DNA of 55,360 nucleotides from assembly GCA_902806095.1 (NCBI GenBank), contig CADCVF010000076.1:1-55360 (forward strand), in the 5' to 3' direction. The position numbers were made by a program, and so were the translations under genes. This DNA comes from an uncultured Rubrobacteraceae bacterium (GTDB taxonomy: Bacteria; Actinomycetota; Rubrobacteria; Rubrobacterales; Rubrobacteraceae). Within the stretch, counting starts at the first letter, position 1; the number at the start of each line of letters is the position of its first letter. Of this stretch, positions 1 to 55,360 are shown piece after piece. The notes beneath the pieces were generated by a model. The model was not told the DNA's origin, did no database searches, and saw nothing but the letters and a program-made list of their open reading frames with translations.

Positions 1-455
1 CCATGAGGCCGCTCACTCCGCCGCCCGTTTGCTATCCCAATGGTTTCCATCAAACGCCTCCTTGCTCCTTCTCAAATCGCCTCGTCCTCAAAATCCCGCG
101 TGACTCTCCCACTTCCAGACGCCACGGACCTAGACAAAAGTACCGCGCGGACATCGTCCTTCGTTACTCGAAGTTGTATGGATGCGGGAATGCAGGCTGT
201 TTTTAGGATCTTGCCAAACTAGTAGTTTACACATTCCGGAGCGTTTGTCAAGGTCGCCCCCTTCGGTCGCCCTGGCTTCGGGCTACAGGTTTCAGCCTGA
301 TGGTTTTCGCGGCCTGCCACCAGCAGCCCCTGGCACATGCTCCGGCCCTAGCCGTACGTTAGAGAGTATAGTATCTGGCGATGGACGAAACCGTAGAGAG
401 TCGGGTACTGAAAGTGCCGTGCATACAGCCCATGGGCTTTACGTACGAGGAGCCA
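1..455. other. Leading region with no convincing gene
   Basis: Short open frames exist on both strands, but none has a convincing ribosome binding site, recognisable protein motif or codon pattern like the genes that follow. I see nothing else identifiable here. The region ends in a mosaic repeat. Confidence 0.5.
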
Positions 456-538
456 TCAGCACTTCAGCAAACAAAGAGCTGACTTGCTGAAATGCTGACA
501 AGCGCGGGTTGGGGAAGGTCAAACCTTCCCCAACCCGC
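456..538. repeat. Mosaic intergenic repeat with a 16-bp perfect hairpin
   Basis: TCAGCACTTCAGC lies at 456-468 and GCTGAAATGCTGACA at 486-500. They are followed by a perfect 16-bp inverted repeat (arms 504-519 and 523-538, loop CAA). The same organisation recurs at several other intergenic sites in the window with different but still complementary arm sequences. It could end upstream transcription, but there is no T-run. Confidence 0.8.
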
Positions 539-553
539 TATGAGAGGAGGAGG

Positions 554-820
554 GTGCGTTCCGGGTGCTTGAGCCTGGTGGTAAGGGTTGGCGTGGTGTC
601 GGTTGCGGCGGTCTTCGCCGCGTTGAGCATGGCCCTCATCCTCTCGTTCGCCATCTCGGCGCTCGGGCAACCTGATGGGGTCGAGAGGATCATCATGGTA
701 CTCGTGGCCTCGGCGGCGGGGTTCGTTTTCTTCCTGGTCGGCCGTGGCATCTGGCGGGACCTGAGGCGGCATCCGTCTGCAGAACCCGAGGAAAGGCAAA
801 CCGAAGAGCGCCGGCGCTAG
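554..820 (+). CDS. Small two-helix membrane protein
   Basis: This 88-residue protein has two hydrophobic segments (roughly residues 8-34 and 42-61) and a charged Arg/Glu-rich C-terminal tail, so it is probably a small integral membrane protein. I chose the GTG at 554 because AGGAGG lies just upstream at 545-550. The longer in-frame start at 509 would begin inside the hairpin of the preceding repeat. I do not recognise a family. It stands alone, about 190 bases before the asparagine synthetase gene. Confidence 0.55.
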   Translation: MRSGCLSLVVRVGVVSVAAVFAALSMALILSFAISALGQPDGVERIIMVLVASAAGFVFFLVGRGIWRDLRRHPSAEPEERQTEERRR

Positions 821-1008
821 CGGGTCGGGAGAAGGCCTCCGGCGGCTCATCCCCAGTACATTGCCATGGAGCATCCGCCAGCGTGGGGGCGCGGTAGGTT
901 CCAGCGCTTCTATACTCATCGAGCCGGCGGAACGAGAGACACGCATCCTCTCCGGGGGTAACATCTATCCTGGTCCGACGCCCATATCCCGGAGTAGAAC
1001 GGAGAGAC

Positions 1009-2538
1009 ATGTGCGGAATCATCGGCGGATACGGAGGCATGGATCCTGAGACCGCCTCGCGCATGCTGGCGCGTGTCGTCCACAGGGGACCCGACGAAGA
1101 AGGGCACGTCGAGGTCGCGGGGAACGTGCTCGGCCACAGGCGGCTCTCCATCGTCGACGTAGAGGGCGGCAAGCAGCCACTCGTTACACCCGAGGGCGAC
1201 CTCTACCTCGTCGGCAACGGCGAGGTCTATAACCACGAGGAGATCAGGGAGACCCTCGAAAACGGCGACATGAGCACCCGCTCGGATAACGAGGTGGCGC
1301 TGCGTCTGATCTCCGAACGGGGACCCGAGGCCCTCTCAGAGTTGCTCGGGATGTTCGCGTTCCTGATCGCCGGCGAGGACGGCGCGTTCGTCGCGGCGCG
1401 CGACCCTGTCGGCATAAAGCCTCTGTATTGGGCACATCGCGGCGGTCTCGTCCGCTTCGCCTCGGAGATGAGCGCCTTCGACGAAGGCTGGCAGGCCTAT
1501 GTCGAGTCTTTCCCGCCGGGCCACTACTGGACACCCGAAAGTGGCCTCGTCGAGTTCGGTACCCCCGTTCCACCCGAAGACGAGTTGGAACACTTCGAAG
1601 GACCAAGCGAGCCTGGCGCCAGGATTCCGGATGAGATACTGGAGAAGGTCCGTGACCGTCTCGTAAGGACCGTCGGGCGTCAGATGATGGGCGACGTGCC
1701 CGTCGGCGTCTTCCTCTCGGGTGGCCTCGACTCCAGCCTCGTCGCCGCCATCGCCGCGCGCTGGTACGCGAAGCGCGGCAAGAAGCTAAAGACCTTCGCC
1801 GTCGGCCTGACGGATTCTCCCGACCTGCTGGCCGCCCGCGCCGTCGCTGAGCACCTCGGTACCGAGCACCATGAGAGCGTCTATACGGCGGAAGACGCGC
1901 TCAAGGTGCTGCCGAATGTAGTCAGCACCATCGAGAACTTCGACCCCTCCCTGGTACGCAGCGCCGTGCCCAACTACATCCTCGCGGAGTTCACCGCCAG
2001 GCACGTCAAGGTCGTCCTCACAGGCGAAGGGGCTGATGAGATCTTCGCCGGCTACGAGTACCTCAGGGACTTCCGCACGGAGGAGGAGTTACACGCCGAG
2101 CTCGTGCGGACTATCGAGGGGTTGCACGACCTGAATCTGCAGAGGGCCGACCGCGTCACGATGGCCCACGGCCTCGAAGCGCGGGTACCGTTCCTTGAGC
2201 TCGACATGATCTCACTCGGACTCTCCCTCCCCGCCGGGTGGAAGCTCGCCGGAGAGGGCCAGGAAGCGAAACGGCTTCTCCGCCAGGCCTTCGGAGGCTG
2301 GCTCCCAGACGACTTCCTGTGGCGCAAGAAGGCCCAGTTCGGGGACGGCTCGGGCGCGGCCTCGGTCCTAATGGCGCGTATGGAGGAGAGCATCACCGAG
2401 GAGGAGTTCGAGCGCGAGCGCCGCGCGGTCGAGCCTCCCTTGCGTACCCGCGAGGAGGTCGCCTACTACCGCATCTTCGCCGAAGACCTCGGCGAGGTAA
2501 GGCCGAAGCGCACCATCGGACGCTTCGCCACGACCTGA
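1009..2538 (+). CDS. asnB: Asparagine synthetase, glutamine-hydrolysing type
   Basis: AsnB enzymes make asparagine from aspartate, ATP and glutamine. The protein begins MCGIIGG, so the catalytic N-terminal cysteine of the class II glutaminase domain is present (about residues 1-190). The synthetase domain carries the ATP-pyrophosphate loop SGGLDSS near residue 240 and a later GEGADEIFAGY motif. At 509 residues it is shorter than the 550-640 usual for bacterial AsnB. GGAGAG precedes the ATG. The gene is monocistronic or loosely linked to the cleavage enzyme 66 bases downstream. It could act on another carboxylate, because AsnB paralogues amidate diverse acceptors. Confidence 0.88.
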   Translation: MCGIIGGYGGMDPETASRMLARVVHRGPDEEGHVEVAGNVLGHRRLSIVDVEGGKQPLVTPEGDLYLVGNGEVYNHEEIRETLENGDMSTRSDNEVALRLISERGPEALSELLGMFAFLIAGEDGAFVAARDPVGIKPLYWAHRGGLVRFASEMSAFDEGWQAYVESFPPGHYWTPESGLVEFGTPVPPEDELEHFEGPSEPGARIPDEILEKVRDRLVRTVGRQMMGDVPVGVFLSGGLDSSLVAAIAARWYAKRGKKLKTFAVGLTDSPDLLAARAVAEHLGTEHHESVYTAEDALKVLPNVVSTIENFDPSLVRSAVPNYILAEFTARHVKVVLTGEGADEIFAGYEYLRDFRTEEELHAELVRTIEGLHDLNLQRADRVTMAHGLEARVPFLELDMISLGLSLPAGWKLAGEGQEAKRLLRQAFGGWLPDDFLWRKKAQFGDGSGAASVLMARMEESITEEEFERERRAVEPPLRTREEVAYYRIFAEDLGEVRPKRTIGRFATT

Positions 2539-2604
2539 AAGTGGTTTGCGGCGGCCCTGGTGGGTATCTAGTATTGAGTTGGGACTCTACAGAAGGGAGC
2601 GGGC

Positions 2605-3528
2605 GTGGAGAAGTTCATCATCAGCGCGGCGATTACGGGCGGGATGACGGTGCCAGGGCAGAGCGAGGCCATCCCCATAACGCCGGATGAGATCGTAGAC
2701 TCCGCCGTCGGGGCACACGAGGCCGGGGCGACCATCGTCCACCTCCACGTCCGTGAGCCTGAGACTGGGAAACCTAGCTCGGACATCGGGCTGTTCCGCG
2801 AGGTGGTCTCCGGGATCAAAGACCGCTGCGATGTGATTGTACAGCCGACCACGGGCGGCGGGAAGGGGATGACGCTCGAGGAACGAGCCGCCGTACTGCC
2901 CGAGCTGGAGCCCGAGATGGCTACGTTCAACACGGGCAGCTTCAACTTCGGCCTTTTCCCCATCGCCGAGCGGGGCGGAGACTTCGAGGCGTGGGAGATA
3001 GACTACCTGGAAGGTACCCGCGACTACATCTTCCGCAATACCTTCGCGGACATGGAGAAGGTCTGCGCCATGTTCCGCGAGGCCGACGCGAAGCCCGAGC
3101 TCGAGGCCTACGACGTGGGCCACCTCTACAACATAAAGTACCTGCTCGGCAGGGACCTTCTCGACACCCCCGTCCACGTCCAGTTTGTCCTCGGTGTTAT
3201 GGGCGCGAACGCGGCGACCATCGAGCAGTTGATGCACATGCGCCGCACGGCGACGGAGCTCTTCGGCGAGGACTACACGTGGTCCGCGGCCGGCGTCGGC
3301 TACCCCGCCGAGTATCACCTCGCCGCGATGTGCCTGATGCTCGGCGGCCACGTGAGGGTAGGCCTGGAAGACAACCTGCGCGTTAGCCGCGAAAAACGCG
3401 CGGACTCCAACGCCGAGCTGGTCGAGAAGGCCGTAGCCCTCGGCGAGATGTTCGACCGAGAGCCGGCTACCCCCGACGAAGCTCGCGAGGCGTTCGGCCT
3501 CAAGGGCCGCGCCGAAGTAGCGTTTTAG
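2605..3528 (+). CDS. Beta-keto acid cleavage enzyme (BKACE, DUF849 family)
   Basis: BKACE enzymes condense a beta-keto acid with acetyl-CoA and release acetoacetate or acetoacetyl-CoA plus a new CoA ester or acid; the founding member is 3-keto-5-aminohexanoate cleavage enzyme of lysine fermentation. The family signature is clear: an N-terminal IISAAITGG, a VHLHVR stretch that supplies a zinc histidine, and VQPTTGGG before the substrate-binding loop. The length of 307 residues is normal. The GTG start follows GGGAGC. The substrate cannot be read from the sequence. A haloacid dehalogenase and acyl-CoA genes nearby suggest organic acid catabolism feeding acetoacetyl-CoA, which would suit a PHA producer. 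Confidence 0.85.
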   Translation: MEKFIISAAITGGMTVPGQSEAIPITPDEIVDSAVGAHEAGATIVHLHVREPETGKPSSDIGLFREVVSGIKDRCDVIVQPTTGGGKGMTLEERAAVLPELEPEMATFNTGSFNFGLFPIAERGGDFEAWEIDYLEGTRDYIFRNTFADMEKVCAMFREADAKPELEAYDVGHLYNIKYLLGRDLLDTPVHVQFVLGVMGANAATIEQLMHMRRTATELFGEDYTWSAAGVGYPAEYHLAAMCLMLGGHVRVGLEDNLRVSREKRADSNAELVEKAVALGEMFDREPATPDEAREAFGLKGRAEVAF

Positions 3529-3575
3529 AACCGCTTGGGAGCGGTTCAGCATTTCAGCTTGTCAGCTTTTTGGTC
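3528..3575. terminator. Hairpin with following T-run and TCAGCATTTCAGC module
   Basis: An 8-bp stem (3528-3535 with 3540-3547, loop TGGG) starts at the stop codon of the BKACE gene. It is followed by a TCAGCATTTCAGC module and GTCAGCTTTTT. This looks like an intrinsic terminator built from the same mosaic repeat found elsewhere in the window. Confidence 0.6.
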
Positions 3576-3611
3576 TCGCCCATGGCTGAACGCTCTAGAG
3601 AGAGGAACTTT

Positions 3612-4277
3612 GTGAAGAGAGTTTGTGTCTTCGATGTGAACGAGACTTTGCTGGACCTTGCGGCGCTCGACCCGCTCTTCGAGCGGGTCTTCGGTGATGC
3701 CGGCGTGCGTAGGTTGTGGTTCAACCAGATGTTACAGTCGGCCTTCGTAGCCACCATGACGGATGCGTATGTGACGTTCGGCGAGGCCGCTGCGGGTGCA
3801 CTCAGGATGACCGAGGAGCGGCAGGGCGTTGAGGTCTCTGATGAGGACAGGCAGGAGATCCTGACCGGGCTGCGAAGTCTACCGCCGCACCCCGAAGTGC
3901 CTGATAGCCTGGACCGCCTGCGAGACGCCGGGTTCCGTCTCGCCACCCTGACCAACTCCACGCAGGAGGTCGCCGAGGCACAGATAGAGAACGTGGGGCT
4001 CACGGATAGGTTCGAGCAGATCCTCTCTGCCGACACCGCGAAACGCCTCAAACCGGCACCCGCCCCCTACAGGATGGCCGCGCGGGCGTTAGAGATCCCC
4101 GAGCACGAGATGCGCCTCGTGGCGGCCCACGCCTGGGACGTGGCCGGCGCCTTGCGCGCAGGTTGCGCCGCCGCCTTCATCGCCAGGCAACCCTTCGACC
4201 CACTCGTCGAGGAGCCGGACGTGATCGGGGCGGACCTGGCCGAGGTTGCTGACGGCATTATCGCCGCCGAGGAATAA
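3612..4277 (+). CDS. Haloacid dehalogenase type II (HAD superfamily)
   Basis: Type II L-2-haloacid dehalogenases hydrolyse 2-haloalkanoic acids to 2-hydroxy acids through an aspartyl intermediate. Motif I is FDVNETLLD near the N-terminus (catalytic Asp at about residue 8), motif II is LTNS in the middle, the motif III lysine sits in KRLKPAPAPY, and motif IV is represented by VAAHAWDVAGA. These are typical of the haloacid dehalogenase branch. I chose the GTG at 3612 because GAGAGAGG lies just upstream and the protein then starts directly at the motif I strand; a longer in-frame start exists at 3570. Length is 221 residues, normal for the family. Confidence 0.85.
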   Translation: MKRVCVFDVNETLLDLAALDPLFERVFGDAGVRRLWFNQMLQSAFVATMTDAYVTFGEAAAGALRMTEERQGVEVSDEDRQEILTGLRSLPPHPEVPDSLDRLRDAGFRLATLTNSTQEVAEAQIENVGLTDRFEQILSADTAKRLKPAPAPYRMAARALEIPEHEMRLVAAHAWDVAGALRAGCAAAFIARQPFDPLVEEPDVIGADLAEVADGIIAAEE

Positions 4278-4403
4278 TAGCATGTCAGCACGGCGCCTGC
4301 GCCGCCTTGTCAGCATGTCAGCCAGTACAAGCGCAAGCGAAAGCTGAAATGCTGACCGGCTGAAGTGCTGACAAGCGCCCGATAGGGCGCTTGCTGAAAT
4401 GCT
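4278..4403. repeat. Mosaic intergenic repeat cluster
   Basis: Between convergent genes there is a chain of TGTCAGCA, GCTGAAATGCTGA and GCTGAAGTGCTGACA modules separated by short palindromes such as GGCGCCTGCGCC and GCGCCCGATAGGGCGC. The unit structure matches that at 35998-36225 and 34612-34746. Confidence 0.75.
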
Positions 4404-5420
4404 TTAACCGGCTAGGTCCCGCAACTCCTCGAAGACATCCCTTCCTGGACGCCGTTCGTCGCTTTCCATCGAGTGCATCAGTTCGACGATCCGCTCGTTG
4501 AGCGGGGTCTCGACACCGTACTCCAGCCCCCGCTCTACTACGCCGCCGTTTATGACATCGACCTCGGTCTTCGCGCCTCTTTCCAAGTCCTGGAGCATAG
4601 AAGCCTTCGTGGCCCCTGCGTAGCCCATCGCCACTTCGAGGGCTTCGTCGGCCCTCTGGCGGTCTTCGGGGGCCCGTACGACGAGCGAATCTGCGGGGAC
4701 GCCGAGGACTCTATCGAGTGTGATCTCCTGGGCCGCTCCAACGTCGTAGCCCTCGCGCCAGACGGCAAGCGCGACCTCCCTTCCTGCGGGGTCAGCGACG
4801 ACCTCGCTGTAGAGTAGGCCCGAGACGGCGCCGAGGCCGGAGAAGGCGCTGTTGACGAGTAGCTTCGACCAGACCTGGCCGCTGATGTTCTCCGTGATAC
4901 GCACGTCGGCCACCGCTCCGAGCGCCTCTGCGAGGAGGCGGGTCCTGTCCTTCGTCCCGCCTTCTGGCTCCCCGATCACGAACGGCGCCATGGTGGTCTG
5001 GGCGAGATGGCCAGCTCCAAGGTTCGTAGCCCCCCACTCTACCGTCCCGACGACGAGGTTCTCTCGGCCGACGATCCCGGCTATGCGGTCCTGCACGAGC
5101 CCGTTGCCCAGTGAGACGAACGTCTTAGCCAGGCCGATCTCCGCGAGAGGACCAAGGGCGGCTTCAAGGTGGGGCGCCTTGAGGGTTACGAGGGCGAAAT
5201 CGAAGGGGCCTTCGAGGCCAGAGGGGTCGGCGTGGGCGTCGAGCCGCACGTGACGCTCCTCGCCCAGTTCGTCGAGCAGGAGGCCAGGGCCCCGCATCCT
5301 CCCGACGTGCTCTTTGTCGGTGTCGAGGACACTTACGCGTCGCACCCCTCCCTCCATCTTCGCCGCCGTCACGCCGCCGATAGCGCCGGCCCCGACTACG
5401 AGGATACTGGCGTCTATCAT
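4404..5420 (-). CDS. Ketopantoate reductase-like dehydrogenase (ApbA/PanE family)
   Basis: The family reduces 2-dehydropantoate to pantoate with NADPH, although many members act on other 2-oxo acids. The Rossmann nucleotide-binding motif GAGAIGG is at residues 10-16. A central VSLGNGLVQ resembles the conserved LQNG block of PanE, and the C-terminal half contains the catalytic-lysine-type WSKLLVNSAFS segment. Its 338 residues are slightly longer than E. coli PanE (about 300). Its ATG overlaps the stop of the upstream 3-hydroxyacyl-CoA dehydrogenase gene by four bases, so the two are translationally coupled. That neighbour points to hydroxyacid metabolism as readily as to pantothenate synthesis. 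Confidence 0.8.
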   Translation of the reverse strand: MIDASILVVGAGAIGGVTAAKMEGGVRRVSVLDTDKEHVGRMRGPGLLLDELGEERHVRLDAHADPSGLEGPFDFALVTLKAPHLEAALGPLAEIGLAKTFVSLGNGLVQDRIAGIVGRENLVVGTVEWGATNLGAGHLAQTTMAPFVIGEPEGGTKDRTRLLAEALGAVADVRITENISGQVWSKLLVNSAFSGLGAVSGLLYSEVVADPAGREVALAVWREGYDVGAAQEITLDRVLGVPADSLVVRAPEDRQRADEALEVAMGYAGATKASMLQDLERGAKTEVDVINGGVVERGLEYGVETPLNERIVELMHSMESDERRPGRDVFEELRDLAG

Positions 5421-6406
5421 GGGCCGTCCCCGGATCCCGCATCGACTGGCGGCAGATCCTCCAGCAGCTCGTTCAGCGCTGCGTAGCGCCGGTCACGCTC
5501 AAGGAGCAACCGCTCCCGCTCCTCTTCCGTGTATTCGAGGAACCCGGCACCACTCTTGGTGCCCGTGCGCCCCTCCTCGACGAGCTTCCGCAGCGATCCC
5601 GGTGCCTCGAAACGCTCGCCGAGGCCTTCCTTTAGGACGTCGAGCACGTTCTCGTACACGTCCAGCCCGGCCATGTCGGAGATCTGGAACGGCCCGAAGA
5701 AGGGCAAGCGGAACCCAAAGCAACTGCGCACCACCTCGTCCACCTCCTGGGGGGAGGCGAGACCCTCCTCGACACACCGTACCGCTTCCAGGAACAGGGC
5801 GTTCTGGATACGGTTCGCCACAAAGCCAGGCCCGTCACCGACCACGGCTGGACGCTTCCCTATCCCCCGCAAGAACTCGACCAGCCGCCCGACGATCTCG
5901 GGGTCGGTCGCGGCGGCGGGTATGACCTCGACGCCAGGCGTCCACTCCGGCGGGTTGAACCAGTGCATACCGCAGAAGCGCCCTGGCCTCCCGACAAACT
6001 CCGAGAGGTCGTTGATCGGCAACGAAGAGGTGTTGGAGACGATAACGGCGTCTTGCGGAGCAGCCGCCGAACAGTCCTCCAGGATCTCCTGCTTCAACCC
6101 GAGGTCTTCGGGTACGGCCTCGAAGACCAGGCCAACGTCTTCCACGGTACCAGCCACATCGTCCGCGGTCTCCACAGCCTCGACCCTTCCGACGGCACCC
6201 TCAGCCACCAGCCCAGCATCGGCGTGCCCCTTTGCCCTATGTACCAGCCGACTCTTCGCCTGCCTCGTAAGCTCGGGGGTTGCGTCTGTGAGGAGCACCC
6301 TGATGCCGGCCGTGGCGAAGCACTCGGCGACGCCCAACCCCATAGTGCCCGCACCGATGACAGCGGCCGCACGCGGCCATCCTTCGTAAGTACCTCGCTC
6401 CTCCAT
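5417..6406 (-). CDS. 3-hydroxyacyl-CoA dehydrogenase
   Basis: The enzyme oxidises L-3-hydroxyacyl-CoA to 3-ketoacyl-CoA with NAD. The N-terminal Rossmann motif GAGTMG is at about residues 18-23. The conserved block VSNTSSLPI and the catalytic histidine region GMHWFNPP follow, then GDGPGFVANRI and a C-terminal helical domain ending in a KSGAGFLEY motif. At 329 residues it is a single-function enzyme without a hydratase domain. It lies three bases after the transhydrogenase-like gene and overlaps the ketopantoate-reductase-like gene by four bases, so the three form a minus-strand operon. It may act on a shorter or branched hydroxyacid derivative rather than in general beta-oxidation. Confidence 0.86.
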   Translation of the reverse strand: MEERGTYEGWPRAAAVIGAGTMGLGVAECFATAGIRVLLTDATPELTRQAKSRLVHRAKGHADAGLVAEGAVGRVEAVETADDVAGTVEDVGLVFEAVPEDLGLKQEILEDCSAAAPQDAVIVSNTSSLPINDLSEFVGRPGRFCGMHWFNPPEWTPGVEVIPAAATDPEIVGRLVEFLRGIGKRPAVVGDGPGFVANRIQNALFLEAVRCVEEGLASPQEVDEVVRSCFGFRLPFFGPFQISDMAGLDVYENVLDVLKEGLGERFEAPGSLRKLVEEGRTGTKSGAGFLEYTEEERERLLLERDRRYAALNELLEDLPPVDAGSGDGP

Positions 6407-6409
6407 CCG

Positions 6410-7693
6410 CTACCAGTTCTCCATCGACTCGCGGATGATGCTGGCCAGGTCTTCCTCGCCCACCTCTCGGGGGGCTCCTACGAGAAGCCGCTGCTGTTTC
6501 ATCGCGCCTTCTACAAGGTCTTCTATATCGTCTTCGCCGTAGCCGAGCTCGCGCACGCCTTTCGGCGCTCTTACGTCTCTCATCAGCCGGATCAAGACCC
6601 CAGGCAGCGTGTTCTCGTCGGCCCTCTCTACCTTCTCGCCGGAGAGCAACTCGGCGACCCTGTGGTGCCTTTCGGGGTCGGCCTCGTACGTGAACCGGAA
6701 CGCTGCCGGCGCTGTGACGATGACGGACCAACCGTGCGGCACGAAGGGATGGTCATCGGGATACCCCGGCGGCTGCCACTCGTGTTTGAGGCCTGCTATG
6801 GGGTAGGCGCAGGCGTGCGGGATATGGACCCCCGCTGAACCGAAGCCAATGCCCGCGAGGGAGGCCCCGAGCATCATCGCCCCGCGGGCCTCGACGTCAT
6901 CGCCATCCTCGACGGCGCGCCTGAGGTACTTACCGCCGTACTCGAGCGCCCTTGCGCTCCACATATCCGCTATCGGGTTCGCCCCCTGATACGGTGGCCT
7001 GTCGTCGGGGCTCTCCGGTTTCGGGCGGGCGTCGTACGGTTTGGAGATGTATGACTCGGCAGCGTGGCAGACTACGTCGAGGCCGCAAGAGGAGGTTACC
7101 TCAGGCGGCATGCTCAGCGTGAGCAAGGGATCGACGACGCCGCGGTCGGGGCGGAGGTATCGATGTGAGATGCCTGTCTTCACCCTTTGTTCGGGGATGT
7201 CCAGGATCGCCACCGTAGTCGCCTCTGCGCCCGTGCCTGCGGTCGTGGGGATGGCGAGGAGCGGTTTCAACGGCCCTGGCGGCTTCTTGCCTCCGCCGAC
7301 TGGGGCGTTGACGTAGTCGACGATCTCACCCCCGTGCGTCGCTATGAGGCTTGAGACCTTCGCGGTATCGATGCTCGACCCGCCGCCGACGGCTACGAAC
7401 CCTTCGAAGTCTCCATCGACGGCGAAGTCTGCCGCGGCCTGGAAGGAGTCGTCCGTCGGCTCGACGCGCGAGCGATCCCACACCTCGACCTCTACGCCCT
7501 CGGCTTCGATCAACTCCACGATGCGGTCCGTTATGTTCGCCTTTACGATGCCGGGGTCGGAGACGAGCATCACCCGCCCGACGCCCATCTGCCTCAGCTC
7601 CCAGCCAGCCTCTTCCGAAGCGCCGGGACCGTACTTCAGCGGCGTGGCCTCCATGGTGAAGATGGTCTCGTGCCCGTTCCCACCGTCGGTCAT
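6410..7693 (-). CDS. Iron-containing alcohol dehydrogenase, hydroxyacid-oxoacid transhydrogenase (HOT/ADHFE1)-like
   Basis: This 427-residue protein belongs to the group III iron-dependent alcohol dehydrogenases. The nucleotide-binding GGGSSIDTAK and the TAGTGAE motif are intact. It carries the extra segment DDRPPYQGANPIADMW, followed by GIGFGSAGVHIPHACAYPI and FVPHGWSVIVTAPAAF. As I recall them, these match mammalian ADHFE1, which oxidises 4-hydroxybutyrate (and 3-hydroxybutyrate) while reducing 2-oxoglutarate without free NAD. The metal ligands are probably the Asp of GLDVVCHAAE and the histidines of the GVHIPHA and VPHG segments. It is the first gene of a three-gene minus-strand operon and diverges from phaE, which fits a role with PHA hydroxyacids. 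The specific substrate is inferred. Confidence 0.82.
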   Translation of the reverse strand: MTDGGNGHETIFTMEATPLKYGPGASEEAGWELRQMGVGRVMLVSDPGIVKANITDRIVELIEAEGVEVEVWDRSRVEPTDDSFQAAADFAVDGDFEGFVAVGGGSSIDTAKVSSLIATHGGEIVDYVNAPVGGGKKPPGPLKPLLAIPTTAGTGAEATTVAILDIPEQRVKTGISHRYLRPDRGVVDPLLTLSMPPEVTSSCGLDVVCHAAESYISKPYDARPKPESPDDRPPYQGANPIADMWSARALEYGGKYLRRAVEDGDDVEARGAMMLGASLAGIGFGSAGVHIPHACAYPIAGLKHEWQPPGYPDDHPFVPHGWSVIVTAPAAFRFTYEADPERHHRVAELLSGEKVERADENTLPGVLIRLMRDVRAPKGVRELGYGEDDIEDLVEGAMKQQRLLVGAPREVGEEDLASIIRESMENW

Positions 7694-7804
7694 CTCTCTC
7701 CTTCCCGCAACAGGATCCCCAAAGATCGTTTCCCTCGGACCAATATATGCCCAACCCTGGCCAGCGACAACCAGGGAAGGCTGCAGAACTCTCGGTATAT
7801 GCCG

Positions 7805-7835
7805 TTAACACATAAGTTTCGTTTGCTTGTATAAT
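7805..7835 (+). promoter_or_regulatory. Candidate promoter of phaE-phaC
   Basis: TTAACA (7805-7810) and TATAAT (7830-7835) are separated by 19 bases, about 80 bases before phaE. The sequence ACACATAAGTT at 7808-7818, between or overlapping these boxes, also occurs in the candidate promoter of the SDR gene at 33841. It may be a shared operator. Confidence 0.4.
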
Positions 7836-7914
7836 CTGCGTGATCGGCTCCGCTGAGAGCGAGGTGGGTGCTGACGATGGGCATTGTTTCGTGGCATGAC
7901 GAGGAGGTTTTCGG

Positions 7915-8841
7915 TTGACGGAGGAGAGAGGAGCGGTGTCCGGCATGGACCCTGCCGAGCTCTGGCGCCAGTGGATGGAGTCGGGGAGCAGGATGTGGTC
8001 TGAGATGGACCAAAGGGGCCAGGTCGATCCCTATGGCGCATACCGCCGGTGGTTCGAAGGCATGCGAGAGATGCAAGAGCGGATGATCGGGGCCGTCCCC
8101 GAGCCTGTCGCCGGCACCATGGGGGTCAATGACCTCTGGCAGAGGTGGTTCGAGATGACCACGGACTCCTGGCAGAAGAGCGCCGAGATGGGCCAGAATG
8201 CGATGGAGATCCTGCCGCGTTGGATGCAGATGCTCGATGAGGCGCGTACCAACCTGGTAGCTGGGGGCGCTCCACCGGGCGATCCCTTGCAGTTCGCGGC
8301 CCAGTGGTACAACGCCACGAGCGGCCCCTTCTCGGACTTTGTCGGGGACGTCATAGAGCGCGAGGAGTTCCTCGAGCCTTCGAGCCGCTTCCTCCAGAGC
8401 TATGCCAGCTTCTACAAAGTGTTCAAGCGCAACTCCGAGGACTACCTCAAGAACCTCCAGCTCCCCGTCCGCTCCGACATATCCAGGATCGCCGGCCTCG
8501 TCGTCAACCTGGAGGAGAAGGTAGATCGCATCGAGGATGTTCTCGAAGACTTCGAGTACGGTTACGCCGAGCCTGCCACGAGTGAGTCCGTCAAGGAGCT
8601 CGAGACGCGGCTCGGGCGGGTCGAGGGCAAGCTCGACCGGTTGCTCGCGGCGCTGGAGGACGGTTCCCAGGGCGGCGGCGCGCAGGTGGCCGAGACCAAC
8701 GGGTCTGGCGACGAGATCAGGGCCACAGATGGTGCGAGGCGCAAGGCGCGTGAGATGGACGTAGAACTGTCTGAGGTAGTCGGGACCGGGGCCGACGGCC
8801 AGGTCACCGTCGAGGACGTGCGCAAGAAGGGAGAGAGCTAG
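7915..8841 (+). CDS. phaE: Class III PHA synthase subunit PhaE with C-terminal E3-binding-like domain
   Basis: PhaE is the non-catalytic partner of class III PhaC at the granule surface. Residues 1-210 carry PhaE features: repeated Trp-rich helices (LWQRWFEMTTDSW), a FLEPSSRFLQ region and the coiled-coil segment NLEEKVDRIEDVLEDF. After a Gly/Ser/Asn linker (about residues 248-270), the last 40 residues read ATDGARRKAREMDVELSEV then VGTGADGQVTVEDV. This is the pattern of the peripheral subunit-binding (E3-binding) domain of 2-oxoacid dehydrogenase E2 proteins, an unusual fusion. I chose the TTG at 7915 because GAGGAGG lies at 7901-7907. phaC starts at the next base after the stop. The domain assignment is by motif and would need a profile search. 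Confidence 0.86.
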   Translation: MTEERGAVSGMDPAELWRQWMESGSRMWSEMDQRGQVDPYGAYRRWFEGMREMQERMIGAVPEPVAGTMGVNDLWQRWFEMTTDSWQKSAEMGQNAMEILPRWMQMLDEARTNLVAGGAPPGDPLQFAAQWYNATSGPFSDFVGDVIEREEFLEPSSRFLQSYASFYKVFKRNSEDYLKNLQLPVRSDISRIAGLVVNLEEKVDRIEDVLEDFEYGYAEPATSESVKELETRLGRVEGKLDRLLAALEDGSQGGGAQVAETNGSGDEIRATDGARRKAREMDVELSEVVGTGADGQVTVEDVRKKGES

Positions 8842-9942
8842 ATGACCGAGACGGCCAACTACGGCGCGGTTCCTACTTCGGGTGACGCCGCAATACCCGC
8901 TGACGTAGAGAACTTCTTCGACAAGTACAGCCGGGGGATGAAGATCGTCGTCGAGGGCGCCCAGGCCGACACGGGCCAGACTCCCAAGGAGACGGTCTGG
9001 ACCAAGAACAAGGCGAAGCTCTACCACTACGCCCCCAACGCCGAGAAGAAGCATCCCATCCCCATCCTCATGGTCTACGCCCTCATCAACCGCCCCTACA
9101 TCCTCGACCTCATGCCAGGCAACAGCTTTATCGAGTACCTGGTCGGGGAGGGATTCGACGTTTACATGCTCGACTGGGGCATCCCGGGCGACGAGGACAA
9201 GGACCTCACCTTCGAGAACTACGTCCTCGACTACCTGCCGAGGGCGGTCAAGAAGGTCCTCAGGCACTCGCACTCGGACGAGTTCACCCTGCTCGGCTAC
9301 TGCATGGGCGGCACGATGAGCGCCATGTACGCCTCTCTGTTCCCCGAGCACCTCAAGAACCTCATCCTCATGACCGCCCCTATGGAGTTCCCTGAGGGCG
9401 AGATGGGCCTCTACAGCCTGTTTACGAGCGAGAAGTACATGAACCCAGGGCTCCTCGCCGACGCCTTCGGCAACATCCCGGGCGACCTCATCGACACGGG
9501 CAACAGGATGCTCAAGCCCGTAACCAACTACGTCGGCACCTACGTCAATATGTGGGAACGCATCTTCGAGGAGAAGCCGATGGAGACGTGGCTCGCGATG
9601 AACAAGTGGGTCAATGACGGGCCTCCCTTCCCTGGCGCGACGTTCAGGCAGTGGATCACCGAGTTCTACCAGCAGAACAAGCTCGCCAAAGGCGAGATAG
9701 TCCTACGTGGCCGCCGCGTCGACCTCTCGAACATAGAGGTCCCACTCCTAAACATCGCCGGCAAGAGGGACCATATCTGCACCCTCCCGCAGGCAGAGGC
9801 CACTATGAACCTCATCGGCAGTGAGGACAAGGAGTTCTTCGTCCTCGACGCCGGCCACGTCGGCCTCATGACGGGCCGCGGTGCCAAAAAGGGACTCTGG
9901 CCCAAGGTCAGCGACTGGCTTGGCACCCGCTCGGGCGGGTAG
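8842..9942 (+). CDS. phaC: Class III PHA synthase catalytic subunit PhaC
   Basis: PhaC polymerises (R)-3-hydroxyacyl-CoA on the granule surface. The lipase-like box is GYCMGG with the catalytic cysteine at residue 154, and the remaining triad residues are probably D310 in GKRDHI and H339 in DAGHVGL. The length of 366 residues is typical of class III, compared with about 590 for class I. Its start abuts the phaE stop, as expected for an obligate pair. The stop codon lies inside the left arm of a hairpin at 9935-9971. Confidence 0.93.
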   Translation: MTETANYGAVPTSGDAAIPADVENFFDKYSRGMKIVVEGAQADTGQTPKETVWTKNKAKLYHYAPNAEKKHPIPILMVYALINRPYILDLMPGNSFIEYLVGEGFDVYMLDWGIPGDEDKDLTFENYVLDYLPRAVKKVLRHSHSDEFTLLGYCMGGTMSAMYASLFPEHLKNLILMTAPMEFPEGEMGLYSLFTSEKYMNPGLLADAFGNIPGDLIDTGNRMLKPVTNYVGTYVNMWERIFEEKPMETWLAMNKWVNDGPPFPGATFRQWITEFYQQNKLAKGEIVLRGRRVDLSNIEVPLLNIAGKRDHICTLPQAEATMNLIGSEDKEFFVLDAGHVGLMTGRGAKKGLWPKVSDWLGTRSGG

Positions 9943-10255
9943 CGGAGGAAGGCTCGCCTTCCGCTACCCGCGCTGGTCAGCACGCTCGGGCCTTTGGCCT
10001 TCGCTTGTCAGCACGCCGTCTCGCTCTGCTCGGCGGCTCTCAGCACTTCAGCCAAGTCGTCTCGGAGCCACCCCACAAGCGTCGAACTTACTGCCGTAAG
10101 CAGCGGTTCCTCATGCGCTGCTGGGCGAGGGCGTAACGGGAGAGGCTGACAAGCTGAGAGCGAGGGCCTGAAGGGCCCGAAGCGTGCTGACAAGGCGCCA
10201 AAGGTGCCGTGCTGACCAGCGCGGGGTATGGAAGGATGACCCTTCCAAACCCCGC
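9935..10255. repeat. Mosaic repeat cluster with two large hairpins
   Basis: The first hairpin pairs 9935-9945 with 9961-9971 and 49-53 of the same block with 9956-9960, leaving a three-base bulge; the phaC stop codon is in its left arm. The second pairs 10221-10235 with 10241-10255 with one mismatch. Between them are TGGTCAGCACG, TTGTCAGCACG, CTCAGCACTTCAGCC, GCTGACAAG and GTGCTGACAAG modules with short palindromes. No coding frame in this stretch looks real. Confidence 0.75.
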
Positions 10256-10360
10256 TATGACATTCGTCACCTGGAAACCACGATGAACTTCACTACCCAA
10301 GACCATGGTGCGTCCTTACACTCCTCTGTAGAACCTAGAAGAAGCGATAGAGGAGGTACG

Positions 10361-10387
10361 ATGCAGGACAAGGGCGGCCAGGCATGA
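10361..10387 (+). CDS. Eight-codon leader ORF overlapping the LLM gene start
   Basis: An ideal AGGAGG at 10351-10356 is spaced for the ATG at 10361, which opens the peptide MQDKGGQA. Its TGA overlaps the ATG of the LLM oxidoreductase gene in an ATGA arrangement. The oxidoreductase itself has no good ribosome binding site at its own start. This suggests translational coupling through a mini-ORF, or an N-terminus misread by one base in the assembly. Confidence 0.45.
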   Translation: MQDKGGQA

Positions 10388-11265
10388 AGCTCGGCCTGCA
10401 GCTCAACAGCTTCGATTGGAGCGGGGGAGCGGAGCGGTTCGGTAGGAATCTCGCGGACATTGGCAGGGTCACGGAGGAGGCGGGTTTCGACCGCATCGCT
10501 GTGGCCGACCACGTGTGGCAACACCCGATCATGGGCGGTCCTGATGCGAATGAGCCGGAGTGCTACACGACGCTGGCTTTCCTGGCGGCCAACACGCAGA
10601 GGGTCGGGCTCACGGCGATGGTGTCTGGGGTGCACTTCCGTCACCCTGCCGTCCTCGTAAAGATCGTGAGCACCCTGGATGTACTCTCCGGAGGGCGTGC
10701 CGGTTTCGGGGTTGGCTCGGGCCACTACGAGGAGGAGACACAAGGGCTTGGGCTCTCCTACCCGCCGCAGGGGGAGCGCTTCGAGATGCTGGAGGAGACG
10801 ATCCAGATAGCCCTGCGGATGTGGAGCGGCGAACGCGGCGACGAACGCCCCTTCGAAGGCAAGCATTACCGTCTCGGACGTCCCTTGAACCTCCCGCAGA
10901 GCCTGAGCAGGCCCCACCCTCCGATCATGGTCGCCGGTGAAGGGGAGAAGAAGACGCTGCGCCTGGTCGCGCGATACGCCGACGCCTGCAGCCTGCGTCC
11001 AGGCCCACAGGTGATCGGGAAGCTTGACGTCTTGCGCCGCCACTGCGAGGAAGAGGGTAGGGATTACGAGGAGATAGAGAAGACTTGCGCGTTCGCTTTC
11101 GACGTCGGTGAGAGCGGTGAGAAGGTGGACGAATTGATCGGGCAGTTGCGCTGGCTCTCGGGTATGGGCATAGAGACAGTGATCGGCTTCGTGCCGAACG
11201 TAGACAGGATCACGCCACTCGAGGTCATCGGCAGCGAGGTTATCCCTGCGGTGGCCGACCTTTGA
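10384..11265 (+). CDS. LLM-class (luciferase-like) F420-dependent oxidoreductase
   Basis: These TIM-barrel enzymes use F420 or FMN for hydride transfer. The N-terminus MKLGLQLNSFDWSGG, the central VADHVWQ with a conserved histidine, the GVGSGHYEEE loop (residues about 114-123) and PPIMVAGEGEKKTLRLVA match the F420-dependent branch. The length of 293 residues is normal. Translation is probably coupled to the eight-codon leader just upstream. The substrate is unknown. A four-helix membrane protein follows 23 bases later and may be cotranscribed. Confidence 0.85.
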   Translation: MKLGLQLNSFDWSGGAERFGRNLADIGRVTEEAGFDRIAVADHVWQHPIMGGPDANEPECYTTLAFLAANTQRVGLTAMVSGVHFRHPAVLVKIVSTLDVLSGGRAGFGVGSGHYEEETQGLGLSYPPQGERFEMLEETIQIALRMWSGERGDERPFEGKHYRLGRPLNLPQSLSRPHPPIMVAGEGEKKTLRLVARYADACSLRPGPQVIGKLDVLRRHCEEEGRDYEEIEKTCAFAFDVGESGEKVDELIGQLRWLSGMGIETVIGFVPNVDRITPLEVIGSEVIPAVADL

Positions 11266-11288
11266 TAGCGAACGGGAGAGGAGTAACC

Positions 11289-11723
11289 ATGGTCGAAAAG
11301 CATACTATCCACAGCAGGTCCGGTGTTGCTACGGCGGTCGGTGTCCTTTCCGCTATCTACGCGGCCACGTTTTTCTTCGGCGCTCTGATGCACCTTGGCG
11401 TGCGTATTCCGCTCGGGCTCGCTGACCTTTCCGAGCCCACGATACTCCCGGCTTCGATCGTCGAGAGCCTCTGCGGGCTGGCACTGTTGTTCGGCGCTTT
11501 CGCGGTGCTCACACGCACAAACTGGGCCTGGACGACGGCCTTCGCCGCCCACACCTTCGCCCTTGGAGGTGTCATGCTAGGCGTGATCGCGCTGGCTCTA
11601 GGGGCAGGCCCTAGCACGGACCTGAATACCATCTACCACCGCGTCATGCTGGTGGCGCTCGTGGCGGTACTGGGGCTGCTGCTCTTGCCCGCAGGAAGGA
11701 CCGCGCTTAATCGCGGCGGGTGA
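11289..11723 (+). CDS. Four-helix membrane protein of unknown function
   Basis: The 144-residue protein has four hydrophobic segments (about residues 14-36, 50-74, 80-105 and 115-135) with little soluble sequence, so it is an integral membrane protein. I chose the ATG at 11289 because GAGAGGAG precedes it; an in-frame ATG at 11262 overlaps the LLM stop but has no site. I recognise no family. It precedes a membrane-bound sensor kinase. Confidence 0.65.
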   Translation: MVEKHTIHSRSGVATAVGVLSAIYAATFFFGALMHLGVRIPLGLADLSEPTILPASIVESLCGLALLFGAFAVLTRTNWAWTTAFAAHTFALGGVMLGVIALALGAGPSTDLNTIYHRVMLVALVAVLGLLLLPAGRTALNRGG

Positions 11724-11780
11724 CAGATAGTAATACAATCGTGCCAAGTACGGAGGTCTCCGCAGGGGGTTCGAGATCTC

Positions 11781-13001
11781 ATGCATGAGAGAGTAATGGG
11801 TGACGGCCCTACGGGAGGTGGCAAGACTTCCCGTCTCCCGCGAGGCGGGCGGTTGCTTGGCCCGCTATTCGGGCTGGTCTTCCTGATCTACCCGATCCGG
11901 GCCGTGCTGACCTCCGACCCTACGCCCGTGCGGGTCTCGCTCGCTCTGGGTGGGGCTGCGCTCTTCGCTGGTGTGTTCCTATGGCTGCTGTGGATGCAAA
12001 TACCACTCTGGTCTACATGCGTAGAGCCCTCCGAGGTCCGCAAGCGTCGGGCGACCATAGCATTACTTGCCGTGCTTGCGATCGCGCTCAACCTCACCCT
12101 GGGCAGCGAGTGGCGCGTGCTCTTCTTCCACCTCAACGTCGCCGCTGGGATAATGCTACTGACCAGAGACGCCTACGTGGCGATCGCGGGTCTGGCGATC
12201 ATCACGTTCGGACTCGGCATTGTCTCCGGCATGGCGTGGCTAGTTCTACCGACCGCCGCCATAGGCCTGTGGGCGACCGCTTTCGTCCGCCAGGTCGCCG
12301 CTGTCGCGGAGCTGCGGTCGGCCAGAGAAGAACTCGCCCGTCTGGCCGTAAGCGAAGAAAGGTTGCGCTTCGCAAGAGACCTGCACGACCTCCTCGGCCA
12401 CAGCCTCTCCCTCATAACGCTCAAGAGCGAGCTGGCGGGCAGGCTCCTTCCAGCCGCGCCGGAGAAGGCGGCGACAGAGGTACACGACATCGAAGACGTC
12501 GCGCGCCAGGCCCTAAGCGAGGTCCGTGAGGCTGTCGCCGGCTACCGGCGGCCCACGCTCGAGGAGGAGCTCGCCGGCGCCAGCGAGATGCTCGAGGCAG
12601 CAGGCATCTCTTGCTGGATAGAGAACGGAGCCGGAACGCTACCGAACGCGGTCGACGCCGTCCTCGCCTGGGCGGTGCGCGAGGGAACGACGAACGTGAT
12701 CAAACACAGCCGCGCGAAACACTGCTGGATCGTCCTGGCGAGTGACAACGAGGAGATCTTCGCCGAGATAACCGACGACGGACCGGGTTCTCAGAAGGAC
12801 AACGGAGGAGCCTCGGGCAGCGGTCTCTCAGGACTCGCCGAACGCGTTGCAACCTTCGCCGGCCGTGTCGAGGCCGATTCGCTGCCGGATGGCGGGTTCC
12901 GCCTGCGTGTCGGCCTGTCCGCAACAAGCGATGCGGTGGCTTCGGGAGGACCAGAACCGGGTCCAGGCACTGGCTTCACCGGCGAAGGTCGGTCTCGATG
13001 A
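11781..13001 (+). CDS. DesK-type sensor histidine kinase
   Basis: This is the sensor of a two-component system. The N-terminal 165 residues hold several hydrophobic segments forming an integral membrane input domain. The HisKA_3 dimerisation helix contains RFARDLHDLLGHSLS, with the phosphorylated histidine at about residue 202. The ATPase domain shows an N-box WAVREGTTNVIKHS and G-boxes DDGPG and GSGLSGLAERV. The start is uncertain: ATG 11781 or ATG 11796, the latter preceded by GAGAGA. The stop overlaps the response regulator ATG by four bases. The input signal is unknown; a membrane-fluidity role as in DesK is possible but there is no desaturase nearby. Confidence 0.87.
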   Translation: MHERVMGDGPTGGGKTSRLPRGGRLLGPLFGLVFLIYPIRAVLTSDPTPVRVSLALGGAALFAGVFLWLLWMQIPLWSTCVEPSEVRKRRATIALLAVLAIALNLTLGSEWRVLFFHLNVAAGIMLLTRDAYVAIAGLAIITFGLGIVSGMAWLVLPTAAIGLWATAFVRQVAAVAELRSAREELARLAVSEERLRFARDLHDLLGHSLSLITLKSELAGRLLPAAPEKAATEVHDIEDVARQALSEVREAVAGYRRPTLEEELAGASEMLEAAGISCWIENGAGTLPNAVDAVLAWAVREGTTNVIKHSRAKHCWIVLASDNEEIFAEITDDGPGSQKDNGGASGSGLSGLAERVATFAGRVEADSLPDGGFRLRVGLSATSDAVASGGPEPGPGTGFTGEGRSR

Positions 13002-13606
13002 CCATTCGCGTGCTCCTTGCGGAGGACCAGGCGATGGTACGCGGCGCTCTCGCTGCCCTGCTCTCTCTGGAGGATAACATCGAGATCGTGGCCGAGGCGT
13101 CGCGCGGTGACGAGGTACTCTCCGCGGCCCTGGACACCCTTCCGGACGTGGCACTCCTGGACATAGAGATGCCAGGTGGGGACGGCCTGGAGGCCGCTGC
13201 CGTCCTGCACGAGCGGTTGCCTTCATGCCGGGTCGTTATCCTGACGACCTTCGGCCGCTCCGGTTACCTCAGGCGCGCCATGGAGAGCGGCGCTGTCGGG
13301 TTCCTGCTCAAGGACGCCCCTGCCTCCGAACTGGCCAAGGCAATTCACACGGCCATGAAAGGTGAGCGGTTGGTCGACCCCGCCCTGGCAGCGGCCGCCC
13401 TGAGCGATGGCAACAACCCTCTCACGGAACGCGAGCGCGAGGTGCTTGTAGCCTCAGGAGGCGGAGCAACAATAGAAGATATAGCAGCCAGGTTCTACCT
13501 CTCGGAAGGCACCGTACGCAACTACCTCTCCACGGCCATCAAGAAGCTCGGGGCGCGTAACCGTGTAGAGGCGGCACGTCTGGCCGAACGAAAAGGTTGG
13601 TTGTAA
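12998..13606 (+). CDS. NarL/LuxR-family response regulator
   Basis: The partner of the preceding kinase, with which it overlaps by four bases. The receiver domain has the acidic pair at LAEDQ, the phosphoacceptor aspartate at residue 55 (ALLDIEMPGG), the TTF switch residue region and KDAP lysine. The C-terminal LuxR helix-turn-helix reads LTEREREVLVASGGGATIED, then a recognition helix in LSEGTVRNYLSTAIKKLG. It is 202 residues long, so it is a full DNA-binding regulator. Its targets are unknown; the PHA synthase genes on either side are candidates but nothing in the sequence proves this. Confidence 0.9.
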   Translation: MTIRVLLAEDQAMVRGALAALLSLEDNIEIVAEASRGDEVLSAALDTLPDVALLDIEMPGGDGLEAAAVLHERLPSCRVVILTTFGRSGYLRRAMESGAVGFLLKDAPASELAKAIHTAMKGERLVDPALAAAALSDGNNPLTEREREVLVASGGGATIEDIAARFYLSEGTVRNYLSTAIKKLGARNRVEAARLAERKGWL

Positions 13607-13607
13607 A

Positions 13608-13720
13608 GCGCTAACGGGGAAGGCTGGAGCCTTCCCCGTTAGCGCGCTGGTCAGCACGCTGCCTACGGCAGCTAGTCAGCACTTCAGCTCGTTCTCCTCT
13701 GAGCGGCGCCTACTGCGGGT
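13608..13720. repeat. Mosaic repeat with an 18-bp perfect hairpin between convergent genes
   Basis: The arms 13608-13625 and 13628-13645 are perfectly complementary, with only two unpaired bases between them. TGGTCAGCACG, GTCAGCACTTCAGC and further short palindromes follow. It starts directly after the response regulator stop and lies tail-to-tail with the class I PHA synthase gene, so it could act as a bidirectional terminator. Confidence 0.78.
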
Positions 13721-13780
13721 GATGTCTGGAGCGGGGCGTGCTCCACGTCAGCCGTCAGATTCTCCTGAAACCTTGGAAGC

Positions 13781-15700
13781 CTACTTCTCCCTAACGTAGC
13801 TGCCAGGGGCGTCCTCTATCGGTGGATAGTTCTCGCTGCCCATCTCGGGTGGGTCTACTTGCTCTCCTGAGTGGTCATCGAGCCACCTGCTCCAGTCCTC
13901 CCACCAGGAGCCTTCATGCTCTTTGGCGTTCTCGCGCCAGTCTGAGGAGGTATCGAAGGCGCCCCCGTTCTCGGTCGCCCAGTAGCGGCCCTTGCCCTTG
14001 GATGGAGGGTTGATCATGCCCGCTATGTGGCCCGAGTTGGCGAGGGTGAAGCGGGTCGTGCCGTTTGCGAGCCTTGAGATCCTCCACGCCGAGGCCCACG
14101 GGACGATGTGGTCCTTCTCGGCCCCGACGGCGTAGATGTCGCCCTCGATCCTGGAGAGGTCTATGGGACGGCCCTTTATCTCTACCTTGCCAGGTTCTAT
14201 GAGGTTGTTCTCGAGGTATGTGTTGCGCAGGTAGAAGCTGTGGGCGTCGCGGGCCATGCGCGTACCGTCCGAGTTCCAGTACAGGAGGTCGAAGGCAGGA
14301 GGCTTCTGGCCGAGGAGGTAGTTGTTGACGACGTTGGACCAGATCAGGTCGTTGGAGCGGAGCAAGTTGAACATGTTGGCCATCTTGCGGTTATCTAGAT
14401 AACCGCGCTCGAGCATCTGCTGTTCCATGAACTCTATCTGCGGCTCGTCTATGAAGACCCCTGTGTCCCCCACCTCCGTAAAATCGTGCAACGCGACCAT
14501 AAACGTCGGCGGGCCGAAGGGGTTCTCGTCTTCGCCGGCTGCGAGCCAGGAGAGCGTGATCGCGAGCAGTGTTCCCCCTACACAGTAGCCGACGGGGTTG
14601 ACCTTCTCGGAACCGGTGATGTCCCTCACGACCTCGGCCGCAGCGAGCGGTCCCTTGGTCATGTATTCCTCGAAATGAGTGTCCTCCATCGAGGCATCAG
14701 GGTTCTTCCAGGAGATCATGAACACCGTGTAGCCTTCGTCCACGAGGTACTTGACGAAGCTGTTTTTGGGCTGCAGGTCGAGGATGTAGTACTTGTTGAT
14801 CCAGGGCGGTATGAACATGATAGGCGTCTCGTGGACCTTGTCTGTGGTCGGCTCGTACTGGATCAACTCTATTAGCTCGTTGCGATAGACGACCTTGCCA
14901 GGGGTGATCGCCAGGTTCTCTCCCGGCTGGAAGGCGTTGGCATCCGTCATGCTCATGCGGCCTTCTTGCAGATCCGCGAGCAGGTTGCGGGCGCCCTCGG
15001 CGAGGCTGGCTCCCCCGGTCTCGAAGGCCCGCTTGAGGGCCGCTGGGTTGGTCAGCAGATAGTTGACCGGGGCCATGGCGTCCACGAATTGCTTGAGATG
15101 GAACTTCAGGCGCCGCTGCTCGGCGGTGTCCTCCCCACTGGTCTTCTCTGCCTCATCGAGCAGGTACTCCGAGGCGAGCAGGTAGGACTCCTTGAGCGTC
15201 TCGTAGTATGGATTCTGCTCCCAGTCAGGCGCCGAGAACCGCTTGTCGGCACGGCCCTCTTCGTCCTCCTGCGACGTCTGGAGGCCCCAGAGACGGTTTG
15301 TGGCCTCCTGCCAGCTCTTCATCGTGGCGCCGAACAGCCTGGCGTTGAAGTCCGTGGCCCGCTCCATGGCGCGTGCGGGGTCGGACATCTCGCGCGCCCA
15401 GAGAGTCTGGAGGGAGCATGTGATCTCCATCCAGTCAATGGGCAAAACGTTCTGCATAGGGTTGGCGTCCCACAGCTTCTCGAGGGTAGAGAGCAAGGGG
15501 TCGTTCCGCACGGCCCCCTCGGGTAACTCCGTGGTCTCCTCACCTGTCCTCACACCCGGCATCATGAGCCAGGGCACGCTCGCGCCCGGCGTCGCAGTCA
15601 TAGGTCCCATGTTCGCCTGCATCCACTCCGCCCACACATCGAACGGCGCCATCTGGAACGGGGTATCGGAACCGCGGTTGCCTGTCTTGCCTTCGCTCAT
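13781..15700 (-). CDS. phaC: Class I-type PHA synthase PhaC
   Basis: A second, single-subunit PHA synthase. The 639-residue length and long N-terminal domain fit class I enzymes. The lipase-like box GYCVGGT places the catalytic cysteine at about residue 373. VNKYYILDLQP before it, an EKDHIVPW segment with the catalytic aspartate and NSGHIAGMINP with the histidine complete the triad. I chose the ATG at 15700 because GAGGAGGAA precedes it; a start nine codons upstream lacks a site. It is transcribed away from the acyl-CoA dehydrogenase gene, across a spacer of 289 bases in which I see no clear promoter. Having this as well as a class III pair is notable. Confidence 0.92.
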   Translation of the reverse strand: MSEGKTGNRGSDTPFQMAPFDVWAEWMQANMGPMTATPGASVPWLMMPGVRTGEETTELPEGAVRNDPLLSTLEKLWDANPMQNVLPIDWMEITCSLQTLWAREMSDPARAMERATDFNARLFGATMKSWQEATNRLWGLQTSQEDEEGRADKRFSAPDWEQNPYYETLKESYLLASEYLLDEAEKTSGEDTAEQRRLKFHLKQFVDAMAPVNYLLTNPAALKRAFETGGASLAEGARNLLADLQEGRMSMTDANAFQPGENLAITPGKVVYRNELIELIQYEPTTDKVHETPIMFIPPWINKYYILDLQPKNSFVKYLVDEGYTVFMISWKNPDASMEDTHFEEYMTKGPLAAAEVVRDITGSEKVNPVGYCVGGTLLAITLSWLAAGEDENPFGPPTFMVALHDFTEVGDTGVFIDEPQIEFMEQQMLERGYLDNRKMANMFNLLRSNDLIWSNVVNNYLLGQKPPAFDLLYWNSDGTRMARDAHSFYLRNTYLENNLIEPGKVEIKGRPIDLSRIEGDIYAVGAEKDHIVPWASAWRISRLANGTTRFTLANSGHIAGMINPPSKGKGRYWATENGGAFDTSSDWRENAKEHEGSWWEDWSRWLDDHSGEQVDPPEMGSENYPPIEDAPGSYVREK

Positions 15701-15989
15701 CGAGTCTTCCTCCTCAGAGAGATTCACCCGGCAGTCAGCGCCACCGGTCTGTATTCGGTCGCACTATTCTACCCATTATGCCGGTGATCCCAAAGATGGT
15801 CTGCAAGAGGGTTCAGAAGATGCTGTCCTACGCCCGCCTCGACAGGCGTCCGAGGGACCATGGAACGGTCAACCTGGGGACGTGATAGCCATCACCCCTT
15901 TATTGACCGTATCGCCGCCAGAACCTATGCTCTCTCCGAGGGACGCTGGGTGGCGTCCGGAGTCGGAGCATAGAGGAGGCCCTGAGGAC

Positions 15990-17222
15990 ATGACTATTAC
16001 GTCAGAGCGAACGCAGCGGGAGAAACGGCCTGTTGACCTCATAAACGCGGGCAGCCTGCTCTCGGATGAGGAGAAGCGGGTCAGGGATCGGGTCCGGGAG
16101 TTCGTTGACCGCGAGGTCATCCCGACTGCGGCGGACTACTGGGACAGGGCGCAGTTCCCTTTCGGGCTACTACCTGGCCTAGGAGAGCTCGGTCTCGTTG
16201 GCGGCACCCTCCCTGGGGAGTATGGTTGCGCCGGCTGGAACAACGTGGCCTACGGCCTTGCTATAGCCGAGCTGGCGCGTGGGTCCGGGAGCCTGGCCAC
16301 TTTCTTGCACGTCCAGAGCGGGCTCGCGATGACGGCCATAAACGAGTTGGGTTCAGAGGAGCAGAAGCGGCGCTGGCTGCCACCAATGGCGAAGTGCGAG
16401 AAGATCGGGTGCTTCGGCCTGACAGAACCAGAGGCCGGGAGCGATCCTGGCTCCCTTAGCACGACGGCCGTAGAGAAGGATGGCGGCTACGTACTCAGCG
16501 GTGAGAAGAAGTGGATCGGCAACGCCTCCTTCTCTGACGTGGCCGTGATCTGGGCCAGGACCGATGACGGTAGGATCTCCGGTTTCCTCGTCGAGACCGA
16601 TAATCCAGGCTTCCAGGCCGACGTCCTCCCCCGCAAAGCCTCCCAGCGCGCCGCCTGGCAGACGCATATCACGCTCGAAGACTGCCACGTACCCGAGGAC
16701 GTCAGGTTGCCGAAAGCCAGGGGCCTTGGCTCCACCCTGTCGATCCTCACGCACTCGCGCTACGGTGTGGGGTGGGATGGATTGGGACAGGCTTCGGACT
16801 GTTACGAGACGGCCCTGGCCTACGCAGGGGACCGAAAGCAGTTCGGGCGGCCTATAGCTGCGTTCCAGCTCGTCCAACAGAAGCTCGTCGAGATGGTCAA
16901 TGAGATCTCACTAAGCCAGCTCCTCTCCATCCACGTCGGACGCCTAAAGGATGCCGGCGAACTCGACCAGGCGACGGTCTCGATGTTCAAGATGAACAAC
17001 GTCGCGAAGGCGCGCCGCATCGCGGCCACGGCGCGAGAAGTCCTGGGTGGCAACGGAATCCTCCTCGACTACCGTGTGATGGAGCACATGGCCGACATCG
17101 AGGGCGTGTACACCTACGAGGGCACGAACGACGTCAACACCCTCATAGTGGGCCAGGCCATAACCGGCCACCGCGCCTTCTCCTCCAGGCCCCCGCAACG
17201 CGCTGAAGAGAGAACAGAGTAA
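15990..17222 (+). CDS. Acyl-CoA dehydrogenase, glutaryl-CoA dehydrogenase-related
   Basis: An FAD flavoenzyme that introduces a 2,3 double bond into an acyl-CoA. GCFGLTEPEAGSDP and the FAD-binding KKWIGNASFSDVAVIWAR are clear. The catalytic glutamate is in TYEGTNDV (residue 377), as in glutaryl-CoA dehydrogenases. However, the arginine that in human glutaryl-CoA dehydrogenase binds the substrate carboxylate (context DSGYRSAMSVQ) is replaced here (GSGSLATFLHVQ), so glutaryl-CoA is an unlikely substrate. The ATG at 15990 follows GGAGGCCCTGAGG; the frame stays open further upstream but overlaps the PHA synthase gene. The protein has 410 residues. Confidence 0.87.
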   Translation: MTITSERTQREKRPVDLINAGSLLSDEEKRVRDRVREFVDREVIPTAADYWDRAQFPFGLLPGLGELGLVGGTLPGEYGCAGWNNVAYGLAIAELARGSGSLATFLHVQSGLAMTAINELGSEEQKRRWLPPMAKCEKIGCFGLTEPEAGSDPGSLSTTAVEKDGGYVLSGEKKWIGNASFSDVAVIWARTDDGRISGFLVETDNPGFQADVLPRKASQRAAWQTHITLEDCHVPEDVRLPKARGLGSTLSILTHSRYGVGWDGLGQASDCYETALAYAGDRKQFGRPIAAFQLVQQKLVEMVNEISLSQLLSIHVGRLKDAGELDQATVSMFKMNNVAKARRIAATAREVLGGNGILLDYRVMEHMADIEGVYTYEGTNDVNTLIVGQAITGHRAFSSRPPQRAEERTE

Positions 17223-17236
17223 CGAATAGGAATACC

Positions 17237-17641
17237 GTGTCCGAAAACGAGACCGCAAGGGCTGAACTCAGGATCACACCTGAAGACGCCCGCAGCATAG
17301 CCAGCCTCCTCCGCTACACCATAAGCCTGAACACGACCCTCGGGCTCGCCTCCCCCACCCAGCGTCGCCTGGCGACCTCCACCTACAGGGCCATCGAGCC
17401 CGCCGCGAGCGTGCTCGAAGGGAAGCCGCTGGAAGGGGCCATCCAGGACGCGAACCAGACGTGGTCAGGCTCTCTCGAAAACGACCACGTCCACGCCCTC
17501 GAACTGCTAGGCAGAGAACGCGACGCCCTAAGAGAAGTTCTTTCCAACCACCTTACCCCCGATCAACTCGCCGATTTCCTCGAAGGTGGGGGATCAGTAC
17601 CTCGAACTACTGCGCCAGTACTCCACCAGGGAATAGGATAG
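17237..17641 (+). CDS. Hypothetical helical protein
   Basis: This 134-residue soluble protein starts at GTG 14 bases after the acyl-CoA dehydrogenase stop, with a weak purine-rich site (AATAGGAATA), and is probably cotranscribed with it. It looks largely helical and acidic, and contains no motif I recognise. The next sequence downstream is a degenerate IS110 element. Confidence 0.6.
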   Translation: MSENETARAELRITPEDARSIASLLRYTISLNTTLGLASPTQRRLATSTYRAIEPAASVLEGKPLEGAIQDANQTWSGSLENDHVHALELLGRERDALREVLSNHLTPDQLADFLEGGGSVPRTTAPVLHQGIG

Positions 17642-17781
17642 GAACGAACGTAGGGACGAGCGCGGAAACTTCGCCGTAAACCCCGCGTAGATAGGGGGAG
17701 TTAGCCTGGCAGGAACGCTACCTGCTCCCACCCGAAGTATCCCACGAACTTCGGATGTACGGAGTTCTCGGCTCCTCTTTG

Positions 17782-18873
17782 TCAAGCGGCGCTGCGCGAA
17801 GGCGTCTGCGAATCCGCCACGAGGCTCCTGAACACTGCGTCGGAAACGCGCCTCTTGAGGCACCGCAGCGCCTCCTTGCGGGATTTGCCCTCCTCTATCT
17901 TCTTGCTGTAGTAGCTCCCACCAGGAGCGTCCGACCTGGCCTGAGAGGTGGCGGCCATGTGCAGGGCGTAGTTGAGCTTGCGGTTGCCGGCCAGTGAGAG
18001 CCTGTGGCGCACCACCTTCCCGCTGGAAGCCTCCACCGGCGCTGTGCCACAGTAGGAGGCGAAGTGGGCCTTGGTCGGGAAGCGCCCCACGTCGCCTACA
18101 GTCCCCAAGATCGTCGCGGCCAGGATGGGACCTATGCCGAAGATCTCGGTGAGGTTGCTGCCTGAGGCCTCCACCTCGGCTTCGATGCGCTCGTTTAGGT
18201 CCGCGATCTTTCGATCCAGCGTCCGCACGTCGCGCAGCACCTCAGAAGCCAACCGCCTACGGAGGCGGTCCGAGGCGCCGCCCTGGGCCCGTATGCCGCG
18301 CAGGATGCGCGGCCCTCTCGGCCGAGAGCTTCCCGGTCACCCCGCCGGGGAGGAGGTCCCGCAGGAGCCCGTGGAGGCGGTTGAGCGCTCGTGTACGCTC
18401 GGCCACCAGATCCTCTCGCCTCTCGGAGAGCAGGCGCATGACCTCCGAGGCGGCCGCGGGATCGACCGTCGCCAACCGCTCGTTGCGCGAGGCGGCAAGC
18501 GCAGTCGCTACGGCATCGACCCGGTCGTTCTTGCGGGCGTTGCCAGCGAAGCTCGAGAGCACCCTCACCCGCGCCGAGAGCTTGGGCGCTACGTCCACCA
18601 CCGACTCGCCCGAGCCCGCCAACCTCACCGCCAGGTGTCGACCCAGGCCGCCGGCGTTCTCCACCGCTTAGGGCGGCGCTCCGGGAACCTTCTTGCCCAG
18701 CGTTCGAGGGACCTCAGGCCGACGCGGTCCTGCGAGAAGCTGGCACGCTCGAGGAGATCGCCTTTGGCTTCGTCGACCGCCGCCACGGCGACCGACGCCT
18801 TGTGGGGATCTACCCCGATTAGCACCTTCATGCGCGCGCGTACCTCCGTTTCGGTCGGGTCTCTCTGTGCCAT
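17782..18873 (-). pseudogene. IS110-family transposase, broken by two frameshifts
   Basis: The N-terminal DEDD-type RuvC-like part (GVDPHKASVAVAAVD) is in one frame. The middle (NAGGLGRHLAVRL, then NARKNDRVDAVA) is in a second frame after a shift near 18665. The C-terminal Transposase_20 region (IFGIGPILAATILGTVGD, FASYCGTAPVEASSGK) is in a third frame after a shift near 18310. Reading across the breaks restores an ordinary IS110 transposase. At the first break the expected Trp codon is also a TAA. The start could be at 18831 or 18873. IS110 elements lack long terminal repeats and I did not find the element's ends. Confidence 0.85.
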
Positions 18874-19027
18874 CGGCGCGGGCGAAGGACATTCCGACTT
18901 CGGGTGCTGCTCCCATACCTCTTTTGAGTCACTCCGCACGCCGCGGACACAGGCGGGACGCAAGCCTAGAACAAGCCAACCCACCTTGTGCGGGCGAGCG
19001 GGAAGTTGGCGAGCGATCCCTGTATAA

Positions 19028-19050
19028 CCGCTACCCTAGAAGCTTAGCGG
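19028..19050 (-). terminator. Weak hairpin downstream of the 19112 membrane gene
   Basis: CCGCTA at 19028-19033 pairs with TAGCGG at 19045-19050. It is a six-base-pair stem without a clear T-run, so a terminator role is only possible. Confidence 0.25.
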
Positions 19051-19111
19051 CTCTAGAGACCACCAAGCTCCTGACCAGAGTGAAACAAGTCGGAAGTACG
19101 CTTGGAGGAGG

Positions 19112-19825
19112 TCAGCGCACCCTCGGCTGGGCCGCCCCTGCTCCCACCGCACGGGCACCAGAGGGGCGGCTCAAGACGGTTAAGACTATCCACGTCCCGC
19201 TTATCACCAGCACCACGGCCCCCAACGGCACCGTAAACGGGGTGCTCGCGGGGCCTATCGTCTGACCGTACATCAGACTCAAGTACATCAGCACGTTCGC
19301 GCCGGCCCAGAGCGCTCCCGCCCACCTGGGCAGCGTCCCCGAGCGCCACACCGCTACACCCACGAGGATGTGGCCCACGAACCCGAGCAAGATGACCACC
19401 AGGCCGGTTAGCCCGAACACGGTATTGGCAAAGATGGAGGGCAGCGCCTCGTACTCCTCTAGGCCCGCTAGCACCGCCTGCCCCTCCTCGGGCACGGAGA
19501 AGGTGGTGACCCCCTGCAGTGGCAGGAACAGGGCGCTGCCCAACACCGTGAGGAACATAGCCCACAGCCCCAGGCGTCCGGCTCGGCTCGTCGCGAGGTA
19601 GACGCCCAGGGCAAATACGCCGAAGATCAGGAAGACCAAGCCGAGGATGCTGCCGAACAGGTGGCCGATGACGTAGTAGTTGGTAGTGACGTAGCGAGAC
19701 CAAGCCCTGAGTTGGGTGTCGGGGTCGGGCTGGCCTTCGAGGCTTGAGAAGAAGGTCAGCGCCCCATAGAGGGGCAGCCCAAGCAAGCCTATGACTATCC
19801 ACCTGGTGGTGTTGGGTGGGACCAT
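19112..19825 (-). CDS. Multi-pass membrane protein of unknown function
   Basis: The 237-residue protein contains about six hydrophobic segments, including YVIGHLFGSILGLVFLIFGV and LVVILLGFVGHILVGVAVW, and an SGT-type C-terminal helix. I chose the ATG at 19825 because AAGGAGCT precedes it; the frame opens further upstream but without a site. It resembles small multi-pass proteins annotated only as hypothetical in actinobacteria. It stands between a dead IS110 copy and a region of dispersed repeats. Confidence 0.65.
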   Translation of the reverse strand: MVPPNTTRWIVIGLLGLPLYGALTFFSSLEGQPDPDTQLRAWSRYVTTNYYVIGHLFGSILGLVFLIFGVFALGVYLATSRAGRLGLWAMFLTVLGSALFLPLQGVTTFSVPEEGQAVLAGLEEYEALPSIFANTVFGLTGLVVILLGFVGHILVGVAVWRSGTLPRWAGALWAGANVLMYLSLMYGQTIGPASTPFTVPLGAVVLVISGTWIVLTVLSRPSGARAVGAGAAQPRVR

Positions 19826-19927
19826 ATCAGAGTAGCTCCTTTCGATACCCCTCGGCCGAGGATACTTTCCGCTGAAACGCAGCCATGATGCCATCCACGA
19901 GGGCTCCGCGCACCCAGCTTCGGGGAC

Positions 19928-19960
19928 TATTCACCGGAGTGCGTGGAGAGACTGTCCGAA
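19928..19960 (+). repeat. TATTCACCG-type dispersed motif, copy a (diverged)
   Basis: TATTCACCGGAGTGCGTGGA matches the first half of a motif found again at 21811, 22304, 23170 and (inverted) 54527. The second half is diverged in this copy. Confidence 0.5.
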
Positions 19961-20419
19961 AAGGGTCGAAAGAGCCTGCTGAGTAGCCTTACTGAGCACC
20001 GAAACGCTACTTTTCGGTCCATTTCCGCCTCCCTACACCTCCAAAATCACGGTCAGAGCGTTGCTCGCACCCCTTTTCATACAGCCTCGGAAGGATGATT
20101 CTGCGAACTTCGAATTGGCGGCATTCTCGGAAGTAGTTCGCCAAGAACGTTTCGAATCTTCGACGACGGCCGCGGGGAGGGCGCCGACCAGATCCTCCAG
20201 CACGGCGGTAGGCAGGTGCTGCGCATCGAACCCTCACCGTGTGCTGTGACTTCGGCGGCTCGAGCGTGGAGGTGGTGGACGGGACCGTGGGCGTGGTGCC
20301 GCCCGCTCCCATGCCCGCCGACGACAGCTCCGGACGCGTCGGACGCGTGTAGCTTGGGAGCGGAAGGGGTAGTAAGTCCCGAAGCGCACGCCGCACCCAA
20401 ACGAGAAGGAGCCAAGAAG
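19961..20419. other. Intergenic stretch with a half-copy of the dispersed motif
   Basis: No convincing gene. At 20089-20112 GGAAGGATGATTCTGCGAAC followed by TTCG matches the second half of the TATTCACCG-type motif. From about 20210 to 20350 the plus strand reads in one frame as a short C-terminal-looking fragment (CCDFGGSSVEVVDG) without a start codon. It may be a gene remnant, but I cannot name it. Confidence 0.4.
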
Positions 20420-21064
20420 ATGAGCGACCCAGCAAGAGCCCGAGACCTGAACGAGGCGGCCACACGCTTCGCCCAGACCCTGGCCGACTCCTACAGGCTC
20501 GTCTACACTCAAGCCGCCGAGTCTGGGCAGCGCCAGCAGCAACGTGCCAGGGAGTTCTCCGAGCTCGTGGCCACCAACCTCAGGGAGCAGACCGAGGCGA
20601 GCCGCACTGGCGCCGAGCGGCTCTCCAAGCAGGCACAGATGCAGCGGGAGGCCGGGGAAGAGTTGGCCAGGGAGTCGGTTGAGGCCTACGCCGAGTTCCT
20701 GGACGAGGCCTTCTCCCGCTACCGCTCCGGCACCGAGCGGGCCGCACAGACCGTCCAGGAGGGGACGATAGCCACCGGGAGGACCGCGACCGGGCTGCTG
20801 GGAGCGGCGACCGGCGCGGTGGCCGACGCCACGGGTCGCGCCGTGGATGCTACGGCCTCGGGGGCCGAGCGGGCAGCCGAAGCCGCGACCTTCCCCATAG
20901 AGGGCTACGACCAGATGAACGTGGAGGAGATCTCCGGACGCCTGGATGGCCTTTCGGTGGAGGAGTTGCAGATGGTTCGCGACTACGAGGAACTCCACGA
21001 GCGGCGCAAGACGCTGCTGGAGCGGATGGACAGCAAGATAAGAAACGCCGCCTCCGCCTCTTAA
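20420..21064 (+). CDS. Phasin-like granule-associated protein with extra C-terminal helical domain
   Basis: Residues 1-105 align by eye with the two small phasin-like proteins at 31196 and 31663: an EAATRFAQTLADSY start, an LREQTEASR middle, QREAGEELARESVEAYAEFL and a final FSRYR. Phasins coat PHA granules. Residues about 112-165 are a Gly/Ala/Thr-rich amphipathic stretch (TGLLGAATGAVADATGRAVD) and residues 170-214 form a charged helical hairpin (LSVEELQMVRDYEELHERRK). The ATG at 20420 follows GAGAAGGAG; the frame is open further upstream but lacks a site. It is unlinked to the main PHA locus, and a pyrophosphatase gene follows 192 bases later. Confidence 0.68.
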   Translation: MSDPARARDLNEAATRFAQTLADSYRLVYTQAAESGQRQQQRAREFSELVATNLREQTEASRTGAERLSKQAQMQREAGEELARESVEAYAEFLDEAFSRYRSGTERAAQTVQEGTIATGRTATGLLGAATGAVADATGRAVDATASGAERAAEAATFPIEGYDQMNVEEISGRLDGLSVEELQMVRDYEELHERRKTLLERMDSKIRNAASAS

Positions 21065-21256
21065 GAGAGCCCCACAGGGATCAGAAGATAACCTCCAAGA
21101 GGGCCGGCACGACCAAACGTCCTTGCCCTCTTAGCTTTATCCACCCGACGGCGTGGAAGGTGCGTTCTAAGAAGTTGCTGCCCAAGGAGAAGGTCGAAGC
21201 CCCGCGCCGTGTGTTAGGGTGAGCAGCTCAAGCTAAGGAGGGGGGCGGCACGCTAG

Positions 21257-21784
21257 GTGGAAACCAATCTCGAAACCCTGCCCATAGGAGAAGACGCTCC
21301 TCGGCTGGTCAACGCCGTCGTAGAGGTCCCCGTGGGCAGCCGCAACCAGTATGAGTACGAACCCGAGCTCGGGGTCATCGTGCGCGACAGGGTCCTGCCC
21401 GGAGCCGTGCGCTACCCCACCGACTACGGCTTCGTGCCTTCCACGCTCACCGATCGCGGCGACGCCTTGGACATAGTGGTAGCCGCCTACGATCCCGCTT
21501 TCCCCGGCTGCGTGGTGCGGGCCCGCCCGATCGGGGCGCTGCACATAACCGACTCCAAGGGCGAGGAGCACAACGTCTTGGCCGTCCCTGACGACGACCC
21601 GCGCTTCGCGGAGATAAGCGCCCTAGAGGACCTGCCGAATGGGAACCTGCGCGAGATCGAGCAGTTCTTCGAAGTCTACAAGTGCCTCGAGGGCGACGAG
21701 GAGGCACGGATCCATGGTTGGGTGGGCTTCGAAGACACCCACGAACTGATCCGCCAATGTATGCAAGCCTACGCTCGGTCGTGA
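21257..21784 (+). CDS. ppa: Inorganic pyrophosphatase, family I
   Basis: Hydrolyses pyrophosphate to drive biosynthetic reactions. EVPVGSRNQYEYEPELG, the DYGFVP segment and the metal-binding DRGDALDIVV signature are family I hallmarks. The length of 175 residues is normal for bacteria. It starts at GTG 21257. AAGGAGG lies about 15 bases upstream, which is distant, so the exact start is not certain. Family I enzymes are usually hexameric and Mg-dependent. Confidence 0.92.
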   Translation: METNLETLPIGEDAPRLVNAVVEVPVGSRNQYEYEPELGVIVRDRVLPGAVRYPTDYGFVPSTLTDRGDALDIVVAAYDPAFPGCVVRARPIGALHITDSKGEEHNVLAVPDDDPRFAEISALEDLPNGNLREIEQFFEVYKCLEGDEEARIHGWVGFEDTHELIRQCMQAYARS

Positions 21785-21810
21785 GTTCTCCTTGCCCTTC
21801 CTCTTGACCC

Positions 21811-21860
21811 TATTCACCGAAGTGCCTAGAAGGTGAATACTCCGAAAATCGGGGAGGTGC
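21811..21860 (+). repeat. TATTCACCGAAG dispersed motif, copy b
   Basis: TATTCACCGAAGTGCCTAGA is followed by AGGTGAATACTCCGAAAATC. It matches copies at 22304 and 54527 over most of its length. It lies just after the ppa stop. Confidence 0.6.
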
Positions 21861-22303
21861 TCTATCGTCCGGCTGCCTTTCGGCTCCATGCCCTCGCCCG
21901 CCTAGTCCCACTCCCGGTTGGCGTGAGGTGATCGGGTGAGTAGAGCCTTCGTGAGAACAGCCCTGGCCCTCGCCAACACTCCCTCGCGCCGAACTCTTCT
22001 CTAGCGGAGCAGGCACCGGACACCCACCCACGTAGATCGTGTCTCGCTCTGCTGTGAGGGAGTCGCTCTGTGCGGCAAGGGTGGAGCTGCCAAGACTTGT
22101 CATCCCCCACCACCCGAGAGCCATAACCACCACCACGACCGAGCCCTCAGCCAACAACCTGAGGACGACATGGTTGCGCTGCTCTTTGTTCTGGCTTGCG
22201 TGTAAGCTGCTTGTCTCAAGATGTGTAGAGCTCACGCCCACAAGAGCACCACATGGCGATGAATTATCGATGAATCGACGGATGACTCGCTCGACCAGAG
22301 GCT
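21861..22303. other. Intergenic stretch without a convincing gene
   Basis: Open frames on both strands lack good starts. On the minus strand a short hydrophobic run (VVVVVMALGWWG) around 22090-22150 could be a remnant of a membrane protein, but no start codon with a ribosome binding site fits. I see no other structure. Confidence 0.4.
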
Positions 22304-22346
22304 TATTCACCGAAGCTTGTAGAAGGTGGAATCTGCGAAGTTCGCT
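22304..22346 (+). repeat. TATTCACCGAAG dispersed motif, copy c
   Basis: TATTCACCGAAGCTTGTAGA is followed by AGGTGGAATCTGCGAAGTTC. This is the cleanest plus-strand copy. It sits about 60 bases before the membrane protein at 22410. Confidence 0.65.
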
Positions 22347-22409
22347 AGAGAGGAGGTCATGGTAGATCATCCCTTTGGGGGATGCAGACCTGCCCCATAG
22401 AGGGGTAAG

Positions 22410-23165
22410 CTGCCCTTCATCAACCGCTCCCTCAAACTCGCCCTCGACGTCCTGCTGGGCGCGGTTGTCCCGATCCTGGTCCTCTCCTACCTTTCGGACC
22501 CGATGGGGGCTGTGCCCGCCTACCTGCTCTCCGCCCTCATCCCCGTGGGCTGGGTGCTGGCCGACCTGTTTTTCCTCAGCAGGCGCTTCAACTTCATTAC
22601 AGCCTTTCTGGGCCTCAACGCCATCGTTCGCGGCCTGCTGGCCTTCTGGTTCGTCGACGGGGCGCTCTACGCCCTAAAGGACACCGTAGGCAGCATCCTG
22701 ATCGTCGTGGTCTTTGGCGGCTCGCTAGTGTGGGGCCACCCCCTGCTGGGAGCCTTCGTAGCTCAGGCCCTCGATCCCCGCACCCCCGAACAGGAGGCAT
22801 CGCTGGAGCGCCTCTTCGCCGAACGCCCGCTGGCCCGTACGCTTTTCATCAGTACCGCGGGGCTCGCGTTGTTGAACGCCATCACCGCCGCGATCAATTT
22901 CGTGCTTAACCTCTGGATAGTGACCGCCCCCTTCGGTACGGGGGAGTTCAATTCCCAGGTGGCGCGGGTAAACGCCCTAACCCGGCTGACGCTAGGTGTG
23001 CCGGAGTTCGTGGTGATGGGCCTGGCGATCTGGTGGGTCATCTACTCCTTGCATTCCCGGCTCTACTCCCGGCTGACGGATGTCGGGGGGCGAAGGGATT
23101 TCTGGGAACTGGTCGAAGCGCAGGGGAAGCGAGGACCGGCGCGTGCTTCGGAAGATCTTCGATAG
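22410..23165 (+). CDS. Multi-pass membrane protein, VC0807-like
   Basis: About six hydrophobic segments are visible, including LALDVLLGAVVPILVLSYL at the N-terminus, then ADLFFLSRRFNFITAFLGLN and a C-terminal FVVMGLAIWWVIYSL helix. The pattern recalls the VC0807 family of uncharacterised membrane proteins, but I am not certain. An in-frame stop at 22398 and strong membrane-helix coding immediately after it leave CTG at 22410 as the only plausible start for the full protein (AGAGGGG just upstream). The first ATG, at 22503, would delete the first helix. Either a CTG start is used or the start codon has mutated. Confidence 0.6.
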   Translation: MPFINRSLKLALDVLLGAVVPILVLSYLSDPMGAVPAYLLSALIPVGWVLADLFFLSRRFNFITAFLGLNAIVRGLLAFWFVDGALYALKDTVGSILIVVVFGGSLVWGHPLLGAFVAQALDPRTPEQEASLERLFAERPLARTLFISTAGLALLNAITAAINFVLNLWIVTAPFGTGEFNSQVARVNALTRLTLGVPEFVVMGLAIWWVIYSLHSRLYSRLTDVGGRRDFWELVEAQGKRGPARASEDLR

Positions 23166-23169
23166 CGCC

Positions 23170-23210
23170 TATGCACCCGAGTGCGTGAAACTAAATTCTA
23201 CGAAGATGAG
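23170..23210 (+). repeat. TATTCACCG-type dispersed motif, copy d (diverged)
   Basis: TATGCACCCGAGTGCGTGAA is followed by ACTAAATTCTACGAAGATG. It lies directly between the membrane gene stop and the IS110 remnant. Confidence 0.45.
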
Positions 23211-23333
23211 ATGAGAAGGCCGACCCCCCCGTACGCAGTACCCTTAGGGTCTGCAAGCGTTCGAAGGGCTCTATTACGCCCATTATGGAAGGAGGATCGG
23301 CCCGCAACGGATGGTAGCAAACAGCGACCACAC

Positions 23334-24058
23334 ATGACAGCCGGATTGGACATAGGCGACAAGTACTCCTACCTGTGCCTCATCGATCAAGAGGGTGGCG
23401 AGGTGATCGAGGAGGGTAGGCTGCGCACCACTCCCGAAGCCCTAAGACGACGCTTCTGCTCCGAGCGGCCCATGCGCATAGCAATCGAGGTGGGCACCCA
23501 TTCACCCTGGGCGAGCAGGGTGCTAGAGGAGTGTGGTCACGAGGTATTGGTGGCCAATGCTCGTAAGATAAGGCTCATCTACGCCAACAAACGCAAGACA
23601 GATGAAGTAGATGCCTTAAGAACCTCGCTCGCCTGGCGCGAGTGGACCCGAAGCTCTTGTACCCGTTAAAGCACAGGGGCGAAGACTCCCAGGCCCATAT
23701 GGCCTTGATCCGCTCCCGGCAGGCGTTGGTCGGGAGCCGCACGCAACTTGTGAACCACGTGCGCGGGGCGGTCAAGTCCTTCGGGACCCGCCTGCCCAAG
23801 TGCCCGGCCAGGAGCTTCCACAAGCGAGTGCCCGAGCACATCCGCGAGGCGCTTCGGCCGGTCGTGGGGCCATCCTCGAGCAGATCGGCTCGCTTACCGA
23901 GCGCCTCCGTGACTACGACCGAAAGCTACAAACGCTCTCTGAAGAGCATTACCCGGAAACACAGCTCCTGCGCCAAGTCGAGGGGATCGGGCCGCTCACC
24001 GCCCTGACCTTCGTGCTCACCTTGGAGGATCCCTACCGCTTCGAGAAGAGCCGCTCGG
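23334..24058 (+). pseudogene. IS110-family transposase remnant, two frameshifts and truncated 3' end
   Basis: The N-terminal part (AGLDIGDKYSYLCLID, then NARKIRLIYANKRKTDEVDA) ends at a one-base shift near 23615. The next frame continues ARVDPKLLYPLKHRGEDSQA and ends at a second one-base shift in the G-run at 23866-23869. The third frame reads QIGSLTERLRDYDRKLQ and EGIGPLTALTFVLTLEDPYR. After FEKSRSV near 24058 the transposase stops abruptly against a minus-strand fragment of another IS110 element. Reading across the breaks restores a normal IS110 order, so this is a dead copy. Confidence 0.83.
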
Positions 24059-24492
24059 TCATCTCCACCTTGCCGTCGCCGCTCTTAGGCTCTCCGACCG
24101 CCTCGCCGGCCAGCTCCGCCCTGGCTGCTGCCTCCGCGTCGATGGGGTCGGATTTGCCGTTGCGCCTGAGATGGCGGCGCTTGGGTCTCTCGACCTCCAT
24201 CACCGAGATACCGGCGCCCTTAGGTGGCTGGCGAGTCCGGCTCCGTAGCTGCTGGTCCCCTCTATCCCGGCGCTTCCTACAGGACCGAAGCCCTCCGCCC
24301 AACGGAGGAGTCTTTCATAGCCCCTGCTCGTGGTCGGCACCTTCAACTCGCCCAGGCTTCTCTGCCCAACTGATCCAGGGCTACGGCCACGTTCACATCG
24401 AGATGGGTGTCCACCCCCAAGAGCACCTCATCTGCGCTGTCGAGTCCGTCCACGCCACTGATCGCTCGCACGTGCGTTGCTCCTTTCGACAT
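24059..24492 (-). pseudogene. Fragment of a different IS110-family transposase
   Basis: The N-terminus (VLLGVDTHLDVNVAVALDQL) is followed, with frameshifts, by a segment reading VPTTSRGYERLLRWAEGFG and then by VMEVERPKRRHLRRNGKSDP with IDAEAAARA, the second DEDD block. It ends at about 24059, head-on against the 3' truncation of the plus-strand IS110 copy. Only the N-terminal third of the transposase remains. This subgroup differs from the other two IS110 copies in the window. Confidence 0.8.
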
Positions 24493-25161
24493 CGCTATTA
24501 TTACTACCGGCCCGAGTAGGCGGAGAACGGACGACACTGTGACGGGTCAGGTCACCGGCACGCTCTTATTAGGTCACGCTCTGGCCACGGGCGGTTACGG
24601 AGCGGCGTCCCGGATCGACCGACAGGTCACTCCAAAGGCACCATAGGGCCCGCGGATAGATGGGTCAGGCCAGTCCGAGGCGTCGCCCGCAACCACCTAT
24701 AGCGTATTCACAGCGAATAGAAGCATAGCGCGAAGGGCAGAGAGTAGTTGCATTCACGACAGAGCGAGGCCGCCACGTCGACCTTGACAAACAGTGCCTT
24801 CTCATAGAAGTTGGCATGCAGGATCTTGCATGAATCGACGCCCGAAGTGCCCTTCGGGGCGTGCTTTCCGCCTACGCGAGGCTATGGGCCGAACACAAGA
24901 TATTGTGGTGTCGGATAAAGATGCGAAATTGTGCATGAGATCCGGCAAGCCACCGCGTCAGAGAGAACCCAACTAAGAGCAGATCTCTGTCGAGCTAAGT
25001 CTCTCTATAGGTCGCGGGGTTCGTGGCAAAGTCTGGAACCCAGAGGTTACCTCTTTAACACAGGATAAAAGCACCGCCGTTGCCGGTGTTACCAGACGCG
25101 GTAGACTCCTTTATATGCAATACGCACATAGATCTGAGGCGACCGATCTTCCCGGAACTGT
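24493..25161. other. Gene-free stretch between IS remnants and a GNAT gene
   Basis: No open frame here has a convincing ribosome binding site or family resemblance. The base composition is somewhat lower in GC than the neighbours. I see no clear repeat, although TATTCACAGCGAATAGAAG near 24709 is a weak match to the start of the TATTCACCGAAG motif. Confidence 0.4.
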
Positions 25162-25692
25162 ATGGCGATGAGCGGTCACAGGGTTCTGACATTGAGGGAC
25201 GGGACTTGCTTACTGGTACGCGCGATCCGGGCTGAGGATGCGGCTGCTTTGCAGCGGCTCGTCGGGCGATCAAGCGACCGTTCCGTGGAATTGCGCTTCT
25301 TCGGTCCGTTGAAGGGACTCTCCGATGAGATGGCCGAACGTTTCACCAATGTGGACGGCGAGGACCGGTTCGCGCTGGTGGCGCTAGCTCCCGAGAACCC
25401 CGATGAGATCGTCGGGGTCGTGCGCTACGCAAGAGAGGCAGGCACTGACGGGGCCGAGTATGCCGCGCTCATCGAGGACAGGTTCCAGGGCCGGGGGCTT
25501 GGGATCGGGTTGACAAGAAGCCTCATCGAGGCCGCCCGCGAGAACGGCATCGGGCACCTCTACGCGATGGTCATGCGGGAGAACGTAGGGATGTTGAGCC
25601 TGCTGAGGAGCCTGGATCTCCCCGAGCGCAAACACTGGCGAGACGGCGCCGAGCAAGTCGAGATAGATCTCAAACCCGACACCGCTGCCTGA
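25162..25692 (+). CDS. GNAT family N-acetyltransferase
   Basis: Acetyl-CoA-dependent acyltransferase. The fold signature is an N-terminal LLVRAIRAEDAAALQRL, a central EIVGVVRYAR strand, and the acetyl-CoA loop EDRFQGRGLGIGLTRSLI (Q/RxxGxG/A type). It ends with the MRENVGMLSLLRSL helix typical of this fold. The protein resembles the acetyltransferase domain of bacterial protein acetyltransferases of the Pat type but stands alone at 176 residues, without a regulatory or CoA-ligase-like domain. It precedes the Hen1-Pnkp cassette by 70 bases and might share its promoter, though no functional link is known. Confidence 0.8.
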   Translation: MAMSGHRVLTLRDGTCLLVRAIRAEDAAALQRLVGRSSDRSVELRFFGPLKGLSDEMAERFTNVDGEDRFALVALAPENPDEIVGVVRYAREAGTDGAEYAALIEDRFQGRGLGIGLTRSLIEAARENGIGHLYAMVMRENVGMLSLLRSLDLPERKHWRDGAEQVEIDLKPDTAA

Positions 25693-25762
25693 GACGGCGT
25701 CAACCTGGGCGGAGTAGCCTAGAATCTGTCGATAGTCCTGCAAAAACTCCGATAGGAAGTAA

Positions 25763-27131
25763 ATGCTGCTGACCATCACCAGCACCGACCCGCCAGCCAC
25801 GGACCTCGGGTACCTGTTGCACAAGAATCCTACCCGGTGCCAATCTTTCGAGCTTCCCTTCGGGATGACGCACGTCTTCTATCCCGAGGCTTCAGATAGA
25901 CGTTGCACGGTTGCGATGTTGCTCGAGATCGACCCGGTAGGGCTGGTCAGGGGTGAGGGGCGGACGTTGAAGGAGTACGTCAACGACCGGCCTTACGGGG
26001 CCTCCTCGTTTCTGAGCGTGGCGATCTCGCGGGTCTTCGGCACGGCGATGCGTGGTAGGAGCAAGGAGCGCCCCGAGCTGGCCCTTACGCCCCTGTCCTT
26101 GAGCGTCGCGATCTCCGTGCTACCGTGCCGCGAAGGCGAGGACTTCTTGAGGCGGTTGTTCGAGCCTCTCGGCTACTCGGTGCTAGCCGAGAGGCACACA
26201 CTGGATGAGGAGTTCCCCGAGTGGGGCGAGAGCCGGTACTTTACGGTCTGGCTCTCGGGTGAGATTCGTCTGCAGGACCTGCTCTCGCACCTGTACGTGC
26301 TCGTTCCGGTTCTGGACGACGACAAGCACTACTGGGTGGGAGACGATGAGGTAGAGAAGCTCCTCGAGCGCGGTGGCGAGTGGCTGGCCGGTCATCCCGA
26401 GAGGGAGGTCATCGCCAAGCGCTACCTCAAACACCAGCGCACGCTCTCGAACGAGGTTCTCTCGCGTCTAATCGAAGAGGAAGATGTAGGCTTGGAACGA
26501 GAAGTGGAGGCTCTCGAAGAGATCATTACCCTCGGCGAGCAGCGCATCGGCGCGGTCGCGGCCGCGCTCAAGAACAGCGGGGCGCGCAGGGTACTCGACC
26601 TCGGCTGTGGTGAGGGCAGGCTACTCGGGACACTCTTGCAGGAACGGAGCTTCGAGGAGATCGTCGGGGTTGGCGTCTCCGTGCGTTCGCTAAAGCGGGC
26701 ACGCGACAGGCTGGGCGTCGACCGGCTGCCCCCTATGCAGCAGTCGCGCCTCAAGCTGTTTCAGGGATCGCTGCTCTACCGCGACCGAAGGCTCGCAGGA
26801 TACGATGCCGCTGCTGTGGTCGAGGTGATCGAGCACCTCGACCCGCCCCGCCTCGCCGCCTTCGAGCGCGTTCTATTCGGCTTCGCCTGGCACCGTGGTC
26901 CTGACAACCCCCAACGCCGAGTACAACGCCAACTTCGAGACCCTGCCCGCAGGCGAGTTCCGCCACAGAGACCATCGTTTCGAGTGGAACAGGGAGGAGT
27001 TTCGCGCGTGGTGTAACGGCGTGGCGGAGAACTTCGGCTACGGGGTACTTTATCTCCCCGTAGGGAGGGAGGATGAAGCCGCCGGACCACCGACCCAGAT
27101 GGCCGTGTTCGAGAGGGAGGAATCCTCGTGA
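25763..27131 (+). pseudogene. hen1: Hen1 RNA 3'-terminal 2'-O-methyltransferase, one frameshift
   Basis: Bacterial Hen1 methylates the 3'-terminal ribose of cleaved tRNA during repair, working with Pnkp. The unique N-terminal domain (TDLGYLLHKNPTRCQSFELP) and the methyltransferase domain with VLDLGCGEGRLL (about residues 277-288) are intact. The metal-binding EVIEHLD block is also present. Near 26888 the frame changes (a gain of one or loss of two bases). The remainder, VVLTTPNAEYNANFETLPAG and RHRDHRFEW with the metal-binding histidines, continues in another frame to 27131. Start ATG 25763 follows AGGAAG. The stop overlaps the Pnkp GTG. Every motif is preserved, so the break is recent or a sequencing error. 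Confidence 0.85.
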
Positions 27132-29685
27132 AGATCTCCGTCCCCGAGCTCTGCCTGGTGGTGCTCGTGGGGGTGACAGGCTCGGGCAAGTCCAGCTTCG
27201 CCAGGGAGCACTTTTTGCCGACGGAGGTGCTCTCCTCGGACTTCTGCAGGGGGCTCGTCTCTGACGACGAGAACGATCAGGCATCTACCAGAGACGCTTT
27301 CGACGTACTGAACTACATCGCCGCCAAGCGCCTGTCCGCAGGAAGACTCACCGTTGTAGAAGCGACCAACGTGCAGCGGGAGGCCCGCGCGCCGCTCGTC
27401 GCCCTCGCGCGCGAGCACGACGTCCTGCCCGTCGCCGTAGTTCTGGCCATGCCAGAGAAGCTCTGTCACGAACGCAACAGGGACCGCCCAGACAGGAACT
27501 TCGGCCCGCACGTGGTGGCGCAGTAGGCGCGGCAGCTCAGACGCTCGCGCAGGAAGCTGAAGCGCGAGGGGTTCAGGCACGTCTTCGTCCTCTCCTCGCC
27601 TGAGGAGGTCGCTTCGGCCACCATCGAGCGGACGCGCCTGTGGAACGACAGAAAGCACGAGCATGGGCCCTTCGATATTATCGGCGACGTACACGGTTGC
27701 GCCGACGAGCTACTCTCGCTCCTCGACAGTCTCGGCTACACGGTCTCTTCGGCGCCTGACGGAGCGGGCTACGCCGTGAGGCCTCCCGATGGGCGAAGGG
27801 CGGTCTTCCTCGGGGACCTGGTCGACCGCGGGCCGAAGACGCCCGAGGTGCTGCGCCTGGTCATTGGTATGGTCGCCTCGGGAGACGCGCTATGTATTCC
27901 CGGCAACCACGACGTGAAGCTGGCCCGCAAGCTGCGCGGCAAGGACGTACGCATCGCGTACGGGCTCGCCGAAACCCTCGCCCAACTCGAAGATGAACCC
28001 CCGGAGTTCCGCGAAGAGTGGCCACGTTTCTCTACGATCTCGTCAGCCACTACGTCCTTGACGGCGGAGACCTGATCGTCGCCCACGCGGGGTTGAAGGA
28101 ATCCTTGCAGGGGCGGACTTCAGGCAGGGTCAGGGACTTCGCCCTCTTCGGCGAGACAACGGGTGAGACGGATGAGTTCGGCCTGCCTGTGCGTTACGAC
28201 TGGGCCACGCAGTATCGTAGGCGGGCGATAGTCGTCTACGGCCACACGCCGGTACCAGAAGCAGAGTGGATAAACCGGACGATCAACATCGACACTGGCT
28301 GTGCCTTCGGAGGCATGCTCACCGCCCTCCGGTATCCCGAGGGGGAGCTTGTCTCAGTACCGGCAATGCACACCTACTACAGGCCGGCGAGACCTTTCCT
28401 GGCGCCTGAAGTCGCAGCGCCTTCGGTAGAAGAAGGGCGTCCTTACGACGACCTGCTCGACATCGGAGACGTCGCCGGCAAGCGCATAATCCCGACCCGC
28501 CTCCAGCGGAACGTGACCATCAGGGAAGAGAATGCCGCTGCAGCGCTGGAGGTCATGAGCCGCTTCGCCATAGACCCACGCTGGCTCATTTACCTCCCTC
28601 CGACCATGTCACCCTCGGAGACCAGCCACAGGCCCGACCTTCTGGAGCATCCCACTGAAGCGTTCGCCCACTACCGCCAGCAGGGCGTCCCCGAGGTGAT
28701 CTGCGAGGAGAAACATATGGGCTCGCGCGCCGTACTCGTCGTTTGCCGGGATGAGCAGACCCCCTGGCCCGCTTCGGCGTCGGTGAAGGCACCGGCGCCT
28801 GCTACACCCGCACCGGGCGGAGCTTCTTCGAGGATGCCACGTTGGAAGACGCAGTGCTCGGGCGGTTGCGAAGCGCTTTGGATGTTACCGGAACGTGGGA
28901 AGAGCTCGACACCGATTGGGTGTGTCTGGACTGTGAGATCATGCCCTGGTCGGTAAAGGCCGTGGAGCTCGTGCGCGGACAGTACGCCGCCGTCGGGGAC
29001 GCGGCCGGTCCCGCATTGTCCGAGTCTCTAAAGGCGCTGGAAGCCGCCGCCTCCTCAGGCCAGGACGTCAGCGCGTGCGAGACCGCTACCACGAACGCAT
29101 ACAGGCAGTCGGAGCCTACGTCGATGTTTACAGACACTACTCCTGGCCAGTACGTTCACTGGACGACCTCAGGATCGCGCCTTTCCACCTGCTTGCCTCG
29201 GAGGGGCGGTTCACACGGACAAAGACCACGACTGGCACATGCGGATGCTGGCGAAACTCTGCGAGGCAGACACCGGGCTATTGCTCGCCACGTCTCACAA
29301 GGCGGTACAGACCACAGACCCTGCGAGCATAGAAGCGGGGACACGCTGGTGGGAGGAGATCACGGCCCGCGGTGGCGAGGGGATGGTGGTCAAACCCCTG
29401 GATTTTGTGGCCAGGGGGAGACGCGGGTTGGTACAGCCCGGCGTAAAAAGCCGGGGCAGGGAATACCTGCGGATCATCTACGGACCCGAGTACACGTCCC
29501 CCAGGAACCTGGAGCGGCTCAGGAGCCGGAGACTCGGAACCAAGAGATCCCTCGCCCTCAGGGAATTCGCCCTTGGCGTGGAAGCCCTGGAACGATTCGT
29601 CCGTCGCGAGCCGCTCTACAGGGTCCACGAATGTGTCTTCGGCGTGCTTGCCCTGGAGAGCGAACCGGTGGATCCCAGGCTGTAG
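27128..29685 (+). pseudogene. pnkp: Pnkp RNA-repair enzyme, broken by a nonsense codon and four frameshifts
   Basis: Pnkp heals broken RNA ends (kinase, 2',3' phosphatase) and has a ligase-like adenylyltransferase domain, partnering Hen1. Kinase P-loop GVTGSGKSS is near 27170. TAG at 27524-27526 replaces an expected glutamine codon (context VVAQ). The metallophosphatase motifs GDVHGC, GDLVDRGP and GNHD follow in the same frame. One-base losses occur near 28018, 28762, 29074 and in the G-run at 29203-29206. The adenylyltransferase nucleophile is in EEKHMGSRAV (Lys codon 28711-28713) and GGEGMVVKP is present late. Joining the five frames rebuilds a full-length enzyme of about 850 residues. GTG start overlaps the Hen1 stop. 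Confidence 0.88.
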
Positions 29686-29874
29686 TGCAAAGAGGTGCAA
29701 ACCTCTTTGCACGCATTTCAGCACGCTCAGGCTGCGCCTTCGCTCGTCAGCACTTCAGCTGGTCAGCTTTTTGTTCTCGCTTGCGAGCAGAAGGCCGAGG
29801 CTCAACGCCTCGGCCCTCTGGCTGACTGGCTGAAATGCTGACAAGTCGCCAGGCTTCGCCAGGCGACGTGCTGA
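29685..29874. repeat. Mosaic repeat cluster downstream of pnkp
   Basis: A 12-bp perfect stem (29685-29696 with 29701-29712) closes a GCAA loop of the GNRA tetraloop type. A second stem pairs 29793-29801 with 29807-29815. Around them lie GCATTTCAGCACG, TCGTCAGCACTTCAGC, TGGTCAGC and GCTGAAATGCTGACAAG modules. The region lies between convergent pnkp and thiolase genes. Confidence 0.77.
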
Positions 29875-31089
29875 CTAGCTGACTCGCTCGAAGATGGCGG
29901 CTATGCCCATACCGCCGCCGATGCAGAGGGTCACCAGGCCATACTGGCCTCCCGTGCGGGCGAGGTGGTGCAGAATCTTGACGGTAAGGACGGCCCCTGT
30001 GGCCCCGATGGGGTGTCCCAGGGCCACTGCCCCGCCTACCGGGTTCATCTTCTCCTCGGGCACCTCTAGCGTACGCTCCACGGCAATAGCGATGGAGGCG
30101 AAGGCCTCGTTCGCCTCGACGACGTCGAGGTCGTCGACCGAGAGCCCGGCCTTCTTGAGGGCCAGCCTGGAGGCTGGGATCATACCGGTTCCCATGACCG
30201 AAGGGTCGACCCCGGCCACCGCCGCCGAGACCAACCTACCCGCCACGGGCATACCTAGCTCCTCGGCCTTGCGCTCGCTGCTAACGAGCATCATGGCGGC
30301 CCCGTCGTTGATGCCGGAAGCGTTGGCCGCTGTTACCGTGCCTTCCTCCTTCTTGAAGACCGGCTTTAGCTTCTGAAGGCCCTCCACGCTCGCGTTCGCG
30401 CGGATGTGCTCGTCCGTGGTGAACTGGACGGTCTCCTTCTTCTGCTTGACCTCGACGGGTACGATCTGGCCGTCGAAGAGCTCTTCTTCGTGGGCCTTGG
30501 CGGCCCGCTGATGGCTGCGCACGGCGTAGGAGTCGGAGTCCTCGCGGGTTATGCCGTACTCCTCGGCGACGTTCTCGGCCGTCACACCCATGTGGTAGTC
30601 GTTGAAGACATCCCACAGGCCGTCGTAGACCATGTGGTCGTAGATCTTGGCGTCAGGCATACCCATCCTGTAGCCGTAGCGACCCTTATCCAGCAGGAAG
30701 GGGGCCATGTCCATGTTCTCTACGCCGCCGGCCATGACCACGTCGGCATCGCCCAGGGCTATTTCCTGCGCCGCGGAGATCACAGCCTGGAGCCCCGAGC
30801 CGCACATCCTGTTCAGAGTCATTCCTGGGACCTCCACAGGGAGGCCGCTCTTTATACCGACCTGGCGACCGGGGTTCATGCCCTGTCCCGCAGAGAGGAT
30901 GTTACCGACTATAACCTGGTCGACCTGATCCCCTTCGACCCCTGCGCGCGACAGAACCTCTTTGCCTACCGTCGCCCCGAGGTCTGTCGCCGGCGTGTCT
31001 TTGAGCGCGCCGCCGAAGGTGCCAATACCCGTCCTCAAGGGCGTCGAGATGACTATCTCGCCGTTGCCGTTACCGTTGCCGAAGCTCAC
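29875..31089 (-). CDS. phaA: Acetyl-CoA acetyltransferase (thiolase)
   Basis: Condenses two acetyl-CoA to acetoacetyl-CoA, the first step of polyhydroxybutyrate synthesis, or the reverse in fatty acid breakdown. The nucleophile cysteine is C96 in NRMCGSGLQA. The catalytic histidine is H359 in VALGHPIGATGA and the second cysteine C389 in TLCIGGGMG. The length of 404 residues is normal. The GTG start follows GGAAGGAG. It is the last gene of the minus-strand PHA cluster, after a terminator-like hairpin, so it may also have its own promoter. The gene symbol rests on context; a beta-oxidation role cannot be excluded. Confidence 0.88.
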   Translation of the reverse strand: MSFGNGNGNGEIVISTPLRTGIGTFGGALKDTPATDLGATVGKEVLSRAGVEGDQVDQVIVGNILSAGQGMNPGRQVGIKSGLPVEVPGMTLNRMCGSGLQAVISAAQEIALGDADVVMAGGVENMDMAPFLLDKGRYGYRMGMPDAKIYDHMVYDGLWDVFNDYHMGVTAENVAEEYGITREDSDSYAVRSHQRAAKAHEEELFDGQIVPVEVKQKKETVQFTTDEHIRANASVEGLQKLKPVFKKEEGTVTAANASGINDGAAMMLVSSERKAEELGMPVAGRLVSAAVAGVDPSVMGTGMIPASRLALKKAGLSVDDLDVVEANEAFASIAIAVERTLEVPEEKMNPVGGAVALGHPIGATGAVLTVKILHHLARTGGQYGLVTLCIGGGMGIAAIFERVS

Positions 31090-31137
31090 CCTCTACTCCT
31101 TCCGTTTACACCTGATAAAAGGATACCTCAAAAGACA

Positions 31138-31163
31138 AAGCCCGGGCCGGGCGGTCCGGGCTT
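31138..31163 (-). terminator. Intrinsic terminator after the second phasin-like gene
   Basis: On the minus strand an 11-bp stem (31163-31153 with 31148-31138, one G-T pair) is followed by TTTGTCTTTT. It lies between the phasin-like gene at 31196 and the thiolase gene, so it would limit read-through into the thiolase. Confidence 0.65.
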
Positions 31164-31195
31164 CTTCGTACTCTCTCCAAAGTGCCGCTCTCCCG

Positions 31196-31537
31196 TTACT
31201 GGTTGGCCCTCCTCTGTACTTCGTCCAGGTTACCCCTGTAGTAGGCAAACATGGAGTTGAGGAAGTCCATGTAGGCGTCGGCCGATTCCTGGGCAAGCGC
31301 CTGGGAGGCCTCCCGCTGCTTGCGCTGCTGCTCGATCAAATCCTCAGAGAGGCCCCTGTTGTTCTCGGCCTGGGCCCTAAGGCTGTTGATGACGCCGTTG
31401 AAGAATTCTTGCGTTACCTGGGCGTTGAGTTCCTGGGCCGAGACGGAACGATCCGCGATGGACTGGTAGGACTCTTTAAGCGCGTTGGCGAACTTCTCAG
31501 CCGCTTCGTTTACCTGCTCTTGCTGCTTCGTGTCCAC
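31196..31537 (-). CDS. Phasin-like small helical protein
   Basis: A 113-residue, nearly all-helical, Gln/Glu/Ala-rich protein without a signal peptide or membrane segment, as expected for a phasin that coats PHA granules. It shares with the protein at 20420 the pattern EAAEKFANALKESY, an LRAQAENNR middle, QREASQALAQESADAYMDFL and a final FAYYR. The GTG start follows GAGGAAGTGAG. The location between a PadR regulator and a thiolase supports the role. It is flanked by terminator-like hairpins on both sides, suggesting independently tuned transcript levels. Confidence 0.72.
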   Translation of the reverse strand: MDTKQQEQVNEAAEKFANALKESYQSIADRSVSAQELNAQVTQEFFNGVINSLRAQAENNRGLSEDLIEQQRKQREASQALAQESADAYMDFLNSMFAYYRGNLDEVQRRANQ

Positions 31538-31605
31538 GATCTCACTTCCTCATTCTGAGCTTGCGAACGTGTTTGTTTTTACCCCTTATTGGGGCCGCGA
31601 AACAC

Positions 31606-31637
31606 AAAAAAGAGGAGCGAACCCTAGAGCCCGCTCC
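31606..31637 (-). terminator. Intrinsic terminator after the first phasin-like gene
   Basis: On the minus strand GGAGCG (31637-31632) pairs with CGCTCC (31619-31614), followed by TCTTTTTTG. The loop is long at 12 bases, but the T-run is clear. Confidence 0.6.
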
Positions 31638-31662
31638 CAAAACTTCTACCCCGAGCTACGCT

Positions 31663-31983
31663 CTACCTGCTGGCCTCCAGGCCCTCCTTGTAGTAGGTGA
31701 AGGGCGCGCTGGCAAGGTCCATGTAAGCGTCGAGGGACTGCTCGACGAGGGTCCTGTAGGCGTCGCGCTGGTCCTCTGCGCGCTCGAAGAGCTCGCCCAC
31801 AACGCTGCGGTTGCTCTCGGCCTGGTGGCGAAGCTCCCTGATGGTGCCGTCCACCATACCCTGCGCGAACCTGACGTTCCGCTCCTGGAGTCCCACCGTG
31901 TGGTCCACGACCGTCTGGTAGGAATCCCGCGTGGTCTCAGCGAGCCTCTCCATAGCCTTGTTGGCCTTCTCCGTAGTAACCAT
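31663..31983 (-). CDS. Phasin-like small helical protein
   Basis: A 106-residue helical paralogue of the genes at 31196 and 20420, more diverged from them. Shared positions include an ETTRDSYQTVVDHTV start, IRELRHQAESNR, a QRDAYRTLVEQSLDAYMDL block and a final FTYYKEG. It starts at ATG 31983 with AAGGAGATG just upstream, 30 bases after the PadR gene, so the regulator and this gene are probably cotranscribed. Function as a granule coat protein is inferred from paralogy and context. Confidence 0.7.
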   Translation of the reverse strand: MVTTEKANKAMERLAETTRDSYQTVVDHTVGLQERNVRFAQGMVDGTIRELRHQAESNRSVVGELFERAEDQRDAYRTLVEQSLDAYMDLASAPFTYYKEGLEASR

Positions 31984-32013
31984 CTACATCTCCTTTCTCG
32001 CGTAAGACGCGAA

Positions 32014-32430
32014 CTACTCGCTACTCTCTTCGTCGTTCTTGTCCTGCAACGGCCTGCCCGTGTAGAGCCGGAAGAAGTTGTCCATGGTGTGCTGGTACTG
32101 CTCCAGCGACTTGGCCCAGAAGTCGAGGTAGGCCCTTCCCGTGTCTGTAATGGTGTACATCCTACGCGCCGGTCCGCCTCTGGAGGTCTCCCAACTCGAC
32201 TCGACGATGCCGTCTTTCTCCATCTGCCTTAGCGTTCTGTACAGCGTTCCAGGGTTCATCGCCTCGAATCCGAAGGCCGAAGCCCGCTCCATGAGCTCGT
32301 ACCCGTAGGAATTCCACTCCCGCAACGACAGCAGGATCACAGGCACCAGCCAATTCCTCGGCCGCGCCTCGACCCCACGGAGCTCTCGCTCCCTGCCTCC
32401 CGCCTCGCGCTCCCGCTCTTCGTTGTTCAT
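32014..32430 (-). CDS. PadR-family regulator, PhaQ-like
   Basis: A winged-helix repressor of the PadR family. NWLVPVILLSLREWNSYGYE starts the helix-turn-helix, MNPGTLYRTLRQMEKDGIV is the recognition helix and wing, and SRGGPARRMYTITDTGRAYL ends the domain. The C-terminal helix LEQYQHTMDNFFRLYTG would dimerise. PhaQ of Bacillus is a PadR-type repressor released by PHB; the gene order here (regulator, phasins, thiolase) is reminiscent of that system. I chose the ATG at 32430, with GAAGAGAG upstream, because the predicted transcript begins near 32450; the ATG at 32445 is the alternative. An inverted repeat over its own promoter suggests autoregulation. Confidence 0.82.
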   Translation of the reverse strand: MNNEEREREAGGRERELRGVEARPRNWLVPVILLSLREWNSYGYELMERASAFGFEAMNPGTLYRTLRQMEKDGIVESSWETSRGGPARRMYTITDTGRAYLDFWAKSLEQYQHTMDNFFRLYTGRPLQDKNDEESSE

Positions 32431-32449
32431 GAGTCTCTCTTCCATAACC

Positions 32450-32484
32450 TATGTGCATTTTACATATATATATCGGTCTGTCAA
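32450..32484 (-). promoter_or_regulatory. Promoter and candidate operator of the PadR-phasin operon
   Basis: Reading the minus strand, TTGACA (32484-32479) and TAAAAT (32462-32457) are separated by 16 bases. A perfect inverted repeat TATGT-N7-ACATA (32450-32466) overlaps the -10 box. PadR regulators commonly bind AT-rich dyads of this kind, so it is a good candidate autorepression site. Confidence 0.6.
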
Positions 32485-32833
32485 GGGGTTGGACGGGCCT
32501 CTCACTCCAGACTTCCCTTCCGTAATGGAGACTACGACCCTAAGTTGGACCTCGTATGAACCCCTTACGATGATGCTTTGAGGCTATCCTTCTTTCGAGC
32601 ATAAATACGAAGTACATCTTAGCCGAAATCGGACCATCTTTCGGAACCGTCGTATCGAAAGCGAACGGGATGTGGGGCGCGAGGCTGAAACTTGATGCCT
32701 GAAGCCGCATTTTGCGGAGATGGCGCTTCCGCAAAGCGCGCGACGGAATTTACGTGCGTATGGTACCTAGTTTGCGCCTGATTTCTCCAGTCAATAAACT
32801 CTGTTCACATACGAACGGGAAAGGGAGGCTAGT
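32485..32833. other. Divergent intergenic region with a hairpin
   Basis: No gene is supported. TTTGCGGA (32711-32718) and TCCGCAAA (32728-32735) form an eight-base-pair hairpin about 100 bases before the SDR gene. The region between the PadR and SDR genes is relatively AT-rich and probably holds the SDR promoter, but I cannot place it with confidence. Confidence 0.45.
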
Positions 32834-33583
32834 GTGGGCACCTTGAAGGAAGCCGTTGTCGTCGTGACCGGCGCGAGCAGGGGTCTTGGCAAAGCCATAG
32901 CGGAGGAGGTGGCGGACGGGGGGGCCAAAGTCGTAGTCAACTACTCCCGGAGCAAGGAACCTGCCGAGGAGTTGGTGAACCAGATCTCGGAGAGTGGTGG
33001 AGAGGCTATCGCGGTTCAGGCCGACGTCTCGGACGCTGAGCAAGCCCAGAAACTCATAGATCAATCGATAGAGCAGTTCAACAGGGTAGACGTCCTGATA
33101 AACAACGCAGGGATCAACATAGACCGCACGCTCCAGAAGCTCTCAGTCGAGGACTGGGACAAGGTCATACAGGTAGACCTCAACAGCGCCTTCTACATGG
33201 TCCACGCAGTCTTGCCGCATATGACGGATCAGGGCGGGGGCAAGATCATCAACATGAGCTCCTTCATCGGAGAGGCCGGCAACATAGGCCAGGCTAACTA
33301 TTCGGCGGCCAAGGCCGGGCTGCTCGGCTTCACCAAGACGGCCGCCCAGGAACTGGCCAGGTTCGGAATCACAGTAAACGCCCTCTGCCCAGGATTCATA
33401 GAGACCGATATGGTCGCCAACATCCCCGAGGAAGCCCAGCAGAAGCTCCTCAAACAGGTGCCCCTCGGCCGCTTCGGGAAGCCTGAAGAGGTCGCCAGAG
33501 CCGTCCGTTACCTGATAGAAGACGGTGACTACATCACAGGCCAGTCTATCGACATTAACGGCGGTATCTACATCAGGACGTAA
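32834..33583 (+). CDS. SDR-family reductase, acetoacetyl-CoA reductase (PhaB/FabG)-like
   Basis: Classical short-chain dehydrogenase: cofactor motif TGASRGLG at about residues 13-20, NNAG, then the catalytic Ser/Tyr/Lys in MSSFIGEAGNIGQANYSAAK. The length of 249 residues and the PGFIETDMV and INGGIYI segments are typical of FabG and PhaB. PhaB reduces acetoacetyl-CoA to (R)-3-hydroxybutyryl-CoA with NADPH. The position opposite the PHA regulator and thiolase supports a PhaB role; sequence alone cannot separate it from FabG. GTG 32834 follows GGGAGG. Confidence 0.82.
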   Translation: MGTLKEAVVVVTGASRGLGKAIAEEVADGGAKVVVNYSRSKEPAEELVNQISESGGEAIAVQADVSDAEQAQKLIDQSIEQFNRVDVLINNAGINIDRTLQKLSVEDWDKVIQVDLNSAFYMVHAVLPHMTDQGGGKIINMSSFIGEAGNIGQANYSAAKAGLLGFTKTAAQELARFGITVNALCPGFIETDMVANIPEEAQQKLLKQVPLGRFGKPEEVARAVRYLIEDGDYITGQSIDINGGIYIRT

Positions 33584-33736
33584 CGGGAGAAGATCGCCCG
33601 CCCTCTCGTCCCGCCTGCGGGCGGGGCTTCCTGAACTGCTGTGTGATCCCGCAGACACCAGACCGCCTCGAAACGCCTGCGATCCTACCAGAGAGCCGGT
33701 GGCTAGCAATTGATCCGCGGTTGTACATATCTGTTC

Positions 33737-33765
33737 TGGACACATAAGTTCATCTCGTATACAAT
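33737..33765 (+). promoter_or_regulatory. Candidate promoter of the second SDR gene
   Basis: TGGACA (33737-33742) and TACAAT (33760-33765) are separated by 17 bases. ACACATAAGTT at 33740-33750 is identical to an 11-base stretch in the phaE promoter region at 7808-7818. Confidence 0.5.
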
Positions 33766-33840
33766 TAAATGTCATGTAACAAAGACGACACCCCCTTTGG
33801 GTGTAGACAGTAGCGTGCCCGAACTAAGAGAGGTGGACCT

Positions 33841-34608
33841 TTGAGGCTTGACGGACGTACGGCGGTTGTAACGGGGGCTGCGCGCGGCATCGGGGCTGCT
33901 GAGGCCATCCGGCTGGCGCAAGAGGGGGCGAACGTAGCGGTCCTGGACCTATCGGCGGAGGCTTGCCAGGAGACGGTGGAGGCGGTCGAGGCCGCTGGAG
34001 CCGAGGCGATTGCGATCGCCTGCGACGTATCGAGCGCGCAGCAGGTCGAGAAAGCGTTCGAGGAGATCGCCCACCACTTTGGGCGGATCGACATTCTCGT
34101 CAACAACGCCGGGCTGTTGCGCGACAACCTCTCTTTCAAGATGAGCGAGGACGACTGGGACAAGGTACTCGACGTTCACCTCAAGGGCAGCTTCCTCTGC
34201 TCCAAGGCTGCGCAGAAGTACATGGTCGAGCAGGAGTACGGCAAGATCGTGATGACCAGCTCCATCGTGGCTCTAGGGAACAAGGGGCAGGCGAACTACT
34301 CCGCTGCGAAGGCAGGCCTTCAGGCGCTAGCACGGACGCTGGCGCTCGAGCTCGGGCGTTTCAACGTCAACGTCAACGCCGTGGCCCCCGGTTGGATCGA
34401 GACCGAGATGACCAGGGAGGCTGCCGAGAGGGTCGGGATGAGCATGGATGAGATGAAGGACCGCTTTGCCAAGAACATCCCCCTAAAGCGCTTCGGGAGG
34501 GTGGACGACATAGCCAACGTCGTCGCCTTCCTGGTCTCCGACGAGGCCTCTTACATCAGTGGGGAGACGATTTACGTGGCCGGGGGTCCTTCGAGTTCAG
34601 TGATTTAG
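33841..34608 (+). CDS. SDR-family oxidoreductase, FabG-like
   Basis: A second classical short-chain dehydrogenase of 255 residues. It shows TGAARGIG (about residues 12-19), NNAGLLRDNLSFKMSE, catalytic TSSIVALGNKGQANYSAAK and PGWIETEMT, ending in VAGGPSS. It is clearly paralogous to the gene at 32834 but only moderately similar. The TTG start follows GAGAGGTGG. It may be another 3-oxoacyl reductase acting on PHA precursors, consistent with the promoter element it shares with phaE. The precise substrate is unknown. Confidence 0.8.
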   Translation: MRLDGRTAVVTGAARGIGAAEAIRLAQEGANVAVLDLSAEACQETVEAVEAAGAEAIAIACDVSSAQQVEKAFEEIAHHFGRIDILVNNAGLLRDNLSFKMSEDDWDKVLDVHLKGSFLCSKAAQKYMVEQEYGKIVMTSSIVALGNKGQANYSAAKAGLQALARTLALELGRFNVNVNAVAPGWIETEMTREAAERVGMSMDEMKDRFAKNIPLKRFGRVDDIANVVAFLVSDEASYISGETIYVAGGPSSSVI

Positions 34609-34611
34609 AGC

Positions 34612-34746
34612 TTTTCAGCACGCTCAGGCTTCGCCTTCGCTTGTCAGCACGGCGGCTTTGCCGCCTTGTCAGCCAGTCAGCAAGGTCTCGCGCACGCGCA
34701 AGCTGAAATGCTGACCAGCGCCCGTCAGAGCGCGTGCTGAAATGCT
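34612..34746. repeat. Mosaic intergenic repeat cluster
   Basis: TTTTCAGCACGCTCAGGC, TTGTCAGCACGG, TTGTCAGCCAGTCAGC, GCTGAAATGCTGACC and GTGCTGAAATGC modules alternate with short palindromes (GGCGGCTTTGCCGCC, GCGCCCGTCAGAGCGC). It is tail-to-tail between the SDR and acyl-CoA dehydrogenase genes. Confidence 0.75.
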
Positions 34747-35964
34747 TTAACGGAAGGCCTGGATGCCTGTGATGGCGCCGCCGAGGATCAGGGTGTGTAC
34801 CTCGTCCGTACCCTCGTAGGTCCTTACGCTCTCCAGGTTGCTCATGTGACGCATCGGGGGGTAGTCGAGCGTGACGCCGTTGCCGCCGAAGATGGTGCGG
34901 GCTTCGCGCGCTATCTCTATGGCCTCCCTGACGTTGTTTAGCTTGCCGAAGCTTATGTGCTCGGGCCTGAGGGTGCCAGCGTCCTTCATCCTGCCTATGT
35001 GGAGAGCGAGGAGCGTCCCCTTGCCGACCTCGATCAGCATGTTCGCGAGCTTCTGTTGGATGAGCTGGAAGGAGGCTATGGGTTGTCCGAACTGCTTTCG
35101 GTCCCCGGCGTAGGCCAGGGCTGATTCGTAGCAGTCCCTGGCCGCCCCCATCGCACCCCAGATGATGCCGTAACGGGCTTCGCCCAGGCACGCGAACGGC
35201 CCACCGAGGCCCCTGGCTTCCGGCAGCATAGCGCTTTCGGGGAGGCGGACGTCTTCGAGGTGGATGTCGCACTGGATCGAAGCCCGCATCGAGAGCTTGG
35301 GGGTTATGTCATTGGCCGAGAAGCCTTCCGTATCTGTGCGGACGAGAAAGCCGCGAACCGGATTTCCTTCTTCGTCGGTGCGTGCCCAGACGACGGCGAC
35401 GTCGGCTATGGTGGCGAGCCCGATCCAACGCTTCTCGCCGTTCAAGACCCAGTCAGGACCCTCCTTCCTGGCGAAGGTCTTCATGCTCGCGGGGTCTGAG
35501 CCCGCTGTCGGCTCGGTGAGGCCGAAGCAGCCGATCGCCTCTCCCCTCGCCATCTGCGGCAGCCACGTCTGTTTTTGCTCCTCTGATCCGAACTTGTGGA
35601 TGGCGCTCATGGCGAGCGAGCCCTGCACGCTTACGAAGGTCCTCAGGCCGGAGTCGCCCGCCTCGAGCTCCATGCAAGCGAGACCGTATTCGACGGCGCT
35701 CTTGCCAGCACACCCGTAGCCGGAGAGGTGCATCCCGAGCAGGTCGAGATCGGCGAACTCGGATACCATCTCCCTCGGGAAGACGGCCTCGTCGTACCAC
35801 TCCTTGATGTTCGGTCTGATACTCTCGTGCACAAAGGAACGGACCCTCTCCCTGACACCCTTCTCCTCGTCGGAGAGGTGGGCGTCGATGTTCAGGAAAT
35901 CTATCGCATCGGGGCGGGTGGAGGAGCGAGTATCCGTGTTGCTTCCGGCCCGGGTCACAGTCAT
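34747..35964 (-). CDS. Glutaryl-CoA dehydrogenase-like acyl-CoA dehydrogenase
   Basis: A flavoprotein that oxidises, and in glutaryl-CoA dehydrogenases also decarboxylates, its substrate to crotonyl-CoA. GCFGLTEPTAGSDP, KRWIGLATIADVAVVWAR and the C-terminal TYEGTDEVHTLILGGAITG with the catalytic glutamate closely follow glutaryl-CoA dehydrogenase. The substrate-carboxylate arginine is kept in DSGLRTFVSVQ, in contrast to the paralogue at 15990. The length of 405 residues is normal. ATG 35964 follows GAGAGGTGAG. Crotonyl-CoA from this reaction could feed 3-hydroxybutyryl-CoA for PHA; that link is inferred. Confidence 0.86.
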   Translation of the reverse strand: MTVTRAGSNTDTRSSTRPDAIDFLNIDAHLSDEEKGVRERVRSFVHESIRPNIKEWYDEAVFPREMVSEFADLDLLGMHLSGYGCAGKSAVEYGLACMELEAGDSGLRTFVSVQGSLAMSAIHKFGSEEQKQTWLPQMARGEAIGCFGLTEPTAGSDPASMKTFARKEGPDWVLNGEKRWIGLATIADVAVVWARTDEEGNPVRGFLVRTDTEGFSANDITPKLSMRASIQCDIHLEDVRLPESAMLPEARGLGGPFACLGEARYGIIWGAMGAARDCYESALAYAGDRKQFGQPIASFQLIQQKLANMLIEVGKGTLLALHIGRMKDAGTLRPEHISFGKLNNVREAIEIAREARTIFGGNGVTLDYPPMRHMSNLESVRTYEGTDEVHTLILGGAITGIQAFR

Positions 35965-35997
35965 CTACTCACCTCTCTCGGAGCTTGACCATCGACC

Positions 35998-36225
35998 CGA
36001 TGTTAGCATGCGCCCTATCGGGCACTTGTCAGCAAGTCGTCTTGGGCGCCGCCTTGAGCGTAGAACCCTACCGCCTCAGGCAGCAGCTCCTCACACGCTG
36101 TTGAGCGGCGCCATCAGACGAAAAGCTGAAATGCTGACAAGCGATGCCCGTAGGGCAGAGCGTGCTGACAAGGCGCGTAGCGCCGTGCTGACAAGCGGAG
36201 GCCTTAAAGGCCGGAGAGCGCTGTT
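35998..36225. repeat. Mosaic intergenic repeat cluster
   Basis: This copy shows the unit structure best: GCTGAAATGCTGACAAG and repeated GTGCTGACAAG modules separate short palindromes (ATGCCCGTAGGGCA, GGCGCGTAGCGCC, AGGCCTTAAAGGCC). It lies in the divergent space between the acyl-CoA dehydrogenase and CoA-transferase genes, so it is not restricted to gene ends. Confidence 0.77.
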
Positions 36226-36236
36226 ACACTGGGCGC

Positions 36237-37397
36237 ATGGACGATGGTCCGAAGTTGCCGCTCGAAGGCGTCAAGGTCCTAGACCTCTCGCGGGTCCTGG
36301 CTGGACCGTACGCTACAATGGTGCTCGGTGACTTGGGCGCAGACGTTCTCAAGGTCGAACACCCCGAGCGTGGGGATGACACCCGCCACTGGGGACCGCC
36401 CTTCGCCGGCGACGAGGAACATGGCGAATCGGCGTATTTCCTGTCTGTCAACCGCAACAAGCGTTCGATCGGGGTAGACCTCAAAGATCAGAAAGGGCTG
36501 GAGCGAGTCAGGAAGCTCGCGGCGGGGGCCGACGTCGTGATCGAGAACTGGAGGCGCGGCGCCCTGGAGAAGCTCGGCCTCGGCTACAAGAGCCTGCGAG
36601 AGGCGAACCCCGGTCTCCTCTACTGCTCCATCACGGGCTTCGGCCCTGGACCGGATGAGGACCGTCCCGGCTACGACTTCCTGGTACAGGCGAGGGGTGG
36701 TGTCATGGGTATCACGGGCCAACCCGGCGGCGAGCCAACGAAGGTGGGGGTTGCGATCTCGGACATAGTGTGCGGCCTTTTCGCATCGAACGCGATCCTG
36801 GCCGCTTTGCATCGGCGCAGCGTGACGGGGGAGGGCGCGTGCATCGAAGTTCCGCTCTTCGAGTCCACCCTCGGCTGGCTCGCCAACCGCGGTCAGGAGT
36901 ATCTCACGAGCGGCGAGGACACCGGCCTGATAGGCAACGCCCACCCCTCCATCGTTCCATACCAGACCTTCGATGCCTCCGACAAACCTATTGTGGTCGC
37001 CGTCGGCAACAACGCCCAGTTCGCCAACCTGTGCAAGGCAATAGGCCGTCCTGAGTTGGCCGAGGACGAGCAGTATGCGACCAATCCCGACCGCGTGGCC
37101 AACCGGGAGGCGCTGATCGCGGAGCTTCAAGAAGAGTTCGGCAAGCGGCCCGCGGATGAGTGGGCCGAGGAAATCCGGACCGCCGGCGTCCCGAGCGGCC
37201 CGGTCAACACGCTGGCCGACGTGTTCGCCGACGAGCACCTCCTCGGCTCGGGCATGCTGCAGGACCTGGATCATCCCTCAGCCGGACACCTCGAGATGCT
37301 CGCCTCTCCAATCCTCATCGACGGCGAGCGCCTGCCCATCCGCCGCCCCCCACCGACCCTCGGCCAGCATACGGAAGGCGCAGAGTGGGGAACATGA
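36237..37397 (+). CDS. CaiB/BaiF-type (family III) CoA-transferase
   Basis: Transfers CoA between carboxylic acids. LDLSRVLAGPYATMVLGDLG with ADVLKVEHPERGDD at the N-terminus, SVNRNKRSIGVDLK, GYDFLVQARGG and a C-terminal GVPSGPVNTLADVFADEHL are diagnostic. The catalytic aspartate of the family is expected around residue 170 near GVAISDIVCG. The 386-residue length is normal. ATG 36237 has no strong ribosome binding site, and TACACT just upstream at 36225 could be a -10 box giving a nearly leaderless message. It ends 34 bases before a convergent cyclase gene. Confidence 0.87.
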   Translation: MDDGPKLPLEGVKVLDLSRVLAGPYATMVLGDLGADVLKVEHPERGDDTRHWGPPFAGDEEHGESAYFLSVNRNKRSIGVDLKDQKGLERVRKLAAGADVVIENWRRGALEKLGLGYKSLREANPGLLYCSITGFGPGPDEDRPGYDFLVQARGGVMGITGQPGGEPTKVGVAISDIVCGLFASNAILAALHRRSVTGEGACIEVPLFESTLGWLANRGQEYLTSGEDTGLIGNAHPSIVPYQTFDASDKPIVVAVGNNAQFANLCKAIGRPELAEDEQYATNPDRVANREALIAELQEEFGKRPADEWAEEIRTAGVPSGPVNTLADVFADEHLLGSGMLQDLDHPSAGHLEMLASPILIDGERLPIRRPPPTLGQHTEGAEWGT

Positions 37398-37430
37398 AGG
37401 AGCGTGCAGCAGTCATCAAACACCCGAGAA

Positions 37431-38231
37431 CTATCCGGAGACGACCGCTACAGGCCTGACGGGAGAGCCGGTCGCGCCGACGAGCTTCAGGGGCGTGCAG
37501 ATGAGGTCGAAGAGATAGTGTCCCGAGGCAGCCAGCTCGTCGAGCGCGAGGTTCTCGATGATGTAGATACCCTCCCTGGCCAGAAGGATCAGGTGCCCAG
37601 CCATCATGCACCCAAGCTCGGGATCTCTCACGCCCGGCGCGTCCCACGCCATGTTGTCAGCCCCGACCGCAAGCACGCCCCGCTCGGCCATCCAGTACGC
37701 CGCGCTCGCGTCCATGCCCGCTCCTGCCAGGTAGATCTCTTCGTCGTCCCAGAAGCTGGCGTTGCCGAGCCTGACGAGCGCCACGCTACCAGCTTCGACC
37801 TCCACTCCCTGACGTTCACAGGACTCTTCGAGGTCAATGCCCGTGACGACGCGGCCGGGCTCGAGAGATTCGACGCCGTCCTTGGCGGCAACGTCGAGGA
37901 GGACACCGGGGGCCACTATGGGCTCTATCTCCTCGACACCGTGGCGCGTGAAGCCGCGCGGGGATTGCACCTCCCCCACCGGTACACCTCCGCAGAGGGT
38001 TAGGGCGTCCGACTGGTGGGAGAGTGCGTCTATGTGGGTGCCTGTGTGTTCTCCACAGATCAAGATCCCTGCCGCTCCGGTGCGCGGTCCTGATTCTTGT
38101 GGGCGGTACTCGTCCTCGTGGTGGCGGTGCAGGAGGTAGGAATAGCGGGCCTGTTTGTGGGCGGGGTGGATCGGCATGTTCTCGGTGCGCGGTTGTTCGA
38201 GGTCGAAGATGTGTGCTGCCACGCCCTTCAT
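37431..38231 (-). CDS. Cyclase-family metal hydrolase (kynurenine formamidase-like)
   Basis: The cyclase family includes kynurenine formamidases and isatin hydrolases, metal enzymes that open amide bonds. The signature is GEHTGTHIDALSH, corresponding to HxGTHxDxPxH with the first histidine retained as EHTGTH. A YWMAERGVLAVGADNMAWD segment and a C-terminal LICTPLKLVGATGSPVRP follow. I chose the ATG at 38231 because GGGAGGG precedes it; the frame opens 20 codons earlier. It diverges from the MHS transporter and hydantoinase genes, suggesting a shared amide or cyclic amide pathway. Confidence 0.82.
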   Translation of the reverse strand: MKGVAAHIFDLEQPRTENMPIHPAHKQARYSYLLHRHHEDEYRPQESGPRTGAAGILICGEHTGTHIDALSHQSDALTLCGGVPVGEVQSPRGFTRHGVEEIEPIVAPGVLLDVAAKDGVESLEPGRVVTGIDLEESCERQGVEVEAGSVALVRLGNASFWDDEEIYLAGAGMDASAAYWMAERGVLAVGADNMAWDAPGVRDPELGCMMAGHLILLAREGIYIIENLALDELAASGHYLFDLICTPLKLVGATGSPVRPVAVVSG

Positions 38232-38374
38232 ATCGGTCCCTCCCGTGTCCGCCGGCCGGGTAAGGGTGACCGGGTTCGGAGCGGGCGTCAACGGCCAGTG
38301 CGCCGGAGCGCGGTGGGGATCAGGCCGGTATAATCCCTTTGGGATTAGAGGGACTCTCTTTCGAGGAGGCGGAG

Positions 38375-39709
38375 ATGGAAAGTATCGGCGGGGAGAACAC
38401 GGGGATGCCTACTTCGATCCGCAAGGTGGTCGTGGCCAGTTTTATCGGGACGACCATCGAGTGGTACGACTACTTCATCTTCGCCACGGCCGCGGCACTC
38501 TTCTTTCCGCAGGTCTTCTTTCCCGGCTTCGGTGAGACGACGGGGACCATACTCGCCTACACGACGTTTGCGGTAGGGTTCGGGGCGCGTCCTCTGGGGG
38601 GTCTGATCTTCGGCCACTACGGGGACAAGATCGGGCGCAAGACGATGCTTGTTACCACGATCCTGATCATGGGCATAGCCACCTTCCTCGTCGGCGCCCT
38701 TCCTGGCTACGACGCAATAGGTATCCTGGCGCCGATCCTGCTCGTGTTGCTACGCGTCCTTCAGGGCATAGGGCTCGGCGGCGAGTGGGGCGGGGCGGTC
38801 CTTATGGCGGTCGAGCACTCCCCCGATGACCAGCGCGGCCTCAACGGTAGCTGGCCGCAGATGGGGGTCCCCGCCGGGCTCGTGATCGGCACCGGCGTCT
38901 TCGCCCTCGTTGGGGCGGTCTCCGGTGAGGCGGCCTGGGCCTGGCGCGTGCCTTTCCTCCTGAGCGCGATCCTCGTAGCCGTAGGACTCTTCATCCGGCT
39001 CTCCATCTACGAAAGTCCGGCCTTCTCCAGGGTGCGCGAGTCGGGCACGGAGGCCCGCATGCCGATAGTGGACGTACTACGCACCTACCCCAGGAACGTG
39101 CTGCTCGGTGTGGGTTCCCGCATCGGCATCGACGCCGCCTTCTACATCCTCGCCGTCTACTCGCTGACCTACATCACCGCGGAACTCGGGCTCCCCGAGG
39201 GCGTCGGCCTTACCGCCATCACCATCGCGGCCCTCATCGAGATCTTCACCATCCCTGCGTTCGCCTCGCTCTCTGACAGGGTAGGCCGCAGGCCGCTCCT
39301 CATCGGTGGTGCTGCTTTTATGGGGATCTGGACCTTCTTGTTCTTCGCCCTGCTAAGCACCAGGTCTACGGTCCTCATTGTGGTCGCTACCGTGATGGGC
39401 CTGGCCGTCGGCCATGCCGCTGTCTACGGAGTCCAAGGGAGCTTCTACGCGGAGCTCTTCGGCACGCGCGTTCGTTATTCAGGGGCATCTTTCAGCTACC
39501 AGATCTCAGGCATCTTCGGCGGCGCCCTGGCCCCCATAATCGCGGCCACGCTCTTCCCAATAGGCGGAGCGACCCTGATCTCCGTCTACATCGCCGTGCT
39601 CTGCGCCCTCAGCGTCCTCTGCTATTTCCTGGCCGAGGAGACCTTCCGTAAGGACATCTACGAGGAGGAGCCCGAGGAACGACGACTCGTCGCCGAGCAA
39701 CACGGATGA
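38375..39709 (+). CDS. MFS transporter of the metabolite:H+ symporter (MHS) family
   Basis: A 12-helix proton symporter for organic acids such as shikimate, alpha-ketoglutarate or proline betaine. Diagnostic MHS features are ASFIGTTIEWYDYFIFATAA at the first helix, PLGGLIFGHYGDKIGRK, and GLGGEWGGAVLM in the fourth. I chose the ATG at 38375 because CGAGGAGGCGG precedes it. The stop TGA at 39707 is followed closely by the hydantoinase A gene, so transporter and hydantoinase form an operon and the transporter probably imports the hydantoinase substrate. Confidence 0.88.
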   Translation: MESIGGENTGMPTSIRKVVVASFIGTTIEWYDYFIFATAAALFFPQVFFPGFGETTGTILAYTTFAVGFGARPLGGLIFGHYGDKIGRKTMLVTTILIMGIATFLVGALPGYDAIGILAPILLVLLRVLQGIGLGGEWGGAVLMAVEHSPDDQRGLNGSWPQMGVPAGLVIGTGVFALVGAVSGEAAWAWRVPFLLSAILVAVGLFIRLSIYESPAFSRVRESGTEARMPIVDVLRTYPRNVLLGVGSRIGIDAAFYILAVYSLTYITAELGLPEGVGLTAITIAALIEIFTIPAFASLSDRVGRRPLLIGGAAFMGIWTFLFFALLSTRSTVLIVVATVMGLAVGHAAVYGVQGSFYAELFGTRVRYSGASFSYQISGIFGGALAPIIAATLFPIGGATLISVYIAVLCALSVLCYFLAEETFRKDIYEEEPEERRLVAEQHG

Positions 39710-39727
39710 GACAGGGAAGGTCGGAAG

Positions 39728-41704
39728 ATTAGCGGCACCCGACTCGGGATCGACGTTGGCGGTACGTTCACCGACCTCGTCGCGCTCGGGGACGGCAGGA
39801 TTCTGACCGCCAAGGTCCCATCTACGCCCCGCGACCAGTCGGAGGGCGTGATGAACGCCTTCGAAGCCTCTGAGGTCGAGGCAGGCGCTGTCGTCGCCCT
39901 CGCCCACGGCATGACGGTCGCGACCAACGCCCTCCTCGAACGCAGGGGTGCCAGCACGGCCCTCGTTACGACGGTAGGCTTCAGGGACGTACTGGAGATA
40001 TCCCGCCAGAACCGGCCCGCGCTCTACGATCTGGCGCAGGACCGTCCGCCCGCCCTCGTCCCGCGAGAACTGCGCTTCACCGTAGAGGAACGGATGGGTC
40101 CTGACGGAGAGCTGATACCGCTCGACGAAACAAGCCTGGAAGCCGCCGTGACCGCCGTCGAGGAGGCAGACGTAGAGGCGGTCGCAGTGTGCCTGCTCTT
40201 CGCCTTCGCGCACCCCGAACACGAACGGCGGGTCGGCGAGGCGCTGCGCGAGGCGCTGCCCAATGTGTACGTCTCCCTTAGCAGCGAGGTCCTGCCAGAG
40301 TTCCGCGAGTACGAGCGGTTCTCCACGACGACCGCAGACGCCTACCTCGCCCCGAAGCTCGCCGCCTACCTGGAGAAGCTGGCGGAGAGGATGGACGAGG
40401 TTGGTAGCCCGCCACCGCTCATAATGCAGTCCTCTGGCGGCGTTACCAGCGTGGACGATGCCGTCTCCGATGCCGCCGGCTGTGTCCTCTCGGGTCCTGC
40501 TGGAGGCGTCGTCGGCGCGGCCTACGTCGGCTCTTTAGGCGGTTACCCGGACCTCCTAACGTTCGACATGGGCGGTACGAGCACAGACGTCGCCCCGATC
40601 CTCGCCGGCGAAGCCCAGACGACCACCGAGACGGTGGTCGCGGGAGTCCCCATAAAACTCCCCATGGTCGACGTTCATACCGTCAGTGCGGGCGGCGGCT
40701 CTATAGCCTGGGCCGACGCCGGCGGCGCACTGCGCGTCGGTCCACATTCTGCGGGTGCCGAGCCAGGCCCTGCCGCCTACGACATGGGCGGCAGTGAGCC
40801 CGCCGTGACCGACGCCAACCTCTTCCTCGGCTACCTCGCCGACGGCACGGAGCTCGGCGGTGAGGTAGTGCTGCGGCGTGGGCTCTCGGAGAAGGCCCTG
40901 GCAGCCCTCGGTGAGAAGCTTGGTCTCACAGCCGAGGATGTCGCCCTGGGCACCGTGCGCGTGGCCAACGCAGAGATGACGCGCGCGCTCAGGATCGTCA
41001 GCGTAGAACGCGGCCTGGACCCGCGGGAGTTCGCCCTGCTCGCCTTCGGTGGGGCCGGCGGGATGCACGCTTGCGCCCTCGCCGAGGAGCTTGGCATGCA
41101 AACCGTCCTCGTCCCTCGTGCCGGCGGCGTCCTCTCCGCCCTCGGCCTCGCCATCTCGGACATCCGCCGCGACTACGTCAGCCCTTACCTCTCCCCTCTC
41201 GGAGACGTGGACGCCGAAGAGTTCGAGCGAAGGTTTGCGCGTATGGAGAGCACATCGGATGGGGAACTCACCGACCCCGAGCACACGCGCAGGGCTGACC
41301 TCCGCTACGGGGGCCAGTCATTCGAGTTGACCGTCGAGGCTGATCCCTTCGAGAAACTGGAGCACCGCTTCCACCAAGCGCACGAACGGCGCTACGGCTA
41401 CCGCATGGAGGACGAGGCCGTCGAGCTCGTGAACCTGCGACTCATCTCCACGGTCCCTGTCGAGAAGCCCGGACTCACGGAGCCCGAGGCCGGGGACACA
41501 GCCGAGGCAGGAGAACGGGAGGCCAACTTCGACGGGGAGTGGATGGAGGTACCAGTGCTCGACCGCGAAAAGATGGGCGAGGGTTCCGAGGTAGAGGGAC
41601 CTGCCATAGTCGAGTTCAGGGAATCCACATGCGTGGTGCGGCCAGGGTGGCGGGGCGTGGTTGACGGTGTAGGCACGCTCGTGCTGGAGAAGGACGATGG
41701 GTAG
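39728..41704 (+). CDS. hyuA: Hydantoinase/oxoprolinase subunit A, apparently starting at ATT
   Basis: HyuA/HyuB enzymes hydrolyse N-methylhydantoin, oxoproline or carboxylate a ketone in an ATP-dependent reaction. The essential N-terminal nucleotide-binding block GIDVGGTFTDLVAL occurs in frame right after ATT at 39728. An in-frame stop at 39707-39709 and no ATG, GTG or TTG between leave ATT as the likely start, with GGGAAGG upstream; the first GTG/ATG pair (39845/39848) would delete the block. Later motifs include AHGMTVATNALLERRGA, GPAGGVVGAAYVG, DMGGTSTDV and AFGGAGGMHACALAEELG. It has 658 residues and overlaps hyuB by eight bases. Confidence 0.85.
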   Translation: MSGTRLGIDVGGTFTDLVALGDGRILTAKVPSTPRDQSEGVMNAFEASEVEAGAVVALAHGMTVATNALLERRGASTALVTTVGFRDVLEISRQNRPALYDLAQDRPPALVPRELRFTVEERMGPDGELIPLDETSLEAAVTAVEEADVEAVAVCLLFAFAHPEHERRVGEALREALPNVYVSLSSEVLPEFREYERFSTTTADAYLAPKLAAYLEKLAERMDEVGSPPPLIMQSSGGVTSVDDAVSDAAGCVLSGPAGGVVGAAYVGSLGGYPDLLTFDMGGTSTDVAPILAGEAQTTTETVVAGVPIKLPMVDVHTVSAGGGSIAWADAGGALRVGPHSAGAEPGPAAYDMGGSEPAVTDANLFLGYLADGTELGGEVVLRRGLSEKALAALGEKLGLTAEDVALGTVRVANAEMTRALRIVSVERGLDPREFALLAFGGAGGMHACALAEELGMQTVLVPRAGGVLSALGLAISDIRRDYVSPYLSPLGDVDAEEFERRFARMESTSDGELTDPEHTRRADLRYGGQSFELTVEADPFEKLEHRFHQAHERRYGYRMEDEAVELVNLRLISTVPVEKPGLTEPEAGDTAEAGEREANFDGEWMEVPVLDREKMGEGSEVEGPAIVEFRESTCVVRPGWRGVVDGVGTLVLEKDDG

Positions 41705-43241
41705 GCTTGATCCCGTAACCCTCTCGGTTCTGGCGAGCGCCCTGGCCGGCATCGCCGAGGAGATGGGGGCTGTCCTGATCCGGGGCTCCTACTCCTCGAA
41801 CATCAAGGAGCGTCGCGACTGCTCGACGGCGCTCTTCGACTCGAATGGCCGCATGGTTGCCCAGGCTGAGCACATCCCCGTCCACCTCGGCGCGATGCCC
41901 GAGGCCGTAGCGGCCATAATGGACCGTGACCCCGAACCTGGCGACGTGTTCGCCATAAACGACCCTTACTCCGGCGGGACGCACCTGCCCGACATAACGC
42001 TCGTCTCCCCCGTCGCCTACGAGGGAGAGATCGTCGGGTACGCCGTAACCAGGGCTCACCACTCCGACGTCGGGGGGATGCGTCCAGGCTCCATGCCCAG
42101 CGACTCGCGTGAGATCTACCAGGAGGGCCTTATCATCCCCCCGGTCCGTCTCGTGCGCTCGGACGAATATGTCGACGACGTGCTCGACCTGCTGCTCGCC
42201 AACGTCCGCACCCCTGACCTCAGGCGCGGCGACCTGCGAGCCCAGATCGCCGCGAACAACATCGCCGAAGAACGCGTCGGAGAGCTGATACAACGCCGCG
42301 GCAAAGACACCATCCTCGCCGCTTTCGAAGAGGTGATCTCCTACGCCGAGAAACGCACCCGCGAGGCCATCCGCGACCTCCCCGACGGTGAGCACTGCGC
42401 GGAAGACTGCATGGAGGGCGACGGGATCACGGACGAGGACATTACCATACGGGCCACCGTCACCGTCGAGGGCGACTCGATGAAAATAGACTTCTCGGGC
42501 ACCTCCGATGCCGCCGGCGGCAACATAAACTGTCCCCTCCCCGTCACCCGCTCGGCCAGCTACTTCGCACTGCGCGTACTGCTCCCCAAAGACGTACTCG
42601 CCAACGCCGGTACCTACGCTCCGCTCAGCATAGAAGCCCCTCGGGGGAGCCTGGTCAACGCGGCCTACCCTTCTGCGGTCGTGGCCGGGAACGTCGAGAC
42701 CTCCAACCGCATCGCGGACACCGTGCTCGCCGCGCTCGCAGGCTTCGCCCCCGACACAATACCCGCGCAGGGCCAGGGTACGATGAATAACACCGTGATC
42801 GGGGGCCAGGGCTGGACGTACTACGAGACCATCGGCGGCGGACAAGGGGCGAGTCAAAGTGGTCCCGGGCCCTCCGGCGTCCACGTCGGGATGAGCAATA
42901 CTCTCAACACCCCCATCGAGGCCTTCGAGATGGAGTATCCCATGCGCGTCGAGCGCTATGAGCTGCTCTACGGCTCGGGTGGGGACGGCGAACACCAGGG
43001 CGGCGATGGCATCGTCCGAGCCGTGAGAGTCCTCGAACCCGCGAGTCTCTCCCTGCTCACCGACCGCAGGCGTCACGGGCCGCGGGGCGTTGACGGCGGC
43101 GAGCCAGGGAGGGTCGGCCGCAACCTCCTGGGCAGCGAGGAGCTGGGGCCGAAGGTCAGCAGGGAGATGGAGGAAGGAGACGTGGTTACCGTCGAGACGC
43201 CCGGCGGCGGCGGTTACGGGCATGCCGACGAGAGACCGTAG
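41697..43241 (+). CDS. hyuB: Hydantoinase/oxoprolinase subunit B
   Basis: The partner of HyuA. DPVTLSVLASALAGIAEEMG at the N-terminus, RRDCSTALFD, GDVFAINDPYSGGTHLPD and the C-terminal GGGQGASQSGPGPSGVHVGM with RYELLYGSGGDGEHQGGDG are family hallmarks. The length of 514 residues is typical of the short HyuB form. The ATG overlaps the end of hyuA by eight bases, so the pair is translationally coupled. Together with the MHS transporter it forms a three-gene operon; the true substrate is not evident. Confidence 0.9.
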   Translation: MGRLDPVTLSVLASALAGIAEEMGAVLIRGSYSSNIKERRDCSTALFDSNGRMVAQAEHIPVHLGAMPEAVAAIMDRDPEPGDVFAINDPYSGGTHLPDITLVSPVAYEGEIVGYAVTRAHHSDVGGMRPGSMPSDSREIYQEGLIIPPVRLVRSDEYVDDVLDLLLANVRTPDLRRGDLRAQIAANNIAEERVGELIQRRGKDTILAAFEEVISYAEKRTREAIRDLPDGEHCAEDCMEGDGITDEDITIRATVTVEGDSMKIDFSGTSDAAGGNINCPLPVTRSASYFALRVLLPKDVLANAGTYAPLSIEAPRGSLVNAAYPSAVVAGNVETSNRIADTVLAALAGFAPDTIPAQGQGTMNNTVIGGQGWTYYETIGGGQGASQSGPGPSGVHVGMSNTLNTPIEAFEMEYPMRVERYELLYGSGGDGEHQGGDGIVRAVRVLEPASLSLLTDRRRHGPRGVDGGEPGRVGRNLLGSEELGPKVSREMEEGDVVTVETPGGGGYGHADERP

Positions 43242-43270
43242 CTGCTAAGCTCTTAATAGGGTTCACTACA

Positions 43271-43362
43271 AAAAGCTGACAAGCTGAAGTGCTGACCAGC
43301 GCCCGTCAGGGCGCGTGCTGAAATGCGCGGTTTCCGGAAGGGCAGACCCTTCCGGAAACCGC
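43271..43362. repeat. Mosaic repeat with a 16-bp perfect hairpin
   Basis: GCTGACAAGCTGAAGTGCTGACC and GTGCTGAAATGC modules flank GCGCCCGTCAGGGCGC. Then comes a perfect 16-bp stem (43327-43342 with 43347-43362, loop CAGA). The inner GGAAGG...CCTTCC is shared with the hairpins near 504, 10221 and 13608. Confidence 0.78.
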
Positions 43363-43385
43363 TATTACCGGAGGGAGTACGCAGG

Positions 43386-43844
43386 ATGAAGGGTGTCGTC
43401 GAGAAGATTTTCGTTACAGGCCAGGGCAGCGCGGCCATGGAGAGCGTGGATGAGGTCTGTACCGTCGAGGGGTGTGGCATCGAGGGGGACCGCTACTGCG
43501 CGGGAACGGGATACTGGACGCGTTATGGAGACGTTTGCGAGGTGACCCTGATCGAGGGCGAAGAACTCGACTACATCGAGAACGAGCTAGGTATCGGCGT
43601 CAAGAACGGCGAGCACAGGCGCAACATAATCACCCGCGGCATAAGGCTCGGCGACCTGCGCAGGAAGAAGTTCCGCGTCGGGGAGGCCGTGCTGGAGTAT
43701 GATCGTCCGCGGCCACCCTGCAGGCACGTGCAGGACCTGAGCGAGCGCGGCATGACACGGGCCCTCAAGGGTCGGGGCGGCATCTGCGCGAAGGTCATCC
43801 GGGCCGGTAGCATAAGGGTGCAAGACACCATCGAAACCGAGTAG
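43386..43844 (+). CDS. MOSC-domain protein
   Basis: MOSC domains bind a sulfur or molybdenum cofactor and use a conserved cysteine. GCGIEGDRYC in the N-terminal half and the RPRPPCRHVQ segment with the conserved cysteine (about residue 118) are seen. The length of 152 residues is typical of stand-alone MOSC proteins, which often carry sulfur for metallo-sulfur cluster assembly or detoxify N-hydroxylated compounds. ATG 43386 follows GGAGGGAG at a slightly long distance. It is convergent with the mannosyltransferase gene three bases away. Confidence 0.83.
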   Translation: MKGVVEKIFVTGQGSAAMESVDEVCTVEGCGIEGDRYCAGTGYWTRYGDVCEVTLIEGEELDYIENELGIGVKNGEHRRNIITRGIRLGDLRRKKFRVGEAVLEYDRPRPPCRHVQDLSERGMTRALKGRGGICAKVIRAGSIRVQDTIETE

Positions 43845-43847
43845 CGT

Positions 43848-45161
43848 TCACTGGGGGCAAAGCTCGGCGGGGTTGGGAACGAGACACCCGCTCCCAGGAA
43901 CCGGTCTCTCGGGGTAAAACCAGTAGTCGATCCACATGCGGCGCATGAGGTCGTCCTCGCTTATGGGCAGTGCCACGGCCAGCGGGAGGAAGAACACGGT
44001 AAGGGCCACGGCGCAGGCGGTAAAGCCGACGACCACCCAGGGTCCCCACCGCGGGCGGTTCCAGATCCTGCAGAGCGAGTAGACCAGCGCCAGTATGGCG
44101 AATGGGTAGATGGGCACGTAATTGTAGATGTAGGGTATCCTGGTGCCGGCCACCCAGGGCGCCAGGAGGAACACATAGCCGAGCACTATCGGTATGATCG
44201 GGTCGTCCGCCGAGAGCTTTCTGGTTATGGCCTTGCGCGCTATGTCGAAGATGCTCACGACCACGGCCAGCGTGCTGCTCCACCAGATCAGGGGGTTGCC
44301 GATCGCGACGACTACCTGGAGCAATCCCTCCGCGTTCGCCCCGTAGAAAAAGCGTATCGGCCTGAGCATGATCGGCCAGCTCCACCAGGGCGAGCCCCAG
44401 GTGTGGGGGATGACGGCGGTGACCTTGCGGGCGGCGTCAACATGCCAGTCCCAGGCCCACACCCATGCCCCTATAGGGTTCGTAGTTATGGTAATTAGCG
44501 CCCCGACGTAGACGACGGCGACGTAGACGATCGCGGAGATCCAGAGCCCCCCCAGAAATTGTCGCAAGAGCCCCTTGCGCCAGAGGACGTAGCCGACGGG
44601 CACGGCCACGGGGAAAGCAGCCCACTTTACCGCGATAGCAAGACCTATCAGCACGGAGGAGAAGATCACCTGCCTGTTGCTCTCGGCGAGCAGCGCCGCA
44701 AGAAGAGCCGCGAGCACGAAGAAAGCGACGAAGATGTCCATTACGCCGGTCCTGGAGTGGACTATGAATATCGTCTCGGCGGCGAAGAAGGTGGCCACCA
44801 GCATAGCGCCGACCCTCTCCTTGAGGCAATACCAGCCGAGGATCGCCGCGAGCGGCAAGAGGGCCAGGCCGAATAATGAGGGCATGATCCTCCACCCCAG
44901 AGCCTCGTTGCCCAGGATGGAGATGCCGACGGCTATGATGAACTTCCCGAGGGGCGGATGCAGGTCGAACTGGTAGACACCCTGCAAGAACTTGTTGGCC
45001 ATGGCAGGGAAGTACCTCTCGTCCCACAGGATGCTTGGCGGGAAGCCAAGATGGTACAGCCTGGCCCACACTCCAAGTGCTACGGTGCAGACGCTGATGA
45101 GTACCATCGAGCGATAGGCCCACGACCCGTTGTAACTCAGGAAAGACTTCACAAGACCCAC
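43848..45161 (-). CDS. Protein O-mannosyltransferase (PMT, GT39 family)
   Basis: Transfers mannose from polyprenyl-phosphate-mannose to Ser/Thr of secreted proteins at the membrane. The first extracytoplasmic loop holds the catalytic DE pair in ILWDERYFPAMANKFLQG, followed by DLHPPLGKFIIAVGI. About ten hydrophobic segments and a C-terminal PMT_4TMC-like part (GYVFLLAPWVAGTRIPYIYN, YPFAILALVYSL) complete it. At 437 residues it is shorter than Mycobacterium Pmt (about 520), mainly in the middle. Actinobacteria use this route for exported glycoproteins. The start at 45161 has no strong site nearby, so a slightly internal start is possible. Confidence 0.88.
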   Translation of the reverse strand: MGLVKSFLSYNGSWAYRSMVLISVCTVALGVWARLYHLGFPPSILWDERYFPAMANKFLQGVYQFDLHPPLGKFIIAVGISILGNEALGWRIMPSLFGLALLPLAAILGWYCLKERVGAMLVATFFAAETIFIVHSRTGVMDIFVAFFVLAALLAALLAESNRQVIFSSVLIGLAIAVKWAAFPVAVPVGYVLWRKGLLRQFLGGLWISAIVYVAVVYVGALITITTNPIGAWVWAWDWHVDAARKVTAVIPHTWGSPWWSWPIMLRPIRFFYGANAEGLLQVVVAIGNPLIWWSSTLAVVVSIFDIARKAITRKLSADDPIIPIVLGYVFLLAPWVAGTRIPYIYNYVPIYPFAILALVYSLCRIWNRPRWGPWVVVGFTACAVALTVFFLPLAVALPISEDDLMRRMWIDYWFYPERPVPGSGCLVPNPAELCPQ

Positions 45162-45258
45162 GTTACTAGGTCTCGCGAATGTTTGTAAAGCGGCGGCAGA
45201 GATTCTTGTGACGCGCCGTCAGAGCTATAAGCAGAGGATGTGAGATTAAGGACCTTAT

Positions 45259-45729
45259 CTAGCCGACTCGTACGGGAACCCGCTGGACAACATTGATTCC
45301 GTATCCGTCCTGGTTCCAGACTTCTTCGCCCTCAACCGGGTGTGTCTTTCCGGATGCATCCGTCGCCCGGGTACACAACTCATACTCGCCGGGGCGCGCG
45401 TCCCACTCACTGCTCCACGATGTCCAGCCGTAGCGTCCGACCGAGCTTCCCAGGGCAGCGTCGTACCAACTACCGCCACCATCCGCGCTGAATTCGACCC
45501 GCTCGACCGGGCCGAAACCGGACCAGGCACGATCTTCTATGGTTGCCCTTCCGGCCTCTACGTGCCGCTTGCGGGAGAGGAAGTCAGGGATTCTGGGTGG
45601 GATCAGGAGGTAGTGCATCCCTATCGGCGTGATCGGATACCGCAACCCTTCGAGTTGCATGCCAGGGTTACGGAGGGCGAGTTCTACCTCGTCCCGGGAG
45701 AACTCCGGGGTCGTGCCGATCGGGGACAT
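45259..45729 (-). CDS. Sulfite oxidase-family protein lacking the molybdopterin domain (in-frame internal deletion)
   Basis: The first 46 residues (DEVELALRNPGMQLEGLRYP, ITPIGMHYLLI) are the normal beginning of an actinobacterial sulfite oxidase-like molybdoenzyme. They pass directly into PPRIPDFLSRKRHVEAGRAT and a Mo-co dimerisation domain (RVEFSADGGGSWYDAALG, YELCTRATDASGK, GYGINVVQRVPV). The catalytic molybdopterin domain of about 180 residues with its cysteine is missing, yet the frame is open from a good site (GAGGAGGAG) to the stop. At 156 residues, the product would be an isolated immunoglobulin-like dimerisation domain, probably non-functional as an enzyme. Confidence 0.75.
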   Translation of the reverse strand: MSPIGTTPEFSRDEVELALRNPGMQLEGLRYPITPIGMHYLLIPPRIPDFLSRKRHVEAGRATIEDRAWSGFGPVERVEFSADGGGSWYDAALGSSVGRYGWTSWSSEWDARPGEYELCTRATDASGKTHPVEGEEVWNQDGYGINVVQRVPVRVG

Positions 45730-45897
45730 GTCGTTTCTCCTCCTCTGGCGGATAGCCTCTGATTATTCCACAGGATCGCTCTCCCGGAAGGCGACACGAT
45801 CTGCCAGAGGAGGTGACTTCGGCGAATAGCGTAGTATACCGGACGATAATGGGGATACCGTTCGACGGGAAGGGGTACGCTGGCGAGGAGACCGACG

Positions 45898-47085
45898 TTG
45901 GGCGTGGGCGGGTTGCTGGCGCTGGAGCTGTCGGCCTTCGGCGTGTTCGGGCTCGCAGTCGGCTGCTACACCGTCCTTTTGGCAGACTTGAGCCGGACCC
46001 TGGGACTCTCCCCGGGTCCCTTGGGCGTCGCCCTGTTCCTCGGCGCAACCGCGTCCGTGGCGGGGGTGGCGACGCTAGGGTGGGCATTCGATAGGCCCAG
46101 CGGTAGGTCCTACCTGACCCTGGTGTTCTGCTGCTGGGGGACCGGGATCGCTGGACTCGCGTTCGCCGGGAGCTACCCTTCGTTCGTCGCGGCCCAGATC
46201 CTCTTCAGCGCCGCCGGCGGGCTATACGACGTGGGGATCAACGCTGTCGCGGTGGACCTCGAGCGGCTATCGGGGCGGCGCCTTATGTCCTACCTGCACG
46301 CCGCCTACTCGGGTGGCGCGGTCGCCGGCGCGGTCGTCGCCGGGGCGTTGGTATCGGCCGGCGCGGACTACCGGCTCGTCTACCTCTCGTTCCTCGTGCC
46401 CCTCGCCGGTTTGACGGGCGCCGTGGCGCTCTTCCGTCTGCCCGAGGCAAGAGGCCAGGGAGACGGCGCGTTCCTTCGGAGCGGGACGACCGAGGACTCG
46501 GGCGGGCGCTGGGGCCTCTACAGCAGCGCGCCGCTCCTGCTGGTCGGCGCCGTCTTCGCGCTGGGGGGATTGGCGGAAGGCGAGATGGAGTCCTGGGGTG
46601 GGATCTACCTGCGAGACTCGCTGGGGCTTGGGGCGCTCGTCGGCGGCTCGGGCGTGGCCGCCTTCTACGCGGCGATGACGGTTGGCAGGCTCGGGGCCGG
46701 GTGGGCCGCGGCACACGCCGGCAACCGCCGCACCCTGATCGCGGCGGGACTGCTGGTGGCTTTGGGAATGACGCTCGCCCTGGCGACCGGGCTGCCCGCC
46801 CTCGCGGTCGGCGGCTTCCTGCTGGTCGGCCTCGGCGTGGCCGGGGTGGCGCCGCTAACCTACTCGGCTGCGGGCGACCTCGTACCAGAAAGGGCGGGTG
46901 CGGCGGTCTCAGTCGTAACCACGCTCGGCTACGGCACATTCTTGCTGGGTCCCACGCTCGTGGGCGGCCTGGCCGAGCTGGTTGGGCTAAGGATAGCCCT
47001 TGGGGTGATAGCCGTGGCCGGGCTCGCTTCCTGCGCCCTCTCCTACGGGCTCAAGGAGGATCGGGAGAAGCCGGTAGCGTCCTGA
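45898..47085 (+). CDS. MFS transporter
   Basis: A 12-helix transporter of 395 residues. Hydrophobic segments fill the sequence and a loop-2 type motif appears as GWAFDRPSGRS (a variant of GxLaDrxGrk). The C-terminal half repeats it in GRLGAGWAAAHAGNRR. The first helix follows the start directly (GLLALELSAFGVFGLAVGCY). The organisation resembles FucP/ProP-distant bacterial drug or sugar exporters, but I cannot name a substrate. The TTG start has only a weak purine-rich site, so a start further upstream is possible. It stands between the sulfite-oxidase remnant and a hypothetical gene. Confidence 0.8.
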   Translation: MGVGGLLALELSAFGVFGLAVGCYTVLLADLSRTLGLSPGPLGVALFLGATASVAGVATLGWAFDRPSGRSYLTLVFCCWGTGIAGLAFAGSYPSFVAAQILFSAAGGLYDVGINAVAVDLERLSGRRLMSYLHAAYSGGAVAGAVVAGALVSAGADYRLVYLSFLVPLAGLTGAVALFRLPEARGQGDGAFLRSGTTEDSGGRWGLYSSAPLLLVGAVFALGGLAEGEMESWGGIYLRDSLGLGALVGGSGVAAFYAAMTVGRLGAGWAAAHAGNRRTLIAAGLLVALGMTLALATGLPALAVGGFLLVGLGVAGVAPLTYSAAGDLVPERAGAAVSVVTTLGYGTFLLGPTLVGGLAELVGLRIALGVIAVAGLASCALSYGLKEDREKPVAS

Positions 47086-47088
47086 ACG

Positions 47089-47111
47089 GCCCTCGACGGT
47101 CCGGCGAGGGC
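47089..47111. terminator. Hairpin between convergent genes
   Basis: GCCCTCG (47089-47095) pairs with CGAGGGC (47105-47111). It lies just after the MFS stop and before the end of the convergent hypothetical gene. No T-run is present. Confidence 0.4.
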
Positions 47112-47201
47112 GAACTACGGCAAAATCGTATACCGCGAACCTGGCCCTTGGGGTTCCACGAAGTTGGGCCACACCGTTACACGATCAGGCCACTCCTCGC
47201 C

Positions 47202-47567
47202 TCACCCCTCACGTAAGAACCCGCTCTCGAACAGATCCAGGCACCCGCCCAACCCGGGGTTGTGCAGCAGGACAGCCCTGTGAATCTCTGCCCACCCCTC
47301 CTGCGAGACCCACTCCGCCTCGATCGCGGCTGGCACCTCGTAGAGTGGGACGGCATTCTTCAACAGTAATAAGGGTGTAACCTCTCGGCCGTCCTGCTCA
47401 CAGAAGGCCACCAAGAACCCCAACGCTCCAGGCGTCGCTATCACCAACAGGGTACCCTCGAATGGCTCAGTGGCCGCCCACCGCCACGACCGGAAGGTGC
47501 CCTCCACCGCCCAGCGCCTCACCCGCGAGGAGAGTTGCTCGTCGGCTATCTCCAGCCTCACCGCCAT
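47202..47567 (-). CDS. Hypothetical protein
   Basis: This 121-residue soluble protein starts at ATG with GGCGGAG a few bases upstream. Tryptophan-rich surface patches (RSWRWAATEPFEG, EAEWVSQEGWAEIH) and a central hydrophobic strand (TLLVIATPGALGFLVAFCE) are visible; I recognise no family. It lies directly before a VapBC pair on the other strand and could be unrelated to it. Codon use fits the neighbours, so I judge it real. Confidence 0.5.
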   Translation of the reverse strand: MAVRLEIADEQLSSRVRRWAVEGTFRSWRWAATEPFEGTLLVIATPGALGFLVAFCEQDGREVTPLLLLKNAVPLYEVPAAIEAEWVSQEGWAEIHRAVLLHNPGLGGCLDLFESGFLREG

Positions 47568-47783
47568 AGCACTCCGCCACCCATCTGACCAACAGTATAT
47601 AGGCAGACCACCCTAGAACCTGCCGGCATTCGGCCTGTCGCCACCGTAAGTGATCCCTTACCCCTCCACCTGCTCCTGGAGGCGTCTCCTGATGCGCCGG
47701 GTGGGCATCCGGCCAGACGGGAAACCAAGCGGCCGGCACCCTAGTGAGCCGAATACCAGGCACATCCGCAAGCCCACGTTCTG

Positions 47784-47792
47784 GTATATACT
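47784..47792 (+). promoter_or_regulatory. Candidate -10 box and palindrome upstream of vapB
   Basis: GTATATAC (47784-47791) is a perfect palindrome and includes TATACT (47787-47792), a good -10 box about 30 bases before the vapB start. VapB antitoxins usually bind palindromes at their own promoter, so this is a candidate operator. No clear -35 box is visible. Confidence 0.4.
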
Positions 47793-47822
47793 ACTGATCT
47801 AGACTGGTAGGAGGGGCCGAAA

Positions 47823-48062
47823 GTGCGGACGGCAAAGCTGTTCATGAATGGTCGAAGCCAGGCGGTGAGGCTGCCCAAAGACTTTCGCTTCGAGGGTGAG
47901 GAAGTGTTCGTCAAGAAGGTGGGCAACGCGGTTGTGCTGCTTCCGCAGCGGGGTTCGTGGGAGACGTTATACGAGAGCCTTTCGGTCTTCTCGGATGACT
48001 TCATGGAGGAGCGGGAGCAGCCGAGTAGCGAGCAGGAGCGCGCGGAGACGCCATTCGATTGA
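47823..48062 (+). CDS. vapB: VapB antitoxin (AbrB/SpoVT fold)
   Basis: The antitoxin of a type II toxin-antitoxin pair. AKLFMNGRSQAVRLPKDFRF at the N-terminus is the swapped-hairpin AbrB DNA-binding domain in VagC/VapB form, followed by EVFVKKVGNAVVLLP. The acidic C-terminal tail (residues about 50-79) would bind and block the toxin. Its 79 residues are normal. GTG 47823 follows GTAGGAGGGG. The toxin gene starts 46 bases after the stop. Confidence 0.87.
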   Translation: MRTAKLFMNGRSQAVRLPKDFRFEGEEVFVKKVGNAVVLLPQRGSWETLYESLSVFSDDFMEEREQPSSEQERAETPFD

Positions 48063-48108
48063 GTACCCGGGCGATGGATCCAACAGTCCAGCGTAGGGCT
48101 GCTAGCCG

Positions 48109-48525
48109 TTGAAGCACCTTCTGGACACGAATGTCTGCATCCACATCATCAGGCGCAGGCCGCCCGAGGTGCTCAGCAACTTCGAGCGGTTCGAGGTCGG
48201 GGATGTCAGTGTCTCCTCAGTCACGGTCGCCGAGCTCTCCTACGGTGCTGAGAAGAGCTCCCGGCCCGAGCAGAATCGAGAGGCCCTCTCGCGCTTCCTG
48301 CTGCCGCTGGAGAACGTTGCCTTCGGGCCGGAGGCCGCCGCGGCCTACGGGCGAATCAGGGCGGTTCTCGAGAGGGCCGGCACGCCCATAGGACCGCTCG
48401 ACACCCTGATCGCGGCACACGCCGTTAGTTTGGGCGTCGCGTTGGTCACCAACAACGTCAGGGAGTTCGAGCGCGTGCCGAACCTAGACATCGAGGACTG
48501 GACAAGGGTCGAAGGGTCGGCTTGA
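48109..48525 (+). CDS. vapC: VapC toxin (PIN-domain ribonuclease)
   Basis: A PIN-domain ribonuclease that cleaves tRNA or rRNA when not bound by VapB. The acidic active-site residues are all present: D6 in KHLLDTNVC, E42 in VAELSYG and D98 in GPLDTLIAAHA, with a late TNNVREF segment. The length of 138 residues is typical. The TTG start has a weak site (GTAGGG further upstream). An intact toxin and antitoxin in a region of decaying genes suggest the pair is being retained or was recently acquired. Confidence 0.9.
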   Translation: MKHLLDTNVCIHIIRRRPPEVLSNFERFEVGDVSVSSVTVAELSYGAEKSSRPEQNREALSRFLLPLENVAFGPEAAAAYGRIRAVLERAGTPIGPLDTLIAAHAVSLGVALVTNNVREFERVPNLDIEDWTRVEGSA

Positions 48526-48576
48526 CTCCCGTCCCCTCAAAAAGTCCCCGTGCATCATCCCAGGCGGATGGGACAA

Positions 48577-48696
48577 TGGTGGCTCCCAACCCCTGCGGTC
48601 ACCCTTGACCAACAGGACCCGATCCCCGCCGTCGGTGACGATGCCCGTCACGGCCACCACGTGGTGCGGGTGGTGCTCCGGTGCGGTTACGCTCAC
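48577..48696 (-). pseudogene. N-terminal fragment of a NUDIX hydrolase
   Basis: The first 40 residues (HHVVAVTGIVTDGGDRVLLV, KGDRRGWEPP) match the start of a NUDIX hydrolase up to the point where the GG and NUDIX box should follow. The sequence then diverges and ends near the vapC stop. It starts at GTG 48696, overlapping the HIT gene stop by four bases, so the two were an operon. The NUDIX box itself is lost, so no activity is expected. Confidence 0.7.
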
Positions 48697-49198
48697 GCTT
48701 CGTCCCTGATCCTTCGCCCGATGCGCGCGGCCAGGGACGCCATCTCATCTTGCGGGATCTCGAGCACGCCCTTACTCCAGCTCGTCCACGCGTCCTGCTG
48801 ATCCTCGTAGGGGACGCCGGGCGGCAAAGGCACGACATGCCAGTGGGTGTGGGAGTTGCCCTCGTTGGAACCGAAGGTGAAAACGTACATCCGCTCTGCC
48901 CCAACCTCCTCACGAACTGCCTCCGAGACGCGGTAGACGAGACGTTGCAAGTCGATGTACTCCTCCAGGGTGAAGTCCCCGTCACCTGCTCGCGGTGCTC
49001 TTTCGGGACCACCAGAGTGTACCCGTACGCCCTCGGGTAGCCGTCGAGGAAGACGAGGGCGTGCTCGTCTTCGTGAATGATGTTCTCGGGAAACCGGATG
49101 TCCCCAGCAACCATCCTGCACACGAAGCATGGCTCCGTTCTGAAGCCGCGGTGCATAGCCTCCATGTCCGGATGGTAGCGTTCGAAACTTTCTTCCAA
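48693..49198 (-). pseudogene. HIT-family nucleotide hydrolase with a one-base frameshift
   Basis: HIT proteins hydrolyse nucleoside phosphoramidates or dinucleoside polyphosphates. The N-terminal part (CFVCRMVAGDIRFPENIIHE, LVVPKEHREQVTG) is in one frame. One base has been lost in the G-run (written as C at 48977-48980), and the rest continues in another frame (DFTLEEYIDLQRLVYRVSEA) to the catalytic HIT motif HTHWHVVP. Restoring one G rebuilds an intact protein of about 168 residues. The TTG start at 49198 follows AAGGAGAAGG. Confidence 0.8.
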
Positions 49199-49221
49199 TA
49201 CGCCTTCTCCTTAGGCTGCGC

Positions 49222-49494
49222 TCAACCGGTGGCCCTGAGCGACTCTACCAGCCGGATGCCGGTCGGTGTTATGAGGAACATCCCGACGATGCCAGTCCCG
49301 GTCGTTCCTGTCGTCCGGATCAGGCCCAGCCCTTTGAGGTATCTCGACGGCGAAGAGAAGGCCCTGTAAGTGTTGGGGATAACGGTCCTCGCGGATATCC
49401 TCGTGCTCACAACGGCCGTCTGCGAGTCACCACCGGCAAGGTCGTGTACGGCCTCGAGCAGCCTGTAGGCTTTAGCGTTGTAATCGATCGCCAT
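49222..49494 (-). CDS. Small winged-helix-like protein
   Basis: A 90-residue protein starting at ATG 49494 with GGAGG upstream. NAKAYRLLEAVHDLAGG, a SSPSRYLKGLGLIRTTG segment and a closing FLITPTGIRLVESL look like a winged-helix fold (helix-turn-helix, wing, then a helix), so it may bind DNA. I do not recognise the family. It is followed by the HIT gene 23 bases later and may have been in one operon with it. Confidence 0.55.
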   Translation of the reverse strand: MAIDYNAKAYRLLEAVHDLAGGDSQTAVVSTRISARTVIPNTYRAFSSPSRYLKGLGLIRTTGTTGTGIVGMFLITPTGIRLVESLRATG

Positions 49495-49673
49495 CACTCT
49501 ATCCTCCGGAAGTCCTGTGTTGTCATCATTGTAAGCTGATCCCATGCTCATCGAGAATAGTTTCTGTGACTACGGCCGTACTTGCGGGCTGCGGGCAAAG
49601 TCGCCGCGCCGGGCGTCAGACGGAGGGTGTAAGCTGTTAGCGTGCGAGGTGGGCGGATTCTAGAGCGTTGCAC

Positions 49674-49751
49674 ATGAGCGGCATGCCTATCCTGCGGACG
49701 GAGAGGCTCATCCTGAGGCCGTTCTCACCCGAGGAGGCGTCGGCGGTCTAA
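49674..49751 (+). pseudogene. 25-codon N-terminal fragment of a GNAT acetyltransferase
   Basis: ATG 49674 opens MPILRTERLILRPFSPEEA, the standard beginning of a RimJ/RimL-type GNAT acetyltransferase. The frame ends at TAA 49749-49751, where the sequence runs into the 3' end of the convergent methyltransferase gene. The remaining roughly 150 residues are absent from the window, so a deletion removed them. Confidence 0.65.
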
Positions 49752-50491
49752 CGGACGCCGGGCTTGCGGGCCTCGAAGCAGAGGAAGCCGGGTATTCGCG
49801 AGAGCTTCTCGTAATTCTCGGGGTCCGCCCGCCGGAAGCGCTCGTCCGGCCTCGGCTCCACCAAGTCCGTCAGCTCGAACCCGCCGCCGAGGATCGCCCC
49901 GACCATCGCCCCCAGCGACCGTCGGTAGGAGGGCATCCATACCCTACCCGAAAACCCCGTCCACTCCATGCCCACCGCCTCGGTCTCGAAGTAGTTCCCG
50001 GCGCCCCTGTAGACGTGGCGGACGAACGTGGAGGCGGGGTGCTCCACCGAGAAAACGAGCCTCCCGCCGGGCCGCAAGACCCTGCAGAACTCGGAGAGCG
50101 GCCCGGACCAGTCTCGCACGTAGTCCATGGCCAGGGCGCTCAGCGCCAGGTCGAATGAGGTGTCCTCCAGCAGGTCCCACGCGGCCTCGAGGTTAGCCCG
50201 AAAGAACTCCGCCCTGCCGCACAGCCTTTCCTTGGCGAGCTCGACCATCTTCTCGCTCGCGTCGTAGCCTACGATCTCGGCGCCGCGATCGGCCAGTATT
50301 TCGGCGTAGATGCCGGGTCCGCAGCCGGCGTCGAGGACCCGGATCCCCCCGACCTCCCCGAGCAGACAGAGGGTAGCGGGGCGTTCGTAGTAGGCGTTGT
50401 GGGGCTTGGTCGGCGCCAGGGCCGCGTAAGTCTCCGCGAGTTTCTCGTACGCCCGGCGGGCTAGTGGCTCGGCGTGTCCTTCTTCGGTCAT
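49748..50491 (-). CDS. Class I SAM-dependent methyltransferase
   Basis: A Methyltransf_11-type enzyme. The SAM-binding motif I is VLDAGCGPGIYAEILADRGA (about residues 52-71). An acidic D at the end of the second strand (EIVGYDASEKMVE), SFDLALSALAMDYV and a later LRPGGRLVFSVEHP complete the fold. The length of 247 residues is normal. I chose the ATG at 50491; the frame opens further upstream but the sequence there does not resemble the family. The substrate is unknown. Confidence 0.83.
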   Translation of the reverse strand: MTEEGHAEPLARRAYEKLAETYAALAPTKPHNAYYERPATLCLLGEVGGIRVLDAGCGPGIYAEILADRGAEIVGYDASEKMVELAKERLCGRAEFFRANLEAAWDLLEDTSFDLALSALAMDYVRDWSGPLSEFCRVLRPGGRLVFSVEHPASTFVRHVYRGAGNYFETEAVGMEWTGFSGRVWMPSYRRSLGAMVGAILGGGFELTDLVEPRPDERFRRADPENYEKLSRIPGFLCFEARKPGVR

Positions 50492-50607
50492 CGTCAGGCA
50501 AATGGTAACGCGTTCTCGACGCCGGTTCGACGGGATGTCCGGACAGTGCGCCTGACAGCCCCGTGTGGCATCCTTCTCCGCCCCCGGCGCCGGGACGAAG
50601 GAGAGGT

Positions 50608-50754
50608 ATGGGCGCGAAGAGCAGACGCAGGAGGCGGCGCGCCGAGCCGGTCGACGACCAGGGCCGACCGGGGCTGCTGTGCGGGTGGTCAGGGCAAGAG
50701 CGCTGCGAGGAGATCCGCCCACCAGTGCTGTCCGGCTCCCTGGTGGCGTTGTGA
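50608..50754 (+). CDS. Small basic ORF coupled to the HAD gene
   Basis: ATG 50608 follows GAAGGAGAGG and opens a 48-residue, Arg-rich frame (GAKSRRRRRRAEPVDDQG) whose TGA overlaps the GTG of the HAD hydrolase. The HAD gene has no convincing site of its own, so translation of this short frame may deliver ribosomes to it. I recognise no family. It could also be the remnant of a truncated gene. Confidence 0.4.
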   Translation: MGAKSRRRRRRAEPVDDQGRPGLLCGWSGQERCEEIRPPVLSGSLVAL

Positions 50755-51446
50755 AGTGGCTGGTGTGGGACTTCGACGGAACGCTGGCCCACAGGGTCGG
50801 CGAATGGCCCGCCTGGACCCAGACACTCCTGGAGGTCCTCGACCGAAAGACCCCAGGCCACGGCATCGACCCTGAACTCGTCCGTCCCTTCTTGCGGACG
50901 GGCTTCCCCTGGCACTCCCCCGAAGTCAACCACCAGCACCTCGACTCAGCCGACGCCTGGTGGGGGGCGCTCGAACCCCGCTTCGCTGAGACCTTCCGGG
51001 CTGCCGGCGCCGAGGAGGCCAGGGCGAGTGAGATGGCCAGGGCCGTCCGCGGCGCGTACCTCGATCCAGAGCGTTGGCGGCTCTACGAGGACACCATCCC
51101 GGTCCTGGAGGAGTTGTCTTCCTCGGGTTGGAAGCACGCGCTGCTCACCAACCACGTCCCCGAGCTGCCCGAGATCGCCGGCCGCCTGGGTCTGGATCGT
51201 CACGTGGAGCGGATCTTCAACTCCGCCCAGACCGGCTACGAGAAGCCGCAACCTGAGGCGTTCCGCCGCGTGCTCGATGCCCTCGTCGGTACCGATGAGA
51301 TCTGGATGATCGGCGACAATGCTGCAGCCGACGTCGCCGGCGCCAAAGCGGCCGGGATACCCGCCATCCTCGTGCGACGGCGCAGCGATGGTGTAGAGCC
51401 CTACTGCGAGGACCTCACCGGGGTCGCGGAGATCGTCGACGGGTAG
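50751..51446 (+). CDS. HAD-superfamily hydrolase
   Basis: A phosphatase-like HAD enzyme of 231 residues. Motif I is VWDFDGTLAH (nucleophile Asp at about residue 7, acid/base Asp two later). The helical cap follows, then motif II HALLTNHVPE, the motif III lysine in TGYEKPQPEAF and motif IV IWMIGDNAAADVAGAK. I chose GTG 50751 because the protein then begins right at motif I; it overlaps the stop of a short upstream ORF as GTGA. The likely substrate is a small phosphomonoester, which cannot be named from the sequence. The gene is tail-to-tail with a chimeric pseudogene. Confidence 0.85.
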   Translation: MKWLVWDFDGTLAHRVGEWPAWTQTLLEVLDRKTPGHGIDPELVRPFLRTGFPWHSPEVNHQHLDSADAWWGALEPRFAETFRAAGAEEARASEMARAVRGAYLDPERWRLYEDTIPVLEELSSSGWKHALLTNHVPELPEIAGRLGLDRHVERIFNSAQTGYEKPQPEAFRRVLDALVGTDEIWMIGDNAAADVAGAKAAGIPAILVRRRSDGVEPYCEDLTGVAEIVDG

Positions 51447-51447
51447 G

Positions 51448-51833
51448 CTAGACGCCGACCGCGACGGGGCGCTCCGGTGGTCCCTCCTCGACGAGCCCCC
51501 TCACGAGCGCTGGTAGATCGGCTGGTGCGAACTGTTCGTCGGAGTTCTCCAGCTCCGGAAGCGTCCACCAGCTCAAACCGCCGAAGACGCCGGCCTCGGC
51601 GGCCCCGAGGTGCTTCGGTCTCGGTTCGAAGCTGGGCACTTCGGCCAGGAAGTAGCGCTCCTGCTGACGATAAAGGCGCCCCTCGAAGCGAAAGACGTGC
51701 TCGCGCGTCCAGGCTCTTTCACCAGCGGCTCAGCAGCGGAGCTCCCCTCGATCAAGACCTGGTCCCCTTCCCCGGCCCCGATGCAATACTCTGCCAACAG
51801 ACGCGCCATCTTCTCGACCCGCTCGTCCCTCAC
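51448..51833 (-). pseudogene. Chimera of an M29 aminopeptidase N-terminus and a NUDIX C-terminus
   Basis: From ATG 51833 the first 40 residues (RVEKMARLLAEYCIGAGEGD, QVLIEGSSAAEPLVKE) are the beginning of a thermophilic-type (M29) aminopeptidase. Near 51713 this stops, and a different frame reads WTREHVFRFEGRLYRQQERY and VFGGLSWWTLPELENSDEQF, ending EEGPPERPVAVGV at 51448. That is the C-terminal part of a NUDIX hydrolase. The junction is out of frame, so only a short hybrid would be made. It marks a deletion that joined two unrelated genes. Confidence 0.7.
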
Positions 51834-51876
51834 TGGGCACCCTTCTATCCCGGATCAACTATGAGCTTCTGGTAAA

Positions 51877-52701
51877 TCACTCGAATCGGTACCGCAGGGC
51901 TTCGGCGACGGCGTTGTAGCCGATCCGGCGGTACACCGAGTTGGAGGTCGGATTGCCCAGGTCGGTGTAGAGGATGCAGCCGTACCCCTCCTCATGCATA
52001 CGTCTCGAGAGATCGCCGACGCACGCTCCGGCGTAGCCTCGATTGCGTCTGTCCGGCGGAGTGTAGACGGCCTGCATGCGGAGAACACCTTCTACAGGCT
52101 CCGAGTTGGCCGCCATAGACACGGGCTCGCCGTCTTCCCACAGCCAGAATAGCCCGGCTGCCAGCCGCCGCTCGACGACGGGTTTGTGATCTCTTACTAC
52201 CTGGCCGACGTCGGCGTAAAAGCCGCGCATCCAGGCGACGACGAGGTCGCGGTCATTAGGAGACGCCTTGCGAAGGCGACCGCCGATCACCTCTCTTACC
52301 GGCATCCGGGCAAACTCGTAGATGCGTTGTCCTTCGACGGGGAACGCCGCGGAACCCTGGCGCTCCGTCCACTGCCCGGCGAAGCGTGCTGCTGTCGCTG
52401 CCTCGCCGATCACGCCCGGGAGGGTGACACCCGCCTCCACGATCGCCTCCACTACCGCAGCGACCACTTCGGGCCTCATGGGGGTGAGGGTAGCGGCGAA
52501 GTCCACGGGTGACTGGAAGGCTACGCCCACGACGGTGTCGCCGTCTTTCGCCAACCAGTACCGGCCAGGCTCGGGGTAAGCGAGACGCTCTTGCAGGAGC
52601 GTGAGGATGAGGTTGTGGAGTACAGGATCCGAAGCCAGAAACACTTTGGCTTCGGTGAGCACCCGCCCGGGATCCTCGCTAAAGGCGACTTCGACGGTCA
52701 T
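51877..52701 (-). CDS. GNAT-family N-acetyltransferase (two-domain)
   Basis: A 274-residue protein with a GNAT-type C-terminal half. Its acetyl-CoA loop region reads TPPDRRNRGYAGACVGDLSR (a variant of the R/QxxGxG/A motif), followed by ILYTDLGNPTSNSVYRRIGY. The N-terminal half (VGVAFQSPVDFAATLTPMRP) has a degenerate GNAT-like fold, as in FR47-type or tandem GNAT proteins. I chose ATG 52701, where no strong site is visible. It is intact in spite of the decayed neighbours on both sides. Confidence 0.78.
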   Translation of the reverse strand: MTVEVAFSEDPGRVLTEAKVFLASDPVLHNLILTLLQERLAYPEPGRYWLAKDGDTVVGVAFQSPVDFAATLTPMRPEVVAAVVEAIVEAGVTLPGVIGEAATAARFAGQWTERQGSAAFPVEGQRIYEFARMPVREVIGGRLRKASPNDRDLVVAWMRGFYADVGQVVRDHKPVVERRLAAGLFWLWEDGEPVSMAANSEPVEGVLRMQAVYTPPDRRNRGYAGACVGDLSRRMHEEGYGCILYTDLGNPTSNSVYRRIGYNAVAEALRYRFE

Positions 52702-53345
52702 GCCGAGATTGTTGCACGCCGCCGTTGCGAATTCTCGATCGAGTTGTCGCTTCGCGAGCATTGCGCGATCCAGCTTGCACTAGACCCACGAGGTCTGGCC
52801 TCCCTGCCAGGGACGCCAACACGACCCGCGAGCAGGCCTCCCGAGACCGGCCCAGCGGCCCAACCCAGGGAGTATCCGGTGCGCACGACGCTGGCGACCG
52901 TCGCCTCCGACCGCTCGCGCTCGCGCTCGAAGACGTCCTTGAGGACGGCGAAGACCTGGGCGTTCATGACACCAACGAAGGCGCCGAAGGCAATCCCCAC
53001 GGCCACGGCCGCCCAGAAGTTCGGTGCGAGGCCCATCGCCACGCGACCGAGCGCGACCCAGACTGCGGCGGCCGCGATCAGGGGCACCCTGCTCGGTAAC
53101 CTGTCGGAGAGTCTTCCCGCGAGGATTCCCACCAGTGGCGAGGCCAGAAACGTCAGCGTGAAGAGCCCGACCGAAGTGTCGCCCACCCCGAGCGTCCGGA
53201 CCAGGAACAGGGTGACCAAGGGCACGTAGGAGGACACCGAGAGGCCGGATAGCACCATGATGAGCAAGAGAGATCGGTACTCTTGGTGGCGCCAAACCTG
53301 CACGAGGGCGCTCCTTATCGACGCCCGCCGACCTACCAATACCAT
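52698..53345 (-). pseudogene. Truncated MFS (sugar efflux-like) transporter
   Basis: The N-terminal six-helix half of an MFS exporter is present: SLLLIMVLSGLSVSSYVPLV, FLASPLVGILAGRLSDRLPS with the loop motif, and VVRTGYSLGWAAGPVSGGLL. Near 52815 the homology stops at the sixth helix, and a short unrelated tail runs to a stop at 52698, overlapping the GNAT start. The C-terminal six helices are missing. Half-transporters of this kind are not expected to work. Confidence 0.72.
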
Positions 53346-53511
53346 CTCCCGGCTCCGCGAACAGGACGTCCACAACTCTAGCAAAGCCAGGAAAACGCGG
53401 AAGCCTCGGCCATGTCCGTCAAGAAACGTATAGACAAACTCATTCTCGAAAATCCCTAAGGAAAGCGGCTGGCGAAGTTTGTCTCCCTAATCTCTTGTGA
53501 GTGCGCGGTCC

Positions 53512-54512
53512 TTAGACGAGTGATGTGTAACTCGGGCCAACGGAGAAGGAGCCCAGACCGTATGCTGCACCAAACTCTCTCCAAAGGATGGTGCCGACAT
53601 GGATCTGGACTCCTTCTTGGTCTCATTGTACGTCCTCGTCGACGATTGGTGGAAGCTCGAGCACGCTTCGCGGCCGCCCAAAACCGGTCGACCCGCCTTG
53701 CTCAGCGATCCGGAAGTCCTCACCCTGGCCATCCTCGCCCAGTGGCCGCGCTTCCGCAGCGAGAGGGACTTCTGGCGCTTCGCACATGCGCACCTGCGCA
53801 CCTACTTCCCAAATCTCTGTTCGCAGGGCCAGCTCAACCGGCGCATCCGAGCCCTGGAGCCCGAGTTGCGCGAGTTGCAGCTGGCCTTCGCCCGAGAGCT
53901 CGCCGAGCCCTCGGCCGTCTATCGCGTGATGGACACGACCCTCGTGCCGGCCATCGTGAGGGTGAGGGCTTCTCGCAAGGGGCTCTTTGCCGGGCAGGCC
54001 ACCTTCGGCAGGAGCGCCTCCAAGACCGAGTGGGTCTACGGCTTCAAGGCGGCGCTGGTGGTAGACCCGGACGGCGTAATCACGGCTTTCGGTCTGGCCC
54101 CGGCGGCTTCCGACGAGAGGCCCATAGGGGAGGCACTGGTGGCCTCCGACCGCTACGGAGCCTATCTGGCCGACAAAGGCTTCACGGGTGTAGAGTGGGA
54201 GCGGCTGTTGAGGGAACAATACGGGGCGCTCGTGGCGGCGACACCCAAGAACAACTCCCGCAGGGCATGGCCAAAGGCGGATCGCCGCTGGGCGTCTGGC
54301 AAGCGCCAGATCATAGAAGGGGTCATCGGTCAGCTCAAGGACTTCTTCAGTCTGGAGCGCCACCGGGCGAAGACCCTCGGCGGGTTGCTGACGCGTCTGG
54401 CGGCCAAGGTTGCGGCCTACACCTGCGCTCAACGGATCAACGACACCCTCGGCCGACCGCTACGCCACCTGGCGGACCTGCTGATCTAGCTTATTGCACA
54501 TCAGTCGTCTTA
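53512..54512 (+). mobile_element. IS982-family insertion sequence, apparently complete
   Basis: Imperfect terminal inverted repeats of 19 bases (53512-53530 and 54494-54512, 16 matches by eye) flank a single transposase gene. The total of about 1.0 kb is right for IS982. I could not find a target-site duplication. The inner ends are immediately beside the transposase start and stop. Confidence 0.75.
53599..54489 (+). CDS. IS982-family DDE transposase
   Basis: A full-length transposase of 296 residues. The catalytic D112 is in YRVMDTTLVPA, the second aspartate is in AYLADKGFTG, and the glutamate is in IIEGVIGQLKDFFSLERHRA near the C-terminus, followed by LGGLLTRLAAKVAAYTCAQ. The ATG follows AAAGGA. 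No stop or shift interrupts it, in contrast to the three IS110 copies in the window, so this insertion is probably the youngest. Confidence 0.9.
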   Translation: MDLDSFLVSLYVLVDDWWKLEHASRPPKTGRPALLSDPEVLTLAILAQWPRFRSERDFWRFAHAHLRTYFPNLCSQGQLNRRIRALEPELRELQLAFARELAEPSAVYRVMDTTLVPAIVRVRASRKGLFAGQATFGRSASKTEWVYGFKAALVVDPDGVITAFGLAPAASDERPIGEALVASDRYGAYLADKGFTGVEWERLLREQYGALVAATPKNNSRRAWPKADRRWASGKRQIIEGVIGQLKDFFSLERHRAKTLGGLLTRLAAKVAAYTCAQRINDTLGRPLRHLADLLI

Positions 54513-54526
54513 GAACTCTGTTAAGG

Positions 54527-54567
54527 CGAAGTTCGCAAGATTCTCCTTCCACGCGCTTCGGTAAATA
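54527..54567 (-). repeat. TATTCACCGAAG dispersed motif, copy e (inverted)
   Basis: On the minus strand TATTTACCGAAGCGCGTGGA is followed by AGGAGAATCTTGCGAACTTC. It is the best match to copy c at 22304 and to the half-copy at 20089. It lies just outside the right end of the IS982 element. Confidence 0.65.
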
Positions 54568-54788
54568 AGGGCTACATGTCTCGGAGGAGGTGACGCGTAA
54601 GTTGCATTTGTCCGAGCATGGCTTTATGCTACCCGTTACGACGGAGGGTAGAGGCCGAGAAGTTCGTCCCACAGTTGTAGTGCCTGAGAGGCCGTCTCGG
54701 TCGGAGGGGGGCGCATGCGAGCTCAAGCAGGTAGCTCGTCGTGAAGCTCATGTGTTGTTGGTAGTTACCTGTTCCTAGGGGGGATCAC

Positions 54789-55360
54789 TTGACGAGCGTA
54801 AAGAAAATATCGCAACGTGGGTTGGCGGCGGCAGCGATCATGCTGGCTCTCGTCCTTGGCTTTTACTCGCTTGCTGGTGCTGCAACACGCACTGTCTCCA
54901 TACCGTGCGGCCAAGACATCGACGCTACGATCAACGCCGACTCCAAGAGCACCGCAACCCGCTTCGTGCTCGGGGCCGGATGTACCTTTACTGCATCTGC
55001 CACTATCGCCCCGTCGGAGGGTGATGAGGTGGCGTGCGCCGCAGCGCCTACATTCGTGCGGCGCGATCCCGCCTTCGACCCGGAGCCCACAGTTGACATC
55101 GTGGGTGGCGCTGGCGTGAGCAGCGTGATCCGCGCCCAGGGTACGGTTCGAGTGGAGTGGGTCAAGATCGTTGGTGGCACGGGTCAGTTTTCGGCGGACG
55201 GCTCACCGGTACACGGGACGGGCGCCGGGCTTACCATGGGCTCGGCGTCAGACGACTCTAGCCTCTACGCGGTACACATCACGGGCAGCGACGCGGCGGG
55301 CATCACCAACGCCCGCGGCACGTTCGAGCGTATAGAGTTGGACGACACCACGCAGGATCC
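54789..55360 (+). CDS. Secreted protein with repeat region, cut by the window end
   Basis: TTG 54789, with AGGGGGGATC just upstream, opens a frame that stays open to the window end (190 codons). A signal peptide is clear: KKISQRG, a hydrophobic LAAAAIMLALVLGFYSLAG and a cut near AGAAT. The mature part has PCGQDIDATINAD and then short glycine-rich strands (VDIVGGAGVSSVIRAQ, VEWVKIVGGTGQF, YAVHITGSDAAGITNARG). The pattern suggests a right-handed parallel beta-helix such as a pectate lyase-like surface protein. The upstream 220 bases have no clear gene. It may be a substrate of the exported-protein mannosyltransferase, which is speculation. Confidence 0.7.
   Translation, partial: MTSVKKISQRGLAAAAIMLALVLGFYSLAGAATRTVSIPCGQDIDATINADSKSTATRFVLGAGCTFTASATIAPSEGDEVACAAAPTFVRRDPAFDPEPTVDIVGGAGVSSVIRAQGTVRVEWVKIVGGTGQFSADGSPVHGTGAGLTMGSASDDSSLYAVHITGSDAAGITNARGTFERIELDDTTQD

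Follow-up and report, generated by a model that had tools for sequence, protein, structure and literature searches.

The PhaE-like second subunit of a class III PHA synthase ends in a peripheral subunit-binding domain (PSBD), and this fusion is kept across the family Rubrobacteraceae. The protein is encoded in the window, the 55,360-nucleotide stretch of DNA analysed here, which comes from an uncultured Rubrobacteraceae bacterium (contig CADCVF010000076.1). In dehydrogenase complexes, PSBDs are known as plugs by which E1 and E3 are held to the core. With a probability of roughly 0.55, the tail of PhaE has been repurposed for docking and brings a partner to the synthase or the granule by means of a re-aimed contact face. 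The PSBD family itself is well known. Targeted searches, mainly of open-access literature, retrieved no paper linking PhaE to a PSBD, and no description of the domain as the conserved C-terminus of a PHA synthase subunit or as a tail common to many proteins of a single bacterial family.

The phaE-like gene and its C-terminal domain

The phaE-like gene has two candidate starts, both preceded by a purine-rich stretch, and its stop codon abuts the phaC start directly (Table 1). In the functional sense, its product has the position of a PHA synthase second subunit of the PhaE/PhaR type, directly before a class III PhaC. With class III PhaE (TIGR01834) and class IV PhaR (TIGR02132) it shares this location next to or near PhaC and a weak match in the core. 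It scored 56.3 bits (E = 4e-15) against TIGR02132, whose cut-off is 148.4, and 18.5 bits against TIGR01834, whose cut-off is 155. Because both values are under the curated cut-offs, the name PhaE is used here as a label by position. The same PhaE/PhaR ambiguity is met in a published survey of Rubrobacter, which makes no mention of an E3-binding domain (PMC8146576).

Table 1. Coordinates of the features discussed (positions in the window unless a locus is named).
Feature	Position	Strand	Basis or remark
PhaE-like ORF	7915-8841	+	308 aa from TTG 7915, or 298 aa from ATG 7945
PhaE/PhaR-like helical core	7945..8661	+	TIGR02132 PhaR match, residues 123-255, 56 bits, below cut-off
Flexible Gly/Ser/Asn/Gln linker	8662..8715	+	Low identity, indels, low pLDDT
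C-terminal PSBD-fold tail (IRATDGARRKAREMDVELSEVVGTGADGQVTVEDVRKKGES)	8716..8838	+	Pfam E3_binding, AF2, Foldseek, conservation
Tail helix 1, basic (Arg275, Arg276, Lys277, Arg279)	8728..8757	+	DSSP on model, residue table
Gln296, at a position that is Arg in 42/43 family E2 PSBDs	8800..8802	+	
Last helix and PhaE-specific end D-V-R-K-K-G	8809..8835	+	DSSP on model, residue table
Class III PHA synthase catalytic subunit PhaC	8842-9942	+	TIGR01836 397.7 bits, cut-off 365.3
L20 with PSBD-like tail	L004:1477-2100	-	Also L013, L020, L059, L141, L142, L147, L196, L204

A preliminary description, made from the letters alone, had read the last 40 residues of this protein as a PSBD joined to PhaE by a Gly/Ser/Asn linker, and had proposed a profile search, a structure prediction and a survey of homologues as checks. 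All three bear out the fusion. Pfam PF02817 (E3_binding) matched residues 274-303 (8734-8823) with 32.3 bits in the whole protein and 36.1 bits in the tail alone, above the gathering cut-off of 23.7 bits. The tail alone also found PSBDs of the PDB by phmmer (E = 4e-7), mostly those of E2 proteins, and a profile built from 57 tails reached PDB PSBDs at E = 1.5e-17. The AF2 model of the tail is PSBD-like, with two helices and a turn and loop between them; its mean pLDDT is 85, with values of at least 90 at 39 of 53 residues and 87-96 per block. When the model was searched against the PDB with Foldseek, the top 35 matches were all PSBD-containing chains of E2 or E3-binding protein, including chains bound to E3 or E1 (2eq9, 3rnm, 1w85). 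No match fell under E = 0.001, in line with the shortness of the chain. The full-length model was poor (mean pLDDT 58), so no conclusion is drawn on the fold of the PhaE core. A chance match as the origin of the tail signal is ruled out by profile, fold and conservation.

The tail resembles the PSBDs of E2 proteins (PF02817; 1w4i, 2eq9, 1w85) in its predicted fold, basic helix 1 and flexible linker, and also in the loop G-T/S-G-x-x-G with the Asp that follows it. Unlike them, it forms the C-terminal end of a PHA synthase subunit, with neither a lipoyl nor an acyltransferase domain beside it. Pfam detected no lipoyl domain and no 2-oxoacid dehydrogenase catalytic or core domain in the PhaE-like protein, which is thus neither an E2 nor an E3-binding protein (E3BP). 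A further parallel is E3BP (protein X) of eukaryotic PDH, in which a PSBD sits on a carrier devoid of acyltransferase activity and recruits a partner, as PhaE may do. However, E3BP is an E2 paralogue that belongs to the PDH core and has retained the loop arginine (PMC10156792), whereas PhaE is unrelated to E2.

Conservation of the fusion and hosts of related tails

The linker and the tail have evolved very differently among 27 aligned Rubrobacteraceae PhaE proteins from 12 genera. The linker is hypervariable, with 24% mean pairwise identity, many indels and, in the full-length model, pLDDT < 50 over most of its length. No other region of PhaE is as well conserved as the tail, which has 70% mean pairwise identity. 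In a whole-protein search, a PhaE homologue was found in 39 of 39 Rubrobacteraceae genomes from 13 genera, and the match reached the tail in the 13th genus as well. Since the fusion is kept across 12-13 genera behind a drifting linker, it is under selection for function. A single canonical PhaE, that of G031, has a broken tail: a frameshift or deletion has degraded it, leaving KATTRRRKAK and LTVGDASKRGES as remnants directly ahead of PhaC. In G033 the tail is cut off at the end of the sequence stretch examined. Of the PhaE paralogues, G003:C543 and G031:C220 have no tail, and G013:C71 has one.

As the preliminary description had noted, the PSBD is not part of PhaE as usually described. The TIGR01834 and TIGR02132 models cover only the core of the window's protein, leaving the tail outside, and the match to Priestia megaterium PhaR, whose annotated coordinates give 199 aa, is likewise confined to the core. 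In a phylum-wide sample of 296 genomes, 27 had a PhaE match at E <= 1e-14, all of them Rubrobacteraceae, and none was found at this threshold in the other 269. Within the scope of these family models, the Priestia protein and the sampled genomes of the phylum, a tail general to all PhaE and PhaR proteins is ruled out.

PhaE is not the only protein of the family with such a tail. The window's genome has five E3_binding matches, namely three E2s, PhaE and ribosomal protein L20. Family-wide, a C-terminal PSBD is carried not only by L20 but also by PRC-barrel/DUF2382 proteins, by small helical proteins, by a set of Ala/Gln-rich helical proteins in which it occurs up to four times, and by further hosts. 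The number of E3_binding matches per genome rises to 15, compared with 0-5 in the sampled genomes outside the family. In many Rubrobacteraceae the PSBD-like tail of L20 is acidic and present once or twice; no such L20 was matched in G022, G023 or G025. The near-complete genomes G023 and G025 have just four E3_binding hosts each, three E2s and PhaE, and therefore the PhaE tail is independent of the other hosts. PhaE is the most constant non-E2 host of the PSBD in Rubrobacteraceae, and, because these two genomes hold only E2s and PhaE, the other hosts look like a later spread. Separately, gene clusters were seen in which neighbouring genes, coding for various helical or repeat-rich proteins, each end in or hold PSBD-like domains (L146 in G008, L139 in G019 and L135 in G028).

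Sequence relationships set these tails together. The PhaE tails share 63-65% identity with the tails of other hosts, as against 44-47% with E2 PSBDs, and in a FastTree phylogeny of the 36-residue domains 42 of the 43 local E2s form a group of their own, separate from the tails, with a support of 0.84. In this tree, short and weak as it is, most tails have the Pyrobaculum E2 PSBD 1w4i as their nearest reference. The tail descends most likely from an E2-type PSBD and would have joined PhaE before Rubrobacteraceae radiated, related copies probably being placed later onto other proteins (L20, phasin-like and stress-type proteins).

The contact face and possible partners of the tail

PSBD residues were compared position by position between 27 PhaE tails and 43 local E2s (Geobacillus E2 numbering). 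Part of the face is kept. Helix 1 of the window's tail is basic (Arg275, Arg276, Arg279), as in PSBDs that bind E1 or E3, with Arg or Lys at 135 in 25 of 27 PhaE tails and Arg136 in all 27. Another part is lost. An arginine beside the loop glycine is universally preserved in E2 and E3BP PSBDs in a cross-phylum comparison of animals and fungi (PMC10156792). In our set, Arg at 154 or 156 is present in 42/43 E2s and in 4/27 PhaE tails (absent in 1/43 and 23/27; Fisher p = 2e-13, uncorrected for relatedness), and in the window's protein Asp294 and Gln296 flank the glycine instead. Pro132 occurs in all 43 E2s and in none of the 27 PhaE tails, while position 137 is Lys, Arg or Glu in PhaE tails versus Leu or Tyr in E2s. 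PhaE tails have also gained features of their own in the conserved end DVRKKG, with Arg163 and Gly166 in 27/27 and Lys165 in 96%. As far as can be read from residues, the contact face of PhaE is thus partly kept and partly rebuilt, which makes canonical docking of E3 or E1 less likely.

Such canonical docking is the strongest rival to a re-aimed tail. The tail would then act like the PSBD of an E2, binding E1 or E3 (dihydrolipoamide dehydrogenase) and bringing a 2-oxoacid dehydrogenase component to the PHA granule, much as the preliminary description had supposed. The PSBD fold, the E3- and E1-bound chains among the top structural matches and the basic helix 1 are in its favour, and the genome encodes E3-family proteins as well as three E2s. 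In addition, the loss of the loop arginine does not prove a new partner, since this residue is missing as well from the solved E2 PSBD 1w4i and from one local E2 (L128). However, both this arginine and Pro132 are lost in PhaE tails, no E2 or E3 match was found on the contig carrying phaEC, and similar tails occur on L20 and PRC-barrel/DUF2382 proteins. These hosts are unrelated to acetyl-CoA supply, and therefore the presence of the tail alone does not point to dehydrogenases. Docking of E3 or of a dehydrogenase complex is unsupported in the form first put forward, and we consider E2-like binding rather unlikely.

It is improbable that the tail is a cap for solubility or stability with no specific partner, spread through C-terminal exchange of a small domain. 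The many unrelated host proteins, and the multiple copies in some, would suit a cap, and PSBDs are very small autonomous folds (PMC6270654). Yet the charged, PhaE-specific Arg136, Arg163 and Lys165 are kept in nearly all 27 tails, beyond the expected need of the fold.

The least probable alternative is that the tail binds nucleic acid and links granules to the nucleoid. PhaM and PhaF tie PHA granules to the nucleoid in other bacteria, and helix 1 of the PhaE tail is basic and one host is a ribosomal protein. Even so, this is very unlikely because the tails are neutral to acidic (mean net charge -1.0 in PhaE and -6.5 in L20, where just 1 of 12 keeps the basic residue at 135) and the top 35 structural matches are PSBDs.

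In the re-aimed docking tail that we favour, the PhaE core would bind PhaC or the granule, and the tethered tail would extend to hold a soluble partner there. Because the contact face is altered, a new partner, or E1 or E3 held in a changed way, seems likelier than binding as in E2. The family-wide PSBD on a PHA synthase subunit and the related tails on other proteins suggest that so small a domain can be turned towards new partners. A more speculative extension, which we regard as doubtful, is that the PSBD serves in Rubrobacteraceae as a plug-in tail wiring the PHA synthase, granule-coat, ribosomal and stress proteins to a common hub; storage granules, translation and stress responses would then share one recruitment system. 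For practical purposes, the PhaE tail is a short, conserved and deletable module for asking what PHA granules recruit, and possibly a docking part for engineering heat-tolerant PHA producers.

Phasin-like proteins and a second helical module

PSBD tails were also found on other proteins encoded near the synthase genes. One is a helical protein of G034, its gene lying between that of a class I PhaC and phaEC; another, a different helical protein, is encoded near phaE in G036. Over 106 residues, the G034 protein shares 36% identity with a phasin-like protein of the window (20420-21061, +), whose C-terminal module differs from the PSBD tail of this relative. These neighbours of the pha genes are provisionally called phasin-like, a label that follows location, helical make-up and this pairwise match and not a family model.

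The C-terminal helical module of the phasin-like protein (IEGYD..NV.E...RLD.LS.EELQ.VR.YE) is shared with the class I PhaC of G034 (L134:24-770). It matched no Pfam model, and it was also matched alone at many places in Rubrobacteraceae. Two neighbouring stretches of the window (31175-31531 and 31618-31968, -) are related to the phasin-like protein; the matched ranges contain stop codons, probably at their edges.
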